Positions 1 to 64,000 of a stretch of DNA of 64,000 nt are shown here, one piece after another. How positions within the stretch are numbered: the first letter of the stretch is position 1; each line of letters opens with the position of its first letter. The DNA is from Streptomyces sp. MMBL 11-1 (GTDB lineage: Bacteria; Actinomycetota; Actinomycetes; Streptomycetales; Streptomycetaceae), in the NCBI RefSeq assembly GCF_028622875.1, contig NZ_CP117709.1, forward strand, positions 7,257,001 to 7,321,000, given 5' to 3'. The notes below the pieces were generated by a model. It had not been told where the DNA came from, did no database searches, and saw nothing but the letters and a program-made list of their open reading frames with translations. Made by a program: the position numbers and the translations under genes.

Positions 1-2
1 CG

Positions 3-56
3 GTCCGCACGACCCGGCGCATCGAGGTGGCGGACGGCCAGGTCAAGGAAGTCTGA
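3..56 (+). CDS. C-terminal end of a protein cut by the window edge
   Basis: Only the last 17 codons are present, ending VADGQVKEV before a TGA. The tail (R-I-E-V-x-D-G-Q-V) resembles the last beta strand of ABC-transporter ATPases, but this is too short to assign a family. The gene converges on tex, and the two share the hairpin just downstream. Confidence 0.5.
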   Translation, partial: VRTTRRIEVADGQVKEV

Positions 57-67
57 GCACGGTTACG

Positions 68-107
68 GGGGTGGGGGCGGGCCGCACACGCGACCCGCCC
101 CCACCCC
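68..107. terminator. Bidirectional hairpin terminator
   Basis: A perfect 14-bp stem (GGGGTGGGGGCGGG at 68-81 paired with 94-107) encloses a 12-nt loop. It lies between two converging genes (stops at 56 and 115), as expected for a shared factor-independent terminator. There is no clear U-tract, which is common in streptomycetes. Confidence 0.8.
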
Positions 108-114
108 GCTCCGT

Positions 115-2550
115 TCAGCGCCCCCGGCCGCCCCGCTTCGGGTCGGTCAGCCCGGCCCGCCGCAGCGCGTCCGCCATCGCGCTGTTGGCCGGAGCCGGGG
201 CCCCCTGGCCCTGCCGGGACGCGCCACCGCCACCGGCGCGCCGGTCCCGGCCGCCGCCCTGCCGGCCCTGGCCGCCACCGGACGGCTGTCCCTGGCCCTG
301 GCGCTGCTTCGGGGGACGGCCGCCCCGCTCGCCCCGGCCCTGCTGCCCGCCACCGGAGCCGCCCGCGCCGGGCTCGTCGTCAAGGCGCAGCGTCAGCGAG
401 ATCCGCTTGCGCGGCGCGTCGACGTCCATGACCTTGACCTTCACGATGTCCCCGGGCTTCACGACGTCGCGCGGGTCCTTCACGAACGTCCTCGACAGCG
501 CCGAGACGTGCACCAGACCGTCCTGGTGGACGCCGACGTCGACGAACGCGCCGAACGCGGCCACATTGGTGACGACGCCCTCCAGCACCATGCCGGGCTC
601 CAGGTCGCCCAGCTTCTCGACGCCCTCCTTGAAGGTCGCCGTCCGGAACGCCGGGCGCGGGTCGCGCCCCGGCTTCTCCAGCTCCTTGAGGATGTCCGTC
701 ACGGTCGGCAGCCCGAACATGTCGTCCACGAAGTCCGCGGCCCGCAGGGCGCGCAGCGCCTCCGCGTTGCCGATCAGCGACGCCACCTCGCTGCCCGCGC
801 TCTTCCCCATCCGCCGCACCACCGGGTAGGCCTCGGGGTGCACGCTGGAACCGTCGAGCGGGTCGTCGCCGTCCCGGATCCGCAGGAAGCCCGCGCACTG
901 CTCGTACGCCTTCGGGCCGAGCCGCGCCACGTCCTTGAGGGCCTTGCGGGACCGGAAGGGGCCGTGGGAGTCGCGGTGCGCGACGATGTTCTCGGCGAGC
1001 CCCGAGCTGATGCCGGACACACGGGAAAGCAGCGGCGCGGACGCGGTGTTGACGTCCACTCCGACCCCGTTCACACAGTCCTCGACGACCGCGTCCAGCG
1101 AACGGGACAGCTTCACCTCGGACAGGTCGTGCTGGTACTGGCCGACGCCGATCGACTTCGGGTCGATCTTCACCAGCTCCGCCAGCGGGTCCTGGAGGCG
1201 CCGGGCGATGGAGACGGCGCCGCGCAAGGACACGTCCATGTCGGGCAGTTCCTGCGAGGCGAACGCGGAGGCGGAGTACACCGAGGCGCCCGCCTCCGAG
1301 ACCATCACCTTGGTGAGCTTCAACTCAGGGTGCTTGTCGATCAGTTCACCGGCGAGCTTGTCCGTCTCGCGGGACGCCGTACCGTTGCCGATCGCGATCA
1401 GGTCGACCGCGTGCTCCTTCGCGAGGTGCGCGAGCTTCGCGAGCGCCTGGTCCCACTTGTTCGCGGGCACGTGCGGATGGATCACATCGGTGGCCACCAC
1501 CTTGCCGGTGGCGTCGACGACCGCGACCTTCACCCCCGTACGGAAGCCGGGGTCCAGGCCCAGCGTGGCCCGGGTCCCGGCAGGGGCGGCGAGCAGCAGA
1601 TCGCGCAGGTTCGAGGCGAAGACCCGCACGGCCTCGTCCTCCGCCGCCGTGCGCAGCCGCAGCCGCAGATCGATGCCGAGGTGCACCTGGATCCGGGTCC
1701 GCCACGCCCAACGCACGGTGTCCCCGAGCCACTTGTCGCCCGGGCGGCCCCGGTCGGCGATCCCGAAGCGGCGGGCGATCATGTTCTCGTACGTGGACGG
1801 GCCCGGCCGGTCGGCGGCCTCCGGCTCCTCCGGTTCCAGGACCAGGTCGAGCACGTTCTCCTTCTCGCCGCGCAGCATCGCGAGCACCCGGTGCGAGGGC
1901 AGCGCGGTGAACGGCTCCGCGAAGTCGAAGTAGTCGGCGAACTTCGCGCCGGCCTCCTCCTGGCCCTCGCGCACCTTCGCCGCCAGCCGGCCGCGCGTCC
2001 ACATGCGTTCGCGCAGCTCGCCGGTCAGGTCGGCGTCCTCGGAGAACCGCTCGGTGAGGATCGACCGGGCCCCGTCCAGGGCGGCGGCCGCGTCCGCGAC
2101 GCCCTTGTCGCCGTCCACGAACGCGGCGGCCGCCGCGAGCGGATCGACCGACGGGTCGCCGAGCAGGCCGTCCGCCAGCGGTTCGAGCCCCGCCTCCCGG
2201 GCGATCTGCGCCTTCGTCCGCCGCTTCGGCTTGAACGGCAGGTAGATGTCCTCCAGGCGCGCCTTGGTCTCGGCGGCCCGGATGCTCGCCTCCAGCGCCG
2301 CGTCGAGCTTGCCCTGTTCGCGTACGGAGTCGAGGATCGACGTACGCCGCTCCTCCAGCTCCCGCAGATAGCGCAGCCGTTCCTCCAGCGTGCGCAGCTG
2401 CGCATCGTCGAGGGATTCGGTCGCCTCCTTGCGGTAGCGCGCGATGAACGGCACGGTCGATCCGCCGTCGAGCAGCTCGACGGCTGCCCTGACCTGTCGT
2501 TCACGTACGCCGAGCTCCTCGGCGATCCTGCCTTCGATGGACGTCGTCAC
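115..2550 (-). CDS. tex: Tex family S1 RNA-binding transcription accessory protein
   Basis: This is an 811-aa Tex homologue, a cytoplasmic nucleic-acid-binding protein of the YqgF / helix-hairpin-helix / S1 type. The N-terminal Tex region starts SIEGRIAEELGV. The central YqgF-like RNase H fold contains GLDPGFRTGVKVAVVD. The HhH region follows (NTASAPLLSRVSGI) and then one S1 domain (GMVLEGVVTNVAAFGAFVDV, HQDGLVHVS). The last ~75 residues are a Gly/Arg/Gln-rich low-complexity tail, longer than in most Tex proteins and probably an extra RNA-binding extension. I chose the GTG at 2550, which gives the usual family N-terminus; an in-frame ATG at 2634 would add 28 unconserved residues. Confidence 0.95.
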   Translation of the reverse strand: MTTSIEGRIAEELGVRERQVRAAVELLDGGSTVPFIARYRKEATESLDDAQLRTLEERLRYLRELEERRTSILDSVREQGKLDAALEASIRAAETKARLEDIYLPFKPKRRTKAQIAREAGLEPLADGLLGDPSVDPLAAAAAFVDGDKGVADAAAALDGARSILTERFSEDADLTGELRERMWTRGRLAAKVREGQEEAGAKFADYFDFAEPFTALPSHRVLAMLRGEKENVLDLVLEPEEPEAADRPGPSTYENMIARRFGIADRGRPGDKWLGDTVRWAWRTRIQVHLGIDLRLRLRTAAEDEAVRVFASNLRDLLLAAPAGTRATLGLDPGFRTGVKVAVVDATGKVVATDVIHPHVPANKWDQALAKLAHLAKEHAVDLIAIGNGTASRETDKLAGELIDKHPELKLTKVMVSEAGASVYSASAFASQELPDMDVSLRGAVSIARRLQDPLAELVKIDPKSIGVGQYQHDLSEVKLSRSLDAVVEDCVNGVGVDVNTASAPLLSRVSGISSGLAENIVAHRDSHGPFRSRKALKDVARLGPKAYEQCAGFLRIRDGDDPLDGSSVHPEAYPVVRRMGKSAGSEVASLIGNAEALRALRAADFVDDMFGLPTVTDILKELEKPGRDPRPAFRTATFKEGVEKLGDLEPGMVLEGVVTNVAAFGAFVDVGVHQDGLVHVSALSRTFVKDPRDVVKPGDIVKVKVMDVDAPRKRISLTLRLDDEPGAGGSGGGQQGRGERGGRPPKQRQGQGQPSGGGQGRQGGGRDRRAGGGGASRQGQGAPAPANSAMADALRRAGLTDPKRGGRGR

Positions 2551-2696
2551 GGTTTTCCCGACTCGCCTTCTCGTACTGGCTGTGCTGGCCGTGCTCGTGT
2601 CGCGATGAGCACGTTCTTGCTTGCCGGGGGGCATCCCCCCTGGCCTGCATTGTGCCGGGTGGCCGGGGGCCGTGTCGCGTGACCTCGGGCAACACG

Positions 2697-2729
2697 CCCG
2701 GGGCCCCGGCGCCGGGGTGGGGCCCCGGG
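2697..2729 (-). terminator. Hairpin terminator downstream of the SCO6745-family gene
   Basis: CCCGGGGCCCC at 2697-2707 pairs perfectly with 2719-2729 across an 11-nt loop. It starts 22 bp past the stop of the minus-strand gene ending at 2752. The position and 11-bp GC stem support a terminator; no U-run is present. Confidence 0.6.
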
Positions 2730-2751
2730 CGGGGCCGGGGAGCGTTCCGGG

Positions 2752-3621
2752 TCAGCCCCGGCCGGTCGCCGAGGCCGGGAAGGCGCCCGCGGCGGCGGCC
2801 GTGAGGAGGAAGCCGCGCGCGAGATCGGTGAGGCGCTCCACGCCCTTGGCGCCCAGGTGCTCGTACGGGGCGGTGTCCATGCGGTCCGTCGCCTCCTCGA
2901 CCTCCGCGCGCAGCGCCGTGCCCGCCTCGGTCAGCGCCAACTCCTCGCCGTCGGCCAGCAGCCCGCGCTCCCGCAGCCGGGCGGACGCCGCCTCCCAGTC
3001 GGAGCGGCGCCAGCCCCGGGTGGAGAGGATCCAGCCGATCGCCATGCCCTTGCCGGTGGCCGTGTGGCTCACGAGCGACTCCAGCGGGTCCAGGCCGGCC
3101 GCGAGCAGGACGGCGAGATGCGCGTCGCCCCGGTGCTCGCGCAGCAGGGTCGCGGCGTGCCAGAACGCCAGATGCGGCTCCTCGGGCACCGGCAGATCCG
3201 CGTGCGCGGCGTACAGCGGGCGGGCGTGCGGGGTGCACGCCTCGGTGGCGCGCAGCGCGAGCCGGGCCGCCTCCGCCATCTCGTCGGAGGCGATGACCTC
3301 CTCGCCGAGCAACCGCCGCAGCGTCGAGTCCGCCGCCCGCATCCGGGCGTCGAGGACGACGTCGGGTGCGGCGGTCCTCCAGACGGCGGGCACATGGCGG
3401 GCCACCAGCACGGGGTTGAAGTTGTAGAAGGTGGCGGCGACGGTCCCCGCTCCCACCGCGCCGAGCGCGGCGGCCCGGGTCGCGAAGTAGACGGCGGCGG
3501 GGTCCTCGATGCCTATCCCCGCCATCTCCGCGCCCAGGTCGGGAGAGAAGAAGAGGCAGGAGTGCAGTGGGTTGACGGCGTTGTGGCAGCGGCGCTCCGC
3601 GCGGGCCGGGAGAGAACTCAT
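2752..3621 (-). CDS. SCO6745 family helix-turn-helix-like protein
   Basis: A 289-aa protein of the family named after S. coelicolor SCO6745, related to SalK-type proteins. Biochemical function is unknown. The diagnostic N-terminus (LPARAERRCHNAVNPLHS) fixes the start at the ATG at 3621. The conserved GAVGAGTVAATFYNFNPVLVARHVP block follows at about residues 53-75 as far as read. The rest is mostly helical, with a winged-helix-like segment near residues 205-250 (WEAASARLRERGLLADGEELALTEAG). It is divergent from the GlxA-type regulator, with a 16-bp dyad 11 bp upstream of its start. A regulatory role is inferred only from the helical fold. Confidence 0.8.
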   Translation of the reverse strand: MSSLPARAERRCHNAVNPLHSCLFFSPDLGAEMAGIGIEDPAAVYFATRAAALGAVGAGTVAATFYNFNPVLVARHVPAVWRTAAPDVVLDARMRAADSTLRRLLGEEVIASDEMAEAARLALRATEACTPHARPLYAAHADLPVPEEPHLAFWHAATLLREHRGDAHLAVLLAAGLDPLESLVSHTATGKGMAIGWILSTRGWRRSDWEAASARLRERGLLADGEELALTEAGTALRAEVEEATDRMDTAPYEHLGAKGVERLTDLARGFLLTAAAAGAFPASATGRG

Positions 3622-3631
3622 ACCAGCACGT

Positions 3632-3647
3632 TACCGACTGGTTGGTA
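3632..3647. promoter_or_regulatory. Possible TetR-type operator
   Basis: TACCGACT/GGTTGGTA is an imperfect palindrome (6 of 8 positions symmetric) 11 bp upstream of the SCO6745-family start and inside the divergent promoter region. Its size and sequence fit TetR-family operators. No tetR gene is adjacent, so the binding protein is unknown. Confidence 0.3.
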
Positions 3648-3686
3648 CGGAGCGGAACCCCCCGGGGAGCGGGGCGGTCCGCCATA

Positions 3687-3735
3687 CAGGTCCGGCAGGT
3701 CCGGCAGGTCCGGCAGGTCCGGCAGGTCCGGCAGG
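3687..3735. repeat. Tandem 9-bp repeat, five copies
   Basis: The unit CAGGTCCGG is repeated exactly five times (3687-3731), followed by a partial CAGG. It sits in the intergenic region between two divergent genes. The period of nine is a multiple of three, so every frame stays open across it, but no conserved protein spans it. Confidence 0.95.
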
Positions 3736-3851
3736 GGGGCCTCACAGGCCGACGGCGGCCGATGGAGGGGCGACAGCAGGACAGGCGGGCGGGCCGGTGG
3801 CAGGAAAGGTGGGGTACTCGTCATTGCGGCCACCGTCGCCCGCCGCCCAGG

Positions 3852-4823
3852 ATGGCGGACGTGAAGCAGCGAACCGTGCTCGTCGTGCTCTTCGACGGCA
3901 TCCAGAGTCTCGACGCCACCGGCCCGATGGAGGTCTTCGCCGGGGCCTCCCGGGCTCCGGGCGTCTCCTACGACCTGCGCACCGCCTCGCTCGACGGCGG
4001 CCCCGTCCGGTCCTCCAGCGGCCTGACCCTGATGCCCGACGGCTGCCTGGCCGACGCACCCGTACCGCACACCCTGCTGGTGCCCGGCGGACAGGGCACC
4101 CGCGGCTCACACCCGGAGCTGACCGGCTGGCTGCGCGAGCACGCGCCGCGGGCGGAGCGGCTCGTCTCCGTGTGCACCGGTGCGCTGCTGCTGGCCGAAG
4201 CGGGCCTGCTGGACGGACACCGGGTCACCACCCACTGGAACTACTGCGAGCAGTTGGCCCGCGACTACCCGGCCGTCCGGGTCGACCCCGAACCGATCTT
4301 CGTACGGGACGGGCGGCTGGCCACCTCGGCGGGCGTCACCGCGGGCATCGACCTCGCCCTCGCGCTCGTCGAGGAGGACCACGGGCGCCACCTCGCCCTG
4401 GACATCGCCCGGCACCTCGTGGTGTTCCTGCGCCGTCCCGGAAACCAGGCCCAGTTCAGCGCCCAGCTCAGCGCCCAGACCGCCCGGCGCGAACCGCTGC
4501 GCGAGGTCCAGCACTGGATCACCCAGCACCCGGACGCCGACCTAGGGGTCGACGCGCTCGCGGCCCGCGCCCGGCTCTCGCCCCGGCACTTCGCCCGCGC
4601 GTTCCGGGCGGAGACCGGAACGACCCCGGGGCGGTACGTCGAGCGCGTCCGTCTGGAGCACGCCCGTCGGCTTCTGGAGGACACCGCCGACGGCGTCGAG
4701 CGGATCGCCCGCGCCAGTGGCTACGGCACCCCGGAAGCCATGCGCCGCGCCTTCGTGAAGACCCTCGCGACGGCGCCCGCCGAATACCGGCGCCGCTTCC
4801 GCACCCCCGCGTCCAGCACCTGA
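3852..4823 (+). CDS. GlxA family transcriptional regulator (DJ-1/PfpI-like domain plus AraC HTH)
   Basis: A 323-aa regulator with an N-terminal class-I glutamine amidotransferase-like (DJ-1/PfpI) sensor domain, about residues 5-180. It has VCTGALLLAEAGLLDG around the nucleophile-elbow cysteine. A C-terminal AraC-type double helix-turn-helix follows (about residues 225-320, LSPRHFARAFRAETGTTPGRYV). Family members bind DNA near their own locus and respond to small metabolites; the ligand here is unknown. GTG at 3861 is an equally good start, with AGGA 8 nt upstream. The DJ-1/PfpI protein 120 bp downstream is very similar to the sensor domain, suggesting duplication and a common ligand. Confidence 0.9.
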   Translation: MADVKQRTVLVVLFDGIQSLDATGPMEVFAGASRAPGVSYDLRTASLDGGPVRSSSGLTLMPDGCLADAPVPHTLLVPGGQGTRGSHPELTGWLREHAPRAERLVSVCTGALLLAEAGLLDGHRVTTHWNYCEQLARDYPAVRVDPEPIFVRDGRLATSAGVTAGIDLALALVEEDHGRHLALDIARHLVVFLRRPGNQAQFSAQLSAQTARREPLREVQHWITQHPDADLGVDALAARARLSPRHFARAFRAETGTTPGRYVERVRLEHARRLLEDTADGVERIARASGYGTPEAMRRAFVKTLATAPAEYRRRFRTPASST

Positions 4824-4945
4824 CCGCCGACAGCACCGCCACCGCCCCTTCCACCGCCCCTTCCACCGCCCCCCTCCACCTCCACGTTCTCCGCATCCAC
4901 CACCTTCTCCGAATCCGCCACCGACCGAACCGAGAGGCAGCTCCC

Positions 4946-5581
4946 GTGCAGATCGCCATCCTGCTCTTCGACCGATTCACCGCCCTGGACGCGGTGGGCC
5001 CCTACGAGATCCTCAGCCGGGCCCCCGGCGCCGAGCCCGTCTTCGTCGCCGAACGGACCGGCCCCGTCCGCAACGACAGCGGCAGCCTCGCGCTCATCGC
5101 GGAGAAGACGCTCGCCGAGGTGCCCGCCCCGGACCTGGTGATCGTCCCGGGCGGTCCCGGCCAGAGCGACCAGATGGAGAACGAGGCCCTCCTCGGCTGG
5201 CTGCGCTCGGTCGACGCCACCAGCACCTGGACGACGTCCGTCTGCACCGGCTCGCTGCTGCTGGCCGCCGCCGGGCTGCTGACGGACAGGCGGGCCACCT
5301 CGCACTGGCTGGCGCTGGAGGCGCTGAGGGGGTTCGGCGCCGAGCCCACCGGGGAGCGCGTCGTCCTCGACGGCAAGTACGTCACCGCCGCCGGGGTCTC
5401 CTCCGGCATCGACATGGGGCTGACCCTGCTCGGCCGGATCGCGGGCGACGACGTGGCGCGCTCGGTGCAGCTGCTCACGGAGTACGACCCACAGCCGCCC
5501 TACGACTCCGGGTCGCCCGAGAAGGCCCCCGCGGCGCTGGTCGAGGAATGGCGGGCCAAGAGCCGCCACATCACCCGGTAG
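4946..5581 (+). CDS. DJ-1/PfpI family protein
   Basis: A 211-aa single-domain DJ-1/PfpI protein. The conserved start QIAILLFDRFTALDAVGPYE, the VIVPGGPGQ strand-loop and the nucleophile elbow VCTGSLLLAAAGLL are visible. The cysteine of VCTGS is the likely reactive residue. Relatives include isonitrile hydratases and stress-linked amidotransferase-like proteins; substrate is not predictable. The GTG at 4946 is preceded by GAGAGG. It probably forms a unit with the GlxA regulator upstream. The 3' end overlaps the converging enoyl-CoA hydratase gene by 11 bp. Confidence 0.88.
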   Translation: MQIAILLFDRFTALDAVGPYEILSRAPGAEPVFVAERTGPVRNDSGSLALIAEKTLAEVPAPDLVIVPGGPGQSDQMENEALLGWLRSVDATSTWTTSVCTGSLLLAAAGLLTDRRATSHWLALEALRGFGAEPTGERVVLDGKYVTAAGVSSGIDMGLTLLGRIAGDDVARSVQLLTEYDPQPPYDSGSPEKAPAALVEEWRAKSRHITR

Positions 5582-6335
5582 CTCCCGCGGTCCAGGTGAA
5601 CCGGGGCGCGCGCCGCTCCAGGAAGGCGGCGACGCCCTCCGCCGCGTCACCGCTGCCGCGCGCCTCACCGGCCCAATGGGCGTCCCGGTCCGTCCGGCCC
5701 GCGGCGAACTCCTTCGCGGCGGCCTGGGTGAGCCGGGACCGGGACGCCAGGACCCCCGCGTACTCCTCGACCCGCCCGTCCAGGCCGCCCACGGGCAGCA
5801 CCTCGTCTATGAGGCCGGTGCGCAGCGCCCGTTCCGTGCCGATCAGCTCGCCGGAGAACAGCAGGTGCTTGGCCGTGGCCGGGCCGACGAGCGCGACCAG
5901 CCGCCGGGTCGAGGAGGCGGGATAGACGATGCCGAGCTTGGCCGGGGTGACCCCGAAGGAGGCCCCCTCCTCGGCGAACCGCAGATCGCAGGCGGCGGCG
6001 AGCTGGCCGCCGCCGCCCACGCAGTAGCCGCGCACCGCGGCCAGCGTCGGCAGGGGGAACGCGGCGAGCGCTTCCTCGGCCGCCACCGCCAGGCCCTGGG
6101 CGGTGTCCGCGCCCTCCCGCAGCGTGGAGATGTCGGCCCCCGCGCAGAAGGTGTCCCCGGCCCCGGTCAGCACCAGCGCCCGGACCGCCGGATCGGCCGC
6201 GAGCCGCTCCAGCAGCTCCGGCAGACTCCGCCACATCGCGGTGGTCATCGCGTTGCGCTTGGCGGGGTTCGCGATCACGACGGTGGCGACGCCGCGCTCG
6301 ACGGACGTGATCAGGCGGGGTTCCGTACGGTCCAT
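5571..6335 (-). CDS. Enoyl-CoA hydratase/isomerase family protein
   Basis: A 254-aa crotonase-fold enzyme. The CoA-binding / oxyanion-hole signatures are visible: NPAKRNAMTTAMW, then GAGDTFCAGADISTL, then VRGYCVGGGGQLAAACDLRFA near residues 95-120. The second catalytic-region glutamate of classic hydratases is not obvious in LGIVYPASSTRRL, so isomerase, hydratase or another crotonase activity remains open. The ATG at 6335 gives the standard family N-terminus. It is divergent from the HdeD gene across ~80 bp. Confidence 0.88.
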   Translation of the reverse strand: MDRTEPRLITSVERGVATVVIANPAKRNAMTTAMWRSLPELLERLAADPAVRALVLTGAGDTFCAGADISTLREGADTAQGLAVAAEEALAAFPLPTLAAVRGYCVGGGGQLAAACDLRFAEEGASFGVTPAKLGIVYPASSTRRLVALVGPATAKHLLFSGELIGTERALRTGLIDEVLPVGGLDGRVEEYAGVLASRSRLTQAAAKEFAAGRTDRDAHWAGEARGSGDAAEGVAAFLERRAPRFTWTAGATG

Positions 6336-6415
6336 GCGCCGGATGCTATCCGGAGGGTTCGAACCTATGATCAAGAAGGGGTCGCGGGGCGGGCACGCAC
6401 CGTAAGGAGTCGTCG

Positions 6416-7057
6416 ATGAACGCACCCACCGCCGAGGGCCGGAAGCTCAGCCGCAGTTTCGGCTGGCTCGCGCTGCTCGGGACCCTGCTGGTGATCGCGG
6501 GCGTCATCGGCCTCGTCCACACCGGTGTCGCCACGCTCACCTCGATGCTGCTCTTCGGCTGGCTGCTGCTCGTGGGCGGTCTGGTCGGACTGCTGCACGC
6601 GATCGAGTCACGCGGCACGAACTACTTCTGGCTGGGCGTGGTGGTCGCCGCCCTCAACCTCGCCGCGGGCGTCGTCGTCATCAAGCACCCCGAGGGCTCG
6701 GCCGAGGCGCTGACCATGTTCGCCGCCCTGCTCTTCCTGACCGGCGGGGTCTTCCGGCTGGTCGGCAGCGTCGTCGTGCGAGGTCCGCAGATGGGCTGGA
6801 CGCTGTTGCAGGGAGCCTTCGGCCTGCTGCTGGGCCTGCTGGTGCTGTTCGACTGGCCCCACAGCAGCCTCTACGTTCTCGGCTGCTTCTTCTCGCTGGC
6901 CCTGCTGTTCGACGGGCTCGGCCTGATCGCCATCGGTGTCGGCGGCCGGCGCATCGTCAGCATGGTCACGGAGAGGCTCGACGAACCTGCCGCGCCCACT
7001 GCCCCGGCCCCGGCCCCGGACGAGCCGAACACGTCACCAGGAGACGAGCAGAAGTAG
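6416..7057 (+). CDS. HdeD family (DUF308) integral membrane protein
   Basis: A 213-aa protein with six predicted transmembrane helices arranged as repeated pairs, as in HdeD/DUF308 proteins. Representative segments are LALLGTLLVIAGVIGLVHTG, MLLFGWLLLVGGLVGLLHAI and ALLFLTGGVFRLVGSVVV. The C-terminal ~30 residues are a Pro/Ala-rich cytosolic tail. E. coli HdeD is tied to acid resistance; in streptomycetes the role is unknown. GTAAGGAG lies 6 nt before the ATG. Confidence 0.88.
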   Translation: MNAPTAEGRKLSRSFGWLALLGTLLVIAGVIGLVHTGVATLTSMLLFGWLLLVGGLVGLLHAIESRGTNYFWLGVVVAALNLAAGVVVIKHPEGSAEALTMFAALLFLTGGVFRLVGSVVVRGPQMGWTLLQGAFGLLLGLLVLFDWPHSSLYVLGCFFSLALLFDGLGLIAIGVGGRRIVSMVTERLDEPAAPTAPAPAPDEPNTSPGDEQK

Positions 7058-7203
7058 TCCCCGCGCGGCCAGGGACACGCGTGTTTGGTCAAATAGCGCC
7101 GATACCTGGCTACTTCCGATCAGTGGCACGGCCGGGACCGGGCCATTCCCAAGACTCTTTACTCGACGGTCAGTGCAGTGCGAGTGAGAGCTGGTGCCGG
7201 ACG

Positions 7204-7659
7204 ATGGAGAGCCTCGGGAGTGCCCCTGCCGACCCCGCTTCCTACGAGGGGGTGTGGCGCTTCACCGCCTCCGCCGTGGACGCGTCCGTGCCGGGCGCCC
7301 GGCACGCCGTACGCGACCTCCTCGACCGGCAGGGCGTGCCGATCGAGGACGACATCCTCCAGGGGCTCCTGCTGATCGTCTCGGAGCTGGTCACCAACGC
7401 CGTCAAGCACGCGGCGCTCCTCTCGCCCGAGCTGGCCGTCGAGGTGGCCATCGCCGCCGACCGGGTCAGAGTCTCGGTCGAGGACAACCACCCCTACCGG
7501 CCCACCGCGCTGGAGACGGACTGCGCGCAGACCGGCGGCCGGGGCCTGCTGCTGGTCAAGGTGATCACCGCGGAGGCGGGCGGCACCTGCGACGTCGAGC
7601 ACACCGCGAACGGCGGGAAGATCATCTGGGCGGCGCTGCCGTTGAAGACGCAGCTCTGA
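7204..7659 (+). CDS. ATP-binding protein (HATPase_c, RsbW/SpoIIAB-like anti-sigma type)
   Basis: A 151-aa GHKL-fold protein of the serine-kinase/anti-sigma class that is abundant in Streptomyces. The N-box (LLIVSELVTNAVKHA, about residues 58-72), a G1-like VEDNHPYRP and the G2 loop TGGRGLLLVKVI are all present. Such proteins usually phosphorylate or sequester anti-anti-sigma and sigma factors; no partner is adjacent. An earlier in-frame GTG at 7081 would add 41 residues with no family similarity, so I use the ATG at 7204. Confidence 0.85.
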   Translation: MESLGSAPADPASYEGVWRFTASAVDASVPGARHAVRDLLDRQGVPIEDDILQGLLLIVSELVTNAVKHAALLSPELAVEVAIAADRVRVSVEDNHPYRPTALETDCAQTGGRGLLLVKVITAEAGGTCDVEHTANGGKIIWAALPLKTQL

Positions 7660-7686
7660 CCGCCCCGTACGGATACGAGCGAGGGT

Positions 7687-8280
7687 TCACCAGCCCGCCG
7701 AGGGACCCGTCAGCTCACGGATCGCCGGCCGCGCCGCGTCCAGCACCGTCATGAACCACGCCGAGAACGGCGCCCGCGCGTGCCGCTCGGCGAGCTCCGC
7801 CGCCGTCACGAAAGCCGTCTCCTCGACCTCCTCGGGGTCCGGCTCCGGCGCCGTCTGCGCCATCCCCACGAACAGGTGGTTGAACTCCTGCTCCACCAGC
7901 CCCGAGGCCGGGTCCGGATGGTTGTAGCGGACCGTTCCGGCCTCGGCCAGCAGCGAGGGGGAGAGCCCCAGCTCCTCGTACGTACGCCGGGCGGCGGCGG
8001 CGAACGGGGCCTCGCCCGGATAGGGGTGCCCGCAGCAGGTGTTCGACCAGACGCCGGGGGAGTGGTACTTGCCGAGTGCCCGGCGCTGGAGCAGGAGCCG
8101 CCCCTGCTCGTCGAAGAGGAACACGGAGAACGCGCGGTGCAGCTGCCCGGGGGCCTGGTGGGCCGCCAGCTTCTCCGCGGTGCCGATGGTGGTGCCGTTC
8201 TCGTCGACCAGTTCGAGCATGATCGCTTCTGCGGTGCCGTTCGACGAGCTGTGCGTCGCGGTGGCTGGTGTGATCGGCAT
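7687..8280 (-). CDS. idi: Isopentenyl-diphosphate delta-isomerase, type 1
   Basis: A 197-aa Nudix-fold isomerase interconverting IPP and DMAPP in the cytoplasm. HRAFSVFLFD, LLQRRALGKYHSPGVWSNTCCGHP (catalytic Cys, metal-binding His), ARRTYEELGL (Nudix-derived helix) and EQEFNHLFVG are the classic blocks. The ATG at 8280 is preceded by AAGGA at suitable spacing. It supplies the DMAPP needed by the hopanoid operon some 11 kb away, and in Streptomyces the two loci are commonly linked. Confidence 0.95.
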   Translation of the reverse strand: MPITPATATHSSSNGTAEAIMLELVDENGTTIGTAEKLAAHQAPGQLHRAFSVFLFDEQGRLLLQRRALGKYHSPGVWSNTCCGHPYPGEAPFAAAARRTYEELGLSPSLLAEAGTVRYNHPDPASGLVEQEFNHLFVGMAQTAPEPDPEEVEETAFVTAAELAERHARAPFSAWFMTVLDAARPAIRELTGPSAGW

Positions 8281-8427
8281 ACCCATCCTTCGCTTTGGTC
8301 CCCGGCCTCGTGCGCCGGGCCCCTGGAGTCCGGTCAAGTCTGCCGTACAAAAGCCGCTTGTCCGCACTTCGGGTAGGGGCATGTCCGCCCCGCCGCGGCC
8401 CCCGGGCACGGCGGGACGGACGGGCCG

Positions 8428-9696
8428 TCAGACCCCGAAGGCCGCCGGATAACGGATCACGCCCGCCGGAACAGGGACGGAATCGTCCAGCACCAGGGCC
8501 ATCATCGCCTCGTCCGGCACCTCGAAACCTGGCCGGATCCCGTAGCGCGATGCCGGCACGAAACCGAAGCGCGGGTAGTACTCGGGATGACCGAGCACCA
8601 GCACCAGCGCCTCGCCGCGCACCCGGGCGGCATCGAGCGCCGCCCGCACCACGGCCTGCCCCGCACCCTGCCGCTGGTACGCCGGAGAGGTGGCCACCGG
8701 GGCCAGTGCGAGCGCCGGGGCGTCGCCGACCAGGCAGCGGGTCAGCAACGCGTACGCCGCGGGGGAACCGTCCGGGGCCTCGGCGATGTGCCCGAGTCCG
8801 GGCAGCCAGGCCCCGGTGTCGGCCCGCAGGGCGTCCACGAGGTCGGCCTCGCCCCGGGTCGGGAACGCGGCCGTGTTGACCGCGTGCACGGCCGCACGGT
8901 CCGCCGGTGTCTCCGGACGGGTGGTCCACCGGCGATCGGCCGGGCGCAGCAGGTACGCGGCGTAGCCGTACTCCGCGCCGTGCTCCCGTCGTACCGCCAG
9001 CTCCTCACGGGTGGCGGCGAGAGCCCACTCCATACCGGGAGCGCCCGGGTCGGCGCCGGCGACCCGTTCGGCGAGCGGCGCGTAGTACGCGTCCCAGTCG
9101 CTCTCGGGCTGGACCAGCACGGTGTCGACCGTGCAGCCGCCGGCGACGGCGGCCGCCGTGGTCTCCGACAGGGTGCGCAGGGGGCCGTTGCGGTCCCAGA
9201 AGTCGCGCGCCCCGGCGGACGGCGCGTCCGTGGTCCAGACGCACTCGGAGATCATCATCGAGCCGCCCGGGGCCAGCAGCCGCTGCCAGTCGCGGACGGC
9301 GGTGTCGAACCCGACGCAGTACGCCGAACCCTCGGCCCAGATCAGGTCGAAGGACCCTTCGGGGAACGCGGGGCCGGTGAGATCGCCCATGTCGGCCCGG
9401 ACCGTACGGATCCGGTCACCGAGGCCGCGGGCCCCGGCCGCCTCGCCCAGCTCGTCCAGGAACGGCTGGTGCAGGTCGACCGCGGTCACCTCGGCGCCCG
9501 CCTCGGCGGCGAGCAGCAGAGCGGCCCGGCCCGGCCCGCAGCCCAGGTCGAGGACGCGCGGACGGTCGGGCAGGGGACCGGCGAGAGCCAGCAGCCGACG
9601 CGTGGTCGCGTCGGAGCCGGGGCTCTGCCGGGGAAGACGGTGGTGCAGGGTGAAGAACGCCTCGGTGCGCGAGGCGTTGTCAGTGTGGTCGGTCAA
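8428..9696 (-). CDS. Class I SAM methyltransferase fused to GNAT N-acetyltransferase
   Basis: A 422-aa two-domain protein. Residues ~45-165 form a Rossmann methyltransferase (motif I VLDLGCGPGRAALLLA, acidic motif II VTAVDL, motif IV FDLIWAEGSAY). Residues ~255-420 form a GNAT acetyltransferase (RPETPADRAAVHAVNTAAF; acetyl-CoA loop YQRQGAGQAVVRAAL; GHPEYYPRFGFVPA, as in YhbS-like GNATs). Substrates are unknown. The start is TTG at 9696, with AAGGG 8 nt upstream; no ATG or GTG gives as good a family N-terminus. A ~220-nt untranslated region with two hairpins and a small upstream reading frame precedes it. Confidence 0.85.
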   Translation of the reverse strand: MTDHTDNASRTEAFFTLHHRLPRQSPGSDATTRRLLALAGPLPDRPRVLDLGCGPGRAALLLAAEAGAEVTAVDLHQPFLDELGEAAGARGLGDRIRTVRADMGDLTGPAFPEGSFDLIWAEGSAYCVGFDTAVRDWQRLLAPGGSMMISECVWTTDAPSAGARDFWDRNGPLRTLSETTAAAVAGGCTVDTVLVQPESDWDAYYAPLAERVAGADPGAPGMEWALAATREELAVRREHGAEYGYAAYLLRPADRRWTTRPETPADRAAVHAVNTAAFPTRGEADLVDALRADTGAWLPGLGHIAEAPDGSPAAYALLTRCLVGDAPALALAPVATSPAYQRQGAGQAVVRAALDAARVRGEALVLVLGHPEYYPRFGFVPASRYGIRPGFEVPDEAMMALVLDDSVPVPAGVIRYPAAFGV

Positions 9697-9749
9697 CGTG
9701 GGAACCCTTGAGTGTGAGGGCTCCGACCCGATCCGAGAGGAAATTGGAC

Positions 9750-9818
9750 CTAGCCGGAAACCCGGGAGATGAGGAAGGACCGATTGCCGCGCCGGGAAGG
9801 CGTCGTCGCGACCGTCAT
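9750..9818 (-). CDS. Possible 22-residue leader peptide upstream of the methyltransferase-acetyltransferase gene
   Basis: An ATG at 9818 with an excellent ribosome-binding site (GAGAGGAG, 9 nt away) opens a frame of 22 sense codons ending in TAG at 9750. It encodes MTVATTPSRRGNRSFLISRV plus two residues. It follows two RNA hairpins and ends 53 nt before the TTG of the main gene. The weak TTG start, the strong upstream site and the hairpins together suggest a regulatory upstream ORF. No runs of one amino acid identify a sensed metabolite. This is inference only. Confidence 0.4.
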   Translation of the reverse strand: MTVATTPSRRGNRSFLISRVSG

Positions 9819-9840
9819 CAACCTCAGCTCCTCTCGAAAG

Positions 9841-9905
9841 GGGTCCCGGTGTCACCGGGGTCCGCTCCACCGCGAGACTCGAACGTCTCAGCGAAGCCAC
9901 CCTAG
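9841..9905 (-). promoter_or_regulatory. Structured 5' leader RNA candidate
   Basis: Reading the minus strand, a T-arm-like hairpin (GAGAC-loop-GTCTC) is followed by a GC-rich stem centred on CCCGGTGTCACCGGG. The ribosome-binding site of the 22-codon frame comes next. I do not recognise a known riboswitch class here (checked by eye against cobalamin, SAM-IV and T-box consensus features). Confidence 0.4.
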
Positions 9906-9935
9906 CACCAGCTCGGCCCGCACCCGGAGGGCGCC

Positions 9936-10877
9936 TCAGTGGCAGAGCCGCGCCTCGTGCTCCGCGTGACCGCTCGGCTCCAGCTGGAAGGTGCAGTGCT
10001 CCACGTCGAAGTGGTCCCCGAGGCAGCCCTGCAGCTCGTGCAGCACCTTCTCGTGGCCTATCGAGTCCAGCATCTCCTGGCGCACCACCACATGGGCGGA
10101 GAGCACCGGCATCCCCGAGGTGATCGTCCAGGCGTGCAGATCGTGGACGTCCAGGACCCCGGGCAGCTCCGTGATGTGGGCCCGTACCTCCGCCATGTCC
10201 ACACCCTTGGGCGCCGCCTCCAGCAGCACGTTCAGGGTCTCCCGCAGCAGCTTCACGGTCCGCGGAACGATCATCAGACCGATCACCAGGGAGGCGATCG
10301 GGTCGGCGGCCTGCCAGCCGGTCGCCATGATGACGCCCGCCGAGACGATCACGGCGAGCGAGCCCAGGGTGTCGGCCAGCACCTCCAGATACGCGCCCCG
10401 CACATTCAGGCTCTCCTTCTGCCCACGCATCAGCAGGGAGAGGGAGACGACATTGGCCACCAGACCGACGACGGCGAACATGATGGCCAGGCCGCCCTTC
10501 GTCTCGGCCGGGGTGATGAACCGCTCGACCGCCTCGAAGACCAGATAGCCGCCGACCCCGAGCAGCAGCAGACAGTTCGCGAGCGCCGCCAGGATCTCCG
10601 CGCGGGCGAAACCGAAGGTGCGGTTCGGCCCGGCCGGGCGGTTGGCGAAGTGGATGGCGAGCAGCGCCATCCCGAGCCCCAGGGCGTCGGTGGCCATGTG
10701 GGCGGCGTCCGCGATCAGGGCCAGTGAGTCGGAGAGCACCCCTCCCACGATCTCCATGATCATCACGCTCAGCGTGATCCCCAGGGCCACCCGGAGCCTG
10801 CCCCGGTACGCGGCGGCCGCCGTGCCGGTCGGGGGTGGCCCGCCGTGTGTATGCCCGTGATCGTGGCCAGCCCCCAT
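9936..10877 (-). CDS. Cation diffusion facilitator (CDF) family metal exporter
   Basis: A 313-aa inner-membrane CDF transporter, probably Zn2+/H+ (or Co2+) antiport. It has a His-rich N-terminus (HDHGHTHGG) and about six transmembrane helices. The metal site in TM2 (DSLALIADAAHMATD) is paired with HxxxD/DxxxD-like residues in TM5 (EVLADTLGSLAVI). A cytoplasmic C-terminal domain (about residues 215-313) carries DVHDLHAWTI and ends HAEHEARLCH. Start ATG 10877 with GGAGG 8 nt upstream. A G-tract element lies in its promoter region. Confidence 0.92.
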   Translation of the reverse strand: MGAGHDHGHTHGGPPPTGTAAAAYRGRLRVALGITLSVMIMEIVGGVLSDSLALIADAAHMATDALGLGMALLAIHFANRPAGPNRTFGFARAEILAALANCLLLLGVGGYLVFEAVERFITPAETKGGLAIMFAVVGLVANVVSLSLLMRGQKESLNVRGAYLEVLADTLGSLAVIVSAGVIMATGWQAADPIASLVIGLMIVPRTVKLLRETLNVLLEAAPKGVDMAEVRAHITELPGVLDVHDLHAWTITSGMPVLSAHVVVRQEMLDSIGHEKVLHELQGCLGDHFDVEHCTFQLEPSGHAEHEARLCH

Positions 10878-10939
10878 GCGAAACGCCTCCAGGTCCGTGC
10901 GACGGCGCCGGTGCGAAACCGCCCGACGTCGCCAGTGAA

Positions 10940-10957
10940 CTACGGGTGGGGGGTATG
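10940..10957. promoter_or_regulatory. G-tract element upstream of the CDF exporter
   Basis: CTACGGGTGGGGGGTATG lies 62 bp upstream of the CDF start. Its flanking TAC/GTA and central G-run recall operators of CsoR/RcnR-type metal sensors. No such regulator gene is adjacent, so this is tentative. Confidence 0.25.
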
Positions 10958-10992
10958 AGGCAACACGGCACTGAACACCGTTGTCATCTCCT

Positions 10993-11021
10993 CTGACCTG
11001 CGGAAACGTTCCGCAGGTCAG
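10993..11021 (-). terminator. Hairpin terminator downstream of galE
   Basis: CTGACCTGCGGAA (10993-11005) pairs perfectly with 11009-11021 across a 3-nt loop. It lies 37 bp beyond the minus-strand stop at 11058. A 13-bp perfect stem in this position fits a streptomycete terminator that insulates galE from the CDF gene. Confidence 0.7.
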
Positions 11022-11057
11022 GGTGTCGGCACGATCACCGGGGCCGCCCGCGACCGA

Positions 11058-12035
11058 TCATGAACGGGCCTCGGGGTGGCGCAGGCACCAGCCCTCCCAG
11101 GCCGACTCCACCATCTCGCGCACGCTCCGCCGCGCGGTCCAGCCCAGCTCCTCGGTGATCCGCGCGGCCGACGCCACCGCCCTCGGCGCGTCACCGGCCC
11201 GGCGCGGCTCGACCACCGGCTTCAGGCTGTGGCCCGTCACCTCGCCGATCACCTCGGCCAGCTCCCGTACGGAGACGCCCTCGCCCCGGCCGACGTTCAG
11301 CGTCAGGTCGCCGGCGCCCGTCTCGTCCAGCCGCCGCGCGACGGCGAGATGGGCCTCCGCCAGATCGGCGACGTGGATGTAGTCACGGACGCAGGTGCCG
11401 TCCGGCGTCGGGTAGTCGTCACCGAAGATCCGCGGGGCCTCGCCGCGCGTCAGCCGCTCGAACATCATCGGGACGATGTTGAAGACCCCGGTGTCCGCGA
11501 GCTCCGGCGCGGCAGCGCCCGCCACGTTGAAGTACCGCAGGCAGGCGGTCGAGAGCCCGTGGGCCTTCCCGGTCGCCCGCACCAGCCACTCGCCGGTGAG
11601 CTTGGTCTCGCCGTACGGGTTGATGGGCAGGCAGGGCGTCTCCTCCGTGATGAGGTCCACGTCCGGTACGCCGTAGACGGCCGCCGAGGAGGAGAAGAGG
11701 AAGCGCCGCACACCCGCGGCGACCACGGCCTCCAGCAGCACGCCCAGTCCGGCGACGTTCTCCCGGTAGTACAGCAGCGGCTTCTCCACCGACTCGCCGA
11801 CCTGCTTCTTCGCCGCGAGATGCACCACCCCGCTCACCGCGTGACCGGCCAGGACCCGGTCCAGCAGGGCGCGGTCGGAGGCCGAGCCCTCCACCACCGT
11901 GACGGCGTCCGGCAGCCGGTCCACGATCCCGCTGGAGCGGTCGTCCAGCACCACGACCCGCTCGCCCGCCGCCACCATGGCCCGCGCCATGTGTGCCCCG
12001 ATGTATCCCGCCCCGCCTGTGATCAGCCATGTCAT
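11058..12035 (-). CDS. galE: UDP-glucose 4-epimerase
   Basis: A 325-aa extended short-chain dehydrogenase. It has the NAD-binding GGAGYIGAHMARAM at the N-terminus, the catalytic Ser/Tyr/Lys set (FSSSAAVYG; INPYGETKL, i.e. YxxxK) and the GalE-typical DYIHVADLAEAHL and LNVGRGEGVSVREL. It interconverts UDP-glucose and UDP-galactose. It is divergent from the glycoconjugate operon across 264 bp and may feed the glycosyltransferase encoded there; that link is inferred. Confidence 0.93.
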   Translation of the reverse strand: MTWLITGGAGYIGAHMARAMVAAGERVVVLDDRSSGIVDRLPDAVTVVEGSASDRALLDRVLAGHAVSGVVHLAAKKQVGESVEKPLLYYRENVAGLGVLLEAVVAAGVRRFLFSSSAAVYGVPDVDLITEETPCLPINPYGETKLTGEWLVRATGKAHGLSTACLRYFNVAGAAAPELADTGVFNIVPMMFERLTRGEAPRIFGDDYPTPDGTCVRDYIHVADLAEAHLAVARRLDETGAGDLTLNVGRGEGVSVRELAEVIGEVTGHSLKPVVEPRRAGDAPRAVASAARITEELGWTARRSVREMVESAWEGWCLRHPEARS

Positions 12036-12299
12036 GACCGTCAGCCTAAGGGCCCGCCGTCCTGACCATGCCGGGCTCGTCCGTCCACCGGCGTCGGGCG
12101 GCGGTTTGTGGGCCGGGCCCCGGATCGATGATGATGATCGCCAACGCCGCCCAGGCGTGCGGGTCCACCCGTACAGCACGCGAACGGGCGGTGAACTCGG
12201 CCTTCCGTTCATCCGATAGCCTCAGCCGACACGCCGCCGGCCCGCCTCGTGGCCGTGCCACCGTGTGTCGTCCACGTCAGTGCCAAGGAGTGAGTTCGT

Positions 12300-14132
12300 C
12301 TGTCGACCGCCATTCTCACCGGTACGCCGGTACCCGGGTCGTCGCTCGCGGACGATCTGCGGTCCCTGGGCTTCGACGTGCGGACCGCCGCCGACGCCGC
12401 TGACGCCGCAACGCTCCTCGCCGCCGTCCCGGCCGGCCGCCGGGTCGCCCTCGTCGACCCGCGTTTCGTGGGCCACGTCCACGCGCTGCGGCTCGCGCTG
12501 ACCGACCCGCGCTTCCCCGCCGCCACCGTCCCCGGCGCGCTCACCGCCCAGCCCGAGGCGCGCGGCGCCCTGCTCCAGGCCCTGCACCGCACCGCCGCCG
12601 CGGTCGGCGCGGGCGCCCCGGTCGTCGAACCGGACGCCGACCCCGCGCCCGAGGACCGCACCGTCCCCGGCCGGATCGCCGTCGCGCTGGAGGCCGAGGG
12701 CACCGCCGTGCAGCGCCCCGCTCTCGGCTCGCTCGTCGCGGCCGTCCCCACGGACCCGGAGCAGCGGGCCGCCGCCGAGGCGGGCCTCGCCGCGGTCGAC
12801 GACGAGGCGGTACGGCTGCGCAACGCGGTCAAGGCCCACGACGGCTTCTTCACCACGTACTGCGTCAGCCCCTACTCCCGCTACATCGCCCGTTGGTGCG
12901 CCCGCCGCAACCTCACCCCGAACCAGGTCACCACCGCCTCGCTGATCACCGCGCTCATCGCGGCCGGCGGCGCGGCCACCGGAACCCGGGGCGGCTACGT
13001 GGCCGCCGGGATCCTGCTCCTGGTCTCCTTCGTCCTGGACTGCACCGACGGGCAGCTCGCCCGCTACTCGCTGCGGTACTCCACGATGGGCGCCTGGCTG
13101 GACGCCACCTTCGACCGGGCCAAGGAGTACGCGTACTACGCCGGGCTCGCCATCGGCGCCGTACGCGGCGGCGACGACGTGTGGGTCCTCGCGCTCGGCG
13201 CGATGGTCCTCCAGGCCTGTCGCCACGTCGTGGACTTCTCGTTCAACGAGGCCAACCACGACGCGGTCGCCAACACCAGCCCCACCGCCGCCCTCTCCGA
13301 CAAGCTCGACAGCGTCGGCTGGACGGTCTGGGTGCGGCGGATGATCGTGCTGCCGATCGGTGAGCGCTGGGCCATGATCGCCGTGCTCACCGCGCTCACC
13401 ACCCCGCGCGTCGTCTTCTACGCGCTGCTCATCGGCTGCTCCCTGGCCGCCTGCTACACCACGGCCGGCCGTCTGCTGCGCTCGCTGACCCGCAGGGCCG
13501 GCCGCACCGACCGCGCCGCGCGGGCCCTCGCGGACCTCGCCGACTCCGGCCCCCTCGCCCGGGCCGTCGCCGCCGTCGTCCCCGGACTCCGGGGCGCGTT
13601 CACGGCCCCGGCCGTCGCTCTGCTCGGGACGCTGATCATGATCGGCGGCGCCCTTCTCCTCCCGTACGGCAGCCGGCTCACCGTCGCCGCGGCGGCGGCG
13701 TACGTGCTCCTCTCCGGCCTCGCCGTCGCCCGCCCGCTCAAGGGTGCGCTGGACTGGCTGGTGCCGCCGTTCTTCCGGGTCGCGGAGTACGTCACGGTCC
13801 TGGTGCTGGCGGCCCGCAGCGACGTCCCGCACGCCGTTCCGGCGGCCTTCGGGCTCGTCTCGGCCGTCGCCTACCATCACTACGACACGGTGTACCGCAT
13901 CCGCGGAGGCACCGGCGCGCCGCCCCAGTGGCTGGTGCGGACGATCGGTGGACACGAGGGCCGGACCGCGCTGGTGGTCGTCCTCGCCGCCGTACTCACC
14001 CACACCTCAGGTTTCACCACGGCCCTGACCGCGCTCGCGGTCGCCGTGGCTCTGGTGGTGCTCGTGGAGTCCATCCGCTTCTGGGTGTCCTCCTCGGCCC
14101 CCGCCGTACACGACGAAGGAGAACTCGCATGA
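12300..14132 (+). CDS. CDP-alcohol phosphatidyltransferase family protein with N- and C-terminal extensions (DUF5941 type)
   Basis: A 610-aa integral membrane protein. The N-terminal ~170 residues look like a degenerate alpha/beta domain. A CDP-alcohol phosphotransferase core follows with an intact D247CTDG...AR...G264AWLD268ATFD272 motif preceded by NLTPNQVT. A multi-helix C-terminal half runs to residue 610. It should transfer a phosphoalcohol from a CDP-activated donor at the membrane. Start: an in-frame TGA at 12291 leaves only CTG at 12300 as an early start, with AAGGAG 9 nt upstream. The core and leading linker resemble archaeal/Thermotoga di-myo-inositol-phosphate-phosphate synthases. 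It overlaps the next gene by ATGA. Confidence 0.85.
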   Translation: MSTAILTGTPVPGSSLADDLRSLGFDVRTAADAADAATLLAAVPAGRRVALVDPRFVGHVHALRLALTDPRFPAATVPGALTAQPEARGALLQALHRTAAAVGAGAPVVEPDADPAPEDRTVPGRIAVALEAEGTAVQRPALGSLVAAVPTDPEQRAAAEAGLAAVDDEAVRLRNAVKAHDGFFTTYCVSPYSRYIARWCARRNLTPNQVTTASLITALIAAGGAATGTRGGYVAAGILLLVSFVLDCTDGQLARYSLRYSTMGAWLDATFDRAKEYAYYAGLAIGAVRGGDDVWVLALGAMVLQACRHVVDFSFNEANHDAVANTSPTAALSDKLDSVGWTVWVRRMIVLPIGERWAMIAVLTALTTPRVVFYALLIGCSLAACYTTAGRLLRSLTRRAGRTDRAARALADLADSGPLARAVAAVVPGLRGAFTAPAVALLGTLIMIGGALLLPYGSRLTVAAAAAYVLLSGLAVARPLKGALDWLVPPFFRVAEYVTVLVLAARSDVPHAVPAAFGLVSAVAYHHYDTVYRIRGGTGAPPQWLVRTIGGHEGRTALVVVLAAVLTHTSGFTTALTALAVAVALVVLVESIRFWVSSSAPAVHDEGELA

Positions 14133-14866
14133 TCGGCCTCGTACTGGCAGCCGGTGCAGGACGACGTCTGCGCCCCTACACGGACACGCTTCCCAAGGCG
14201 CTCGTCCCTGTCGACGGCGACAAGACGGTCCTCGACCTCACGCTCGCCAACTTCGCCGAGGTCGGACTCACCGAGGTCGCGATCGTCGTCGGCTACCGCA
14301 AGGAGGCCGTCTACGCCCGCAAGGCCGAGCTGGAAGCGACCTACGGCGTCACCCTCACGCTGATCGACAACGACAAGGCCGAGGAGTGGAACAACGCCTA
14401 CTCCCTCTGGTGCGCCCGTGACGTCATCAAGCGCGGCGTGATCCTCGCCAACGGCGACACCGTGCACCCGGTCTCGGTCGAGAAGACCCTCCTGGACGCC
14501 CGCGGGAAGGGCCAGAAGATCATCCTCGCGCTGGACACCGAGAAGGTCCTCGCCGACGAGGAGATGAAGGTCATCACGGAGGAGGGCAAGGGCGTCCAGC
14601 GCATCACGAAGCTGATGGACCCGGCCACCGCGACCGGCGAGTACATCGGCGTCACCCTCATCGAGGCCGAGGCCGCCGAGGAGCTGGCGGACGCGCTGAA
14701 GACCACCTTCGAGCGCGACCCCGACCTCTACTACGAGGACGGCTACCAGGAGCTCGTGAACCGTGGCTTCACCGTCGACGTGGCCCCCATCGGCACGGTG
14801 ACCTGGGTCGAGATCGACAACCACGACGACCTCAAGAAGGGCCGTGAGATCGCGTGCCAGTACTGA
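14129..14866 (+). CDS. Sugar-phosphate/phosphoalcohol nucleotidyltransferase (NTP transferase fold)
   Basis: A 245-aa nucleotidyltransferase with the signature GLVLAAGAGRRLRPYT...PKALVPV at the N-terminus and an acidic metal site (LANGDTVH). It ends VTWVEIDNHDDLKKGREIACQY, like LicC/phosphocholine- and inositol-phosphate cytidylyltransferases. With CDP-alcohol transferases on both sides it most plausibly makes a CDP-alcohol (CDP-glycerol, CDP-inositol or similar). The alcohol is not determinable by reading. ATGA overlap with the upstream gene, and 13-bp overlap with the next. Confidence 0.88.
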   Translation: MIGLVLAAGAGRRLRPYTDTLPKALVPVDGDKTVLDLTLANFAEVGLTEVAIVVGYRKEAVYARKAELEATYGVTLTLIDNDKAEEWNNAYSLWCARDVIKRGVILANGDTVHPVSVEKTLLDARGKGQKIILALDTEKVLADEEMKVITEEGKGVQRITKLMDPATATGEYIGVTLIEAEAAEELADALKTTFERDPDLYYEDGYQELVNRGFTVDVAPIGTVTWVEIDNHDDLKKGREIACQY

Positions 14867-15915
14867 CCCGGCTCATTCCGTCCCCGGTCGTCGTCGACAT
14901 CCGGCGCGGCGCCATGGACGATCTGGCGGGTCTCCTGGCCGATCAGCGGATCTCCTCCTCGGGCAAGCTCGCCATCGCGATCAGCGACGGCTCCGGGCGC
15001 GCCCTGCGGGAGAGGCTCGCCCCGGTCCTGCCCGGTGCCGACTGGTATCCGGTGTCCGACGGCACGATCGACTCCGCCGTGAAGCTCGCCGACGGCATCA
15101 AGGGCAACCGGTACGACGCCGTCGTCGGCCTCGGCGGCGGCAAGATCATCGACGTGGCGAAGTACGCCGCGGCGCGGGTCGGGCTGCCCATGGTCGCCGT
15201 CGCGACGAACCTCTCGCACGACGGCCTGTGCTCGCCGGTCGCCACCCTGGACAACGACAACGGGCGCGGCTCCTACGGGGTCCCCACCCCGATCGCCGTG
15301 GTCATCGACCTCGACGTGATCCGTGAGGCGCCCGCCCGTTACGTCCGTTCCGGCATCGGCGACGCGATCTCGAACATCTCCTGCGTCGCCGACTGGGAGC
15401 TGGCCCACGAGGTCAACGGCGAGGAGATCGACGGCCTGGCGGCCGCGATGGCCCGCCAGGCGGGCGAGGCCGTGCTGCGTCACCCCGGCGGGGTCGGCGA
15501 CGACGCCTTCCTGAAGGTGCTCGCCGAAGGGCTCGTGCTGACGGGTATCTCCATGTCGGTCGCGGGCGACTCCCGCCCGGCCTCCGGGGCCTGCCACGAG
15601 ATCAACCACGCCTTCGACCTGCTCTACCCCCAGCGCGCGGCCAGCCACGGCGAGCAGGTCGGCCTCGGCGCGTGCTTCGCCATGCATCTGCGCGGTGCCC
15701 GGCAGGAGTCCCTCCTGATGGCATCGATACTGCGCCGCCACGGTCTGCCGGTCCTGCCGGAGGAGATCGGGTTCAGCGTCGACGAATTCGTCAAGGCCGT
15801 CGACTACGCGCCGCAGACGCGTCCGGGACGCTTCACCGTCCTGGAGCACCTCAACCTGTCCACCGACCAGATCAGGGACGCGTACGCCGACTATGCGACG
15901 ACCATCAGTAGCTGA
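14854..15915 (+). CDS. Iron/zinc-containing alcohol dehydrogenase, sn-glycerol-1-phosphate dehydrogenase (AraM/EgsA)-like
   Basis: A 353-aa family-III dehydrogenase. It has an NAD(P)-binding GLGGGKIIDVAKYAA and the family's metal ligands: D123 in NLSHDGLCSP, H248 in ACHEINHAFD and H265 in ASHGEQVGLG. In family terms these fit AraM-type glycerol-1-phosphate dehydrogenase, which reduces dihydroxyacetone phosphate to sn-glycerol-1-phosphate, the stereochemistry of archaeal lipids. An inositol or other sugar-phosphate dehydrogenase is the main alternative. Its position between a nucleotidyltransferase and a CDP-alcohol transferase supports supply of a phosphoalcohol. Confidence 0.85.
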   Translation: MPVLTRLIPSPVVVDIRRGAMDDLAGLLADQRISSSGKLAIAISDGSGRALRERLAPVLPGADWYPVSDGTIDSAVKLADGIKGNRYDAVVGLGGGKIIDVAKYAAARVGLPMVAVATNLSHDGLCSPVATLDNDNGRGSYGVPTPIAVVIDLDVIREAPARYVRSGIGDAISNISCVADWELAHEVNGEEIDGLAAAMARQAGEAVLRHPGGVGDDAFLKVLAEGLVLTGISMSVAGDSRPASGACHEINHAFDLLYPQRAASHGEQVGLGACFAMHLRGARQESLLMASILRRHGLPVLPEEIGFSVDEFVKAVDYAPQTRPGRFTVLEHLNLSTDQIRDAYADYATTISS

Positions 15916-16672
15916 ACTCCGTCCGGTCGTGCACCCCCCGGGGGTGAAGGACCGGCGCAGCGGCGAGCACTGGGCCGGGCGCATGTACATGCGCGAGGTC
16001 TCGCTGCGCGTGGACCGCTACCTGGTCAACACCCGGGTCACCCCGAACCAGGTCACGTACGTGATGACGCTGGCGGGGGCCCTGGCCGCCCCGGCGCTGC
16101 TGGTGCCGGGCGTGTGGGGCGCCGTGCTCGGTGTGGTGATGGTCCAGCTCTACCTGCTGTTCGACTGTGTGGACGGTGAGCTGGCCCGCTGGAAGAAGCA
16201 GTACTCGCTCAGCGGGGTCTACCTGGACCGGGTCGCCGCCTATCTGTGCGACGCGGCGGTGCTCGTCGGCCTAGGCCTTCGCGCTGCCGACATCTGGGGC
16301 GAGGGCCGGATCGACTGGCTCTGGGCCTTCCTCGGAACCCTCGCCGCCCTCGGCGCGATCCTCATCAAGGCCGAGACGGACCTGGTCGGCGTCGCCCGCC
16401 ACCAGGGCGGGATGCCACCGGTGAAGGAGTCGGCGTCCGAGCCGCGCTCCTCCGGCATGGCGCTGGCCCGCCGGGCCGCGGGGGCGCTCAAGTTCCACCG
16501 GCTGATCCTCGGCATCGAGGCCTCGCTGGTGATCCTCCTGGTGGCCGTGATCGACGCGGTCGGGGGCGACCTCTTCTACACCCGCCTGACCGTTGCGGTG
16601 ATGGCCGGCATCGCGCTGCTGCAGACCCTGCTGCACCTGGTGTCCGTCCTGGCGTCCAGCAGGCTGAAGTGA
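15893..16672 (+). CDS. CDP-alcohol phosphatidyltransferase family protein with altered active site
   Basis: A 259-aa membrane protein, with the core preceded by RVTPNQVTYVMTLAGAL. The motif reads D91CVDG...AR99...G108VYLD112RVAA116...D120. The first three aspartates are present, but the fourth (expected at residue 116, the proposed catalytic base in this family) is Ala; the next Asp is at 120. It may be inactive alone, pair with the larger homologue upstream, or use D120. It overlaps the dehydrogenase gene by 23 bp. A later GTG start near 15944 would also keep the domain. Confidence 0.85.
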   Translation: MRRPSVAELRPVVHPPGVKDRRSGEHWAGRMYMREVSLRVDRYLVNTRVTPNQVTYVMTLAGALAAPALLVPGVWGAVLGVVMVQLYLLFDCVDGELARWKKQYSLSGVYLDRVAAYLCDAAVLVGLGLRAADIWGEGRIDWLWAFLGTLAALGAILIKAETDLVGVARHQGGMPPVKESASEPRSSGMALARRAAGALKFHRLILGIEASLVILLVAVIDAVGGDLFYTRLTVAVMAGIALLQTLLHLVSVLASSRLK

Positions 16673-17553
16673 CCTTCCCCATGAAACTGGGCGCGGTGAT
16701 CATCACCATGGGCGATCGCCCGGACGAGCTCCGCGCACTCCTCGATTCGGTCACCGCCCAGCACGGTGACCGGATCGAGGTCGTGGTGGTCGGCAACGGA
16801 GCCCCGGTCCCCGCCGTGCCCGCGGGGGTGCGCACGGTGGAACTGCCCGAGAACCTGGGCATCCCCGGTGGCCGCAATGCCGGCATCGAGGCGTTCGGCC
16901 CCTGCGGGGCGGACGTGGACGCGCTGCTCTTCCTCGACGACGACGGGCTGCTCCCGAACCGGGACACCGCCGAGCTGTGCCGACAGGCGTTCGCGGCGGA
17001 CCCGAAGCTCGGGATCGTCACCTTCCGGATCACCGACCCGGACACCGGCGCCACCCAGCGGCGGCACGTGCCCCGGCTGCGGGCCGCGGACCCGATGCGC
17101 TCCTCGCGCGTGACGACGTTCCTGGGGGGCGCCAGCGCCGTACGCACCCGGGTCATCGCCGAGGTCGGCCCGCTGCCTGAGCACTTCTTCTACGCCCACG
17201 AGGAGACGGACCTGGCCTGGCGGGCGCTGGACGCGGGGTGGGCGATCGACTACCGCGCGGACATGGTGCTGAACCACCCCACCACCGCCCCGTCCCGGCA
17301 CGCGGTCTACCACCGTATGGTCGCCCGCAACCGGGTCTGGCTCGCCCGCCGGAACCTGCCCGCCCCGCTGGTCCCCCTCTACCTGGGGGTCTGGCTGCTG
17401 CTGACCCTGGTCAGACGTCCTTCGCCGCCCGCGCTGAAGGCCTGGTTCGGCGGATTCGGAGAAGGCTGGTCGACCCCCTGCGGGCCCCGGCGGCCGATGA
17501 AGTGGCGTACGGTGTGGCGGCTGACGAGGCTGGGCCGACCTCCGGTCATCTGA
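16669..17553 (+). CDS. GT2 family glycosyltransferase
   Basis: A 294-aa GT-A fold enzyme. Its N-terminal nucleotide-binding core is GAVIITMGDRPDELRALLDS, then NLGIPGGRNAGIEAFG, with a DxD-like metal site LLFLDDDGLL. The acceptor-side motif is GPLPEHFFYAHEETDLAWRALDAGW (HEE/ED acid, rhamnosyl/galactosyl-transferase style). It lies in the cytoplasm at the membrane. It overlaps the upstream gene by GTGA (GTG 16669); ATG 16681 is an alternative. It is probably the sugar-adding step for the exported product. Confidence 0.88.
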   Translation: MTFPMKLGAVIITMGDRPDELRALLDSVTAQHGDRIEVVVVGNGAPVPAVPAGVRTVELPENLGIPGGRNAGIEAFGPCGADVDALLFLDDDGLLPNRDTAELCRQAFAADPKLGIVTFRITDPDTGATQRRHVPRLRAADPMRSSRVTTFLGGASAVRTRVIAEVGPLPEHFFYAHEETDLAWRALDAGWAIDYRADMVLNHPTTAPSRHAVYHRMVARNRVWLARRNLPAPLVPLYLGVWLLLTLVRRPSPPALKAWFGGFGEGWSTPCGPRRPMKWRTVWRLTRLGRPPVI

Positions 17554-17655
17554 GACGCTTTCCTCTGAGAGCATGAGGCGTATTTTCTTTCCGGAACCTG
17601 TCCGCCTGAGCCGCGCCCGCGACTGGCTGCGCGTGAAGACGAGAGTTTCAAACTT

Positions 17656-18585
17656 GTGAGTGACACGACCCACGACGGTGGGGTAGCCCTCGGGACCCCG
17701 CCGTCCGCCGACGAGGGCCTCGACGCGGCCCAGCTGGCCGCCAAGTACGGCCTGACCGTGAGCGGCGCCAGGCCGGGGCTGTTCGCGTACATGCGACAGC
17801 TCTGGGGACGACGCCACTTCATCCTGGCCTTCTCCCGGGCGAAGCTGACCGCGCAGTACAGCCAGGCCAAACTGGGCCAGCTGTGGCAAGTGGTCACGCC
17901 CCTGCTGAACGCAGCGGTCTATTACCTGATCTTCGGGCTGATTCTGGGGACCAGGGAGGGGATCTCCCACGACGTCTTCGTGCCGTTCCTGGTCACCGGC
18001 GTCTTCGTCTTCACCTTCACCCAGAGCTCGGTGATGGCGGGCGTCCGCTCGATCTCCGGCAACCTCGGACTGGTCCGGGCCCTCCACTTCCCCAGAGCCT
18101 CGCTGCCCATCTCCTTCTCGCTCCAGCAGCTCCAGCAGCTGATGTTCTCGATGATCGTGCTGGTCGCGGTCGCCGTCATCTTCGGCAGCTACCCCTCGCT
18201 GTCGTGGCTGCTGGTGATCCCCGCCCTGATTCTCCAGTTCTTCTTCAACACGGGCCTCGCCCTCGTCATGGCGCGGCTCGGCTCCAAGACCCCCGACCTC
18301 GCGCAGCTGATGCCGTTCGTCATGCGGACCTGGATGTACGCCTCGGGCGTCATGTTCTCCATCCCGGTGATGCTCAAGGACAAGCCGGCCTGGATCGCGG
18401 ACGTGCTGCAGTACAACCCGGCGGCGATCTACATGGACCTGGTCCGCTTCGCCCTGATCGACGGGTACGGCTCCGAGAACCTGCCGGACCACGTCTGGGC
18501 CGTCGGCCTGGGCTGGGCCGTGCTGCTGGGTGTCGTGGGATTCGTGTACTTCTGGAAAGCAGAGGAACGGTACGGCCGTGGCTGA
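17656..18585 (+). CDS. ABC-2 type transporter permease (Wzm/TagG-like)
   Basis: A 309-aa permease with an amphipathic N-terminus (YMRQLWGRRHFILAFSRAKLTAQYSQAKLGQLW, the usual Wzm/TagG connector) and six transmembrane helices. VVYYL-type TM1 starts in NAAVYYLIFGLILGT. Such permeases, with a TagH/Wzt ATPase, export polysaccharide or teichoic-acid-like polymers from undecaprenyl or lipid carriers. Start GTG 17656; the next gene overlaps its 3' end by 8 bp. Confidence 0.88.
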   Translation: MSDTTHDGGVALGTPPSADEGLDAAQLAAKYGLTVSGARPGLFAYMRQLWGRRHFILAFSRAKLTAQYSQAKLGQLWQVVTPLLNAAVYYLIFGLILGTREGISHDVFVPFLVTGVFVFTFTQSSVMAGVRSISGNLGLVRALHFPRASLPISFSLQQLQQLMFSMIVLVAVAVIFGSYPSLSWLLVIPALILQFFFNTGLALVMARLGSKTPDLAQLMPFVMRTWMYASGVMFSIPVMLKDKPAWIADVLQYNPAAIYMDLVRFALIDGYGSENLPDHVWAVGLGWAVLLGVVGFVYFWKAEERYGRG

Positions 18586-19363
18586 GGACAACGCACAGGG
18601 GCGCATCCCCACGGTGATCGCCGACGACGTGCACATCGTGTACCGGGTCAACGGCACGGGCGGCGGCCGGGGCAGCGCCACCGCCGCGCTGAGCCGCATG
18701 ATGCGGCGGGGCAAGGGCGAGCCGCGCGGCGTCCGGAAGGTGCACGCCGTGCGCGGTGTCTCCTTCACCGCCTACCGCGGCGAGGCCATCGGCCTCATCG
18801 GCACCAACGGCTCCGGCAAGTCGACGCTGCTGCGCGCCATCGCCGGCCTGCTGCCGACCGAATCCGGCCAGGTGTACACGGACGGTCAGCCCTCGCTGCT
18901 CGGCGTTAACGCCGCGCTGATGAGCGACCTGACCGGTGAGCGCAACGTCGTGCTCGGCGGTCTGGCGATGGGCATGAGCCAGGACGAGATCCGCCGGCGC
19001 TACCAGGAGATCGTGGAGTTCTCCGGCATCAACGAGAAGGGCGACTTCATCACCCTGCCGATGCGGACGTACTCCTCCGGCATGGCCGCCCGGCTGCGCT
19101 TCTCCATCGCCGCCGCCAAGAACCACGACGTCCTCATGATCGACGAGGCGCTGGCCACCGGTGACCGCAAGTTCCGCGTCCGCTCCGAGGAGCGGATCCG
19201 CGAGCTGCGCAAGGAGGCGGGCACCGTCTTCCTGGTCAGCCACAACAACAAGTCGATCAGGGACACCTGCGACCGCGCGCTGTGGCTGGAGAAGGGCGAA
19301 CTCCTGATGGACGGCCCCACCGAGGAGGTCCTCAAGGCGTACGAGCGCGAAACGGGCAAGTAG
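18578..19363 (+). CDS. ABC transporter ATP-binding protein (Wzt/TagH-like)
   Basis: A 261-aa ATPase. It has Walker A GTNGSGKST, the polysaccharide-exporter variant of the signature (TYSSGMAARLRFS), Walker B VLMIDEALATGD and a switch His in FLVSHNN. It lacks the long C-terminal carbohydrate-binding domain of some Wzt proteins, so export may not be coupled to a terminal sugar. It partners the permease immediately upstream (8-bp overlap, GTG 18578). It is the last gene of the operon before a strong terminator. Confidence 0.9.
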   Translation: MAEDNAQGRIPTVIADDVHIVYRVNGTGGGRGSATAALSRMMRRGKGEPRGVRKVHAVRGVSFTAYRGEAIGLIGTNGSGKSTLLRAIAGLLPTESGQVYTDGQPSLLGVNAALMSDLTGERNVVLGGLAMGMSQDEIRRRYQEIVEFSGINEKGDFITLPMRTYSSGMAARLRFSIAAAKNHDVLMIDEALATGDRKFRVRSEERIRELRKEAGTVFLVSHNNKSIRDTCDRALWLEKGELLMDGPTEEVLKAYERETGK

Positions 19364-19379
19364 CCCGAGCGTTCACCGA

Positions 19380-19409
19380 GGCCCCCGCCGGACCGGTCCG
19401 GTGGGGGCC
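19380..19409 (+). terminator. Hairpin terminator of the glycoconjugate operon
   Basis: The 30-nt near-perfect palindrome starting GGCCCCCGCCGG and centred on GGACCGGTCC begins 17 bp after the ATPase stop. It should form a 14-15 bp stem. It separates this operon from the hopanoid genes. Confidence 0.75.
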
Positions 19410-19707
19410 GTGCGGTGCCCGGCGCCGCGCGGACCGTCCGCAGTAGGGCCCGGGGCCGATCTCCTACCGGCGGATGACGTCAATTCCGCCGCGCGCGGGG
19501 AAGGTTGACGGGCACGGCCGGGAAGCGCCGGCGGGCGTCCACCCCGCCGGTCCCCTGTGAGCTGTACAACGTAAGCTGTAGCGGTGCTGATTCATGGCAA
19601 GTAGGGCGATACGCCCCGGCACCGGCCGCTCTGCCGCGGTGCACTCGGAAGGCCGAGCGGCGTGTCCGAAAAGGGTTGTTTTGGGTCAGCAGTGTAGAAC
19701 GGGAGAT
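19410..19707 (+). promoter_or_regulatory. Promoter region of the hopanoid operon
   Basis: Roughly 300 bp without a gene. The only structure seen is a direct repeat AGCTGTA (19560-19566 and 19574-19580, 14-bp period), which could be a regulator site. I could not assign -10/-35 boxes with confidence. Confidence 0.35.
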
Positions 19708-19779
19708 GTGACGGCAATGACGGAAGATCTCCAGCTCCGGCGTGGTCTCGCCGTCCCCGCGCCGGGCGGTCCGCAGTGA
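19708..19779 (+). CDS. Possible 23-residue reading frame coupled to hpnC
   Basis: GTG at 19708 (or ATG at 19717) opens a short frame ending QLRRGLAVPAPGGPQ, whose TGA overlaps the GTG of hpnC as GTGA. GGGAG is nearby but badly spaced for the GTG (2-3 nt) and long for the ATG (~12 nt). It may be a coupled leader peptide or chance. hpnC itself lacks a strong ribosome-binding site, which favours coupling. Confidence 0.35.
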   Translation: MTAMTEDLQLRRGLAVPAPGGPQ

Positions 19780-20687
19780 CCCCGCCCTCCGAGACGCGCA
19801 TCGGTGACGCCACCCTCGGCAAGGCCGCGGACGAGAACTTCCCCGTGGCGCCCTTCTTCCTGCCCCGGGCCTGGCGCGACGACCTGATGGCGGTCTACGG
19901 CTTCGCCCGGCTCGTCGACGACATCGGCGACGGCGACCTCGCCCCCGGCGGCGCGGACGCCCGCCACCTCGGCCTGGACCCGGAGCGGAGCGACGACCGC
20001 CTCGCCATGCTCGACGCCTTCGAGGCCGACCTCCACCGGGTCTTCTCCACCACCGGCCAGGAGCCGCACCACCCCCTGCTGCGCAAGCTGCGTCCCACCG
20101 TGCGGCGCCGGGCGCTCACCCCCGAGCCCTTCCTCGGCCTGATCGAGGCCAACCGCCAGGACCAGAAGATCCGCCGCTACGGCACCTACGCCGATCTCGC
20201 CGCCTACTGCGAGCTCTCGGCGAACCCGGTCGGCCGCCTGGTACTCGCCCTCACCGGCACCGCGAGCCCGGAACGCGTCCGCCGCTCCGACGCGGTCTGC
20301 ACCGCGCTCCAGATCGTCGAGCATCTGCAGGACGTGGCCGAGGACCTGGAACGCGACCGGATCTATCTGCCCGCCGAGGACATGGAACGCTTCCGGGTCA
20401 CCGAATCCGACCTGGCCGCGCCGTCCGCCGGAGCCTCCGTGCGCGCCCTGATCGCGTACGAGGCCCAGCGCGCGAGCGACCTGCTGCGGGAAGGCCCCCC
20501 TCTGGTGGGAAGCGTCGACGGCAGGCTCAAGCTGCTCCTCGCCGGATTCGTCGGGGGCGGGCGCGGCGCGCTCACGGCGATCTCGGCCGCCGGGTTCGAC
20601 GTACTGCCCGGACCGCCCAAGCCCACCAAGCCCAGCCTGCTGCGCGAAGTGGGAATCGTCTTGCGAAGAGCGCGTGGAGAGAGGTGA
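19776..20687 (+). CDS. hpnC: Squalene synthase HpnC (hydroxysqualene-forming branch)
   Basis: A 303-aa trans-isoprenyl diphosphate synthase-fold protein (phytoene/squalene synthase family). The first Asp-rich motif is FARLVDDIGDGD (about residues 44-55). The second is QIVEHLQDVAEDLERDRIYLP, typical of HpnC. In the HpnCDE route, presqualene diphosphate (from HpnD) is converted by HpnC to hydroxysqualene, which HpnE reduces to squalene. First main gene of the operon; its stop overlaps the hpnD start as GTGA. Confidence 0.92.
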   Translation: MTPPSETRIGDATLGKAADENFPVAPFFLPRAWRDDLMAVYGFARLVDDIGDGDLAPGGADARHLGLDPERSDDRLAMLDAFEADLHRVFSTTGQEPHHPLLRKLRPTVRRRALTPEPFLGLIEANRQDQKIRRYGTYADLAAYCELSANPVGRLVLALTGTASPERVRRSDAVCTALQIVEHLQDVAEDLERDRIYLPAEDMERFRVTESDLAAPSAGASVRALIAYEAQRASDLLREGPPLVGSVDGRLKLLLAGFVGGGRGALTAISAAGFDVLPGPPKPTKPSLLREVGIVLRRARGER

Positions 20688-21637
20688 GCCGGACCGTGGA
20701 GGGACAGACGACGTACATGTCGCCGCCGGTGCAGGCCGCATACAGTTACTGCGAGGCCGTCACCGGACAGCAGGCCCGTAACTTCGCCTACGGCATCAGA
20801 CTGCTGCCGTACGAGAAGCGGCAGGCCATGTCGGCGCTGTACGCCTTCTCCCGTCGCGTCGACGACATCGGCGACGGGGAGCTGGACCCGGAGACCAAGC
20901 GGGCCCGGCTGGAGAGCACCCGTGAACTGCTGGAGCGGATCCGCAAGGACGCGGTCGACGAGGACGACACCGACCCGGTGGCCGTCGCGCTCGCCGACGC
21001 CGCCCGCCGGTTCCCGCTCCCGCTCGGCGGGCTCGACGAACTCATCGACGGCGTCCTGATGGACGTCCGGGGCGCGACCTACGAGACCTGGGACGACCTG
21101 AAGTCCTACTGCCGGTGCGTCGCCGGAGCCATCGGACGCCTCAGCCTCGGAGTCTTCGGCACCGCGCAGGGCGCCCGCGGGGCCGAGCGCGCCGCGGAGT
21201 ACGCCGACACCCTCGGCCTCGCCCTCCAGCTCACCAACATCCTGCGCGACGTCCGCGAGGACGCCGCCAACGGGCGCACCTACCTGCCCGCCGACGACCT
21301 CGCCAAATTCGGCTGCTCGGCCGGTTTCCACCGGACCACCCCGCCCCCCGGCTCCGACTTCGCGGGCCTCATCCACTTCGAGGTCCGCCGCGCCCGCGCC
21401 CTGTTCGCCGAGGGCTACCGGCTGCTGCCGATGCTCGACCGCCGCAGCGGCGCCTGTGTCGCGGCGATGGCCGGGATCTACCGCCGCCTCCTCGACCGGA
21501 TCGAGCGCGACCCCGAGGCCGTGCTGCGCGGACGGGTCTCGCTGCCCGGACACGAGAAGGCCTACGTCGCGGTGCGCGGCCTGTCCGGACTGGACGCCCG
21601 CCACATCTCGCGGCTCACCGCCAGGGGGCGAACCTGA
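20684..21637 (+). CDS. hpnD: Presqualene diphosphate synthase HpnD
   Basis: A 317-aa squalene/phytoene synthase family protein. SRRVDDIGDGELDP (first Asp-rich motif, about residues 57-70) and LQLTNILRDVREDAANGRTYLP (second motif) are intact, as expected for the condensation of two farnesyl diphosphates to presqualene diphosphate. GTG start at 20684 is coupled to hpnC. The stop overlaps the ATG of the embedded small gene as TGATG. Confidence 0.93.
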   Translation: MSRTVEGQTTYMSPPVQAAYSYCEAVTGQQARNFAYGIRLLPYEKRQAMSALYAFSRRVDDIGDGELDPETKRARLESTRELLERIRKDAVDEDDTDPVAVALADAARRFPLPLGGLDELIDGVLMDVRGATYETWDDLKSYCRCVAGAIGRLSLGVFGTAQGARGAERAAEYADTLGLALQLTNILRDVREDAANGRTYLPADDLAKFGCSAGFHRTTPPPGSDFAGLIHFEVRRARALFAEGYRLLPMLDRRSGACVAAMAGIYRRLLDRIERDPEAVLRGRVSLPGHEKAYVAVRGLSGLDARHISRLTARGRT

Positions 21638-21759
21638 TGCGTCTTCGCAGCCTCGGCCCCTGGGCAACCCTCCAGTGGCCCGACGCGTCACTGACTGCGA
21701 CGATCGCCAGGGTGAGGACCCGGCAGAGCGCACCGACCCGGCGAGAGGGGCCCGCATGA
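21637..21759 (+). CDS. Small 40-residue protein embedded in the hopanoid operon
   Basis: It begins at ATG 21637, overlapping the hpnD stop by 1 bp, and its TGA overlaps the hpnE ATG as ATGA. It fits precisely between two coupled genes with CAGGGGGCG upstream. The motif WATLQWPDASLTATIARV resembles the core of short streptomycete DUF6380 proteins (ATLRxGxASLTATACRA-like, from memory). No transmembrane helix. Function unknown; it may simply couple translation of hpnD to hpnE or be a real small partner protein. Confidence 0.6.
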   Translation: MRLRSLGPWATLQWPDASLTATIARVRTRQSAPTRREGPA

Positions 21760-23141
21760 ACGACGAGAGCCCACGCCCCGTCGCCGTCGTCGTCGGCGGT
21801 GGACTCGCCGGCGTCACGGCGGCGCTCCGCCTCGCCGACGCCGGACTCGACGTGACACTCCTGGAAGGACGCCCCCGCCTCGGCGGCCTCGCCTTCTCCT
21901 TCCAGCGGGGCGACCTCACCGTCGACAACGGCCAGCACGTCTACCTGCGCTGCTGCACCGGCTACCGCTGGTTCCTCGACCGGATCGACGCCGCCCGCCT
22001 GGCCCCGCTCCAGGACCGCCTGGACGTGCCCGTGCTGGACGTCGGCCGGGCCGCGGGACCGCGCCTGGGACGGCTGCGGCGCACCGGCCTGCCCGTGCCG
22101 CTGCACCTCGCCGGCGGACTCGCCGCCTACCCCCACCTCTCGCTCGCCGAGAAGGCGGGCGTGGGCCGCGCCGCCCTCGCGCTCGGCCGCCTGGACCCCG
22201 CCGACCCCGAGCTGGACCGCATCGACTTCGCCACCTGGCTGCGCCGCCACGGCCAGTCGGAGCGGACCATCGAGGCGCTCTGGGACCTCGTCGGCGTCGC
22301 CACACTGAACGCCACCGCCCCGAACGCCTCCATGGCGCTCGCCGCGAAGGTCTTCAAGACCGGCCTGCTCTCCGAGCCCGGGGCCGCCGACATCGGCTGG
22401 GCGACCGTGCCGCTCGGCGAACTCCACGACACCCTCGCACGCAAGGCCCTGGACACCGCGGGCGTCCGCACCGAGCTGCGCGCCAAGGTCGGCTCCCTCG
22501 CCCGCACCGAGGACGGCCGCTGGAACGTCGAGACGGCGGGGGAGCGGATCACCGCCGACACCGTCGTGCTGGCCGTGCCGCAGACCGAGACCCACGACCT
22601 GCTGCCCGAGGGCGCCCTGGACGAACCCGACCTGCTGCTCGACATCGACAACGCGCCCATCCTGAACGTCCATGTCATCTACGACCGCAAGGTGCTGCGC
22701 AGGCCGTTCTTCGCCGCGATCGGCTCCCCCATCCAGTGGGTCTTCGACCGCACCCACTCCTCGGGCCTCACCGGACCCGGGCAGTACCTGGCCGTCTCGC
22801 AGTCGGCCGCCCAGGACGAGATCGACCTCCCCGTCGCCGAACTGCGGGCGCGCTATCTGCCCGAGCTGGAACGGCTGCTCCCCGCCGCCCGCGGCGCGGG
22901 CATCCGCGACTTCTTCGTCACCCGGGAGCGCACCGCCACCTTCGCGCCCGCCCCGGGCGTCGGGCGGTTGCGCCCCGGCCCCCGCACCCGGCTGCCCGGC
23001 CTCCAACTGGCGGGGGCCTGGACCGACACCGGCTGGCCCGCGACGATGGAGGGTGCCGTGCGCAGCGGCGCCGGCGCCGCCGACGCGGCGCTCCACGACC
23101 TCGGCCGTCCCCCAGGACATCCGCTGCAGGAGGCGGCATGA
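21756..23141 (+). CDS. hpnE: Hydroxysqualene dehydroxylase HpnE
   Basis: A 461-aa FAD-dependent amine-oxidase/desaturase-fold protein. The dinucleotide-binding VVVGGGLAGVTAALRLADAG, then LLEGRPRLGGLAFSF and DNGQHVYLRCCTGYRWFL mark the N-terminus. The C-terminal FAD motif is LQLAGAWTDTGWPATMEGAVRSG. In the established HpnCDE pathway it reduces hydroxysqualene to squalene for the cyclase downstream. ATGA coupled on both sides. Confidence 0.92.
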   Translation: MNDESPRPVAVVVGGGLAGVTAALRLADAGLDVTLLEGRPRLGGLAFSFQRGDLTVDNGQHVYLRCCTGYRWFLDRIDAARLAPLQDRLDVPVLDVGRAAGPRLGRLRRTGLPVPLHLAGGLAAYPHLSLAEKAGVGRAALALGRLDPADPELDRIDFATWLRRHGQSERTIEALWDLVGVATLNATAPNASMALAAKVFKTGLLSEPGAADIGWATVPLGELHDTLARKALDTAGVRTELRAKVGSLARTEDGRWNVETAGERITADTVVLAVPQTETHDLLPEGALDEPDLLLDIDNAPILNVHVIYDRKVLRRPFFAAIGSPIQWVFDRTHSSGLTGPGQYLAVSQSAAQDEIDLPVAELRARYLPELERLLPAARGAGIRDFFVTRERTATFAPAPGVGRLRPGPRTRLPGLQLAGAWTDTGWPATMEGAVRSGAGAADAALHDLGRPPGHPLQEAA

Positions 23142-24241
23142 GCAGTACCACCGGAACAAGAGGAGAGTCTGTGACCCCGGCGAATCCGGCTTTCGACACC
23201 GTGGCGGACACCGCGGACGTCACCGCGCTTCTGGAGCGCGGACGAGCCCTGTCAGCGCCGGTCCTGCGGGCTGCCGTGGGCCGGCTCGCGCCGCCCATGG
23301 ACACCGTCGCCGCCTACCACTTCGGCTGGATCGACGCCGAGGGGCGGCCCTCGGACGGCGACGGCGGCAAGGCCGTGCGCCCCGCGCTCGCCCTGCTGTC
23401 CGCCGAGGCGGCGGGCGCCCCCGCCGAGGCCGGCATCCCCGGCGCGGTGGCCGTCGAACTCGTGCACAACTTCTCGCTGCTGCACGACGACCTGATGGAC
23501 GGCGACGAGCAGCGCCGCCACCGCGACACCGTGTGGAAGGTGCACGGCCCGGCCCAGGCGATCCTGGTCGGCGACGCGCTCTTCGCGCTCGCCTACGACC
23601 TGCTGCTGGAGCTCGGCACGGTCGAGGCGGGCCGCGCGGCCCGCCGGCTGACCACCGCCACGCGCAAGCTCATCGACGGCCAGGCCCAGGACATCTCCTA
23701 CGAGCACCGGGAGCGGGTCACCGTCGAGGAGTGCCTGGAGATGGAGGGCAACAAGACCGGCGCCCTGCTGGCCTGCGCCGTCTCCATCGGCGCGGTGCTC
23801 GGCGGCGCCGACGACCGTACCGCCGACACCCTGGAGGCGTACGGCTACCACCTCGGCCTCGCCTTCCAGGCCGTCGACGACCTCCTCGGCATCTGGGGCG
23901 ACCCGGAGGCCACCGGCAAACAGACCTGGAGCGACCTGCGCCAGCGCAAGAAGTCCCTGCCGGTCGTCGCGGCGCTCGCCGCGGGCGGCGAGGCCTCCGA
24001 GCGGCTGGGCGAACTGCTCGCCGCCGACGCCAAGAGCAACGACTTCGACAGCTTCTCCGAAGAGGAGTTCGCCGCCCGTGCGGCACTCATCGAGGAGGCG
24101 GGCGGCCGCGAGTGGACCGCCCAGGAAGCCCGTCGTCAGCACGCGGTCGCCATCGAGGCGCTGCACGCCGTCGACATGCCCCACCGGGTGAGGGAGCAGC
24201 TCATCGAGCTCGCCGACTTCGTGGTGGTACGAAAGAGATGA
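23138..24241 (+). CDS. Polyprenyl (farnesyl-type) diphosphate synthase
   Basis: A 367-aa trans-isoprenyl diphosphate synthase. The first Asp-rich motif is LLHDDLMDGDEQRR, followed by GDALFALAYDLL. The second is FQAVDDLLGIWGDPEATGK, and KAVRPALALLSAEA is near the N-terminus. In this operon it should provide farnesyl diphosphate for HpnD; exact chain length cannot be read confidently. ATG 23138 overlaps hpnE. Confidence 0.9.
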   Translation: MSSTTGTRGESVTPANPAFDTVADTADVTALLERGRALSAPVLRAAVGRLAPPMDTVAAYHFGWIDAEGRPSDGDGGKAVRPALALLSAEAAGAPAEAGIPGAVAVELVHNFSLLHDDLMDGDEQRRHRDTVWKVHGPAQAILVGDALFALAYDLLLELGTVEAGRAARRLTTATRKLIDGQAQDISYEHRERVTVEECLEMEGNKTGALLACAVSIGAVLGGADDRTADTLEAYGYHLGLAFQAVDDLLGIWGDPEATGKQTWSDLRQRKKSLPVVAALAAGGEASERLGELLAADAKSNDFDSFSEEEFAARAALIEEAGGREWTAQEARRQHAVAIEALHAVDMPHRVREQLIELADFVVVRKR

Positions 24242-24347
24242 TCACTCTTCGTATATGACTCGCAGTCGCCGGCCGGCGCCCCTCACCGGGCGCCGGCCGA
24301 CGGAGACCCCAGCACAGCAGAGAATCGACTGCACGAAGGGGAAGCTC

Positions 24348-26348
24348 ATGACAGCGACGACCGACGGATCGACCGGGGCCGCGAACCTCTCCGGGGCCCT
24401 GGCAGACGATCCGACCGACACGAGAACCGCCGCGGACGACGTGACCGTCGCCGCGCGACGGGCCGCGGAACGCTCCGTGGAGCATCTCCTCGGCAGACAG
24501 GACGAGCAGGGCTGGTGGAAGGGCGACCTCGCCACCAACGTCACGATGGACGCCGAGGACCTGCTCCTGCGTCAGTTCCTCGGCATCCAGGACTCCGGGA
24601 CCACCCGGGCGGCCGCCCTCTTCATCCGCGGCGAACAGCTCGGCGACGGCACCTGGAACACCTTCTACGGCGGGCCGGGCGACCTCTCCGCCACGATCGA
24701 GGCGTACGTCGCCCTGCGGCTGGCCGGGGACCGCCCCGACGAACCGCACATGGCCCGCGCCTCCGGCTGGATCAGGGAGCAGGGCGGCATCGCGGCGGCC
24801 CGCGTCTTCACCCGTATCTGGCTGGCCCTGTTCGGCTGGTGGAAATGGGACGACCTCCCCGAACTGCCGCCCGAGCTGATGTTCTTCCCCAAGTGGGTCC
24901 CGCTCAACATCTACGACTTCGGCTGCTGGGCCCGGCAGACCATCGTGCCGCTCACGGTCGTCTCCGCGAAACGTCCGGTGCGCCCCGCTCCCTTCGCCCT
25001 GGACGAGCTGCACACCGACCCCGACCACCCCGACCCGGCCAGGAAGCTGGCCCCGCCCACCACGTGGGACGGGCTCTTCCAACGCCTCGACAAAGGGCTC
25101 CACGTCTACCACAAGGTCGCCCCGCGCCCGCTGCGCCGTATCGCGATGAACCTGGCAGCCCGGTGGATCATCGAGCGCCAGGAGAACGACGGCTGCTGGG
25201 GCGGGATCCAGCCGCCCGCCGTCTACTCCATCATCGCCCTGCACCTGCTCGGTTACGACCTCGACCACCCCGTGATGAGGGCGGGGCTGGCCTCGCTCGA
25301 CCGGTTCGCCGTCCGGCGCGAGGACGGCGCCCGCATGGTCGAGGCCTGCCAGTCGCCCGTCTGGGACACCTGCCTGGCCACCATCGCGCTGGCCGACGCC
25401 GGACTCAGACCCGACCACCCCGCCCTGGTGAAGGCCGCCGACTGGATGCTGGCCGAGGAGATCACCCGGCCCGGTGACTGGTCGGTGCGCAAGCCCGAAC
25501 TCGCCCCAGGTGGCTGGGCGTTCGAGTTCCACAACGACAACTACCCGGACATCGACGACACCGCCGAAGTCGTCCTGGCGCTGCGCCGGGTGCGCCACCC
25601 CGACCCCGCCCGCATGCGGGCGGCCATCGACCGCGGGGTCCGCTGGACCCTCGGGATGCAGTCCCGCAACGGAGCCTGGGGCGCCTTCGACGCCGACAAC
25701 ACCAGCCCCTTCCCCAACCGCCTGCCCTTCTGCGACTTCGGCGAGGTCATCGACCCGCCCTCGGCCGACGTCACCGGCCACGTCGTGGAGATGCTCGCCG
25801 TCGAGGGGCTCGGCCAGCACCCCCGTACCCGCGAGGGAATCGCGTGGCTGCTCGCCGAACAGGAGGCGTGCGGCGCCTGGTTCGGCCGCTGGGGCGTCAA
25901 CTACGTGTACGGCACCGGGTCCGTGGTGCCCGCCCTGATCGCCGCCGGACTGCCCGCCGGACACCCCGCGATCCGCCGGGCCGTCACCTGGCTGGAGTCC
26001 GTCCAGAACGACGACGGCGGCTGGGGCGAGGACCTGCGCTCCTACCAGGAGGAGAAGTGGATCGGGCACGGTGAGTCCACGGCCTCCCAGACCGCCTGGG
26101 CGCTGCTCGCCCTCCTCGCCGCGGGCCGCCGGGACACCCGCTCGGTCGCCCGCGGCGTCACCTGGCTGACCGAGGCGCAGCAGGCCGACGGCTCCTGGGA
26201 CGAGCCGTATTTCACCGGCACCGGCTTCCCCTGGGACTTCTCCATCAACTACCACCTCTACCGCCAGGTCTTCCCTCTCACCGCACTCGGGCGTTATGTG
26301 TACGGCGATCCGTTCGCCGACCGCGCGGACGCCGCCGGGGGAGTCTGA
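24348..26348 (+). CDS. shc: Squalene-hopene cyclase
   Basis: A 666-aa class II triterpene cyclase, membrane-associated. The catalytic motif D401-I-D403-D404 (YPDIDDTAEV) protonates squalene. Several QW repeats are present, for example GRQDEQGWWKGDL, ENDGCWGGIQ, QSRNGAWGAFD, QNDDGGWGED and QQADGSWDEPYF. It converts squalene to hopene/hopanol. GAAGGGGAAG precedes ATG 24348. The stop overlaps hpnG by 1 bp (TGATG). Confidence 0.96.
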   Translation: MTATTDGSTGAANLSGALADDPTDTRTAADDVTVAARRAAERSVEHLLGRQDEQGWWKGDLATNVTMDAEDLLLRQFLGIQDSGTTRAAALFIRGEQLGDGTWNTFYGGPGDLSATIEAYVALRLAGDRPDEPHMARASGWIREQGGIAAARVFTRIWLALFGWWKWDDLPELPPELMFFPKWVPLNIYDFGCWARQTIVPLTVVSAKRPVRPAPFALDELHTDPDHPDPARKLAPPTTWDGLFQRLDKGLHVYHKVAPRPLRRIAMNLAARWIIERQENDGCWGGIQPPAVYSIIALHLLGYDLDHPVMRAGLASLDRFAVRREDGARMVEACQSPVWDTCLATIALADAGLRPDHPALVKAADWMLAEEITRPGDWSVRKPELAPGGWAFEFHNDNYPDIDDTAEVVLALRRVRHPDPARMRAAIDRGVRWTLGMQSRNGAWGAFDADNTSPFPNRLPFCDFGEVIDPPSADVTGHVVEMLAVEGLGQHPRTREGIAWLLAEQEACGAWFGRWGVNYVYGTGSVVPALIAAGLPAGHPAIRRAVTWLESVQNDDGGWGEDLRSYQEEKWIGHGESTASQTAWALLALLAAGRRDTRSVARGVTWLTEAQQADGSWDEPYFTGTGFPWDFSINYHLYRQVFPLTALGRYVYGDPFADRADAAGGV

Positions 26349-26995
26349 TGGATGTTCCGGGAGAGCACGGGAGCCCCGTGACACCGCTGCTGGTCGCCTG
26401 CGCCCTCGGCATCGAGCAGGTGGCCCTGCGCAGCGGCAGAGGCGCCCCCGGCCCGGTGCGGGTGCTGCGCACCGGCATGGGCCCCCGGGCGGCGGAGGCG
26501 GCCGTGGCGCGCCTCCTGGGCCCCGGCCTGATCCCCGGCGCCGCCGTGATCGCCGCCGGCTTCTGCGCCGGTCTCGCCCCGGGGATGCACCCCGGGGACC
26601 TGGTCGTCGCCGAGGAGACCCGGGACGCGGACGGCACCACGCCCTGCACGGGCACCGGCGTCCTGGTCGCGGCGCTCGCCAGGGCCGTTCCCGGCCGTAC
26701 GGTCCACACCGGCCCGCTGACCGGCTCCGACCATGTGGTTCGCGGCTCCGAACGGGCCGCGCTGCGGGCGGGCGGGGCCATCGCGGTGGACATGGAGTCG
26801 GCCGCGACACTGCGTACCGCCCTGTGCCACGGACCACGCCCGGTTGCGGCCGTCCGGGTGGTCGTGGACGCTCCAGAGCATGAGCTCGTCCGCATCGGCA
26901 CGGTACGCGGGGGAATATCCGCGTTCCGCGTTCTTCGTTCCGTCCTTCCGGCGTTCTACGAATGGCACCGATCCTTAACGCTCCCCAGGAGGTGA
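26348..26995 (+). CDS. hpnG: Hopanoid nucleosidase/phosphorylase HpnG
   Basis: A 215-aa member of the nucleoside phosphorylase fold (MTAN/PNP superfamily). VIAAGFCAGLAPGMHPGDLVVA and AIAVDMESAATLRTAL are the family's phosphate/ribose-site blocks, and VVVDAPEHEL carries the conserved Asp. In hopanoid side-chain synthesis it releases adenine from adenosylhopane to give ribosylhopane. Directly upstream of hpnH, as in other hopanoid producers. Confidence 0.9.
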   Translation: MDVPGEHGSPVTPLLVACALGIEQVALRSGRGAPGPVRVLRTGMGPRAAEAAVARLLGPGLIPGAAVIAAGFCAGLAPGMHPGDLVVAEETRDADGTTPCTGTGVLVAALARAVPGRTVHTGPLTGSDHVVRGSERAALRAGGAIAVDMESAATLRTALCHGPRPVAAVRVVVDAPEHELVRIGTVRGGISAFRVLRSVLPAFYEWHRSLTLPRR

Positions 26996-27000
26996 GCCAG

Positions 27001-28020
27001 ATGGCCATGCCGCTCCGTCAGTCCATCAAGGTCGCGACGTATCTCTTCGAACAGAAGCTCCGCAAGCGTGAGAAGTTCCCGCTGATCGTCGAGCTGGAGC
27101 CGTTGTTCGCCTGCAACCTCGCGTGTGAGGGCTGCGGGAAGATCCAGCACCCGGCCGGTGTCCTGAAGCAGCGTATGCCGGTCGCCCAGGCGGTGGGCGC
27201 GGTGCTCGAATCCGGTGCCCCCATGGTGTCCATCGCCGGTGGCGAACCACTGATGCACCCCCAGATCGACGAGATCGTGCGTCAGCTCGTCGCGAAGAAG
27301 AAGTACGTCTTCCTCTGCACCAACGCGATGCTCATGCGCAAGAAGCTCGACAAGTTCACCCCGTCCCCGTACTTCGCCTTCGCCGTGCACATCGACGGAC
27401 TGCGTGAGCGGCACGACGAGTCGGTCGCCAAGGAAGGCGTCTTCGACGAGGCCGTCGCCGCGATGAAGGAGGCCAAGCGGCGCGGGTTCCGCGTCACCAC
27501 CAATTCCACCTTCTTCAACACCGACACCCCGCAGACCGTCATCGAGGTCCTCAACTACCTCAACGACGACCTGCACGTGGACGAGATGATGATCTCGCCC
27601 GCCTACGCCTACGAGAAGGCCCCCGACCAGGAGCACTTCCTCGGCGTCGAGCAGACCCGCGAGCTGTTCAAGAAGGCTTTCGCGGGCGGCAACCGGGCCC
27701 GCTGGCGGCTCAACCACTCCCCGCTCTTCCTGGACTTCCTGGAGGGCAAGGCGGACTTCCCGTGCACCGCGTGGGCGATCCCGAACTACTCGCTCTTCGG
27801 CTGGCAGCGCCCCTGCTACCTGATGAGCGACGGCTACGTACCGACGTACCGTCAGCTCATCGAGGAGACCGACTGGGACAAGTACGGCCGCGGCAAGGAC
27901 CCGCGCTGCGCCAACTGCATGGCGCACTGCGGCTACGAGCCCACGGCGGTGCTCGCCACCATGGGGTCGCTCAAGGAGTCCCTGCGCGCGGCACGGGAGA
28001 CCATCAGCGGCAACCGGTGA
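27001..28020 (+). CDS. hpnH: Adenosylhopane synthase HpnH (radical SAM)
   Basis: A 339-aa radical SAM enzyme with the 4Fe-4S motif C38-x3-C42-x2-C45 (FACNLACEGCGK) and the GGE motif SIAGGEPLMHP. It has the characteristic C-terminal PCYLMSDGYVPTYRQL and the CANCMAHCGYEPTAVL cysteines. It adds 5'-deoxyadenosine to hopene, forming adenosylhopane, the precursor of extended hopanoids. The ATG at 27001 has one of the strongest ribosome-binding sites in the window (AGGAGGTGA). Confidence 0.95.
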   Translation: MAMPLRQSIKVATYLFEQKLRKREKFPLIVELEPLFACNLACEGCGKIQHPAGVLKQRMPVAQAVGAVLESGAPMVSIAGGEPLMHPQIDEIVRQLVAKKKYVFLCTNAMLMRKKLDKFTPSPYFAFAVHIDGLRERHDESVAKEGVFDEAVAAMKEAKRRGFRVTTNSTFFNTDTPQTVIEVLNYLNDDLHVDEMMISPAYAYEKAPDQEHFLGVEQTRELFKKAFAGGNRARWRLNHSPLFLDFLEGKADFPCTAWAIPNYSLFGWQRPCYLMSDGYVPTYRQLIEETDWDKYGRGKDPRCANCMAHCGYEPTAVLATMGSLKESLRAARETISGNR

Positions 28021-28040
28021 GGCGGTGACCGACGGGGTAC

Positions 28041-28074
28041 GGCCGGCCGCCACGGGCTTCCGGGGCGGCCGGCC
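28041..28074 (+). other. Intercistronic hairpin between hpnH and the aminotransferase gene
   Basis: GGCCGGCCGCC (28041-28051) pairs perfectly with 28064-28074 over a 12-nt loop, in the 95-bp gap after hpnH. It is the largest untranslated gap late in the operon. It could be an attenuator, an mRNA stabiliser or a scar where other genes were lost. Confidence 0.6.
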
Positions 28075-28115
28075 CCCCCTCCGCAGCAGCACACCTCGAA
28101 GGAGAAGGACGGGCG

Positions 28116-29513
28116 ATGACGGACGGCGGATCCCAGGGCTTCGACCTGACTCGGCTCCTCGCCGAGCGCGGCGCCGAGCGGTACGAGCTGCACGCGCGCC
28201 ACCTCAACCACCAACTGCCGCGCATGCTGCGCACCATCGGCTTCGACAAGGTCTACGAGCGGGCCGAGGGCGCGTATTTCTGGGACGCGGAGGGCAACGA
28301 CTACCTCGACATGCTCGCCGGGTTCGGCGTCATGGGTCTCGGCCGTCACCACCCCGTCGTCCGCCGGGCCCTGCATGACGTCCTGGACGCCCAGCTCGCC
28401 GACCTCACCCGCTTCGACTGCCAGCCGCTGCCCGGCCTGCTCGCCGAGAAGCTCCTCGCCCACAGCCCGCACCTGGACCGCGTCTTCTTCGGGAACAGCG
28501 GCACGGAAGCGGTCGAGACAGCGCTGAAGTTCGCCCGCTGTGCCACCGGGAAGCCCCGGGTCCTCTACTGCGACCACGCCTTCCACGGACTCACCACCGG
28601 ATCCCTGTCGGTCAACGGGGAGGCGGGTTTCCGCGACGGATTCGCCCCGCTGCTGCCGGACACGGCCGTCCCGCTCGGCGACCTGGACGCGCTGCGCCGC
28701 GAGCTGAAGCGGGGTGACGTCGCGGCCCTGGTCGTGGAGCCGATCCAGGGGAAGGGCGTGCACGCCGCGCCACCCGGCCATCTGCGTGAGGCGCAGGAGC
28801 TGCTGCACCGGCACAAGGCGCTCCTGATCGTCGACGAGGTGCAGACGGGTCTCGGCCGGACCGGGGACTTCTACGCCTACCAGCACGAGGAGGGGGTGGA
28901 GCCCGATCTGGTGTGCGTCGCCAAGGCGCTCTCCGGCGGCTATGTGCCGGTCGGTGTGACCGTCGGCAAGGAGTGGATCTTCCGCAAGGTCTACTCCTCG
29001 ATGGACCGCGTCCTCGTCCACTCCGCGAGCTTCGGCTCCAACGCCCAGGCGATGGCGGCCGGGCTCGCCGTCCTGAGCGTCATGGAGGACGAGGAGACCG
29101 TGGCGAACGCCCGGCGCACCGGCGATCTGCTGCGCGAGCGTCTGGCCGCCCTGGTGGACCGCTACGAGCTGCTGCACGAGGTGCGCGGCCGCGGGCTGAT
29201 GATCGGCATCGAGTTCGGCCGGCCGTCGTCGCTGAAGCTCCGTGGCCGCTGGACCATGCTCCAGGCGGCCCGCAAGGGGCTCTTCGCCCAGATGGTCGTG
29301 GTGCCGCTGCTCCAGAAGCACCGGATCCTCACCCAGGTCTCCGGCGACCACCTGGAAGTGATCAAGCTGATCCCGCCGCTGGTCATCGGGGACGCGGAGG
29401 TGGACCGCTTCGTGGAGGCGTTCACCGCCGTCATGGAGGACGCGCACAGCGGCGGCGGACTGATGTGGGACTTCGGCAGGACGCTGGTCACGCAGGCCGT
29501 GGCCCACCGCTGA
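28116..29513 (+). CDS. Class III PLP aminotransferase, HpnO-like
   Basis: A 465-aa aspartate-aminotransferase-fold enzyme. FFGNSGTEAVETALKFAR is the cofactor phosphate site, LLIVDEVQTGLGRTG carries the PLP-binding Asp, and K270 in VAKALSGGYVPVG is the Schiff-base lysine. By family and position it should make the terminal amine of aminobacteriohopanetriol from ribosylhopane (HpnO role). GAAGGAGAAGG precedes ATG 28116. It is close to ornithine/acetylornithine aminotransferases, so the exact amino donor is unproven. Confidence 0.88.
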   Translation: MTDGGSQGFDLTRLLAERGAERYELHARHLNHQLPRMLRTIGFDKVYERAEGAYFWDAEGNDYLDMLAGFGVMGLGRHHPVVRRALHDVLDAQLADLTRFDCQPLPGLLAEKLLAHSPHLDRVFFGNSGTEAVETALKFARCATGKPRVLYCDHAFHGLTTGSLSVNGEAGFRDGFAPLLPDTAVPLGDLDALRRELKRGDVAALVVEPIQGKGVHAAPPGHLREAQELLHRHKALLIVDEVQTGLGRTGDFYAYQHEEGVEPDLVCVAKALSGGYVPVGVTVGKEWIFRKVYSSMDRVLVHSASFGSNAQAMAAGLAVLSVMEDEETVANARRTGDLLRERLAALVDRYELLHEVRGRGLMIGIEFGRPSSLKLRGRWTMLQAARKGLFAQMVVVPLLQKHRILTQVSGDHLEVIKLIPPLVIGDAEVDRFVEAFTAVMEDAHSGGGLMWDFGRTLVTQAVAHR

Positions 29514-29520
29514 GCGACAT

Positions 29521-29555
29521 TTGCCTCTGAGGCAAGTAATTTGCCTCAGAGGAAA
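29521..29555. promoter_or_regulatory. Nested palindromic operator upstream of the XRE-cupin regulator
   Basis: Two adjacent palindromes, TTGCCTCTGAGGCAA (29521-29535, perfect) and TTGCCTCAGAGGAAA (29541-29555, imperfect), together form a larger perfect inverted repeat: CCTCTGAGGCAA (29524-29535) with TTGCCTCAGAGG (29541-29552). It lies 21-55 bp ahead of the regulator's ATG. It is the natural autoregulatory site and may double as a -35 region. Confidence 0.75.
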
Positions 29556-29575
29556 GATCCTGGCCCAATGGAGGC

Positions 29576-30184
29576 ATGAACCCTCCGGACGAAGGGCCGC
29601 TGGACGAGCTCCCCGGCGTCGCACCCCGACTGCGCGATCTGCGCCGTGCCCGCGGCCTCACCCTGGAGACCGCGGCCCAGCGGGCGGGGCTCTCCCCGGC
29701 CCATCTCTCCCGGCTGGAGACCGGCCGCAGGCAGCCCTCGCTGCCCATGCTGCTGGGGCTCGCCCGTATCTACGGTACGACGGTCTCCGAGCTGCTCGGC
29801 GAGCAGCCGCCCGAACGGGACGCGATCATCCGCGGCGGCGGCTTCGAGGGGGCGGAGGCCGACGGCTGGATGTACCGGCGGGCGGGCGGCTCCGGCCGGG
29901 CGATGCAGGCGCTGCGGGTGCGCGTCCCGTACGGGGCCCAGGGCGACCTGGTCAGGGTCCACCCCGGCGAGGAGTGGCTGTACGTCCTGGACGGCCGGCT
30001 GCGGGTCGGGCTCGGCGACACCGTCCACGACCTCGAACCCGGCGACAGCGCCCACTTCGACTCGCTCACCCCGCACCGGATCGCGGCCGTCGACCGCTGC
30101 GGCGCGGAGCTGCTCTTCGTCCACTCCCTGCTGCAGAGTCCCGCCGCCGAGCTGTGCCTCGGCAACGCCCTCCACGCGCGCTGA
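29576..30184 (+). CDS. XRE family transcriptional regulator with cupin domain
   Basis: A 202-aa regulator. The N-terminal XRE helix-turn-helix (LRDLRRARGLTLETAAQRAGLSPAHLSRLETG, about residues 18-50) is followed by a C-terminal small-molecule-binding cupin. The latter has VRVHPGEEWLYVLDGRLRVG and GDSAHFDSLTPHRI (metal/ligand His residues), about residues 110-185. It likely controls its own promoter through the palindromes upstream and perhaps the hopanoid genes or the next gene. Only 1 nt separates GGAGG from ATG 29576, so translation may be leaderless or weak. Confidence 0.9.
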   Translation: MNPPDEGPLDELPGVAPRLRDLRRARGLTLETAAQRAGLSPAHLSRLETGRRQPSLPMLLGLARIYGTTVSELLGEQPPERDAIIRGGGFEGAEADGWMYRRAGGSGRAMQALRVRVPYGAQGDLVRVHPGEEWLYVLDGRLRVGLGDTVHDLEPGDSAHFDSLTPHRIAAVDRCGAELLFVHSLLQSPAAELCLGNALHAR

Positions 30185-30247
30185 CCGGCCGCCCCGCCGG
30201 CTCCATCCTTCGCTCCACCGGCCGCGAGGCCGACAGAGAGGACCGTC

Positions 30248-30421
30248 ATGTCCGATTCCGAACACTACGACCCGCTGGGCCCCGGACGCCGCGCGAACGA
30301 GGACCCCCAGGAGAAGCGGATGCCGCGCGGCGTGATCATCCGGCTCTTCGCCTATCTGGTCGCGGGCCATGTCATCGCGGCCTTCCTCTACCTGCTCTTC
30401 GTGGTGGCCGGGAGCAAATGA
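30248..30421 (+). CDS. Small membrane protein of DUF6126 type
   Basis: A 57-aa protein with a charged N-terminal half (GRRANEDPQEKRMPRG) and one transmembrane helix (LFAYLVAGHVIAAFLYLLFVV) ending AGSK. GAGAGGA lies 6 nt before ATG 30248. It follows the XRE-cupin gene by 63 bp and is probably co-transcribed. This pairing matches the arrangement I recall at the end of streptomycete hopanoid loci. Function unknown; possibly the regulated membrane effector. Confidence 0.75.
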   Translation: MSDSEHYDPLGPGRRANEDPQEKRMPRGVIIRLFAYLVAGHVIAAFLYLLFVVAGSK

Positions 30422-30454
30422 AGGACCGTCCGGGGCGAGGAGGCGCCGGAGGGG

Positions 30455-31267
30455 TCAGCCCTCGTCGAGCAGCCGCTCGCGCAGCCGTTCGCGGGTCCCG
30501 GGGGAGATCTTCAGCCCCTCGGTCAGGTAGCGGTCCGCCGTTCCCCAGTTCTCCTCGATGGTCGCGAAGGCCGCCGCGAGATAGGCGGGCCGCGCCCCGA
30601 ACAGCGGGTCCAGCAGCTCCTGCACCTCGGCCGACATGCCGGCCCCGGACGGGTCGGAGCGCTTCACCTCGTACCGGCGGTGGAGGTCGTTGGACTTGAG
30701 GTAGTCCTCCTCGATCGCCTCCGGTACGACGCCGACCGCCAGCAGGGCGACCGCGATCGAGAGACCGGCCCGGTCCTTGCCCGCCGCGCAGTGCATCAGA
30801 GCGGGGACGCTGTCCTCGGCCAGGGCGTGCAGCACCCGGCTGTGCTCGGCGGTGCGGTCCAGAATCGTCGCGCGGTACATCCGGATCATGCGGTCGACGC
30901 CCTTGTCACCCGAGAGGACCGAGCGCAGCTGCTCGATGTTCCCGCTGCCCACCAGCCGCCAGAACTCGGCCCCGTCGGCCGGGTCCGAGAGTGGAATGCT
31001 GACATTGCGGACACCGGCCAGCTCGATGTCGTACCCGTCGAGCCGGTGGTCGGCGGAGTGGCGGAAGTCGAAGATGGTGTGCAGCCCGAGCCCGCCGAGG
31101 AAGACCGCGTCCTCGGCGGTGGCGTGGGCCAGGTGGCCGCTCCGGTAGAGCCGCCCGAAGGCGGTGCGCCGTCCGTCCGCGGTGGGGAGCCCGCCCACGT
31201 CGCGGAAGTTGCGGACTCCGGTCAGCGCGGTCTCTGTCGGCGGGACCTGCGGCACCTGTTGCGTCAC
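30455..31267 (-). CDS. Tyrosine/dual-specificity protein phosphatase (PTP-like, PF13350 type)
   Basis: A 270-aa phosphatase. Its P-loop MHCAAGKDRAG matches HCxxGxxR (catalytic Cys, phosphate-binding Arg), and an N-terminal domain has GVRNFRDVGGLPTADGRR and RLYRSGHLA. TIFDFRHSADHRLDG provides the Asp-rich element of this family. Relatives act on phosphotyrosine or phosphoinositides; the substrate is unknown. The GTG at 31267 has AGGAG 6 nt upstream. It converges on the DUF6126 gene. Confidence 0.9.
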   Translation of the reverse strand: MTQQVPQVPPTETALTGVRNFRDVGGLPTADGRRTAFGRLYRSGHLAHATAEDAVFLGGLGLHTIFDFRHSADHRLDGYDIELAGVRNVSIPLSDPADGAEFWRLVGSGNIEQLRSVLSGDKGVDRMIRMYRATILDRTAEHSRVLHALAEDSVPALMHCAAGKDRAGLSIAVALLAVGVVPEAIEEDYLKSNDLHRRYEVKRSDPSGAGMSAEVQELLDPLFGARPAYLAAAFATIEENWGTADRYLTEGLKISPGTRERLRERLLDEG

Positions 31268-31673
31268 GGTGGCTCCTGGGATCTCTGGCGTCGGCGCGGC
31301 TCGCCGGCGAGGGCGCTCCCGTGACGATACGACATCGATTCGACGGAAAATCATCACGGTCGCGCGCCCCGGTGCGAGTGCCGGGGCGGTCTGTCTGACC
31401 GGGCGTCAGGAATGACGGAGACGTCATGTCCGTATTGGTGCATTTCGCAGAACATGCCCCGCTAATGGGGGAGATGGGATTGCCGAGGTGAGCGGGATCA
31501 TATCCGTGACGGTCCGTGGCGAGCGCACACCGGAGTCTTCCCGTTGCCCGTACGGAAATCCAAGATCCGTAATCCACGGAGTGTGACGGGAATAGTGGGG
31601 CGATAGCGAATCGATGATTCCGGTGCGCAACCGATGGCTTGTTCTGCTCGTCCTGACTCGTTTACGGTCGCCG
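31268..31673. other. Gene-free interval, promoter side of the riboswitch
   Basis: About 400 bp with no supportable gene. It must hold the phosphatase promoter on the left and the promoter of the riboswitch-controlled hydrolase on the right. A few weak inverted repeats were seen, none convincing. Confidence 0.5.
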
Positions 31674-31866
31674 CAATCCGGACGGACCGCCTAATCCTGC
31701 CGCCGCCCGGAATTCGCACCCACCCACTCACGCGTGGCAGGAGCGGGGGAACCAGGTAAGCCGCCGGTCCGGAGCGATCCGGACCGGCTCGGGGTGAAGT
31801 CGCCGCAACGCGACCGGGCATCTCCAGCCCGAACCCGACAGCTCACCTCGCAGGCGCCGGAGAGGA
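31674..31866 (+). ncRNA. c-di-AMP riboswitch (ydaO/yuaA type)
   Basis: The 5' UTR of the M23 peptidase gene carries the ydaO consensus in order: CGCCTAATCCTGCCG, GAGCGGGGGAACCAGGT, CGGGGTGAAGTCGCC, GCATCTCCAGCCCGAACCCG, then ACAGCTCACCTCGCAGGCG. It runs into the ribosome-binding site GGAGAGGAA. Known members bind cyclic di-AMP and switch off downstream genes for cell-wall hydrolases (rpf, LysM/M23) in actinobacteria. Boundaries are approximate. Confidence 0.9.
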
Positions 31867-31873
31867 ACTTCCC

Positions 31874-32821
31874 ATGCCCGCAAAGGGTAAGCACCGCCGT
31901 CCGAAGTCCGGCCCGATCTCCCGCGGCGTCCTCGCCGCTGGGACCGGCGGCGCCGCACTCGCCCTTCCGCTCATCGGCGCCACCGTCGCGAACGCCGCGG
32001 ACCAGGCGGCTCCGGCGGCGAAGCCCGCCGCCGCCTCGGTCGCCGCCGCGCACACCGCACCGGCCGCCGCGCCCGCCGCGTCGAAGGACGTCCCGAAGAC
32101 GTACGCCGTCGTCTCCGGCGATTACCTGGCGAAGATCGCGGCCGAGCACCAGCTCAAGGGCGGGTGGCAGAAGCTGTACCAGGACAACCGCTCCACCGTC
32201 GGCGAGGACCCCGGCCTGATCCACCCGGGCATGAAGCTGACCCTCGGCGCCAAGGGCTCCGCCCCGGCCGAGAAGTCCGCGGCTCCCGAGGCCGCCCCCA
32301 AGAAGGCCGAACCGGCACCGAAGGCCGCGCCGAAGACGGCCCCGAAGGCGGACACCGCCTCCGCCGACGACTCCAGCAGCCCGTCGCGGACCGGCTCCTC
32401 CGAGGCCACCGGCTCCGGCTGGTCCGCCCCGCTGGCCAACGCCAACGTCACCACCCAGTACCGGGCTTCCGGCGCCAGCTGGTCCAGCGGCTACCACACC
32501 GGCTCCGACTTCCAGGCAGCCTCCGGCACCCCCGTACTCGCCATCGGCCCGGGCACCGTCGTCTCGGCCGGCAACAGCGGCTCGTACGGCAACGAGGTCG
32601 TCATCCAGCACGAGGACGGCATGTACTCCCAGTACGCCCACCAGTCCTCGCTCAACGTCTCCGTCGGCCAGACCGTCACCGGCGGCCAGCAGATCGGCCT
32701 CTCCGGTTCCACCGGGAACTCCACCGGCCCGCACCTGCACTTCGAGGTCCGCACCGGCCCGAGCTACGGCTCGGACGTCGACCCGATCGCGTACCTGCGT
32801 CTGCACGGCGTCTCCGTCTGA
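31874..32821 (+). CDS. Secreted LysM / M23 family cell-wall peptidase
   Basis: A 315-aa exported hydrolase. It has a basic N-terminus and hydrophobic core (GVLAAGTGGAALALPLIGATVANA, cleavage near ANA-ADQ). A LysM-like peptidoglycan-binding domain follows (YAVVSGDYLAKIAAEHQLKGGWQKLY, about residues 76-126), then an Ala/Pro/Lys-rich linker and an M23 metallopeptidase domain (residues ~205-312). Zn ligands lie in GYHTGSDF and HLHFE. It resembles streptomycete Swl-type germination/spore-wall hydrolases. It is controlled by the c-di-AMP riboswitch ending 8 nt before the ATG. Confidence 0.93.
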   Translation: MPAKGKHRRPKSGPISRGVLAAGTGGAALALPLIGATVANAADQAAPAAKPAAASVAAAHTAPAAAPAASKDVPKTYAVVSGDYLAKIAAEHQLKGGWQKLYQDNRSTVGEDPGLIHPGMKLTLGAKGSAPAEKSAAPEAAPKKAEPAPKAAPKTAPKADTASADDSSSPSRTGSSEATGSGWSAPLANANVTTQYRASGASWSSGYHTGSDFQAASGTPVLAIGPGTVVSAGNSGSYGNEVVIQHEDGMYSQYAHQSSLNVSVGQTVTGGQQIGLSGSTGNSTGPHLHFEVRTGPSYGSDVDPIAYLRLHGVSV

Positions 32822-32843
32822 CCGGGCGCGGCACACAGTGAAC

Positions 32844-32875
32844 GAGGGGCGGTGCGCGACGGCGCACCGCCCCTC
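32844..32875 (+). terminator. Hairpin terminator of the M23 peptidase gene
   Basis: GAGGGGCGGTGCGC (32844-32857) and its exact complement (32862-32875) form a 14-bp stem with a 4-nt loop, 22 bp past the stop codon. Confidence 0.85.
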
Positions 32876-32982
32876 CACTTATTCCGGGTTTACCAAAAAC
32901 TGACCGGGTGGTCTATCTCACCACCAGTCAACCCCGTATTACGGTCGCGTAGGTCACATCGCACGATGCAGGATAAGTCCTT

Positions 32983-33810
32983 GTGGCAGACGATTCGAGA
33001 AAAAACCAGCAGCACATCATCGGGTCGTACGCGGCGATTGGCGACAGTTTCACCGAGGGCGTCGGCGACCCCGGCCCCGACGGGACCTTTGTCGGCTGGG
33101 CGGACCGCTTCGCGGTGCTTCTCGCCGACCGGCTCCCGGCCCCCGACGCGGCGGCCGGCCCCGAGGACTCCCCGCACGGGGACTTCCGCTACGCCAATCT
33201 CGCCGTACGAGGACGTCTCCTCGACCAGATCGTCGAGGAGCAGATCCCGCGCGCCAAGGAACTGGCCCCCGACCTGGTCAGTTTCTGTGCGGGCGGCAAC
33301 GACATCATCCGGCCCGGCACCGACCCCGACGACCTCGCCGAGCGTTTCGAACGCGCGGTCGCCGACCTGAGCAACGCCGTCGGCACGGTCATGGTCACCA
33401 CCGGCTTCGACACCCGGGGCGTTCCGGTGCTGCGCCACATGCGCGGCAAGATCGCCACGTACAACGTCCATCTGCGGGCGATCGCCGACCGCTACCACTG
33501 CCCCGTGCTGGACCTGTGGTCGCTGCGTTCCGTCCAGGACCGGCGCGCGTGGGACAACGACCGGCTGCACCTGTCGCCCGAGGGACACACCCGCGTCGCG
33601 CTGCGCGCCGCACAGGTCCTCGGCCACGACGTGCCCGCCGACCCCGACCAGCCCTGGCCGCCGCAGGCCCAGCGCAGCCCCTTCGACGCACGGCGCGACA
33701 ACATCCAGTGGGCCCGCGAATACCTCGTGCCCTGGATCGGCCGACGGCTGCGCGGAGAGTCCTCCGGCGACCACGTCGAGGCGAAGCGCCCGGACCTGCT
33801 GCCGCTCTAG
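32983..33810 (+). CDS. SGNH/GDSL family hydrolase
   Basis: A 275-aa esterase/lipase-fold protein. Block I is AAIGDSFTEGVGD (catalytic Ser), block II NLAVRG, block III CAGGNDI and block V NDRLHLSPEGH (Asp/His). No signal peptide is seen, so it is probably cytoplasmic. Substrate unknown. Start GTG 32983 (LeuVal-type N-terminus ADDSRKNQQH). It converges on the radical SAM cassette, only 23 bp away. Confidence 0.9.
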   Translation: MADDSRKNQQHIIGSYAAIGDSFTEGVGDPGPDGTFVGWADRFAVLLADRLPAPDAAAGPEDSPHGDFRYANLAVRGRLLDQIVEEQIPRAKELAPDLVSFCAGGNDIIRPGTDPDDLAERFERAVADLSNAVGTVMVTTGFDTRGVPVLRHMRGKIATYNVHLRAIADRYHCPVLDLWSLRSVQDRRAWDNDRLHLSPEGHTRVALRAAQVLGHDVPADPDQPWPPQAQRSPFDARRDNIQWAREYLVPWIGRRLRGESSGDHVEAKRPDLLPL

Positions 33811-33833
33811 GATCTGTCGTCCTCCGGAGACGG

Positions 33834-34757
33834 TCAGGGCTCCAGCAGCGGAAGCACACGCCCGGGTGGGCTCGGCACCACGAGACCACCCGGCGGCGTG
33901 CCCGCGCCCGGAGGATGTCCTGCCGGTATCCGTTCCAGGACACCGCCCGCGAAGACGTCGTACAGCGGCAGCGACTCCAGATGCACATAACCGATGTGGC
34001 AGTCGCACACCGCGAGCGGACAGGCCCGCGGGCCGAGCGCCCGGCGGTAGCTGCCGTCGTAGAGGTTGCCCAGCTCCGCCTTGACGAAGTGACAGCGCCG
34101 CACCGTGCCGTCGCCGTCCACCGAGATCACCGACTCGCCCGTCCGGCAGGGCAGCCCCGCCGAACGGTGCGGATCACGGCTGTAGGGGAACAGCGGATCA
34201 AGCTCCGTCCACCGCGCCGCCTCCTCGTCGGTGTAGGTGTGCCCCTCGGCGGCGTTCACCCAGAGATAGACCTCGTCCGGCAGCGCCGCCCGCAGCCGCC
34301 GCGCCTCCTCCAGATGGGCGTCGAAACCCACCACCCCCACGCTGTAGCGGATCCCGAGCCCCGACAGCTCCCGGCACCGGCCGAGGAACCGCTCGTACGG
34401 TGTCTGCCCCGGGTGGTAGGTGCACCAGAGCGCGATCCGCTCCGGATCCGCGTCCGCCAGCCAGCCGGTGCGGCAGCTCAGGTTCGTCTGGATCGCCACC
34501 CGCCCGATGTTCGGCAGCCGCGACAGCTCGGTCAGCGCCCGCCGGTACCAGGAGCGCACCAGCCCTTCGCCCCACGGCGTGAACAGCACGGACAGCCGGT
34601 CGCCGGTCCGCGCCGCCGCCCAGCCGGTGAACCGCTCCAGCGCCTCGCGGTCCGCCGTCAGCTGCGCGCGACTGTCCCGCCGTTTGGCGAACGGGCAGTA
34701 CGGACAGTCGTAGTCGCAGGAGGCGAGCGGGCCCCGGTAGAGAATCGTCAGGTCCAC
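33834..34757 (-). CDS. STM4011 family radical SAM protein
   Basis: A 307-aa radical SAM enzyme: C14-x3-C18-x2-C21 in SCDYDCPYCPFAKR binds the SAM cluster. The C-terminal third holds more cysteines in a SPASM-like layout (LPCRTGESVISVDGDG, VRRCHFVKAELGNLYDGS, RACPLAVCDCHIG). This suggests auxiliary 4Fe-4S clusters as in peptide-modifying enzymes. Reaction unknown. It is the last gene of the five-family cassette, 7 bp after the STM4012 gene. Start GTG 34757. Confidence 0.88.
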   Translation of the reverse strand: MDLTILYRGPLASCDYDCPYCPFAKRRDSRAQLTADREALERFTGWAAARTGDRLSVLFTPWGEGLVRSWYRRALTELSRLPNIGRVAIQTNLSCRTGWLADADPERIALWCTYHPGQTPYERFLGRCRELSGLGIRYSVGVVGFDAHLEEARRLRAALPDEVYLWVNAAEGHTYTDEEAARWTELDPLFPYSRDPHRSAGLPCRTGESVISVDGDGTVRRCHFVKAELGNLYDGSYRRALGPRACPLAVCDCHIGYVHLESLPLYDVFAGGVLERIPAGHPPGAGTPPGGLVVPSPPGRVLPLLEP

Positions 34758-34764
34758 GGCCCGG

Positions 34765-36150
34765 TCACTTCCGTTCGTACGCGGCCATCGCGGCCCGCAC
34801 CCCGGGGGAGAACAGCGCCGGACCCAGCGCGTCGGAGTGGGCGAGACCTCGCGGGGAGAGACGCAGCAGCCCCTCGGGCGCCGATGGGTCCAGCCACCCC
34901 CGGGCCGCGAACCCCGCCAGTTCGACCGGGAAGTCCGCGTCCGGATCCGTACCGAACCGGGCCCGGTAATCCGCGACCGGCAGCCCTGCCGCCTGGAGCA
35001 GCGACTGCAGCAGATGCCTCCGTCGCGCCTCGTCGGCGTCGACGTACCGGCCGACCTCGGCCCGGGAGAAGTCCTCGGTGGCGGCGAAGCGGTCGATGAT
35101 CGACCGGATCTCCCGCATGTCCACCGCGTAGTCGAAGGAGTAGTGCAGGGCCGCCGTGTACGAACGGGCCCCGCAGCCCAGGCCGATCATGCCGTCGGTC
35201 TGACAGGCGTAGTCCTCGGGCCCCTCCTGCTCCCGCGGGGCACCGGCCCGCCGGAACATCCGCATCGACACCTGCTCGTAGCCGTGCGCCCGCAGATGGT
35301 CCCGCCCCACCGCGTACAGCCGCAGCCGCTGCTCGTCCCAGGCGGTCTCCGCCTCCGCCTCCGCCTCGGCGCCGGCCGCCGGACCCAGCCGGTGCAGACC
35401 CGTGAGCGGGCGGACGTACAGCGGATACAGATACAGCTCCTCCGGCCGCCAGGCCAGCGCCGCGTCCAGGGAGGCGAGCCAGCTGCGCTCGGTCTGCCCG
35501 TCGATGCCGTAGATCAGGTCGATGTTCAGCACCGGGATGGCCGCCTCGCGGATCCGGCCGAGCGCCGCCTCCACATCGGCGCGGCGCTGCGGGCGCACGG
35601 CCGCCCGTGCCTCCTCGTCCACGAAACTCTGCACACCGATGCTGATCCTCGTCGTGCCCCGGTCGGCCAGCACCGACAGCCGGTCCGCCGTCGCCGTCGA
35701 GGGGGACGTCTCCACCGACAGCGGCACCGAGCGCAGTCCGGCGCCCATCCGCTTCTCCGCTATGTCGCAGAGCCGCTCCAGCTCCCCGGCGGTCAGGAAC
35801 GTCGGCGTGCCCCCGCCGAACGCCGCCGCGGCGAACCGCACCGGCCCCTCGTCGCCCAGCGCGTCCCGTACGGACACGGCCTGCCGCTCCAACGCGTCCA
35901 GGTAACGCGTCGTCAGCTCCTCGGGCGCGCCGATCCGGGTGAACAGGTTGCAGAAGCCGCAGCGGACCTCGCAGAAGGGTATGTGGAGATAGAGGGAGAG
36001 CGCGTCCTTCGGCTCCGCCGCCCACAGCGCGCGCAGCGACGGGCGGTCCTCCAGCGGCCGGTAGGCCGTCTTGTGCGGATAGGCGTAGACGTAACTCTCG
36101 TACGGGCGGACGGCGGGGAGCCCGGCGGCGGCTTCGGTGGTGGTGGTCAT
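34765..36150 (-). CDS. STM4012 family HemN-like radical SAM protein
   Basis: A 461-aa protein with the coproporphyrinogen dehydrogenase (HemN) fold. SLYLHIPFCEVRCGFCNLF carries the C-x3-C-x2-C cluster ligands. AFGGGTPTFLTAGELERL, TRISIGVQSFVDEEARA and NIDLIYGIDGQTERSW are standard HemN-family blocks, and a HemN C-terminal winged domain is present (GLGCGARSYTAA...). It is not the housekeeping haem enzyme by context. HemN-like proteins also act as methylases, cyclopropanases or haem chaperones. Overlaps the STM4013 gene as ATGA, so it is tightly coupled. Confidence 0.88.
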   Translation of the reverse strand: MTTTTEAAAGLPAVRPYESYVYAYPHKTAYRPLEDRPSLRALWAAEPKDALSLYLHIPFCEVRCGFCNLFTRIGAPEELTTRYLDALERQAVSVRDALGDEGPVRFAAAAFGGGTPTFLTAGELERLCDIAEKRMGAGLRSVPLSVETSPSTATADRLSVLADRGTTRISIGVQSFVDEEARAAVRPQRRADVEAALGRIREAAIPVLNIDLIYGIDGQTERSWLASLDAALAWRPEELYLYPLYVRPLTGLHRLGPAAGAEAEAEAETAWDEQRLRLYAVGRDHLRAHGYEQVSMRMFRRAGAPREQEGPEDYACQTDGMIGLGCGARSYTAALHYSFDYAVDMREIRSIIDRFAATEDFSRAEVGRYVDADEARRRHLLQSLLQAAGLPVADYRARFGTDPDADFPVELAGFAARGWLDPSAPEGLLRLSPRGLAHSDALGPALFSPGVRAAMAAYERK

Positions 36151-37067
36151 CGGGCGGCCCCCGGGTCGAGCGGTGCGAGAGGTGCGAGCGGTTCGGCGGC
36201 GTCGAGTGGTTCGAGGACGAAATGGGCGTACGGGACGGTCCAGACGGCCGGGTGGCCGAGCCGGTGACCGGTGTAGCCGTCGTCGCCGTAGGCGGTCCCG
36301 TGGTCGGAGCAGACGATGGCGAAGCACCGGCGGCGGCTGCTCGCCGCGGCGAAGAGGCGGCCGATGTGCCGGTCCACATACTCCAGGGCCGCCGCGTGCG
36401 TGGCCCGGGAGTCGCCCGCCTCACGGGTCGCCCCGGGAAGGTGGAACCAGTTCGGCTGGTGCAGCGCGGACACGTTGACGAAGAGGAACAGCCGCTGCTC
36501 CCGGGGGAGCGCCGCGACGACCTCCTCCGCCCTGGCCACCTGCTCCTCGAACGAGGTGGGCGAGGCGACGCCGAAGCCGGGCTCCCAGTGGCTCTCCTGG
36601 AACATCCCGGGCAGCACCGAACCGAGCGGCCCCTGACGGTTGAAGAACCCGACCCCGCCGACGCACACCGTGCGATAGCCCTCGGCGGCCAGCCCCGACA
36701 CCAGATCCGGAGTGTCGAACACGAACGTGCCCTCCGCCGTCGTCTCACTGCCCGCGAACCGTGCCGCGAACAGCCGGGGATGCGGCCCCGGGGAGGCGGG
36801 CGTCGGCAGGAACCCGGCGAACATCGCCTGGTGCGAGGCGTAGGTGAAGCTGCCCGGGGCGTGCCGCTCCTCCCAGACACCGCCGGGCAGATGCCGGGCG
36901 AGGTTCGGGATGCGCCCGGCGGCCGCCAGCTCGACGGCGACGTCGTGGCGCAGCGTGTCCAGGGTGACCAGCAGCAGATCGTGGCTGCCCACGACCTCGC
37001 TCATGTCGGGCCGGCCGGCCCCGCCGGGCGGCCGGGACGTGTCGGGGTCAGGAAGGGGTGAGGGCAC
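36147..37067 (-). CDS. STM4013 family (SEN3800-like) alkaline-phosphatase-superfamily hydrolase
   Basis: A 306-aa sulfatase/phosphodiesterase-fold protein. LLLVTLDTLRHDVAVE supplies the first metal Asp, APGSFTYASHQAMFAGFLP the nucleophile region, and VCSDHGTAYGDDGYTGHRLGH the second metal-binding cluster. No signal peptide, so it acts inside the cell, unlike most sulfatases. It may hydrolyse a phospho- or sulfo-ester made in the same pathway. GTG 37067 (AAGGA upstream, 20-bp overlap with the STM4014 gene) is my start; ATG 37004 is possible. Confidence 0.85.
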   Translation of the reverse strand: MPSPLPDPDTSRPPGGAGRPDMSEVVGSHDLLLVTLDTLRHDVAVELAAAGRIPNLARHLPGGVWEERHAPGSFTYASHQAMFAGFLPTPASPGPHPRLFAARFAGSETTAEGTFVFDTPDLVSGLAAEGYRTVCVGGVGFFNRQGPLGSVLPGMFQESHWEPGFGVASPTSFEEQVARAEEVVAALPREQRLFLFVNVSALHQPNWFHLPGATREAGDSRATHAAALEYVDRHIGRLFAAASSRRRCFAIVCSDHGTAYGDDGYTGHRLGHPAVWTVPYAHFVLEPLDAAEPLAPLAPLDPGAAR

Positions 37068-38205
37068 GGTGGTTCCTTGCTCGGTCCAGTACGGCGGCGA
37101 CCTGCGCCGCATAGGTGTTCAGGCCCTCGGCGCCGCTGCCCGGCAGACCGGTCAGTCCGGGCAGCAGATCGCCGAAGGCGTTGACCTCCCCGACGGCGAA
37201 GCGCCGCCAGCCGGCCGTCGGCAGGAGGTCGACGCCCACGCAGGGCGTCCCGGGGAAGCAGGCCGCCGCCCGCTCGCACATCGTCAGTGCCTCGCGCCAG
37301 CAGCCGCCGGCCGCCGCCACGGCGGCCCGGGCCTCGTCGAGGTCGCCGCGCGCGCCGCCGAGATGCAGATTGGTCATGGGGCTCGTGCTCGTCCGCACCA
37401 CGGCGTGCGTCGCCCGGCCGCCGACCACCACGATCCGCAGATCCGCGGCCCGCCCCCGCTGGGACGCCTTCGGCAGCCAGCGCTCTATGTGCAGCCCGTC
37501 CGGGGCCAGCGCGTCCACGACCGCGCCGACCTCCGCCTCCGAGGTGTAGCGCCGCACCCGGAGCGAGTTGAACAGCCGCCCCGACGCGTCCCGCTCCACC
37601 GAGGTGCTCGCCCGGACCCGGCCGGGCCCCGCCGTCTCCACCGCCAGCACCCCGGAGGCCGAGGAGCCGTGCGCGAGCTTCACGAACGCCCGGGGCATCC
37701 GGTGTTCGCGCAGCGACTCCCGTACGTCGGACCAGCCGCGCACCGGGGCCGCCCCCGGGCCCGATGTCGGCGAGGCGGGCACGGGGACCCCCGCGCGGTC
37801 GAGCAGCCCGTGGCACAGCCGCTTGTCGAAGAGCACGGCGATGTCACCGGGGGAGCCCAGCACCTCGGCGCCCGCGGCGGAGGCCGCGCCCGCCACCGCC
37901 CGCACGGCCGCGGTGAAGCGCGCGTACCACCGGGCCGAACCCTCCACCCGGGTCGGGTCGTCGACTCCGCGGAGCAGCCGCTCCACCTCGGCGTCCTCAC
38001 CGGGCGAATCGATCCGGACGCTCTCGCCCGCCGCGAACACCGCCTGGCCGCGCAGCACCTGGAGCCAGGGCACCACCCGGACCGCCGGCAGCCCGGCGGA
38101 GCGCACGGCCTCCTCGAAGAAGGCGACCCGGCGGTTGTCCGGATTGCCGACGACCACGAAGCGCGGCGCCGGGCCGTCCTTGCCGCTACTCACTGACCGC
38201 GACAT
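37048..38205 (-). CDS. STM4014 family ATP-grasp-like protein
   Basis: A 385-aa protein. The N-terminal part (FVVVGNPDNRRVAFFEEAVR) resembles a Rossmann-like pre-ATP-grasp domain. It is followed by ATP-grasp features: VLFDKRLCHGLLDRAGVPVP, the lysine strand PRAFVKLAHGSSASGV and a metal-binding end VGVDLLP...FAVGEVNAFGDLLPGL. ATP-grasp ligases join a carboxylate to an amine or thiol via acyl-phosphate. In this operon a carboxyl terminus is an obvious candidate substrate. ATG 38205 overlaps the stop of the upstream repeat-protein gene by 20 bp. Confidence 0.82.
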   Translation of the reverse strand: MSRSVSSGKDGPAPRFVVVGNPDNRRVAFFEEAVRSAGLPAVRVVPWLQVLRGQAVFAAGESVRIDSPGEDAEVERLLRGVDDPTRVEGSARWYARFTAAVRAVAGAASAAGAEVLGSPGDIAVLFDKRLCHGLLDRAGVPVPASPTSGPGAAPVRGWSDVRESLREHRMPRAFVKLAHGSSASGVLAVETAGPGRVRASTSVERDASGRLFNSLRVRRYTSEAEVGAVVDALAPDGLHIERWLPKASQRGRAADLRIVVVGGRATHAVVRTSTSPMTNLHLGGARGDLDEARAAVAAAGGCWREALTMCERAAACFPGTPCVGVDLLPTAGWRRFAVGEVNAFGDLLPGLTGLPGSGAEGLNTYAAQVAAVLDRARNHRALTPS

Positions 38206-39145
38206 AGCGTTCCGGTTCGTCGTCCTCGTCGTCCGGGTCCGCGTAGTCGTCCTCGGCCTCGCCCGCCTCGACGACGGCCGGGGCGCACGCGGCCCGCACA
38301 CGGTCCAGCACCGGCTCGGTGAGGTAGTGGTGGCGCAGGTCCAGCGTGGACAGATGGCTCAGGGGCTGCCCGTTGAGCAGGGCCTCGCCGCCCGTGTCGC
38401 TCAGGGTGCCCATCGACAGCGCCAGGGTCTCCAACTGGGCGACCACGGGCGCGGAACCGACCGCGGCGGCGATCTCGTCCTGGATCTCGCTGTTCTGCAG
38501 CCCCAGGTGGCGCAGCCGGGGGAACACGCCGCCCGACAGGATCGGCCCGATGTCGTCGACGGTGGCGTCGCCGCCGTACCACGAGCTGCCGAACCACAGG
38601 TCCAGCCGCTCCAGCGCGGGCAGTTCGCTCGCGGCGACCGCCCGCACCAGCCCGCCGGGCAGGCCGCCGGATTCGAAGCGCAGCGACTTCAGCGCCGTAT
38701 GGCGCAGCGGGCGCAGCCCCAGCCCCTCCCGGCCGCAGCCACGCACGCCGAACTCCTCCAGCTGCGGCAGCGCTTCGAGCACCGGGGTGATGTCGCACAT
38801 CCGCAGCCAGGAAACCTCGCACTCCTCGCCCACCACATCGGCGAGGAAGAGCCCGCGCAGGGCCGGGAAGCGGTCCGCGTGGGCGACGATCAGCTCCATC
38901 ACCGGGGCGAACGGCGTGTACTCGCCGCTCCACCAGGGGCCGAGGACGAGCGCCCGGACCCGGGCCGTGTCCACCGTGTCCAGGAACTCCTGCCACCAGC
39001 CGGCGAAGTCCCTGCCCTCCTCGTTTTCGCACTCCAGCCGCCAGGCCACGCTGTCGGCGGCGGGCAGGAACCCGGACGACGGCGCCGGGGTGTGGACCGG
39101 CAGCCCGTGGAAGCGGTCGAGATGCTGGATACCGAGATACGTCAT
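38186..39145 (-). CDS. STM4015 family leucine-rich-repeat protein, copy A
   Basis: A 319-aa protein with no signal peptide. Leucine-rich repeats occupy about residues 85-280 (for example LPALERLDLWFG, FPRLRHLGLQNSEIQDEIA, AQLETLALSMGTLSDTGGEALL, LSTLDLRHHYLTE). An Asp/Glu-rich linker follows (about residues 290-311) and then the terminal octapeptide ERYVAVSE. The C-terminal RYxAVSE is shared with copy B although the preceding linker is not. It probably presents this tail to the cassette enzymes or serves as a binding scaffold. Confidence 0.85.
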   Translation of the reverse strand: MTYLGIQHLDRFHGLPVHTPAPSSGFLPAADSVAWRLECENEEGRDFAGWWQEFLDTVDTARVRALVLGPWWSGEYTPFAPVMELIVAHADRFPALRGLFLADVVGEECEVSWLRMCDITPVLEALPQLEEFGVRGCGREGLGLRPLRHTALKSLRFESGGLPGGLVRAVAASELPALERLDLWFGSSWYGGDATVDDIGPILSGGVFPRLRHLGLQNSEIQDEIAAAVGSAPVVAQLETLALSMGTLSDTGGEALLNGQPLSHLSTLDLRHHYLTEPVLDRVRAACAPAVVEAGEAEDDYADPDDEDDEPERYVAVSE

Positions 39146-39150
39146 GACAC

Positions 39151-40101
39151 CTACTCCGAGACGGCGGTGTAGCGGCCCTCGGCGCCCCGGTCGCCCCAGG
39201 GCTCGCACGGCTCGGAGAGATCGACCCGCACCCCGTGCGGCTCCAGGGCCGAACGCACCCGCTCCGCCATCGCGTCGGTGAGGAAGTGGTGGTGGAGATC
39301 GAGGAGTTCCAGGTGGGTCAGCGGCTGCCCTTCGAGGAGGGCGGCCGCCCCTTCGTCGCCCAGTGTCCCGTTCGACAGGTCGAGAGCCCGAAGCTGGGCG
39401 ACGACCGGAGCCGAGGCGATGGCCGCGGCGATCTCGTTCTGGATCTCACTGTTGCGCAGGCCCAGGTGGATCAGCCGGGGGAAACGGGTGCCGGAAAGCA
39501 GCGGAGCGAGGTCGGCGACGCCGGTGTTCCCCTCGTAGGCGGAGACTCCGAGCCAGAGGTCCAGCCGCTCCAGCGCGGGCAGTTCGCTGTCCAGCACCCC
39601 GCGCACCACCTCCACGGGCAGTCCGCCCGCCTGGACGGTCAGCGACCGCAGCCGCTCGTGCTTCGTCGGCGGGAACACCAGCTCGGAGCCGCCGCGCACG
39701 CCGAGCTCCGTCAGGGCGGGGAAGGCGGTCAGCAGCGCCGTCACGTCCGACTGCTCGATCCAGGTGATCTCGGCCTGCTCCGCCTCCAGGTCACCGACGA
39801 ACACCGACTCCAGCGAGGTCAGCCGGTCGGCGGCGGCGATCACCAGGTTGATCGGCATGGAGGAGTTCTCGTCGTACGCCTCGCCCCACTGGCCGATGAT
39901 CAGGGCCCGGACACCGGCCGGATCGACCTGGTCCAGGAAGTCGGCGAACTCCTCCTCCCAGGGCCGGTCGTCGTCGTACGGGTCGACGGAGACACGCCAG
40001 GCCACGGCGTCCGCGGCGGGCCGGGAGCCCTCGTCGGTCGTGTGCTGGAAGTCGACGGCCGGAAGGCCGCCGAACTCGTGCAGATGCTGCGCACCGTACA
40101 T
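39151..40101 (-). CDS. STM4015 family leucine-rich-repeat protein, copy B
   Basis: A 316-aa paralogue of copy A, beginning YGAQHLHEFGGLPAVDF. Repeats include FPALTELGVRGG, LPALERLDLWLGVSAYEG, FPRLIHLGLRNSEIQNEIA and LELLDLHHHFLTDAM. Its linker is short and Gly/Pro-rich, but it ends GRYTAVSE like copy A. It is the first gene of the leftward operon: AGGAG lies 9 nt before ATG 40101. The stop is 5 bp from the copy A start. Confidence 0.85.
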   Translation of the reverse strand: MYGAQHLHEFGGLPAVDFQHTTDEGSRPAADAVAWRVSVDPYDDDRPWEEEFADFLDQVDPAGVRALIIGQWGEAYDENSSMPINLVIAAADRLTSLESVFVGDLEAEQAEITWIEQSDVTALLTAFPALTELGVRGGSELVFPPTKHERLRSLTVQAGGLPVEVVRGVLDSELPALERLDLWLGVSAYEGNTGVADLAPLLSGTRFPRLIHLGLRNSEIQNEIAAAIASAPVVAQLRALDLSNGTLGDEGAAALLEGQPLTHLELLDLHHHFLTDAMAERVRSALEPHGVRVDLSEPCEPWGDRGAEGRYTAVSE

Positions 40102-40142
40102 GGCCCTGAGCTCCTGATCCTGGGGACGGCTGATCTCCGCAA

Positions 40143-40165
40143 GGTTTATCAAGCCGCACTGACAA
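40143..40165 (-). promoter_or_regulatory. PafBC-type (RecA-independent DNA-damage) promoter motif, leftward
   Basis: On the minus strand TTGTCAGTG (40165-40157), 8 nt, then TAAACC (40148-40143). This matches the actinobacterial consensus tTGTCRGTG-N8-TAnnnT except for the last base. It is about 40 bp upstream of the copy B start codon, the right place for the promoter of the STM4015-STM4011 operon. Confidence 0.7.
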
Positions 40166-40244
40166 CGCCGCGACCGGGACCCGTCCACGGCCGCCGGGGC
40201 GGTCCGTCGTGCCGGACCCCCGGGCGATGCCGCCCGCGTCCTCA

Positions 40245-40267
40245 CTGTCAGACCCTGCCCGTAGCGT
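40245..40267 (+). promoter_or_regulatory. PafBC-type promoter motif, rightward
   Basis: CTGTCAGAC, 8 nt, TAGCGT: it keeps the TGTCAG core and a perfect TAnnnT -10 at the consensus spacing. It is 48 bp upstream of the GTG of the 108-aa gene. It pairs with the leftward motif in the same 214-bp divergent promoter region. Confidence 0.55.
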
Positions 40268-40315
40268 TTTTCCCACGGTCGGCACAGCGGGTGCCGCGAC
40301 CGAGGGGAGACGTCT

Positions 40316-40642
40316 GTGTACCGGCAGGGCGATGTACTGATCATGGAGCTGGAGGAGTCGGCTGTGCCCGCCCCCTTCCTGGAGGCCCCGGGCGAACTGC
40401 GCGACGGGCGGGGGAGGCTGGTGCTCGCGCTGGGAGAGGTCACCGGACACGCCCACGCCGTGCAGGGCCCCGGCCGGCTGATCCGGGAAGCGGGCCGGTT
40501 CGGTCCGATGCTGCTCCATCTCCCCGAGGGCGGGCGGGTGGTGCACGAGGAGCACGCGGCGATCCCGCTCCCCAAGGGCTGGTTCCGCGTCGTGCGGCAG
40601 CGGGAGTACGCACCCGGCGCGATCCGCGTCGTGGCGGACTGA
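40316..40642 (+). CDS. Conserved 108-residue protein with GEVTGHAH motif
   Basis: A 108-aa soluble protein starting YRQGDVLIMELEE. It contains LALGEVTGHAHAV, LLHLPEGGRVVHEEHAAIPLPKGWFRVVRQREY and ends AIRVVAD. The His pairs (GHAH, HEEH) look like a metal site in a small beta-barrel. I recognise it as a recurrent unnamed protein next to DUF6745 genes, but no function is known to me. Start GTG 40316 with GGGGAGA at good spacing. Confidence 0.75.
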   Translation: MYRQGDVLIMELEESAVPAPFLEAPGELRDGRGRLVLALGEVTGHAHAVQGPGRLIREAGRFGPMLLHLPEGGRVVHEEHAAIPLPKGWFRVVRQREYAPGAIRVVAD

Positions 40643-40669
40643 CCGCTCCGCGATGCCGGAGCGAACACG

Positions 40670-40712
40670 GCTTTCCAGAACGAGCACAGCCATCCAGAAC
40701 GAGCACAGCAGG
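40670..40712. repeat. Two-copy direct repeat in the gap before the DUF6745 gene
   Basis: TCCAGAACGAGCACAGC occurs at 40674-40690 and 40693-40709 (19-bp period), just upstream of the DUF6745 ribosome-binding site. It may be a small duplication without function. Confidence 0.8.
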
Positions 40713-40727
40713 GGACGGGGACAACCG

Positions 40728-41729
40728 ATGCAGAACGTGGATTCCTGGCGGAGCGTGGCGGCGGCGACCGGCCGGGCGGACCGGGCGGCGGCCGAGGCCG
40801 GGGTGCGGCGTGCCTATCGCACCGCCGGCCTGGCCGAGCCCGACCGGATCATCTGGGCCGCATCGCCCCGGGCCGCCGTCGAAACGGTGGAGAAGCTGGT
40901 CGACGCCGGCCGGTCGGTGCGCGAGGAGGTCCGCACCCGCCCGTGGGCCGAGGAACGCCGCCGGATGCACGACGAGCTGGGCCCGGCGGGCTGGTCGGCG
41001 CTCTGGTCCGCCACCGGAGCCCAGCTGTGGGAGACCACGGGCGCGCTCGCCGAGCGCATACGGACCGGTGTCGTCGCCGACCTGGCCCCCCGGCCCGAGG
41101 ACGGGACGGCCGTGCGGCTGGTGCTCCTGGACGCCGTGCTCGGCCAGCACGACGCCGCCTGGCTCGCCGCCTTCGACGGGCGGGGCGACCGGCTGGCGGG
41201 CCTCGCGGAGGTGGCCCGCAGCGCCGGCTGGTGGTGGCCCTACGAGCACGCCGCGGTCATCAGTGAGCGGCCCGACGTCCTCCACCGCGACGAGGCGGGC
41301 CGGCTCGACCACGGCGAGGGACCGGCCCTCGCCTACGGGGACGGGTTCGCCCTCCACGCCTGGCGCGGCATGCCTGTTCCCGCCGCGTTCCTGGCCGAGC
41401 TGTCCTCCCTCACGCCCGAGCGGATCCGCGCCGAGGAGAACGCGGAGCTGCGCCGCGTGATGCTGGAGTTCTACGGCTACGACCGGTATCTCACGGAGTC
41501 GGGCGCCGAGCCCGTCCACCGTGACGGGACGGGCGTCCTCTGGCGCATCGCCCTCGACGGGGACGAGGACGTGGTGATGGTCGAGGTGGTCAACTCCACC
41601 CCCGAGCCGGACGGCAGGTACCGCACCTACTGGCTGCGCGTGCCGCCCGCCACCCGGACCGCTCAGGACGGCGTCGCCTGGACGTTCGGACTGGACGGGG
41701 CGGCCTACGCACCGGTGCGCCAGACCTGA
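40728..41729 (+). CDS. DUF6745 domain-containing protein
   Basis: A 333-aa soluble protein. Conserved features seen are RIIWAASPRAAVE, SAGWWWPYEHAAVISERP, the stretch HRDEAGRLDHGEGPALAYGDGFALHAWRG and PERIRAEENAELRRVMLEFYGYDRYL near residue 235-260. No transmembrane segment. DUF6745 proteins are described only by sequence. It forms a two-gene operon with the 108-aa protein. The repeat-protein cassette is transcribed away from the shared promoter region. Confidence 0.8.
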   Translation: MQNVDSWRSVAAATGRADRAAAEAGVRRAYRTAGLAEPDRIIWAASPRAAVETVEKLVDAGRSVREEVRTRPWAEERRRMHDELGPAGWSALWSATGAQLWETTGALAERIRTGVVADLAPRPEDGTAVRLVLLDAVLGQHDAAWLAAFDGRGDRLAGLAEVARSAGWWWPYEHAAVISERPDVLHRDEAGRLDHGEGPALAYGDGFALHAWRGMPVPAAFLAELSSLTPERIRAEENAELRRVMLEFYGYDRYLTESGAEPVHRDGTGVLWRIALDGDEDVVMVEVVNSTPEPDGRYRTYWLRVPPATRTAQDGVAWTFGLDGAAYAPVRQT

Positions 41730-41875
41730 CCCGAGAGGCCGGGGGGGCAGCGGAGCCGGGCCGGGAAGCCGAGGCCAAGGGACCGAGGGGCAGGCGAGCA
41801 GGGGAGCAGGGGGGGCGGGCCGGGCGGGGGACACGGCGCGGCCGGTGCGCCGGGTGTCCGGGCCCGGCCTTGCCG

Positions 41876-43092
<1,217 letters not shown>

Positions 43093-43190
43093 CGACGCCG
43101 GCGGGCCGGTTGCCCCGTTCAGCATCTACTGCTCGCCCCGTCGTACAGGCCGATCATAATGAGACGACACCGACTCCCTCAGGAGATGTT

Positions 43191-44390
43191 GTGACCGGCG
43201 CTGACTACTTGCTTCCGCTCCGCACGAAACTGCGCTCGATGCGCACCGAGCCCTTCGGGGCCGATCCGGCCGGAGCACGGATGGAGCGCATCCGCCGCTC
43301 GCCCCATTTTGTCGACGGAGCGTTCCAGAACCCGGTGGGGGCCCGGACCAGGCCCTCCGGGTCCACCGTCGAATTCGCCAAGATCTACTTCCACAAGGAG
43401 CAGCGGGCCCGCAGGGCGCCCACGGGCACCGTGCCCGTCCACGGTACGACCCTCGCCGATCTGGCCGTTCCCCCTGCCACCGGTCTCCGGCTGACCTGGA
43501 TGGGCCATTCCAGTGTGCTGGCGGAGATCGACGGCCGACGGATCCTGTTCGACCCGGTCTGGGGCGAGCGCTGTTCCCCGTTCCCGTTCGCCGGGCCCAA
43601 GCGCCTGCACCCCACTCCGCTGTCGCTGGCCGCGCTCGGGCCCGTCGACGTGGTCGTGATCTCCCACGACCACTACGACCACCTCGACCTGCCGACGATC
43701 CGTGCCCTGGCCGGCACCGACACGGTCTTCGCCGTGCCACTCGGGGTCGGAGCCCATCTGGAGCGCTGGGGCGTACCCGCGAGCCGGATGCACGAACTCG
43801 ACTGGAACGAGACCGCGACCGTCGCCGGGATCAGCCTCACCGCCACCCCCGCACGCCACTTCTGCGGTCGCGGGCTGCGCAACCAGCAGCACACCCTGTG
43901 GGCCTCGTGGGCCGTCACGGGGCCCGAGCACCGCATCTACCACAGCGGGGACACCGGCTATTTCCCCGGCTTCCGGGACATCGGCGCCGAGCACGGGCCC
44001 TTCGACGCCACCATGATCCAGATCGGCGCGTACTCGAAGTACTGGCCGGACATCCACATGACCCCCGCCGAAGGCATGCGCGCGCACCTGGACCTCCAGG
44101 GCGGCCGCCCCCACGGAGTGCTGCTGCCGATCCACTGGGGCACCTTCAATCTGGCGCCGCACGCCTGGGCGGAGCCGGGCGAGTGGACGAAGGACGCCGG
44201 CGAGGAGGCCGGGCAGGCGGTGGCGTTCCCTCGGCCGGGTGAACCCTTCGAGCCGGACGGAACTCTCCCCGTGGAGCCGTGGTGGCGACCGCTGTCCACC
44301 TCGCTCGCCCGCCCGTGGCGCCGCACCGAAGCGCAGGCCGGCCCCGCGCCGGCGGCGCGGGGCGATCTCGACCTCGCCGGCGAGCGCTGA
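43191..44390 (+). CDS. MBL fold metallo-hydrolase (NAPE-PLD/UlaG-like)
   Basis: A 399-aa metallo-beta-lactamase-fold enzyme. The dinuclear metal motif VVISHDHYDHLDLP (HxHxDH) is at about residues 160-173. Later ligands are in TPARHFCGRG, YHSGDTGYFPGF and LPIHWGTFNL. LTWMGHSSVLAEI and LFDPVWGERCSPF match NAPE-PLD-type phospholipase/UlaG-type hydrolases. GTG 43191 has AGGAG upstream. Confidence 0.88.
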   Translation: MTGADYLLPLRTKLRSMRTEPFGADPAGARMERIRRSPHFVDGAFQNPVGARTRPSGSTVEFAKIYFHKEQRARRAPTGTVPVHGTTLADLAVPPATGLRLTWMGHSSVLAEIDGRRILFDPVWGERCSPFPFAGPKRLHPTPLSLAALGPVDVVVISHDHYDHLDLPTIRALAGTDTVFAVPLGVGAHLERWGVPASRMHELDWNETATVAGISLTATPARHFCGRGLRNQQHTLWASWAVTGPEHRIYHSGDTGYFPGFRDIGAEHGPFDATMIQIGAYSKYWPDIHMTPAEGMRAHLDLQGGRPHGVLLPIHWGTFNLAPHAWAEPGEWTKDAGEEAGQAVAFPRPGEPFEPDGTLPVEPWWRPLSTSLARPWRRTEAQAGPAPAARGDLDLAGER

Positions 44391-44436
44391 CCGGATACGC
44401 CGCGGGGCGGCCCGCCCGCAGGTTGTCCGGCCGGTT

Positions 44437-44934
44437 TCAGCACCGGCCCTCCGCGACGGTGATGGAGAGGCTGACCGTGATGTTCTCCAGCGCCGACTCG
44501 GGCTCCGGCGGCGACACGCTCAGACAGAACGTGGCGTCGACGTCCTTCGCCGTGACCTCGAACAGGTCGACGGACGGGTCCGCGTCCTCGTCGTAGGGAT
44601 CGTTCGCGTCCTCGACGTACACCACGCCGCCGGTCGAGGGGCCTTCGCCGCTCTCCTCCAGCGCGTCGCGGATCAGACGGTCGTAACCGCCGGTCCATGT
44701 GCTGAAGGTGTGCCGCTCCGACTCCAGGTCCCGGACGGCCGTGTGCACGGCGTCGCGCAACTCACCCTCGCTCCACGAAGAACTCGCGAAGAGGTAGTAC
44801 ATGCCCCCGGCGGCGAACAGCAGGGATCCGATGATGAGGGCGACACCGATCGGATGGTTCGGGTTGTAGACGTATCGACTTGTCCCCCAGTTCGAGCGGA
44901 CGAATACCGGTTCGTCGTCATGGTCCTTGCTCAT
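44437..44934 (-). CDS. Hypothetical single-pass membrane protein
   Basis: A 165-aa protein with a short charged cytosolic N-terminus, one transmembrane helix (PIGVALIIGSLLFAAGGMYYLF, about residues 28-49) and an acidic extracellular domain. The latter is rich in Asp/Glu (VEDANDPYDEDADPSVDL) and ends VSLSITVAEGRC. I do not recognise the family. The ATG at 44934 gives the shortest N-terminus before the helix. Confidence 0.6.
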   Translation of the reverse strand: MSKDHDDEPVFVRSNWGTSRYVYNPNHPIGVALIIGSLLFAAGGMYYLFASSSWSEGELRDAVHTAVRDLESERHTFSTWTGGYDRLIRDALEESGEGPSTGGVVYVEDANDPYDEDADPSVDLFEVTAKDVDATFCLSVSPPEPESALENITVSLSITVAEGRC

Positions 44935-45102
44935 GTACGTGAGCGTAGGGCCACCTGGTTGATCATGCCGGGGCGTTGGGGTCACGCCGGGCTCGTCACC
45001 GACGAACCACGGCTCTCCGGACGGGCCGTAGCGTTCCCGGCACGCACCCGACACCGTCCGCGACGCAACGATCAGCGGCCGGTGAGCGTCTCATCGGGTG
45101 TG

Positions 45103-45582
45103 ATGGACCTTCCTGAGACCACGGACACCGTCGACACCCAGGACGAGCACGAGGACGAGCGGGTGCGGTCCGGCCCGCTGTGGCGCCATGCGCTGTGGGC
45201 GGCGCTCGTCACCGCCGCCGGAGTGACTCTGGGGTGGCTGGGCGCGCTGTTCCGCATCGGCCCGGAGGAGTACGGCCTGCCGCCCGCCGCTCCGGGGGCG
45301 CTCTGGCCCTATCTGCTCGCCTGGGCCGTGACCGGCCTGGTGCTGGGCGCCATCCTGCGGTTCGTGGCGGCCAAGGTGCCGGTCTACTCCCCGTCGGAGG
45401 TGCTCCTCGGTACCGTCATGATCGGTACCCGGCTGTCCTTGGGCTGGCGGCCGGAGCCCCTCGAAGTCGCGGGCCTGGCCGCGATCGCGCTGCTCCTGGT
45501 GGCCGTCTGGTGCGCTGTCGCCCTGCGTGGGGCGGCCGTCGTACGACGGTCCCAGGACGCTCAGGGCGTTTTTCCAAAGTAG
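45103..45582 (+). CDS. Hypothetical multi-pass membrane protein
   Basis: A 159-aa protein with an acidic N-terminus and about three hydrophobic helices (HALWAALVTAAGVTLGWLGALF, ALWPYLLAWAVTGLVLGAIL, VAGLAAIALLLVAVWCAVAL). No family recognised. Divergent from the preceding membrane protein. GTG 45100 is an equally possible start. Confidence 0.55.
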   Translation: MDLPETTDTVDTQDEHEDERVRSGPLWRHALWAALVTAAGVTLGWLGALFRIGPEEYGLPPAAPGALWPYLLAWAVTGLVLGAILRFVAAKVPVYSPSEVLLGTVMIGTRLSLGWRPEPLEVAGLAAIALLLVAVWCAVALRGAAVVRRSQDAQGVFPK

Positions 45583-45722
45583 CGCCGGACCACGAGGTGT
45601 TCCGCACGGCCCGGAAGCACCTCGTACGACACGCCGTGCACCCCGGCGCGGGGGGCGGGGACATGCCCGGCGCGCGGGGCACACTGGGGCGGCCCCCGGA
45701 TCCCCGTACGAAGGAGTGTGCC

Positions 45723-46151
45723 GTGGCACTCACCCGTGAAGAGCGCGAACAGTTCCTCGCCGAACCCCATGTCGCCGCACTGGCCGTCGCGTCGGGGAGC
45801 AGCGGCCGGGCCCCGCTCAGCGTCCCCATCTGGTACCAGTACACGCCGGGCGGCGACGTACGCGTTCTCACCGGCCGCACCTCGCGCAAGGCCGAACTGA
45901 TCGACGCGGCGGGCCGGTTCACGCTCCTGGTCGACCGGCTGGAGCCGACCATCCGTTACGTCTCCGTCGAGGGACCCGTCGTCGACACCCGCCCCGCCAC
46001 GCGGGCGGACCTGGAGGAGGTGTCGGCGCGCTACCTTCCGGCCGAGAAGGTCGCCGGTTACGTGGACTACGCCTGGGAGAACCACGGGGAGCAGGTGGTG
46101 ATCACCCTGCGCCCCGAACGCTGGGTCAGCTCGGACCTCGGCCAGGTCTGA
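45723..46151 (+). CDS. Pyridoxamine 5'-phosphate oxidase family (PPOX-like) protein
   Basis: A 142-aa split-barrel protein: LTREEREQFLAEPHVAALAV, SVPIWYQYTPGGDVRVLTG, LIDAAGRFTLLVDRLEP, ending VITLRPERWVSSDLG. Likely flavin- or F420-binding; substrate unknown. AAGGAG lies 7 nt before GTG 45723. It converges on the GAPDH gene across a strong hairpin. Confidence 0.85.
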   Translation: MALTREEREQFLAEPHVAALAVASGSSGRAPLSVPIWYQYTPGGDVRVLTGRTSRKAELIDAAGRFTLLVDRLEPTIRYVSVEGPVVDTRPATRADLEEVSARYLPAEKVAGYVDYAWENHGEQVVITLRPERWVSSDLGQV

Positions 46152-46255
46152 GCCTCGGCCGTGTCGTCAGCCCGGGGGAGTTCCGCCCCGCGGGTCCCGC
46201 CGACCTGCCTTCTGCGTCGACCCGCCCGCAGCGCCGACTCCCACTCGCCGGAGAC

Positions 46256-46295
46256 GGCCCGGTGCCCGGCAGGAGGATCTGCCGGGCACCGGGCC
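46256..46295. terminator. Bidirectional terminator
   Basis: A 16-bp perfect stem (GGCCCGGTGCCCGGCA at 46256-46271 with 46280-46295) with an 8-nt loop. It lies between the converging PPOX and GAPDH genes. Confidence 0.85.
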
Positions 46296-46314
46296 GAACG
46301 CGGCGGGCCCGGGG

Positions 46315-47760
46315 TCAGACCGCCGGGGCCGGGTACGTCGGGTACTCCACGCCGGAGACGTGCTGGACGACCCGGATGACCTGGCACGAGTAGCCGAACT
46401 CGTTGTCGTACCAGAGGTAGAGGATCGCGTTGTCGCCGTCGACCTTGGTGGCGCCCGCGTCGACGATCGAGGCGTGGCGCGAGCCGATGAAGTCGCTGGA
46501 GACCGCGTCGGGCGCGCTGATGAAGTCGATCTGCCGCTTGAGCGGCGAGGCCAGCGACACGTTGCGGAGGTAGTCGAGGACCTCCTCGCGGGTGGTCTCG
46601 CGCTCCAGCCGCAGGCTGAGGATCGCGATCGAGACGTCCGGCACCGGGACGCGGATGGAGCTGCCGGTGATCGGGGCGTCCAGGTCGGGCAGCGCCTTCG
46701 CCACGGCCGAGGCGGCACCGGTCTCGGTGATGACCATGTTGAGCGCCGCCGAACGGCCGCGGCGGTCTGAGCTGTGGTAATTGTCCAGCAGGTTCTGGTC
46801 GTTGGTGTAGGAGTGGACGGTCTCCACGTGCCCGCGCAGCACGCCGTACTCGTCCGCCATCGCCTTCAGCGGCGGCACGATCGCATTGGTCGTGCAGGAC
46901 GCGCAGGACAGGATCCGCTCGTCCGGCTTGATCGTGTCGTGGTTGACGCCGTGCACGATGTTGGGGACGTCGCCCTTGCCCGGTGCGGTGAGCACGACCT
47001 TGGCGATGCCCGCCCGGAGGTGCTTGGAGAGCCCCTCCCGGTCGCGCCACCGGCCGGTGTTGTCGATCAGGATGGCGTCCTTGATGCCGTACGCCGTGTA
47101 GTCGACCGTCGTCGGGTCGTCGGAGTAGATCACCTGGATCTCGTTGCCGTTGGCGATGATCTTGCTGTTCGCCTCGTCGACGGTGATCGTGCCCTGGAAC
47201 TGGCCGTGGATCGAGTCGCGCCGCAGCAGCGAGGCGCGCTTGACGATGTCCTGGCCGGAGCCCTTCCGGACGACGATGGCCCGCAGGCGCAGGCCGTTGC
47301 CCGAGCCGGCCTTCTCGATGAGCAGACGGGCCAGGAGCCGGCCGATGCGGCCGAAGCCGTAGAGCACCACATCACGGGACGCGCGGCGCTCGATCTTGTT
47401 GTCGCCCGTCGCCCCGGCGACGGCCTCGGCGGTGAACTCCTCGACCGAGAGCCCGCGCCCGTCGGCCCGGTACGTCGCGGCCAGCATGCCTATGTCGATC
47501 TGGGAAGGGCCGAGATCGAGCGTCGTCAGAGCCTTCAGGAAGGGCATCGTCTCGGTGACCGAGAGCTCCTCGCCCGCGATCTGCCGGGCGAAGCGGTGGG
47601 TCTTGAGGATGCTGACCACCGACTTGTTCACCAGGGAGCGGCTGTGCAGCAGGACGTTGACGTCCTGCTCGCGGTGCAGCTTCCCGATGATCGGGATCAT
47701 CGACTCCGCGATCTCCTCGCGGTGCATCCAGTTGGTGAACGAGTCGTCATTGACAGTCAC
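46315..47760 (-). CDS. Glyceraldehyde-3-phosphate dehydrogenase with N-terminal extension (GapB-like)
   Basis: A 481-aa GAPDH. The catalytic Cys lies in LSCASCTTNAIVPPL, the NAD(P)-binding region is VVLYGFGRIGRLLARLL at about residues 131-147, and DNEFGYSCQVIRVV is near the end. The ~125-residue N-terminal extension (starting NDDSFTNWMHREEIAE) makes it longer than the usual ~335 aa. This matches the ~480-residue GapB type that in Corynebacterium favours the gluconeogenic direction with NADP. Start GTG 47760; no strong ribosome-binding site. Confidence 0.9.
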   Translation of the reverse strand: MTVNDDSFTNWMHREEIAESMIPIIGKLHREQDVNVLLHSRSLVNKSVVSILKTHRFARQIAGEELSVTETMPFLKALTTLDLGPSQIDIGMLAATYRADGRGLSVEEFTAEAVAGATGDNKIERRASRDVVLYGFGRIGRLLARLLIEKAGSGNGLRLRAIVVRKGSGQDIVKRASLLRRDSIHGQFQGTITVDEANSKIIANGNEIQVIYSDDPTTVDYTAYGIKDAILIDNTGRWRDREGLSKHLRAGIAKVVLTAPGKGDVPNIVHGVNHDTIKPDERILSCASCTTNAIVPPLKAMADEYGVLRGHVETVHSYTNDQNLLDNYHSSDRRGRSAALNMVITETGAASAVAKALPDLDAPITGSSIRVPVPDVSIAILSLRLERETTREEVLDYLRNVSLASPLKRQIDFISAPDAVSSDFIGSRHASIVDAGATKVDGDNAILYLWYDNEFGYSCQVIRVVQHVSGVEYPTYPAPAV

Positions 47761-48180
47761 AAGTTTATCTTTCGAGCTAGGCGGCGCTCATATGGTAACC
47801 GGCAGCCTTGCTGCCCCTTCGGGTGGCCCCTGCCTGCGGGTGAACCCCGTGGCGGCGCCCTGTGCGCGGTCCTGGCGGGCCGGAAGTGTCCAGCATGTGG
47901 GCAGCCGCCGACGCTACGGGGCGATCGGGGGTCAAGGCGGTGCAATCGGGCGCACGTACGAGGGCTCATACCAGAGTGGGACGGATGGCGGGCAAGTTCG
48001 ACAACTGCCCGTCGCGCATACGTCATTGACGACTACCGTGTGTGCCCGGTGATCAACGGTGGGCTCATGACGTTCGGCCCGCCCGACCGATGACCCGCGC
48101 CCGACCGACCACCGTAGGGGCCACCACATGGACGCCGGCATGACCGTCGATCCCCGGTGCCCCCTGTACCGAGGACGCTG
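47761..48180. other. Gene-free interval
   Basis: About 420 bp between the GAPDH start and the conservon. It must contain divergent promoters. I see no recognisable RNA, repeat or operator. Confidence 0.5.
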
Positions 48181-50361
48181 ATGTCTCAACTTCGCGCACC
48201 CGACGCGCGACCGGACCGCCGTGAAGGCGGGCGGCACGGCCGCCCCGGCACGCGCGCCCACTCGGCCACGAGCAGGCCGCGTGCCGCGGGGCCTCCTCCC
48301 GAGGCCCGCATGCGCCCCCAGCTGCTTCGGACCGCACTGCTCCCGGCCATCGCTGCCGTGCTCAGCGGCGCCGCGGCCGTCATCTTCACCGTCCGCGCCG
48401 GAGCCGTCGGCTCCTCGCCCAGCCTCTGGGCGGCGCTCGGTGGATCCGGTGCGCTCGCCGTCGCCGCCGTCGCCGCCGCCTACCTCGGCGCCAACCGCGT
48501 CGCGGGCCAGGTGCTCGACCGGGCCCTCGCGCTCCGGCGTCTCAGCGCCCAGGGCCAGGCGGAGCTGCAACGGGTGGTGGAACAGCTCCGTAACGGGGAA
48601 ACCGTCGCCACCCGGCAGCCGCCGCAGCCCACCGCGCCCGGTTCCGACGCCTTCGACCTGCTCGGCCAGGAGATGGCGCGGTCCCAGGAAGCCGCCGTCG
48701 CCGCGGTCCTCCAGGCGTCCCAGCTCTTCAGCAACGCGGGCAACGAACAGAAGGTCGAGGTCTTCGTCAACCTCGCGCGACGGCTGCAATCCCTCGTCCA
48801 CCGCGAGATCCAGATCCTCGACGAGCTGGAGCACGAGGTCGAGGACCCCGACCTCCTCAAGGGCCTCTTCCACGTCGACCATCTCGCCACCCGGATCCGC
48901 CGCCACGCGGAGAACCTCGCCGTGCTCGGCGGGGCCGTCTCCCGGCGGCAGTGGAGCAACCCGGTCACCATGACCGAGGTGCTCCGCTCGGCCATCGCCG
49001 AAGTCGAGCAGTACCCCCGGGTCAAGCTGGTCCCGCCGATAGAGGGCACCCTGCGCGGCCACGCCGTCGCCGACGTGATCCACCTGCTGGCCGAGCTGGT
49101 CGAGAACGCCACGGTGTTCTCGGCCCCGCACACCCAGGTGCTGCTGCGGGTCCAGCACGTCACCGCCGGCCTCGCCCTGGAGGTGGAGGACCGGGGTCTG
49201 GGGATGCCGGACCACGAACAGCAGCGGATGAACGCCCTGCTCTGCGACCCCGACCAGGTCAACGTCGCCCACCTGCTGCAGGACGGCCGGATCGGCCTGT
49301 TCGTCGTCTCGGCCCTGGCCCGCCGCCACGGCATCGCCGTCCGGCTGCAGAGCAACATCTACGGCGGTACGCAGGCGGTGCTGGTCCTCCCGCAGTCGCT
49401 GCTCGGGACCGATCCCGACGCCCCGCAGCCGCCCGACGCCGCGCCCGTACCGCCCCCCGGCGCCGTGCACCGGCCGCCCGTCGAGGCCGGAACCCCCGTC
49501 GCCCCGCCGAAGAGCGGGGCGTCGAGGCCCGAGGCCCCGGCCGGGACGTCCGCGGACGGCTCGCACCAGGGGACCGGCCACGGGCAGAACGGCCGCCCCC
49601 AGGCCCGGGCGGCCGATCAACGGCAGGAGGACGGCCGCCCGCAACCGGCAGCGGGCGGCGCCCCGCCCCTCCCGCTGCGCGCCGAGCGCGCCGACCGCCC
49701 GACTCCGCACGCCTCCCCGCCCGGGCACGGGAGCAGGACCGACCCGGCGGCCCTCCACGAGCGCGAGGACCGGCCGGCCCCGTCCCGCTCCCGGCCCGAA
49801 CTGCCGAAGCGGACGAACCAGGAATCCCTCGTCCCGCAGCTGCGCGAGGCGCCCGCCCCGCGTGTCGAGGACGAGCACGCCGTCCACGACCCCGGGCTCA
49901 TGGCGGCCTTCCGGCGCGGCGTCGATCTCGCCGAGGCCCGGACCGCCCAGGAGGAGAGCCCCGACGGCGGACACGGGGCCCCCGGCCGCACGGGGGCCGG
50001 GGGGCAGACCGCGCTCGACGCCCCGCTGGAGTGCCTCGCGCCCCTTCCCGTACGCGGAGCCACCGCCCCGCCGGACCTCCCCGCCCCGCCCGACCGCCCG
50101 GGCCCGCCCGACCTCCCCGGTCCGGCCGTCGCGTCGCGGCCGGACCACCCACTGCCCGCGGCCGGCCCGCCCGTACCGGACAGCTACCCGCCTGACGCGT
50201 ATCCGCACGACAGCCCCGCCTACCAGCGCGGCACCCACGCCGAGAGGGCCCACGACCGCGAACCGGGCCGGCCCGGAGCGTTCGCCGGGGATCCCTTCCT
50301 GCCGGGCCGGACGGTCCCGGAACCCCGCAAAGACACCACCTTCAAGGAGCAGACACCATGA
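48181..50361 (+). CDS. Conservon sensor histidine kinase-like protein (CvnA)
   Basis: A 726-aa membrane sensor, first gene of a streptomycete conservon. A basic cytosolic N-terminus (~45 aa) is followed by two transmembrane helices (LLPAIAAVLSGAAAVIFTV; LWAALGGSGALAVAAVAAAYLG) and a helical region. The histidine-phosphorylation-like helix is HLATRIRRHAENLAVLGG (about residue 240-257). A HATPase domain follows (ELVENATVFSAPH N-box; LEVEDRGLGM G1; FVVSALARRHGI). The last ~300 residues are a Pro/Ala/Arg-rich disordered tail. GAGGA precedes ATG 48181. Confidence 0.88.
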   Translation: MSQLRAPDARPDRREGGRHGRPGTRAHSATSRPRAAGPPPEARMRPQLLRTALLPAIAAVLSGAAAVIFTVRAGAVGSSPSLWAALGGSGALAVAAVAAAYLGANRVAGQVLDRALALRRLSAQGQAELQRVVEQLRNGETVATRQPPQPTAPGSDAFDLLGQEMARSQEAAVAAVLQASQLFSNAGNEQKVEVFVNLARRLQSLVHREIQILDELEHEVEDPDLLKGLFHVDHLATRIRRHAENLAVLGGAVSRRQWSNPVTMTEVLRSAIAEVEQYPRVKLVPPIEGTLRGHAVADVIHLLAELVENATVFSAPHTQVLLRVQHVTAGLALEVEDRGLGMPDHEQQRMNALLCDPDQVNVAHLLQDGRIGLFVVSALARRHGIAVRLQSNIYGGTQAVLVLPQSLLGTDPDAPQPPDAAPVPPPGAVHRPPVEAGTPVAPPKSGASRPEAPAGTSADGSHQGTGHGQNGRPQARAADQRQEDGRPQPAAGGAPPLPLRAERADRPTPHASPPGHGSRTDPAALHEREDRPAPSRSRPELPKRTNQESLVPQLREAPAPRVEDEHAVHDPGLMAAFRRGVDLAEARTAQEESPDGGHGAPGRTGAGGQTALDAPLECLAPLPVRGATAPPDLPAPPDRPGPPDLPGPAVASRPDHPLPAAGPPVPDSYPPDAYPHDSPAYQRGTHAERAHDREPGRPGAFAGDPFLPGRTVPEPRKDTTFKEQTP

Positions 50362-50792
50362 CGACCGATATGCCGTCCGGTCAGGTCTCGGACCTGGACT
50401 GGCTGCTGAGCGGACTGGTACAACGCGTGCCCTACACACGCAGCGCGGTCCTGCTCTCCGCCGACGGGCTGGTGAAATCCGTGCACGGCATGGACCCCGA
50501 CAGCGCCGACCACATGGCGGCCCTGGCCGCCGGCCTGTACTCGCTCGGCCGCAGTGCCGGGGCCCGCTTCGGCGACAACGGGGACGTACGACAGGTGGTC
50601 GTCGAACTGGACTCCACGCTCCTGTTCGTCTCCACCGCGGGATCCGGCACCTGTCTCGCCGTCCTCTCGGGACGCGAGGCGGACGCCGCGGTGCTCGGCT
50701 ACGAGATGGCGATGCTGGTCAAGAGCGTCCGCCCCTATCTGACGACCCCGCTGCGGCAGCCGGCCGGGGCGCCGTTCCCTCCGGGGCGCTGA
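50358..50792 (+). CDS. Roadblock/LC7 domain protein (CvnB)
   Basis: A 144-aa small regulatory GTPase-associated roadblock protein. LDWLLSGLVQRVPYTRSAVLLSADGLVKSVHG and LLFVSTAGSGTCLAVLSG show the fold. In conservons it pairs with the GTPase two genes downstream in a membrane-bound G-protein-like complex. ATGA overlap with the sensor gene. Confidence 0.9.
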   Translation: MTTDMPSGQVSDLDWLLSGLVQRVPYTRSAVLLSADGLVKSVHGMDPDSADHMAALAAGLYSLGRSAGARFGDNGDVRQVVVELDSTLLFVSTAGSGTCLAVLSGREADAAVLGYEMAMLVKSVRPYLTTPLRQPAGAPFPPGR

Positions 50793-50794
50793 GG

Positions 50795-51166
50795 ATGCCG
50801 GCCCCGCAGGACGGGCCCCTGCTCGACGACGCGGCAGGCCGGCTGATCCGCCCGTACACGATCAGCAACGGCCGCACCCGGCCGTCCACCGCCTTCGACC
50901 TGCTGTCCCTCATCATGGCCACGGGCATCGAGCCGGACATTCCGCTCGGCCCGGAGCACGCGGTGGCCCTCGGTATGTGTGAAGGGCCGATGTCCGTCGC
51001 CGAGATCGCCGCGCACCTCCGACTGCCGGCGGTCGTCGCCAAGGTCATCCTCTCCGACCTGGTCGCCTGCGGCGCGGTCACCGCGCACGCTCCCGCCTTC
51101 CACGACATGCCCACCGACCGATCCCTGCTGGAGGCAGTGCTCGATGGTTTACGACGACAGCTCTGA
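50795..51166 (+). CDS. DUF742 protein (CvnC)
   Basis: A 123-aa DUF742 protein: LIRPYTISNGRTRPS and the winged-helix-like MSVAEIAAHLRLPAVVAKVILSDLVACGAV. Third component of the conservon. The ATG is 2 bp after the upstream stop. Confidence 0.88.
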   Translation: MPAPQDGPLLDDAAGRLIRPYTISNGRTRPSTAFDLLSLIMATGIEPDIPLGPEHAVALGMCEGPMSVAEIAAHLRLPAVVAKVILSDLVACGAVTAHAPAFHDMPTDRSLLEAVLDGLRRQL

Positions 51167-51767
51167 CCGCACCCGGACCTCCGAGTTCTTCCCCGTGGCA
51201 CTCAAGGTCCTGGTCGCCGGTGGATTCGGTGTCGGCAAGACGACGTTCGTGGGCGCGGTGAGCGAGATCGCCCCGTTGTCCACCGAGGAACTGCTGACCC
51301 AGGTCAGTGTGGGGACGGACGATCTGGAGGGCGTCGAGTCCAAGACGGCCACCACCGTCGCCATGGACTTCGGCCGCATCACCCTCTCCGAGCAGCATGT
51401 GCTCTATCTGTTCGGCACACCGGGCCAGGAACGCTTCTGGTTCATGTGGGACGAACTCTCCCAGGGCGCCCTCGGCGCCGTGGTGCTGGCCGACACCCGG
51501 CGCCTCGCCGAATGCTTCGCCGCGGTGGACTTCTTCGAACGGCGCGGCATCGGATTCATCGTCGCCGTCAACGAGTTCGACGGCGCCTACCGCTACGAGC
51601 CCGACGAGGTCCGTGCCGCGCTCGACCTGGGACCCGAGGTGCCCGTCGTGCTGTGCGACGCCCGGATCGCCAGCTCCGGCACGGGCGCGCTCGTTACCCT
51701 CGTACAACACCTCATCAACGCCACCACGGCGCCCGCCCCACTGCAGACCTTCGGAGCCCACCCGTGA
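51144..51767 (+). CDS. Small GTPase / ATP-GTP-binding protein (CvnD)
   Basis: A 207-aa P-loop GTPase. Walker A VAGGFGVGKTTFVGA (about residues 24-38), G3-like YLFGTPGQERFWFMW, and the G4-like VAVNEFDG replacing NKxD, as in conservon GTPases. Overlaps the DUF742 gene by 23 bp; GGAGG is 9 nt upstream of ATG 51144. Confidence 0.9.
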   Translation: MVYDDSSDRTRTSEFFPVALKVLVAGGFGVGKTTFVGAVSEIAPLSTEELLTQVSVGTDDLEGVESKTATTVAMDFGRITLSEQHVLYLFGTPGQERFWFMWDELSQGALGAVVLADTRRLAECFAAVDFFERRGIGFIVAVNEFDGAYRYEPDEVRAALDLGPEVPVVLCDARIASSGTGALVTLVQHLINATTAPAPLQTFGAHP

Positions 51768-52348
51768 CATCCTTCGCCACCGGCCGGATGCTCCTGACGC
51801 CCACCGACCGGCACGGGCCGGCCCGCGCACAGCGGCTGCGCGAGCTGGATCTCGGCGAACGCCCCGACTCCTCCTACGACGACTTCGACGCCTTCGCCGA
51901 CAAGGTGGCCGAAGTCACCGCCACGCCCTTCTCGATGGTCAACTTCATCGACGAGAACCGGCAGTTCTTCGCGGGACTGCACACCCCGACGGGCAACCGC
52001 GGCGGCCGGGACCTCGGTTCGGCCGCGGCGCGCAGCAACCGCAGCGGCCGGTACATGGCCCGCGACCACGGCTACTGCCCGCACGTCCTCGTCCGGCGCA
52101 AGGCCCTCGTCCTGGACGACGTCTGCGACTACCCGCGATTCGCGGGCAATCCGGTGGTCGACGACATAGGCATCCGCTCCTACCTCGGGGCGCCGCTGAT
52201 CGACCGCACCGGCATTGCGCTGGGCACCGTCTGTGCCGTCGACACGGTGCCGCGCCCCTGGGGGCGGGCCGGGCTCGACACCATCAAGTCACTCGCCCAT
52301 GAACTCGTCCGGCAGATCGACGACCGGGAGGGCCTTCACCCTCTCTGA
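51764..52348 (+). CDS. GAF domain protein ending the conservon
   Basis: A 194-aa protein with one GAF domain (about residues 45-185: TPFSMVNFIDENRQFFAG, HGYCPHVLVRRKALVLDDVCDYPRF, GIRSYLGAPLIDRTGIALGTVCAVD). It is joined to the GTPase gene by GTGA. Typical conservons end in a cytochrome P450; here the fifth position is a GAF sensor, so the input signal may be small-molecule or redox. Confidence 0.85.
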   Translation: MTSFATGRMLLTPTDRHGPARAQRLRELDLGERPDSSYDDFDAFADKVAEVTATPFSMVNFIDENRQFFAGLHTPTGNRGGRDLGSAAARSNRSGRYMARDHGYCPHVLVRRKALVLDDVCDYPRFAGNPVVDDIGIRSYLGAPLIDRTGIALGTVCAVDTVPRPWGRAGLDTIKSLAHELVRQIDDREGLHPL

Positions 52349-52374
52349 CGCCACCGTTGCCGACGGTGCCGTGC

Positions 52375-52810
52375 TCAACTCACCGGCGGCGCACCGGTAC
52401 TGCCCCGAAGAACCACCTTCCCCCCGATCCGCAGCACCCGTGAGCCTCCCGCACCCGACGGTGTCCGCAACGCGAGAGCGATCACCTGCTCGCCCATCTC
52501 CGTGAGCGGCAGCGCCACCGTGGTCAGCGGCGGCGACACCTCACGTACGACGGGAATGTCGTCGAACCCCGCGAGCGACATGTCCTCCGGGACGCGTACG
52601 CCGGCCTCCCGCAGCGCGGAGAGCGCGCCGACGGCCACGCTGGGCCCGCAGCATCGAGACGTACGCGATCTCCCGGGCGGGTTCGCGGAAGGTGGAGGCC
52701 AGCATCACCAGCAGGTCCTGCTCGGCGGCCGCGCGCATCACTCCACCGGCGATGCCCGCGAAGTAGGGGTCGCCGACGTCGTGGCAGATCAGCCCGCACG
52801 GTCGCGTCAC
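52375..52810 (-). pseudogene. Truncated, internally deleted LacI family regulator
   Basis: The minus strand has two LacI pieces in different frames. The N-side piece is GLICHDVGDPYFAGIAGGVM through FREPAREIAYVSMLRAQ (normal residues ~60-115). It is joined directly to AVGALSALREAGVRVPEDMSLAGFDDIPVV and PPLTTVALPLTEMGEQ (normal ~265-330). The DNA-binding domain and the middle ~150 residues are missing and the frame shifts at the junction. It cannot encode a working regulator. Confidence 0.75.
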
Positions 52811-52843
52811 GGACGCCGGGGCGCGTCGACCCTTTCGGGAGGG

Positions 52844-53257
52844 CTACGGCTGCCGCACCGCTTCGGCCACGACGCCGGCCGCGCGAAGCCTCCGCGCCAG
52901 GAGTTCGATCTCGGGCCCGGTGCCGTGGTGGCCGCCGTCGAGTATCCGCTCCAGCAGCGCCCGTGCCCGGGGGAGCGACCGCCCCTCATCGGTCCGCAGG
53001 ACGCGGAGGACCGGCAGCCGCCGGACCGGGGCTTCCACCAGGACCAGCCGGGCCGCGCCGTGCTCGGCGAGCATGCGGGCACGCAGGTGATCGGGGAGCT
53101 CGCCGTCGCACACCAGCACCGTCGAGTCGCAGCGGGAGCACTGGTGCTCCTCGTCCCACCACACGCGGTCCTCCCGCACGGACTGCGTCCCCGAACAGCG
53201 CAGTTCCGCCCCGCAGGTCTCGCAGGGGGCGGACCAAGAGACCGTGGCGATGTCCAT
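52844..53257 (-). CDS. Hypothetical zinc-ribbon-like protein
   Basis: A 137-aa protein with two CxxC knuckles (APCETCGAELRC and HQCSRCDSTVLVC), likely binding zinc, then a helical C-terminal part (RSLPRARALLERILDG, EIELLARRLRAAGVVAEAVR). No family known to me. ATG 53257 has GGAGG at a suitable distance; an upstream ATG at 53305 would add 16 residues. It lies between two pseudogene fragments, so it may itself be an incomer. Confidence 0.6.
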   Translation of the reverse strand: MDIATVSWSAPCETCGAELRCSGTQSVREDRVWWDEEHQCSRCDSTVLVCDGELPDHLRARMLAEHGAARLVLVEAPVRRLPVLRVLRTDEGRSLPRARALLERILDGGHHGTGPEIELLARRLRAAGVVAEAVRQP

Positions 53258-53389
53258 CTCGGCACCCTCCCGGCAAGGGGTCTCGGTAGCATTGAGGAGG
53301 CTCATTATGGGCGCTCGTGGTGCTGGACCCGGAATGCGGTACGGCCCCGGGCGCCGAACCGCGCACCTGGGGGCCCTTCGTACCGTCGC

Positions 53390-53598
53390 TCAGTAGCGCA
53401 GCCGGTCGCCGCCGTGATGGTGGTGGAGCAGCTTCAGCCCCGACTGCCTGGCGGCCGGCCCCGCACGGTTGAACTGCCGTGCCACCTCCCGGTATCCGGC
53501 CGGCGAGTGCAGCGAACCCGGCAGGCTCGGGACCACGATCCACCTGCCGCCCAGCGTACGGACGTCCTCCAGCGCCTGCGGGAGCCCGGAGCCGGTCA
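53390..53598 (-). pseudogene. Fragment of a sugar phosphate isomerase/epimerase (TIM barrel)
   Basis: The minus-strand frame reads ALEDVRTLGGRWIVVPSLPGS, then YREVARQFNRAGPAARQSGLKLLHHHHGGDRLRY and stops. This matches the middle of AP-endonuclease-family-2/xylose-isomerase-like sugar isomerases (WIVVPSLP, LNRAGEAARxxGLxLxYHNH). Both ends are missing and the HNH-type strand has degenerated to HHHH. Remnant only. Confidence 0.55.
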
Positions 53599-53767
53599 CG
53601 GTGGTGGGTCTGCGGGGCGCACGGCGCCGGGCGGGGCCCACCGTGCTGGGCGGGGTCCACGGCGCTGGGTGGGGCGCGAGCCGCGGGCGCGCGTGGGTGT
53701 CACTGCTGGGCGTTACGGTCGAAGCCCGGCGAGAAGCCGCCGGGACCCCTCGAAACGGAGGCCCGGG

Positions 53768-54166
53768 ATGCCCGCCGACGCCGTGATCACCGCCGCCGAT
53801 GTCCGCTCGGCCGCGCTGTCCTTGCCCGCCACCACGGAGAAGCTCGCCTGGGGGCAGCCGGCCTTCCGGGTGGCGGGCAAGATCTTCGCCTCGCTCGGCG
53901 ACGACGAGACGGCGATGGGTGTGAAGTGCCCCCGGGAGGACCGTGCCGAGTTGATCGCCGCCGAGCCGGAGAAGTTCTTCATCCGTGAGGGCCACGACGA
54001 CCACTACGCCTGGATGCGCGTCCGGCTGTCCGCCCTGGAGGACGCGGCTGAGCTGGCCGCCATCCTCGCCGACTCCTGGCGGCAGGCCGCCCCGCGCCGG
54101 CTGGTGGCGGAGCACCCGGAGCTGGACGTGCCGGGGGGCGGGGCGGCGGGGCAGAGCGAGGAGTGA
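53768..54166 (+). CDS. MmcQ/YjbR family DNA-binding protein
   Basis: A 132-aa CyaY-like fold protein: LSLPATTEKLAWGQPAFRVAGKIFASLG and the C-terminal HYAWMRVRLSALEDAAELAAILADSWRQAAPRRL are typical. Function of the family is not established. GGAGG is 7 nt upstream of ATG 53768. Confidence 0.85.
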   Translation: MPADAVITAADVRSAALSLPATTEKLAWGQPAFRVAGKIFASLGDDETAMGVKCPREDRAELIAAEPEKFFIREGHDDHYAWMRVRLSALEDAAELAAILADSWRQAAPRRLVAEHPELDVPGGGAAGQSEE

Positions 54167-54388
54167 GCGCGGCGGGCGACCGGTAGGGGGCCGATGGGCG
54201 GTGTGCGGGCCGGGTGAACGGTCGCGCGAGCGGGCCGGGCAATCCGGGTGAGCGGGCCGGGCTGTGAGGCTGTGCGGGCGGGCGGCTCGGGCTGGGGGAC
54301 CGGCCCGGCGGATCGGCCCGGCGGCCCGGCCTGGCGGCCCGGCGGCCCGGACCGGCGGCCCGGCACGCCGGGCTCGTGGGCCCGTGGA
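54167..54388. repeat. GC-only low-complexity tract
   Basis: About 220 bp of degenerate repeats based on GGCCCGGCGG / GCGGGCCGGG (densest at 54300-54365), with no gene. Probably slippage-derived; it may help end transcription from both converging genes. Confidence 0.6.
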
Positions 54389-55291
54389 TCAGGGGCGCAG
54401 GAATCCGGTGATCTGCTCCCGCAGACCTTGCGGGTCCAGGCCGTGCGCCGTGAGGTGCTCCTCCAGCTGCCCGTACCGGCGCAGCTCGGCGCGTCCCACG
54501 CCCAGCCCGAGCACCCGGTGGGGCAGGTCGATCAGCGCTTCGCCCGTCGCGGTGACGGAGGTGCCCGCCAGATAGGGCTCCACGACCACCACGTCCGCGG
54601 TCGCCTCCGCACGGACGGCCCGGCGCACCCCCGCCGTGTCGAACGGCCGCACGGTCGTCGCGTACAGCACGGTGACGTCCAGCCCCTCCGTGGCGGCGAT
54701 GACGTTGTCGAGCATGGGGCCGACCGCGATCACGGTCCCGCGCCGCCCTTCGCGCACCACGGTGAACCCGGCCGTGCCGCTCACCGGCAGCGCCTCCCGG
54801 TTCGCCTGGAGCGAGAGGCGTACGTACACGCGGTCGTCGCCGGCGACCGACTCCCGCAGCAGGGCCTCGGCCTCGTCCGGATGGCCCGGCACGTGCACGG
54901 TCCAGCCTTCGAGCGTGTCCAGGAGGGCGACGTCACCGGGTGACATGTGCGTGAATCCCCCGGCCGGCCAGTCGTACGAGCCGCCGGCGCTCACCAGGAT
55001 TCCGCCGACCCCCTGGTGCCCGAAGTCCAGCTTGACCTGCTCGAACGGCCGCTCGACCAGGAAGCTGGCGAAGGTGTGCACGATCGGCCGCATTCCCGTC
55101 AGCGCCATTCCCGCGCCGGCCCCGATGAGCAGCTGCTCCCGGATCCCGACGTTGATCACCCGGTCCGGGTGGGCGCGCAGAGCCGGGGCGAAGCCGTCGG
55201 TGCTGATGTCGGCGAGCACGACAGCCAGCCGGGGCTCCTCGTCCAGGAGTCGCGAGGCGGTGCTGATGAATCGGTCACGCATGGTGTCCAT
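54389..55291 (-). CDS. Transketolase, C-terminal subunit (split type)
   Basis: A 300-aa pyrimidine-binding plus C-terminal half of a two-piece transketolase. VLADISTDGFAP and RVINVGIREQLLIGAGAGMALTG carry the Glu that activates thiamine diphosphate; FASFLVERPFEQVKLDFG is the second landmark. It works with the N-terminal subunit encoded just upstream (69-bp gap, GAGGAGGA ribosome-binding site). Substrate sugars are unknown; sulfo- or apiose-type pathways often use such split enzymes. Confidence 0.88.
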   Translation of the reverse strand: MDTMRDRFISTASRLLDEEPRLAVVLADISTDGFAPALRAHPDRVINVGIREQLLIGAGAGMALTGMRPIVHTFASFLVERPFEQVKLDFGHQGVGGILVSAGGSYDWPAGGFTHMSPGDVALLDTLEGWTVHVPGHPDEAEALLRESVAGDDRVYVRLSLQANREALPVSGTAGFTVVREGRRGTVIAVGPMLDNVIAATEGLDVTVLYATTVRPFDTAGVRRAVRAEATADVVVVEPYLAGTSVTATGEALIDLPHRVLGLGVGRAELRRYGQLEEHLTAHGLDPQGLREQITGFLRP

Positions 55292-55360
55292 GAAGGGGTC
55301 CTCCTCGGGGCTCCGGTGTGCGGAGCCACGGTCGAGCGGTGGTCGTGCGGGTGGTGCTGG

Positions 55361-56071
55361 TCAGCTCTTGGGCTCGACGCGGGCGACGACGGCCAGCGGT
55401 TTGCCCGGGTGGGGCGTGGTGAACGCCGCGTACAGGGCCTCGTGGTCGCGACCGTCCACGGTCATCGCCGCCCACCCGGCGGACGCGAAGCGGGAAGCGA
55501 TCCCGCCGGGCCAGCCGTGGGTGGCGGACGCGTTGTCGATCACCAGCGTGTGGAGTTGTTCGAGCCCGGCGGGGCCCGCGTGGGCGATGGCTTCGTGGTT
55601 GCTGCCCTCGTCCAGCTCGGCGTCGCCGATCAGGACCCATACCCGGGGATCCGTGAGGCCCTGGGCGCGCAGCCCCAGTACGGTTCCGACGGCGAGCGGC
55701 AGTCCGTGCCCCAGGGACCCGCTGCCGATCTCCGCCCCCGGCACCAGAAGCCGGTCCGGGTGGTGCCCGAGCGGTGAGTCGTACGCTCCGAAGCCGGGCA
55801 GCAGTTCCTCTCCGAAGAAGCCGTGCGCGGCGAGGATGGCGTAGTAGGCCATCGGCCCGTGCCCCTTGGACAGCAGGAAGCGGTCCCGCCCGGGGTCGTC
55901 GGCCGTCTCCGGTGTGACTCGGAGCACCCTGTCGTAGAGCACCCACAGTGCGTCGAGCGTGGAATGGGCGGCGGGAGCGTGCTTCTCGGCACCGGTCATC
56001 AGGGCGATCAGGCGGCCGAGGTCAGGGAATGCGCGGGGGCCGCGCACAGGCGCGGCGGTTGTGTTCGTCAC
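55361..56071 (-). CDS. Transketolase, N-terminal (thiamine-diphosphate binding) subunit
   Basis: A 236-aa subunit with the TPP/metal motif VLIGDAELDEGSNHEAI...VIDN, the substrate-site LSKGHGPMAYYAILA and GSLGHGLPLAVG. No ribosome-binding site precedes GTG 56071, and a promoter-like dyad lies only ~16 bp upstream, so the mRNA may be leaderless. Forms an operon with the C-terminal subunit. Confidence 0.87.
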   Translation of the reverse strand: MTNTTAAPVRGPRAFPDLGRLIALMTGAEKHAPAAHSTLDALWVLYDRVLRVTPETADDPGRDRFLLSKGHGPMAYYAILAAHGFFGEELLPGFGAYDSPLGHHPDRLLVPGAEIGSGSLGHGLPLAVGTVLGLRAQGLTDPRVWVLIGDAELDEGSNHEAIAHAGPAGLEQLHTLVIDNASATHGWPGGIASRFASAGWAAMTVDGRDHEALYAAFTTPHPGKPLAVVARVEPKS

Positions 56072-56078
56072 GACACAG

Positions 56079-56109
56079 AGCGTTCAACATCAACTGCGGT
56101 TGAGGTCAA
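56079..56109 (-). promoter_or_regulatory. MerR-type promoter/operator of the split transketolase operon
   Basis: On the minus strand TTGACC (56109-56104) is followed by the dyad ACCTCAAC-CGCA-GTTGATGT (56106-56087, 7 of 8 bases symmetric) that fills the -35/-10 spacer. This is the hallmark of MerR-family activated promoters with long spacers. The -10 is weak. No merR gene is in the window next to it. Confidence 0.5.
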
Positions 56110-56198
56110 GCGCGGCATGGTGTTGGTGACCACCTGCTGGAGTGCGGTATTGTTCTCATGCGCGTTCAGCCAGGGGAAACCCCAGGTCAAACGGGCAG

Positions 56199-56272
<74 letters not shown>

Positions 56273-56287
56273 CTGGAGACAGTCGTA

Positions 56288-56337
56288 GATCAGGGGCCGG
56301 TTTCGGAGCAATCCGAAACCGGCCCCTGATCCTTTTT
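56288..56337 (+). terminator. Intrinsic terminator of tRNA-Pro
   Basis: A 20-bp perfect stem (GATCAGGGGCCGGTTTCGGA, 56288-56307, with 56312-56331) capped by a GCAA tetraloop and followed by CTTTTT. It is the most canonical rho-independent terminator in the window, 16 nt beyond the tRNA. Confidence 0.95.
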
Positions 56338-56680
56338 GGGGACCAACCGGGTACCAGCCGGGGGCCAACCGGAGGCCCGGCGTCCCCCGGCCTCATCCGC
56401 CGACACCCCCGCACGTGCTGCGGACCGCCCGTCGCTCCGGCGTGTTCCCGGCGTCGCCCCGGAGGGTTCCACGGCTTCACGGACCGGGCCCCGGAGCGAC
56501 GGTGGGCACGTCGGGAGGTCCTGCGGGGCGCTGGCCGAGGGGCGGTGGGGAGGGGGTCCGAACGCATTGTCACTGGGGCCGCCTAGAGTCTCTCCCACTC
56601 GTCACGGTGCGTTGCCGTCGACGGGTCTCATCAGCGTGCCACCGGTTCGGCGGCCGTTCGGAAACAGGGGAGAACAGCGC
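56338..56680. other. Gene-free interval before the DUF4132 operon
   Basis: About 340 bp with no supportable gene. It must contain the promoter of the rightward operon. No recognisable RNA or repeat seen. Confidence 0.45.
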
Positions 56681-57541
56681 ATGGGGTGGGTGTCGGCAGG
56701 CGACTACGAAGTCGCTCTCGAGGCGGGCAAGGTGGTCTGCCGCAACGGGAAGGGGCGGCGGCTGAAGTCCGTTCCGGCCAAGTTGAAGGACGATCCGGCG
56801 GTCGTGGGTCTCCGGCAGCTGACCGAGTGGATGGAGCGGCACGAACGCCGGTGCCTGACCGACGTCGAGCAATGGATGGTGCGTTCGCTTCCCGTTCCCA
56901 CGGCCGTGCTCGCCAGGGTCTGGCCCGACCCGGCGTGGCAGGCGGCCCTGCGGGACGTCGTGGTCACCGGCGCCGACGGCGGGGTCGCGGGGTTCCTGCG
57001 CGATGTCGATCCCGAGCGCGGTCTCGGCCTCGTCGACCTGGACGGCGACACGGTCCGCATCACCCCGGACGTGGTCAGCGTGCCCCACCCCGTCCTCCTC
57101 GACGACCTCGACGACCTGCGGGAGTTCGCGGTCGAGCTGGAGGTGCGCCAGCACGTGGAGCAGCTGTTCCGTGAGGTGTGGCACCGCCCGCCCGGCCTCG
57201 CCCCGGAGACCACTTCCGTGGATACCTACGCCGGCGGCGTGTTCAAGGAACTGCGCTTCCTGCACGGCCGCGTCACTCAACTCGGGTACCGGTCGCGCGG
57301 GGGATACGCGGTCTGCCCGGTGGTCGAGGACGGCGCCGTCGCCGAGGCGCGCATCTGGATCGGTGAGCACGACGGATACGACGAGTACGACACCGAGACG
57401 GGCCCCCTGGGCTGGACCGACCCCGCCGGGCGCGCGCTGACGGCCGCCGAGGTCGGCCCCGTGGCCTGGTCGGAGGGCATGCGGATGGCGGCGGCACTCT
57501 ACGCCGGCCGCGACGTGGCGGACGAGGAGCGGGCGGCATGA
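56681..57541 (+). CDS. DUF4132 domain-containing protein
   Basis: A 286-aa protein with MolR/DUF4132-type features: LRQLTEWMERHERR, VWPDPAWQAALRDVVV, FLRDVDPERGLGLVDLDGDTVRI, QLFREVWHRPP and the C-terminal LGYRSRGGYAVCPVVEDG...ARIWIGE. Function unknown. GGGGAGA lies upstream of ATG 56681. ATGA coupling to the giant protein that follows points to a complex. Confidence 0.8.
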   Translation: MGWVSAGDYEVALEAGKVVCRNGKGRRLKSVPAKLKDDPAVVGLRQLTEWMERHERRCLTDVEQWMVRSLPVPTAVLARVWPDPAWQAALRDVVVTGADGGVAGFLRDVDPERGLGLVDLDGDTVRITPDVVSVPHPVLLDDLDDLREFAVELEVRQHVEQLFREVWHRPPGLAPETTSVDTYAGGVFKELRFLHGRVTQLGYRSRGGYAVCPVVEDGAVAEARIWIGEHDGYDEYDTETGPLGWTDPAGRALTAAEVGPVAWSEGMRMAAALYAGRDVADEERAA

Positions 57542-60500
57542 GCATCACGACGACGAACACGGACGCGAAGGCGACGGCCCGGGACGCGGCGTTGCTTCCC
57601 GGCCAGGCCCGGGGCGAGAGCACCTCGGTCCCCGCCGTCGAGGCCCGGGCGACGGCCCTGCTGGACGCGGGCGCGATCCTCCCGGCCGGCACCACCGGCC
57701 GGGACGACGCCGACGCGCTGACCGCCCGCACCTACACGCACACCGCCCTCGGCGACCGCCCCGTGGTCCGGCTCGTGCCCGGCACGCTCGGCGAAGCCGA
57801 GGACCTGGCCCTGGAGTTCCTCGGGCTGGCCCGGACCGCCGAGGCCCCCGTCGTCGGTCAGGTGCGCCGCGAGACGCTGGGCTTCCCGGCCTGGGCGCTG
57901 GTCAACGACCCGGCCAACGGGCACCACGCCCTGGCCCTGGTCAAGGACATCGAGCGGCTGGGCCGGCAGGCCAAAAGCCGTGCCGGAGCGGCCAAGGACG
58001 GCTTCGACGCCCTCGGCACCCGGCTCGGCCGGGCCGTGCCCCACTTCCTTCCCACCTACTACGAGCAGGTGGCACGCCTCTTCCTCCAGGCCGAGAACAC
58101 CAGTTACGCCGCCTCCTTCTTCGGCAAGGCCCGCGAAGCCGAGCGGGTGCACGGACTGGTCGTGGACGAGGAGCGGCAGCGGGCCGTCTTCCTGGAGTTC
58201 GCCCTCGTCGGCGCGCTGACCGTCAAGGCGCTCCGGCAGTACGTACGGGACCTGGTGGCCCGGCTCGCACCGGCGGACGCCTGGGCGCAGTACCGCCGTC
58301 TGCTGGTCGAGCGCTGCGCGGCCGGCATGCCGCCGTACGCGGCGCTGCCGCAGGACGTGCGTGCCCTGGTCAAGGCCGCCGGGCTGGACCGCGAGGCCGC
58401 CGAACAGGAGCTGGTGGCCGATCTGATCGGCTCGCCGGGGGTCGTCCGCGCTCCCGCCTCGTTCTGGGCGGCGTACCGCTCCTCGCTCATCGTCCTGGCC
58501 CGACGGGACGCGGCCGTGAGGACCCGCCTCCTGGGCTTCTTCCCGGAGACCTTCGACGAGAGCGGCCGGGACGCGGACGGCGAGCCCGGCTGGCTCGCGT
58601 TGCTGGCCGAGTCCGGCGCCGAGGAGCTGCTGACCGCCCTCCCGGACACCTCCGCGACCGTGCCCTCCGACTCCGCCGCCCTCGCCGCGCCGCCCGTCTC
58701 CCCGGCGGACTGGCTCGCCCGCTGGGAGGCACACCGCAGGCACAGCCGGGTCACCTCGGGCCGCTGCCCGGGGACCCTCGGTCTGGCCGCCCGGATGGTG
58801 GACCGGCTGCGTGCCGACGGGCGCCCCGTCGAACTGTTCCAGGGCCGCTGGCAGCGCACCGCCGACCTGGACCTTCTCGATCTCTGCCTGGCCTCCGGCG
58901 TCCCCGTCGCCGAGCCGGACGACCAGGACGCGGGGACCGCGCGGTCCCTCGGTGTCCCGATCGGCCCGTGGCTCACCGACACCACGCCCGGCGCGCGGGA
59001 TCTCACCGCCGTAGCCGAACGGCCGGTCTTCCGCGCCCTGCTGAGCCGGAACGTCGGGAACCTGGGCGACGGACACCGGCAGCGGCTGAGCGACGCCGGC
59101 CTGGCGAAGATCGCGGCGCACCCGGTGCTCTCCGTCATCCTGCGGGAGTGGCTGACCGCCCGGGCCGAGGAGTACACGGCCGCACGCGGGCTCCCAGGGC
59201 TGCGTACCGCCCTCAACAGGCTCTCGTCGTTCCGCCCGGTGGTCGCGGACGTCGCCCCGGAAGCCGTACGACTCCTCGAGAACCACGAAGTCGTGCCGCT
59301 GCTCGCCTCCACCCTGCGGGCCGGTGTCCTCGACGAACTGGGCTGGCCCGCGCTCGACGAGACCTACGCCGAACTGGCCGCCGAGGCCGCAGCCGCCGGG
59401 CGTCAGCAACGCAACCGGCGGGAGAGCGTCGGCGTCACCGGCGCCTGGCCCGCGCTGATCCTGAACACCCTCGAACGGGCCGTCGTCGTCGGCCCGGAAG
59501 GCGTTCTGCTGCGGCACACCCTGCGGCTCCCCGCCACCGTCGACCACTGGCGGACGATCGCCCTGCGTTACGTCGACGGGGAGTTGCTGGTCATCTGGTG
59601 GGAGGACGGCAAGCAGCGCGGCTACTGGTCGCACCGCCCCGCCGAGGTCTTCACCGTCGGTGGCGAGCAGATCCCCCGCTGGGGCGGCTCCGGCGCCTCG
59701 GACGACATCTGCCTGCCGCTGCCCGGCGGCGGCAGGGCCACGGGCGGCAAGGCCCTGCACGCGGGAGACACCTCCCTGCCGCCCCAGCGCGCCGTCATCT
59801 CCGACGGCACGGGTCACTGGCGAGAGGGCCACCAGGGCACGCGGCGGGTGTGGCTGGAGTACGACCCGGCCGCCGGCACGCACGGCCGCGCCTCCCTCCC
59901 CTTCTTCCTCCGCTCCGGCGTGCACGACGGAACCCGCCTGCTCGCCGAGCACTGCCAGGTGCTGCCCCTCCAGCCCGGCCTGGAGACCACCCCGTTCGGC
60001 ACGGACGGCGCGGTCCTCGGCCGCTGGGTCCGTCGTACGGTCTCCGAGACCGGCACGGCCGCCCCCGCCGACGGGCATCGCATCGTCGCCGGCACTCCCG
60101 ACGGCCACACGGTCACCCTGCCGGACCCGCTGCCCGGCGGAGCCTCCCGCGTGCCGGTCGGCGCCCTCGTCCTGCCCGGCGGTGCACGGCCGGTCGCGGC
60201 CCTGAACCACCGCTCCGTGGAAGCGCACTCGGCGGACACGGACGGCACCGGGGGCAGCCTGTGGTCCGTCACCACCGACTCCTCCGGCGGAAACGACGCG
60301 GCGGGCACCCCCTATGTGCCTCCCGTCGCCTACTGGCACGCCCTGCGCCCGAGGGACGAGCGGGGCTCCTTGGCTCTGCGGAACCTGACGGACGCCCGGG
60401 CGGAGGAGCTGTTCAATGAGGTCGCCGCCGCGGTCGCCCGGCACCTGGAGGCGTTCCGGGCCGTCGAGGACTACACCGGGCCCTCCGCGCGGGAGCTGAC

Positions 60501-62733
60501 CGAGGAGGCCGCCGCCCGGGTGCTGCCCGAGGTGTCCGACGCACGGCTTCTCGCGGGCGTCACCGCGCTCGCCCGGAACGCGGTGGACCGGGCTGTCTCA
60601 GCCGCCCGGTATCTGGAACCGCCCGAGGACGTTCAGCCGGTCACTCCCCGGGACACCGCGCGCACCAAGGGCATGTTCTTCGATCACGAGCCCGAGCACG
60701 GCGACGACACGACGCTGCGGGACGCCTCCGCCTGGGGTCACGAGCGGATGCGCGGCAGCTGGTGGAGCGGCGGGCGCCGATGGACCGTGATCCGGCAGAT
60801 CCTCGCCGTCAACCACGTCCTCGGCGGCGGGCCGGCGTACGGCCCGCCCACGCCGTCGAAGGTCCCGTTCACCCCTGTGGACGGCTGGCAGCGGGACGAG
60901 TACACCGTGCCCGGCGACGCCCTCACCTGGACCTCCGTCCTCGACAGGCTGCCCGAACTGGCCTACCGGGCCTCCTCGGCGGCCACCTCCCCCGAGCACC
61001 GCACCGGGCTTCTCGTACTGCTGGAAGCACTCGCCGCGGGGCCGCTGGCCGACCCGGCGGGCACGGTCAGGCTGGTGGAGCTCGTCGAACCGCTCGGCGG
61101 AGGTGCCCCCGGGCGCGGTCGTCCCGAGGCCGTGCACCGCCTCGGCCAGGTGCTCCGCAAGGACGCCCGCACGGTCGTTGTCATCGACGACCGCGGCCGG
61201 AACTCCCGGGACGACGCCGCGCGCTGGCTCGCCCTGGACCACGATCCGACCGGCGCCTTCGGCCCCGTCCCCGGCTTCACCCTCGACCGCGAGCGCGTTC
61301 ACCGGCAGGGCATCGCCCGCGACCGGCTCACCCGGCTTACCGCCCTGGTACGGGAGAAGGGCCCTGCGCCCTGGCGCCCGGAGGCCGTCGAGGCGTTCCA
61401 CACGGCCACCGGAATCGGTCCCCTCCAGGCCGCCGCCCTGGTGTCGGCAGCCGTTGAGGAGCCCGGCGCCGAGGCGCTCGCGCTGCTCGGCGCGAAGACA
61501 CGTGCCTTCGAGGAGGCCCAGGCAAGGCTGGACGCCCTGCCCCGCGACGACCGGCACGCCCTGCTCCGGGCGCTGCTGCCCGCGGACCCGGCCGAGCTGT
61601 GGTCCACGGGCCCCGACGTCCGGGCCGCCGCCGAGGTCTGGCAGGAGCGCCTGGCCTCCCTCGTACGCGTCCCCGAGGAGCTGGACCTCGACCTCTCGGG
61701 CACCACCCCGGACGCCGTCGACCTGATCCTCAACGCGCACTCCCGGGCCTGGCTCGCCCACGGCACCGCCGTCCAGGACGGCACCGGCCGTCCGGGCCCG
61801 CGCCTGACGGGCGCACGCGGTACGGTCACCTCCGCCCTGACCGCCCTGCGCACCCTCGCCTACACGCTGCCGTACGGGCACCCGCTGCGGGCGCACCTGC
61901 CCGTCGGGCTCGCGGCTCTGCGCAGCCGCCTCGCCGACCCGGATCTGGTGCTGGACCTCGGTCTGCACTGGACCGAGTCGGGCCCGATCGGCGCCGCGGT
62001 CCGCGCCGCCCACGGGCTCCCCGAGTCCGGCGGCGCCGACGCCGACGGGCTGGTCAGGGTCGGCACGGCGCTGCTCCTCGCCCCCGGTTACGGCGACAAC
62101 GAGAAGCTGCTGATTCGCCCGGCCGGCCTGGCAGGCTCCGACGACCCGGTGTTCGGCCTCGTCGAGGGCACCGTCAGCAGCCACGGCACCGGCGATCTGC
62201 TCGCCCTGCGCGCACTGCTGGGAGAGGAGACCGACCTGCTGGCCACGGCGGGCGCCCCCGACGGCTCCCCGCCCCACCCGGCCCAGGACCCGACGCGTGC
62301 GGTGCCGGACCTGGTGGCCGAGGCAGCCGACGCCCTCGGCCTGAGCGCGGACGCCTCCGCGCTCTACCTGATGCTGCTCGCCCTGCCCGACCCCACGGAC
62401 CGCAACTGCGTCCGCTGGACCGGGTGGAAGCCGGCACGGGTCAAGAAGGCCCGTGCGGAACTCGCCGCCACCGACCTCGTCGTGGAGGCCAAACGCCCCC
62501 GCGCCGGCCGCACGTTGTTCCTCCCCTGCGGCTGGCTGGAACGCCGTGCTCCCGGGCTGCCGCTGGAGACCTGGAAGGAACGCCTGTACCCCGTGGCAGG
62601 GTCCGCCCGGACCGTGCCCCACCTCCCGGTGTCCGGGCTGTTCGCGGCCGCCTGGGCACGGGCGCGGGGCGGCGACGCCCCCGCCTTCGAAGAACTGGAC
62701 ACCCGCGCAACCCGGAAGGGCCGCCGCCGATGA
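57538..62733 (+). CDS. Giant 1731-residue protein of the DUF4132/MoxR operon
   Basis: A 1731-aa, mostly helical soluble protein without signal peptide or transmembrane helix. Recognisable only as the large companion of streptomycete DUF4132-MoxR clusters, sometimes named DNA-binding protein. Segments that look conserved are RAVPHFLPTYYEQVARLFLQ (about residue 160-180), VTGAWPALILNTLERAVVVG and ERMRGSWWSGGRRWTVIRQILA near residue 1065-1085. A winged-helix-like end (NCVRWTGWKPARVKKARAELAATDLVVEAKRPRAGR) is present. ATGA overlaps on both sides show obligate co-translation with DUF4132 and the AAA protein. Confidence 0.7.
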   Translation: MSITTTNTDAKATARDAALLPGQARGESTSVPAVEARATALLDAGAILPAGTTGRDDADALTARTYTHTALGDRPVVRLVPGTLGEAEDLALEFLGLARTAEAPVVGQVRRETLGFPAWALVNDPANGHHALALVKDIERLGRQAKSRAGAAKDGFDALGTRLGRAVPHFLPTYYEQVARLFLQAENTSYAASFFGKAREAERVHGLVVDEERQRAVFLEFALVGALTVKALRQYVRDLVARLAPADAWAQYRRLLVERCAAGMPPYAALPQDVRALVKAAGLDREAAEQELVADLIGSPGVVRAPASFWAAYRSSLIVLARRDAAVRTRLLGFFPETFDESGRDADGEPGWLALLAESGAEELLTALPDTSATVPSDSAALAAPPVSPADWLARWEAHRRHSRVTSGRCPGTLGLAARMVDRLRADGRPVELFQGRWQRTADLDLLDLCLASGVPVAEPDDQDAGTARSLGVPIGPWLTDTTPGARDLTAVAERPVFRALLSRNVGNLGDGHRQRLSDAGLAKIAAHPVLSVILREWLTARAEEYTAARGLPGLRTALNRLSSFRPVVADVAPEAVRLLENHEVVPLLASTLRAGVLDELGWPALDETYAELAAEAAAAGRQQRNRRESVGVTGAWPALILNTLERAVVVGPEGVLLRHTLRLPATVDHWRTIALRYVDGELLVIWWEDGKQRGYWSHRPAEVFTVGGEQIPRWGGSGASDDICLPLPGGGRATGGKALHAGDTSLPPQRAVISDGTGHWREGHQGTRRVWLEYDPAAGTHGRASLPFFLRSGVHDGTRLLAEHCQVLPLQPGLETTPFGTDGAVLGRWVRRTVSETGTAAPADGHRIVAGTPDGHTVTLPDPLPGGASRVPVGALVLPGGARPVAALNHRSVEAHSADTDGTGGSLWSVTTDSSGGNDAAGTPYVPPVAYWHALRPRDERGSLALRNLTDARAEELFNEVAAAVARHLEAFRAVEDYTGPSARELTEEAAARVLPEVSDARLLAGVTALARNAVDRAVSAARYLEPPEDVQPVTPRDTARTKGMFFDHEPEHGDDTTLRDASAWGHERMRGSWWSGGRRWTVIRQILAVNHVLGGGPAYGPPTPSKVPFTPVDGWQRDEYTVPGDALTWTSVLDRLPELAYRASSAATSPEHRTGLLVLLEALAAGPLADPAGTVRLVELVEPLGGGAPGRGRPEAVHRLGQVLRKDARTVVVIDDRGRNSRDDAARWLALDHDPTGAFGPVPGFTLDRERVHRQGIARDRLTRLTALVREKGPAPWRPEAVEAFHTATGIGPLQAAALVSAAVEEPGAEALALLGAKTRAFEEAQARLDALPRDDRHALLRALLPADPAELWSTGPDVRAAAEVWQERLASLVRVPEELDLDLSGTTPDAVDLILNAHSRAWLAHGTAVQDGTGRPGPRLTGARGTVTSALTALRTLAYTLPYGHPLRAHLPVGLAALRSRLADPDLVLDLGLHWTESGPIGAAVRAAHGLPESGGADADGLVRVGTALLLAPGYGDNEKLLIRPAGLAGSDDPVFGLVEGTVSSHGTGDLLALRALLGEETDLLATAGAPDGSPPHPAQDPTRAVPDLVAEAADALGLSADASALYLMLLALPDPTDRNCVRWTGWKPARVKKARAELAATDLVVEAKRPRAGRTLFLPCGWLERRAPGLPLETWKERLYPVAGSARTVPHLPVSGLFAAAWARARGGDAPAFEELDTRATRKGRRR

Positions 62734-63968
62734 CGAACGACGCCATGATCACCACGGACAGCACCACTACGGATAGCACCGCCACGGGCGGCGTCCCGGG
62801 CCAGGCGACGGCGCCCGGCCGGGAGCGCCGCCAGATCACCCTTCCCGAGGACCGGTACGCCACCGAGCTGGCCTTCCTCGCCGCCCACGACCCCGGGCCC
62901 CGGCCGCCCGGCTGGCTGCTCACCCCGCGTGCCGTCGTCACCTTCGTGACAGGCAGCGCGGGTGAGGCGCTGGGTCTGCCGAAGGGCGCCAGGCCCGGTG
63001 CCGGGGTACCGGGCCGCCTGGTGATCGAGCAGAAGTTCGTCGGCGAACGCGCCCTGGTCGAACGGTGTGTGGTCACCCTCGCCGGAGAGCGCGGACTTCT
63101 CCTCGTGGGCGAACCCGGCACCGCCAAGTCCATGCTCTCCGAACTGCTGTCGGCGGCCGTCTGCGGGACCAGCGCGCTCACCGTGCAGGGCACCGCGGGC
63201 ACCACCGAGGACCAGCTCAAGTACGGCTGGAACTACGCGCTGCTGCTCGCCCAGGGACCCACCGAGCAGGCCCTGGTGCCCTCCCCGGTTCTCACCGCCA
63301 TGACCCGGGGGGCCGTCGCGCGGGTCGAGGAGGTCACCCGCTGCCTGCCGGAGGTCCAGGACGCTCTCGTGTCGCTGCTCTCCGAACGGCGGATCGCCGT
63401 CCCCGAGCTCGCGGGCAGCGAGGGCGCCCAGGTGCACGCGGCCCCCGGGTTCACGCTCATCGCCACCGCCAACCTGCGGGACAAGGGAGTCTCGGAGATG
63501 TCCGCCGCGCTGAAGCGGCGCTTCAACTTCGAGACCGTGGGCCCCATCGGGGACGTGGACGCCGAGACCGCGCTCGTACGGCGCCAGTCGCGGGCGGCCG
63601 TCGAACGTGTGGGAGCCGCCTACCAGGTGGACGACGCGGTCCTCGAAGCGCTGGTCACCGCCTTCCGGGACCTGCGCGAGGGCCGCTCCGTGGAAGGCTG
63701 GGAGGTCGAGCGCCCCTCCACGGTGATGAGCACGGCGGAGGCGGTCTCCGTCGCGGGCTCCCTGGGTCTGGCCGCCGCCTACTTCCCCGGCGACCGGGAC
63801 GTGCTCTCCCTCCTGCCCGGCCATATCCTCGGCGTCGTCCGAAAGGACGACCCCGCCGACGCGGCACGGCTGCTGGGGTACTGGGACGGCCCGGTGCGCA
63901 GGCGCGCCGAGCAGGGGTCGGCCACCTGGCGTGCCCTGTGGGACCTGCGCGCGGTGCTGGAGAACTGA
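62730..63968 (+). CDS. MoxR-family AAA+ ATPase
   Basis: A 412-aa AAA+ protein. Walker A is G127EPGTAKS134, a Walker-B-like strand RGAVARVEEVTRC has E200-E201 where DE is usual, sensor 1 is IATANLRDKGVSEM and the arginine-finger region ALKRRFNFETV. MoxR ATPases usually act as chaperones with VWA-domain partners, which would be expected just beyond the right edge. ATGA overlap with the giant gene. Confidence 0.85.
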   Translation: MTNDAMITTDSTTTDSTATGGVPGQATAPGRERRQITLPEDRYATELAFLAAHDPGPRPPGWLLTPRAVVTFVTGSAGEALGLPKGARPGAGVPGRLVIEQKFVGERALVERCVVTLAGERGLLLVGEPGTAKSMLSELLSAAVCGTSALTVQGTAGTTEDQLKYGWNYALLLAQGPTEQALVPSPVLTAMTRGAVARVEEVTRCLPEVQDALVSLLSERRIAVPELAGSEGAQVHAAPGFTLIATANLRDKGVSEMSAALKRRFNFETVGPIGDVDAETALVRRQSRAAVERVGAAYQVDDAVLEALVTAFRDLREGRSVEGWEVERPSTVMSTAEAVSVAGSLGLAAAYFPGDRDVLSLLPGHILGVVRKDDPADAARLLGYWDGPVRRRAEQGSATWRALWDLRAVLEN

Positions 63969-63971
63969 CGG

Positions 63972-64000
63972 ATGAGCGAGTCGACCATCCCCGAGACACG
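63972..64000 (+). CDS. Start of a further gene, truncated at the window edge
   Basis: ATG 63972 is 3 bp after the AAA stop, with a short in-frame start (SESTIPETR) to the end. In similar clusters a DUF5682 or VWA protein follows; only nine codons are visible, so this is a guess from context. Confidence 0.4.

Follow-up and report, generated by a model that had tools for sequence, protein, structure and literature searches.

A conserved C-terminal glutamate in STM4015-family LRR proteins as a candidate site of modification by the STM4014 ATP-grasp ligase

The STM4011–STM4015 Locus

The window is a stretch of 64,000 nucleotides from Streptomyces sp. MMBL 11-1 (contig NZ_CP117709.1, positions 7,257,001 to 7,321,000). 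Its STM4011–4015 operon consists of adjacent genes, in which all five families score above their cut-offs, with the STM4015 family present in two copies, A and B. The features are as follows:

33834..34757, minus strand: STM4011 radical SAM protein (NF038073, 416 bits, cut-off 200)
34765..36150, minus strand: STM4012 HemN-like radical SAM protein (NF006067, 639 bits, cut-off 380)
36147..37112, minus strand: STM4013 hydrolase of the alkaline-phosphatase/sulfatase superfamily (NF038075, 429 bits, cut-off 250; Pfam Sulfatase)
37048..38205, minus strand: STM4014 ATP-grasp ligase (NF038074, 456 bits, cut-off 175)
38186..39145, minus strand: copy A, STM4015-family LRR protein of 319 aa, ending in RYVAVSE (NF038076, 371.1 bits)
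38189..38209, minus strand: copy A tail, codons CGC TAT GTC GCG GTC AGT GAG
38210..38266, minus strand: copy A linker, Asp/Glu-rich (approximate limits)
39151..40101, minus strand: copy B, STM4015-family LRR protein of 316 aa (MYGAQHL...), ending in RYTAVSE (NF038076, 384.7 bits)
39154..39174, minus strand: copy B tail, codons CGC TAC ACC GCC GTC TCG GAG
39175..39222, minus strand: copy B linker, Gly/Pro-containing (approximate limits)
40316..40642, plus strand: small gene of 108 aa with an RQGDVL motif, adjoining the DUF6745 gene
40653..41729, plus strand: DUF6745 protein, divergent neighbour (PF20530, 379 bits)

Copies A and B both exceed the curated cut-off of the NCBIfam STM4015 family (NF038076; 275 bits, whole-protein score), and the LRR fold of the family is indicated by a structure-model match of copy B. 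The true start of STM4013 may lie downstream of the annotated one, and STM4011 matches Pfam Radical_SAM and SPASM below their cut-offs. The operon was found in several phyla, with genes in other loci called by our own profiles or by annotation; 14 plasmid records were found, of which 10 were fetched. Most fetched loci carry two radical SAM genes and some a HAD hydrolase gene. In the unannotated Embleya locus our own STM4014 profile gave no separate STM4014 match, possibly as a result of overlapping frames. The open-access literature searched gives no function for the operon, and there the STM401x names occur exclusively in three papers, each on Salmonella. A search for anti-phage defence genes returned only one weak match, of STM4012.

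Conservation of the C-Terminal Tail

Copies A and B are 48% identical. Copy A ends in EDDYADPDDEDDEPE-RYVAVSE and copy B in SEPCEPWGDRGAEG-RYTAVSE, which bears out the sequence-only reading that the two share a C-terminal RYxAVSE tag behind unlike linkers, Asp/Glu-rich in A and Gly/Pro-containing in B. That reading further proposed that the sequences become conserved again at the free C-terminus, which holds across the family. Among the best 120 of 2244 matches to copy B, all 120 end in RYxx[VAI][SA]E, and all of the best 120 of 609 matches to the family member from Motilimonas (one identical to the query) end in Glu. Glu is likewise the last residue of 98/98 intact distinct sequences from the fetched loci, a set from which two pieces of one frameshifted gene, one of them without terminal Glu, had been set aside. 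The tail is thus conserved beyond the A/B pair, and since it is kept across the family, the sequence-only reading passes the first of the tests that it had set for itself. The terminal Glu is retained in the STM4015 family across several bacterial phyla. The likeness of the A and B tails is not due to chance.

Variation is seen at Arg(-7), Tyr(-6) and Ser(-2), and the last Glu is the sole invariant residue of the tail. In the 98 intact sequences Tyr occupies position -6 in 89 cases, with Phe in seven, Ser in one and Asn in one; at position -2, 64 have Ser and the other 34 carry G, A, D or T. Information content was calculated from 77 hand-picked homologue rows, aligned at the C-terminus and weighted. 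It reaches 3.5 bits at -1, where every row has E, 3.7 at -3, 4.8 at -6 and 4.6 at -7, against a median of 2.1 bits and a 90th percentile of 3.6 for the alignment columns, and falls to 0.3–1.8 bits at each of positions -9 to -30. In a control alignment of 17 STM4014 proteins encoded at such loci, no column was conserved at the C-terminus. Close relatives do have like STM4014 C-termini, for instance the window and locus L010. From its sequence the tail is best read as an address tag of constant form at the C-terminus. It runs approximately R-[YF]-x-x-[VIL]-[SAGT]-E-COOH, and the linker before it is mostly acidic.

Constraint at the DNA Level as an Alternative

The tail codons could alternatively be conserved as the start or the ribosome-binding site of the next gene. 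STM4014 likely starts at the ATG at 38205, inside the codons for Tyr and Val in the tail of copy A; another candidate start is the GTG at 38193. Among 40 tails directly followed by STM4014, 32 contain an in-frame ATG within TAT GTC/GTG, 17 nt ahead of the stop, and the Tyr codon is TAT in all 32 of these overlapping tails. Tails followed by another tail gene (n = 35) have TAC in 34 cases and TTC in one. In addition, the end codons of copy B, TCG GAG TAG, sit at the Shine-Dalgarno position for copy A. The rare codon in the copy A tail is therefore explained by the overlapping STM4014 start, but the tail itself is not. In the other 8/40 cases STM4014 starts elsewhere (nearest ATG between -1 and +36 nt relative to the stop) and the tail is kept all the same, as RY or RF...E; it also persists in orphan genes and, with other codons, in other phyla. 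DNA-level constraint as the reason for tail conservation is accordingly very improbable: overlap, although real in copy A, is ruled out as the full cause by the orphan and non-overlapping cases.

STM4014 as a Putative Protein Ligase

The claim that the operon encodes an ATP-grasp-like protein is strengthened by residue conservation and by the predicted fold. In the STM4014 alignment, which comprises 17 of 18 picked sequences (the one from locus L036, whose start was not placed, was omitted), K124, K172, E237, D251, R253, R267, N275, D322, E336 and N338 are invariant in 17/17, and we take these to be the ATP-grasp catalytic and metal-binding set. The best PDB matches of the predicted fold are ArgX with LysW (first, E 1.2e-13), LysX, PsnB and RimK, enzymes whose targets are carboxylates of proteins or peptides. 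Since Vip1/PPIP5K inositol-phosphate kinases also appear among the fold matches, from rank 14, the fold alone leaves the substrate of STM4014 unfixed. A profile built from the 17 sequences placed LysX first (5.5e-05), with an alignment covering the DxR...R...TN...GG region, while no single stretch passes alone. At the family level STM4014 scores 22.8 bits against NCBIfam RimK, far below the cut-off of 143.4, and 21.1 bits against NCBIfam LysX (cut-off 275.6). The modelled fold and these residues suggest that STM4014 works like a RimK/LysX-type ligase, although it is not filed as a member of either family.

Three known systems were compared with the locus. LysW pathways include a peptidase that releases the product; the operons examined contained no annotated peptidase able to release a product, and this counts against the proposed ligation. 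LysW ends in EDWGE, and it is to the gamma-carboxyl of this last Glu that LysX attaches its substrate (PMC10433800). Both LysW/ArgW with LysX/ArgX and the STM4015 operon thus combine a protein with a C-terminal Glu, invariant in STM4015, and an ATP-grasp ligase, and the first fold match of STM4014 is ArgX–LysW itself. LysW is a small zinc protein, whereas STM4015 has about 300 aa, an LRR fold and another tail, and is therefore not a LysW; its operon, in contrast to the LysW system, also has radical SAM and hydrolase genes, and its ligase scores far below the LysX cut-off. RimK is a second ATP-grasp ligase acting on a protein C-terminus, adding Glu at that of RpsF (PMC7343187), and RimK–RpsF is among the STM4014 fold matches. 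Here no RimA or RimB was seen, STM4015 is not ribosomal, and STM4014 forms a family of its own that fails the RimK cut-off.

The third system is that of the graspetides, represented by the ligase PsnB, which shares the ATP-grasp fold and was matched with its precursor peptide bound. Graspetide ligases act on side chains within short precursor peptides, the core of which holds Ser/Thr/Lys and an Asp/Glu acceptor. STM4015 does not resemble such a precursor, being a folded LRR protein of about 300 aa in which Ser(-2) is not conserved and the tail residue that never varies is the final one. By the same token it is quite unlikely that the tail as a whole forms a RiPP-like core, in which the ATP-grasp enzyme would make a side-chain ester or amide and the radical SAM enzymes would act on Tyr or Ser. 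The rank of PsnB among the top fold matches and the two radical SAM genes of most loci would suit such a core, but the tail has no invariant nucleophile partner for Glu. Moreover Ser(-2) is replaced in 34/98 sequences and Tyr(-6) in 9/98, and all nine loci of the latter have STM4014, STM4013, STM4012 and STM4011 genes by profile or annotation. On the same counts the proposal of the sequence-only reading that the radical SAM enzymes act on the Tyr or Ser side chain of the tail is not supported, so that its interpretation is borne out in part.

A Possible Unmodified Docking Tail

The main rival of ligation to the terminal Glu is that the tail is an unmodified docking peptide. At the conserved face it would fold onto the LRR that carries it or onto that of a partner copy, or else it would bind to one of the operon enzymes, and the terminal carboxylate would serve as anchor. 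We regard this reading as possible but rather doubtful. In the structure model of copy B (first three residues left out; mean pLDDT 96) the end is predicted to be ordered, with mean pLDDT 80 for residues 301–310 and 87 for 311–313 compared with 94 for 291–300, so docking without modification is possible. Residues 301–310 of the model comprise the end of the linker and the start of the tail. The match of this model to crystal 2RA8 reaches model residue 313 and chain residue 357, which suits docking on the own LRR. The crystallized protein has the tail SYPMITE at positions 348–354, which is resolved if the entry is numbered like the sequence (351/362 residues); because a His tag follows the Glu, order in 2RA8 does not need a free carboxylate. 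Conserved positions other than leucines and glycines also occur in the LRR body: W111 and Y186 are invariant in the 77 rows, and R133 and W180 are kept in at least 90%. A structural plug, on the other hand, should allow Asp or Gln at -1 or a short extension, and none occurs among the intact members of about 340 sequences in overlapping sets.

The 2RA8 protein is the WGR-LRR protein Q64V53 of Bacteroides fragilis. Its N-terminal part is longer than that of STM4015 and is taken to be a WGR domain by sequence likeness to Bacteroidetes relatives; the literature searched contained no paper naming Q64V53.

Tagged Proteins Away From the Operon

The tail is also present on WGR-LRR and DNA-ligase-WGR-LRR relatives, some of them encoded away from the operon, and several WGR-LRR relatives score 153–273 bits, below the NF038076 cut-off of 275. 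One genome (G161) has a tagged orphan approximately 100 kb away from its operon. Another (G694) has two tagged WGR-LRR proteins on contigs other than that of STM4014-4011-4012; since its STM4012 gene runs off the contig end, an absent LRR neighbour or truly adjoining contigs are possible. The 10 kb locus of a tagged protein from Calothrix contained none of the operon genes, which counts against the proposed ligation. No WGR domain was found in the window's own genome at E 0.001.

Tagged proteins occur together with STM4014 (over cut-off) in 6/396 genomes of the window's phylum and in 4/369 of the class of Motilimonas, where each sampled group includes its centring genome, already known to have the family, and the co-occurrence is confounded by operon linkage. 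Weak LRR-only matches were not counted (5/9 genomes in the class-of-Motilimonas search, 19–31 bits; elsewhere 1/3 genomes, 26 bits). Short free C-terminal motifs are often used for turnover or localization, and the tail might be such a recognition signal, independent of the operon enzymes. This common use favours the idea, but the occurrence of tagged proteins and STM4014 in the same genomes in two sampled groups argues against it. The window's own genome holds four matches to the loose DNA pattern R-[YF]-x-x-[VI]-x-E-stop, two of which are A and B, and five to the reversed pattern; since the reversed pattern is as frequent, no further tagged protein is evident there, which also speaks against such a signal. 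We consider this explanation unlikely.

Proposed Ligation to the Terminal Glutamate

The conserved tail Glu, next to a ligase resembling those that act on protein-terminal Glu, makes the tail a promising candidate modification site. The proposal is that tagged LRR proteins receive a group on their C-terminal Glu through ligation by STM4014; in our estimate it is about evenly balanced between being right and wrong. The observed base of this proposal is the conservation of the tail, its exact C-terminal placement, the co-occurrence with STM4014 and the tagged proteins away from the enzymes; on the ligase side it is the predicted fold of STM4014 with its conserved residues. We infer the entry of the tail into STM4014, the acceptor role of Glu and what the other enzymes do. 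The tag would be carried by STM4015, an LRR protein with relatives fused to WGR or DNA-ligase domains. STM4014 would recognize the tag and activate a carboxylate of the invariant last Glu, to which an amine-bearing group would then be joined, as by LysX/ArgX on LysW and by RimK on ribosomal protein S6. STM4013, STM4012 and STM4011, in some loci with the HAD hydrolase, may make or finish the joined group.

More tentatively, and with considerable doubt, the enzyme set (an ATP-grasp ligase, two radical SAM enzymes and one or two hydrolases) may form a previously undescribed protein-modification system, by which a group is assembled on the terminal Glu of any LRR protein with the tag, including WGR-LRR and DNA-ligase fusions encoded elsewhere. 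The LRR part would provide target specificity and the tag would hold either a peptidyl cofactor or an unfinished product. Through the invariant Glu and the LysX/RimK-like ligase, five families named merely after Salmonella loci are brought into one testable hypothesis which, if true, would add repeat proteins to the targets of C-terminal-Glu modification, so far small carriers and a ribosomal protein. Lastly, a DUF6745 gene lies beside the operon in Deinococcus and Methylobacterium as well.

A conserved C-terminal tag in STM4015-family proteins

The operon in the window begins with two neighbouring LRR proteins of the STM4015 family, copy B and copy A, and all six genes score over their NCBIfam cut-offs:

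39151-40101, minus strand: copy B, STM4015 family
38186-39145, minus strand: copy A, STM4015 family
after copy A, reaching 33834, minus strand: STM4014 (ATP-grasp ligase), STM4013 (hydrolase), STM4012 and STM4011 (radical SAM proteins)

The two copies share 48% overall identity and have close relatives in Streptomyces. The sequence-only reading had claimed a common C-terminal tag after differing linkers, and we found it as described: copy A ends in RYVAVSE and copy B in RYTAVSE, and the linkers before them are unlike. The tag is also conserved beyond this pair, which strengthens the observation. All of the best 120 of 2244 copy B homologues, the named ones being Streptomyces except for one Kitasatospora, terminate in RYxx[VAI][SA]E. 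For a Motilimonas member, the best 120 of 609 matches include Paenibacillus, cyanobacterial, Chitinophagaceae and Shewanella proteins, one sequence identical to the query and many mutually close members (e.g. 17 with RYPSITE); all 120 end in Glu (position -1), with Arg at -7 in 118 and Tyr (116), Phe (3) or His (1) at -6. In the fetched loci, all 98 of the intact, distinct sequences with a score of 100 bits or more are Glu-terminal; a frameshifted L034 gene, present as two pieces (one ending in RYVAVDE, one not in Glu), was excluded. Of the 98, 34 have a residue other than Ser at -2, and Tyr(-6) and Arg(-7) are each replaced in 9. The most deviant tail seen, YMNAMYTE of a Salmonella plasmid copy, and RSIAVSE of a Methylobacterium copy show that the hard core of the tag is its last Glu together with its placement exactly at the C-terminus. 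In 77 picked, C-terminus-aligned and weighted rows, positions -1, -3, -6 and -7 had high information content, the body an intermediate level and the linker little. No conserved C-terminal column was seen in 17 aligned STM4014 proteins.

The tag could be an unmodified docking tail. Copy B is predicted to be ordered to its end: pLDDT averages 96 over the model, falling from 94 in residues 291-300 to 80 in 301-310 and reaching 87 in 311-313. The model's structural match to 2RA8, a B. fragilis crystal protein with SYPMITE before its His tag, reaches the last model residue; the tail may therefore fold back on the LRR. Docking and modification are compatible with each other.

Overlap with the STM4014 start at the DNA level was rejected as the cause of the tail. 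The overlap is real: of the 40 tails where our script located STM4014 directly behind, 32 contain an in-frame ATG (T-ATG-TC/TG), always with TAT as Tyr codon. The Tyr-position codon in 35 tails preceding another tail gene is TAC (34) or TTC (1). In the remaining 8/40, STM4014 starts elsewhere, yet the protein still ends in an RY or RF...E tail. In the window, the overlap likely moves the STM4014 start:

38205 (within 38186-38209), minus strand: likely ATG start of STM4014, within the codons for Tyr and Val in copy A's tail

STM4014 as candidate tail-modifying ligase

The residues that we take to be the ATP-grasp set are kept in the 17-sequence STM4014 alignment. Foldseek top ranks for the STM4014 model (mean pLDDT 91) were ArgX with LysW, LysX, PsnB and RimK; Vip1/PPIP5K inositol-phosphate kinases appeared from rank 14 onwards. 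When PDB sequences were searched with a profile, LysX came first (5.5e-05, over two short stretches, neither significant alone) and a Vip1 kinase also matched (0.0079). Passages of PMC10433800 describe LysX as acting on LysW at the gamma-carboxyl of its final Glu, and an arginine auxotroph resulting from C-terminal E54A in ArgW; according to passages of PMC7343187, the RpsF C-terminus receives Glu from RimK. The proposal that the LRR proteins are carriers with a modified tail holds up in part: ATP-grasp action at the terminal Glu is a well motivated candidate reading, but radical SAM action on the tail Tyr/Ser is unsupported, given the substitutions at both positions. No function for the STM4011-4015 families was found in the open-access literature searched; passages using STM401x names (PMC3844500, PMC2698986, PMC2784778) all concern Salmonella.

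Genomic association of tagged proteins and enzymes

Of 396 sampled genomes in the window's phylum, those with STM4015 over cut-off and those with STM4014 over cut-off are the same 6. In the Motilimonas class (369 genomes), strong STM4015-alignment matches and STM4014 scoring over its cut-off fall in the same 4, leaving uncounted 5 further genomes with weak LRR matches only and 99 with sub-cut-off ATP-grasp matches only. In the UBA4416 phylum (296 genomes), two genomes had strong matches, both adjoining STM4014, as checked at those two loci. Each group holds its known-carrier centre genome, so that one each of the 6, 4 and 2 is not independent. Two of these four Motilimonas-class genomes, G694 and G963, have WGR-LRR relatives as their tagged proteins, and the three of these that were scored fall below the STM4015 cut-off.

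Most fetched loci of operon length have the order 15(-15)-14-(HAD)-13-12-11 (15 for STM4015, etc.), and WGR-LRR loci are ordered otherwise (L079, HAD-13-12-11-15-14; L076, 11-15-15-14). HAD-superfamily hydrolase genes lie in the operon at the Motilimonas and two Bacteroidota loci, and a profile search of the fetched loci found none in Streptomyces operons:

L038:10060-10752: HAD-superfamily hydrolase
L039:10054-10680: HAD-superfamily hydrolase
L079:11883-12506: HAD-superfamily hydrolase

Three operons look damaged, by either decay or assembly error: L033 (STM4014 and STM4012 split), L034 (copy A, STM4014 and STM4012 split) and L113 (Bacteroides finegoldii; STM4013/4012 found as fragments only).

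Some tagged genes lie apart from the enzymes. One (L072, G161) is ~100 kb from the same genome's operon, and no operon genes were found within the 10 kb locus of a Calothrix plasmid copy (RYCSVAE). In G694, two tagged proteins, a WGR-LRR one ending in VYTSVGE and a DNA-ligase-OB/WGR/LRR one ending in AYVSVGE, are encoded on contigs other than that of STM4014-4011-4012, which stops inside STM4012, its far side being beyond view:

L077:1790-3799: DNA-ligase OB + WGR + LRR protein, N-terminus cut by contig end, tail AYVSVGE

From gene positions in these few cases, it looks as if one enzyme set could serve several substrates.

Neighbouring genes

Next to the window's operon and divergent from it are a DUF6745 gene and a small gene with an RQGD motif (40316-41729). 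Three Deinococcus plasmids and one Methylobacterium plasmid likewise carry a DUF6745 gene and an unnamed small gene beside the operon, so the pair may be part of the system. The window's two genes are both distantly related to PHROG entries whose function is unknown. On the Salmonella plasmid (L112), yihS, alpha-glucosidase, transporter and ompL genes are neighbours of the STM4015-4011 operon, which there includes a Cof-type HAD gene.
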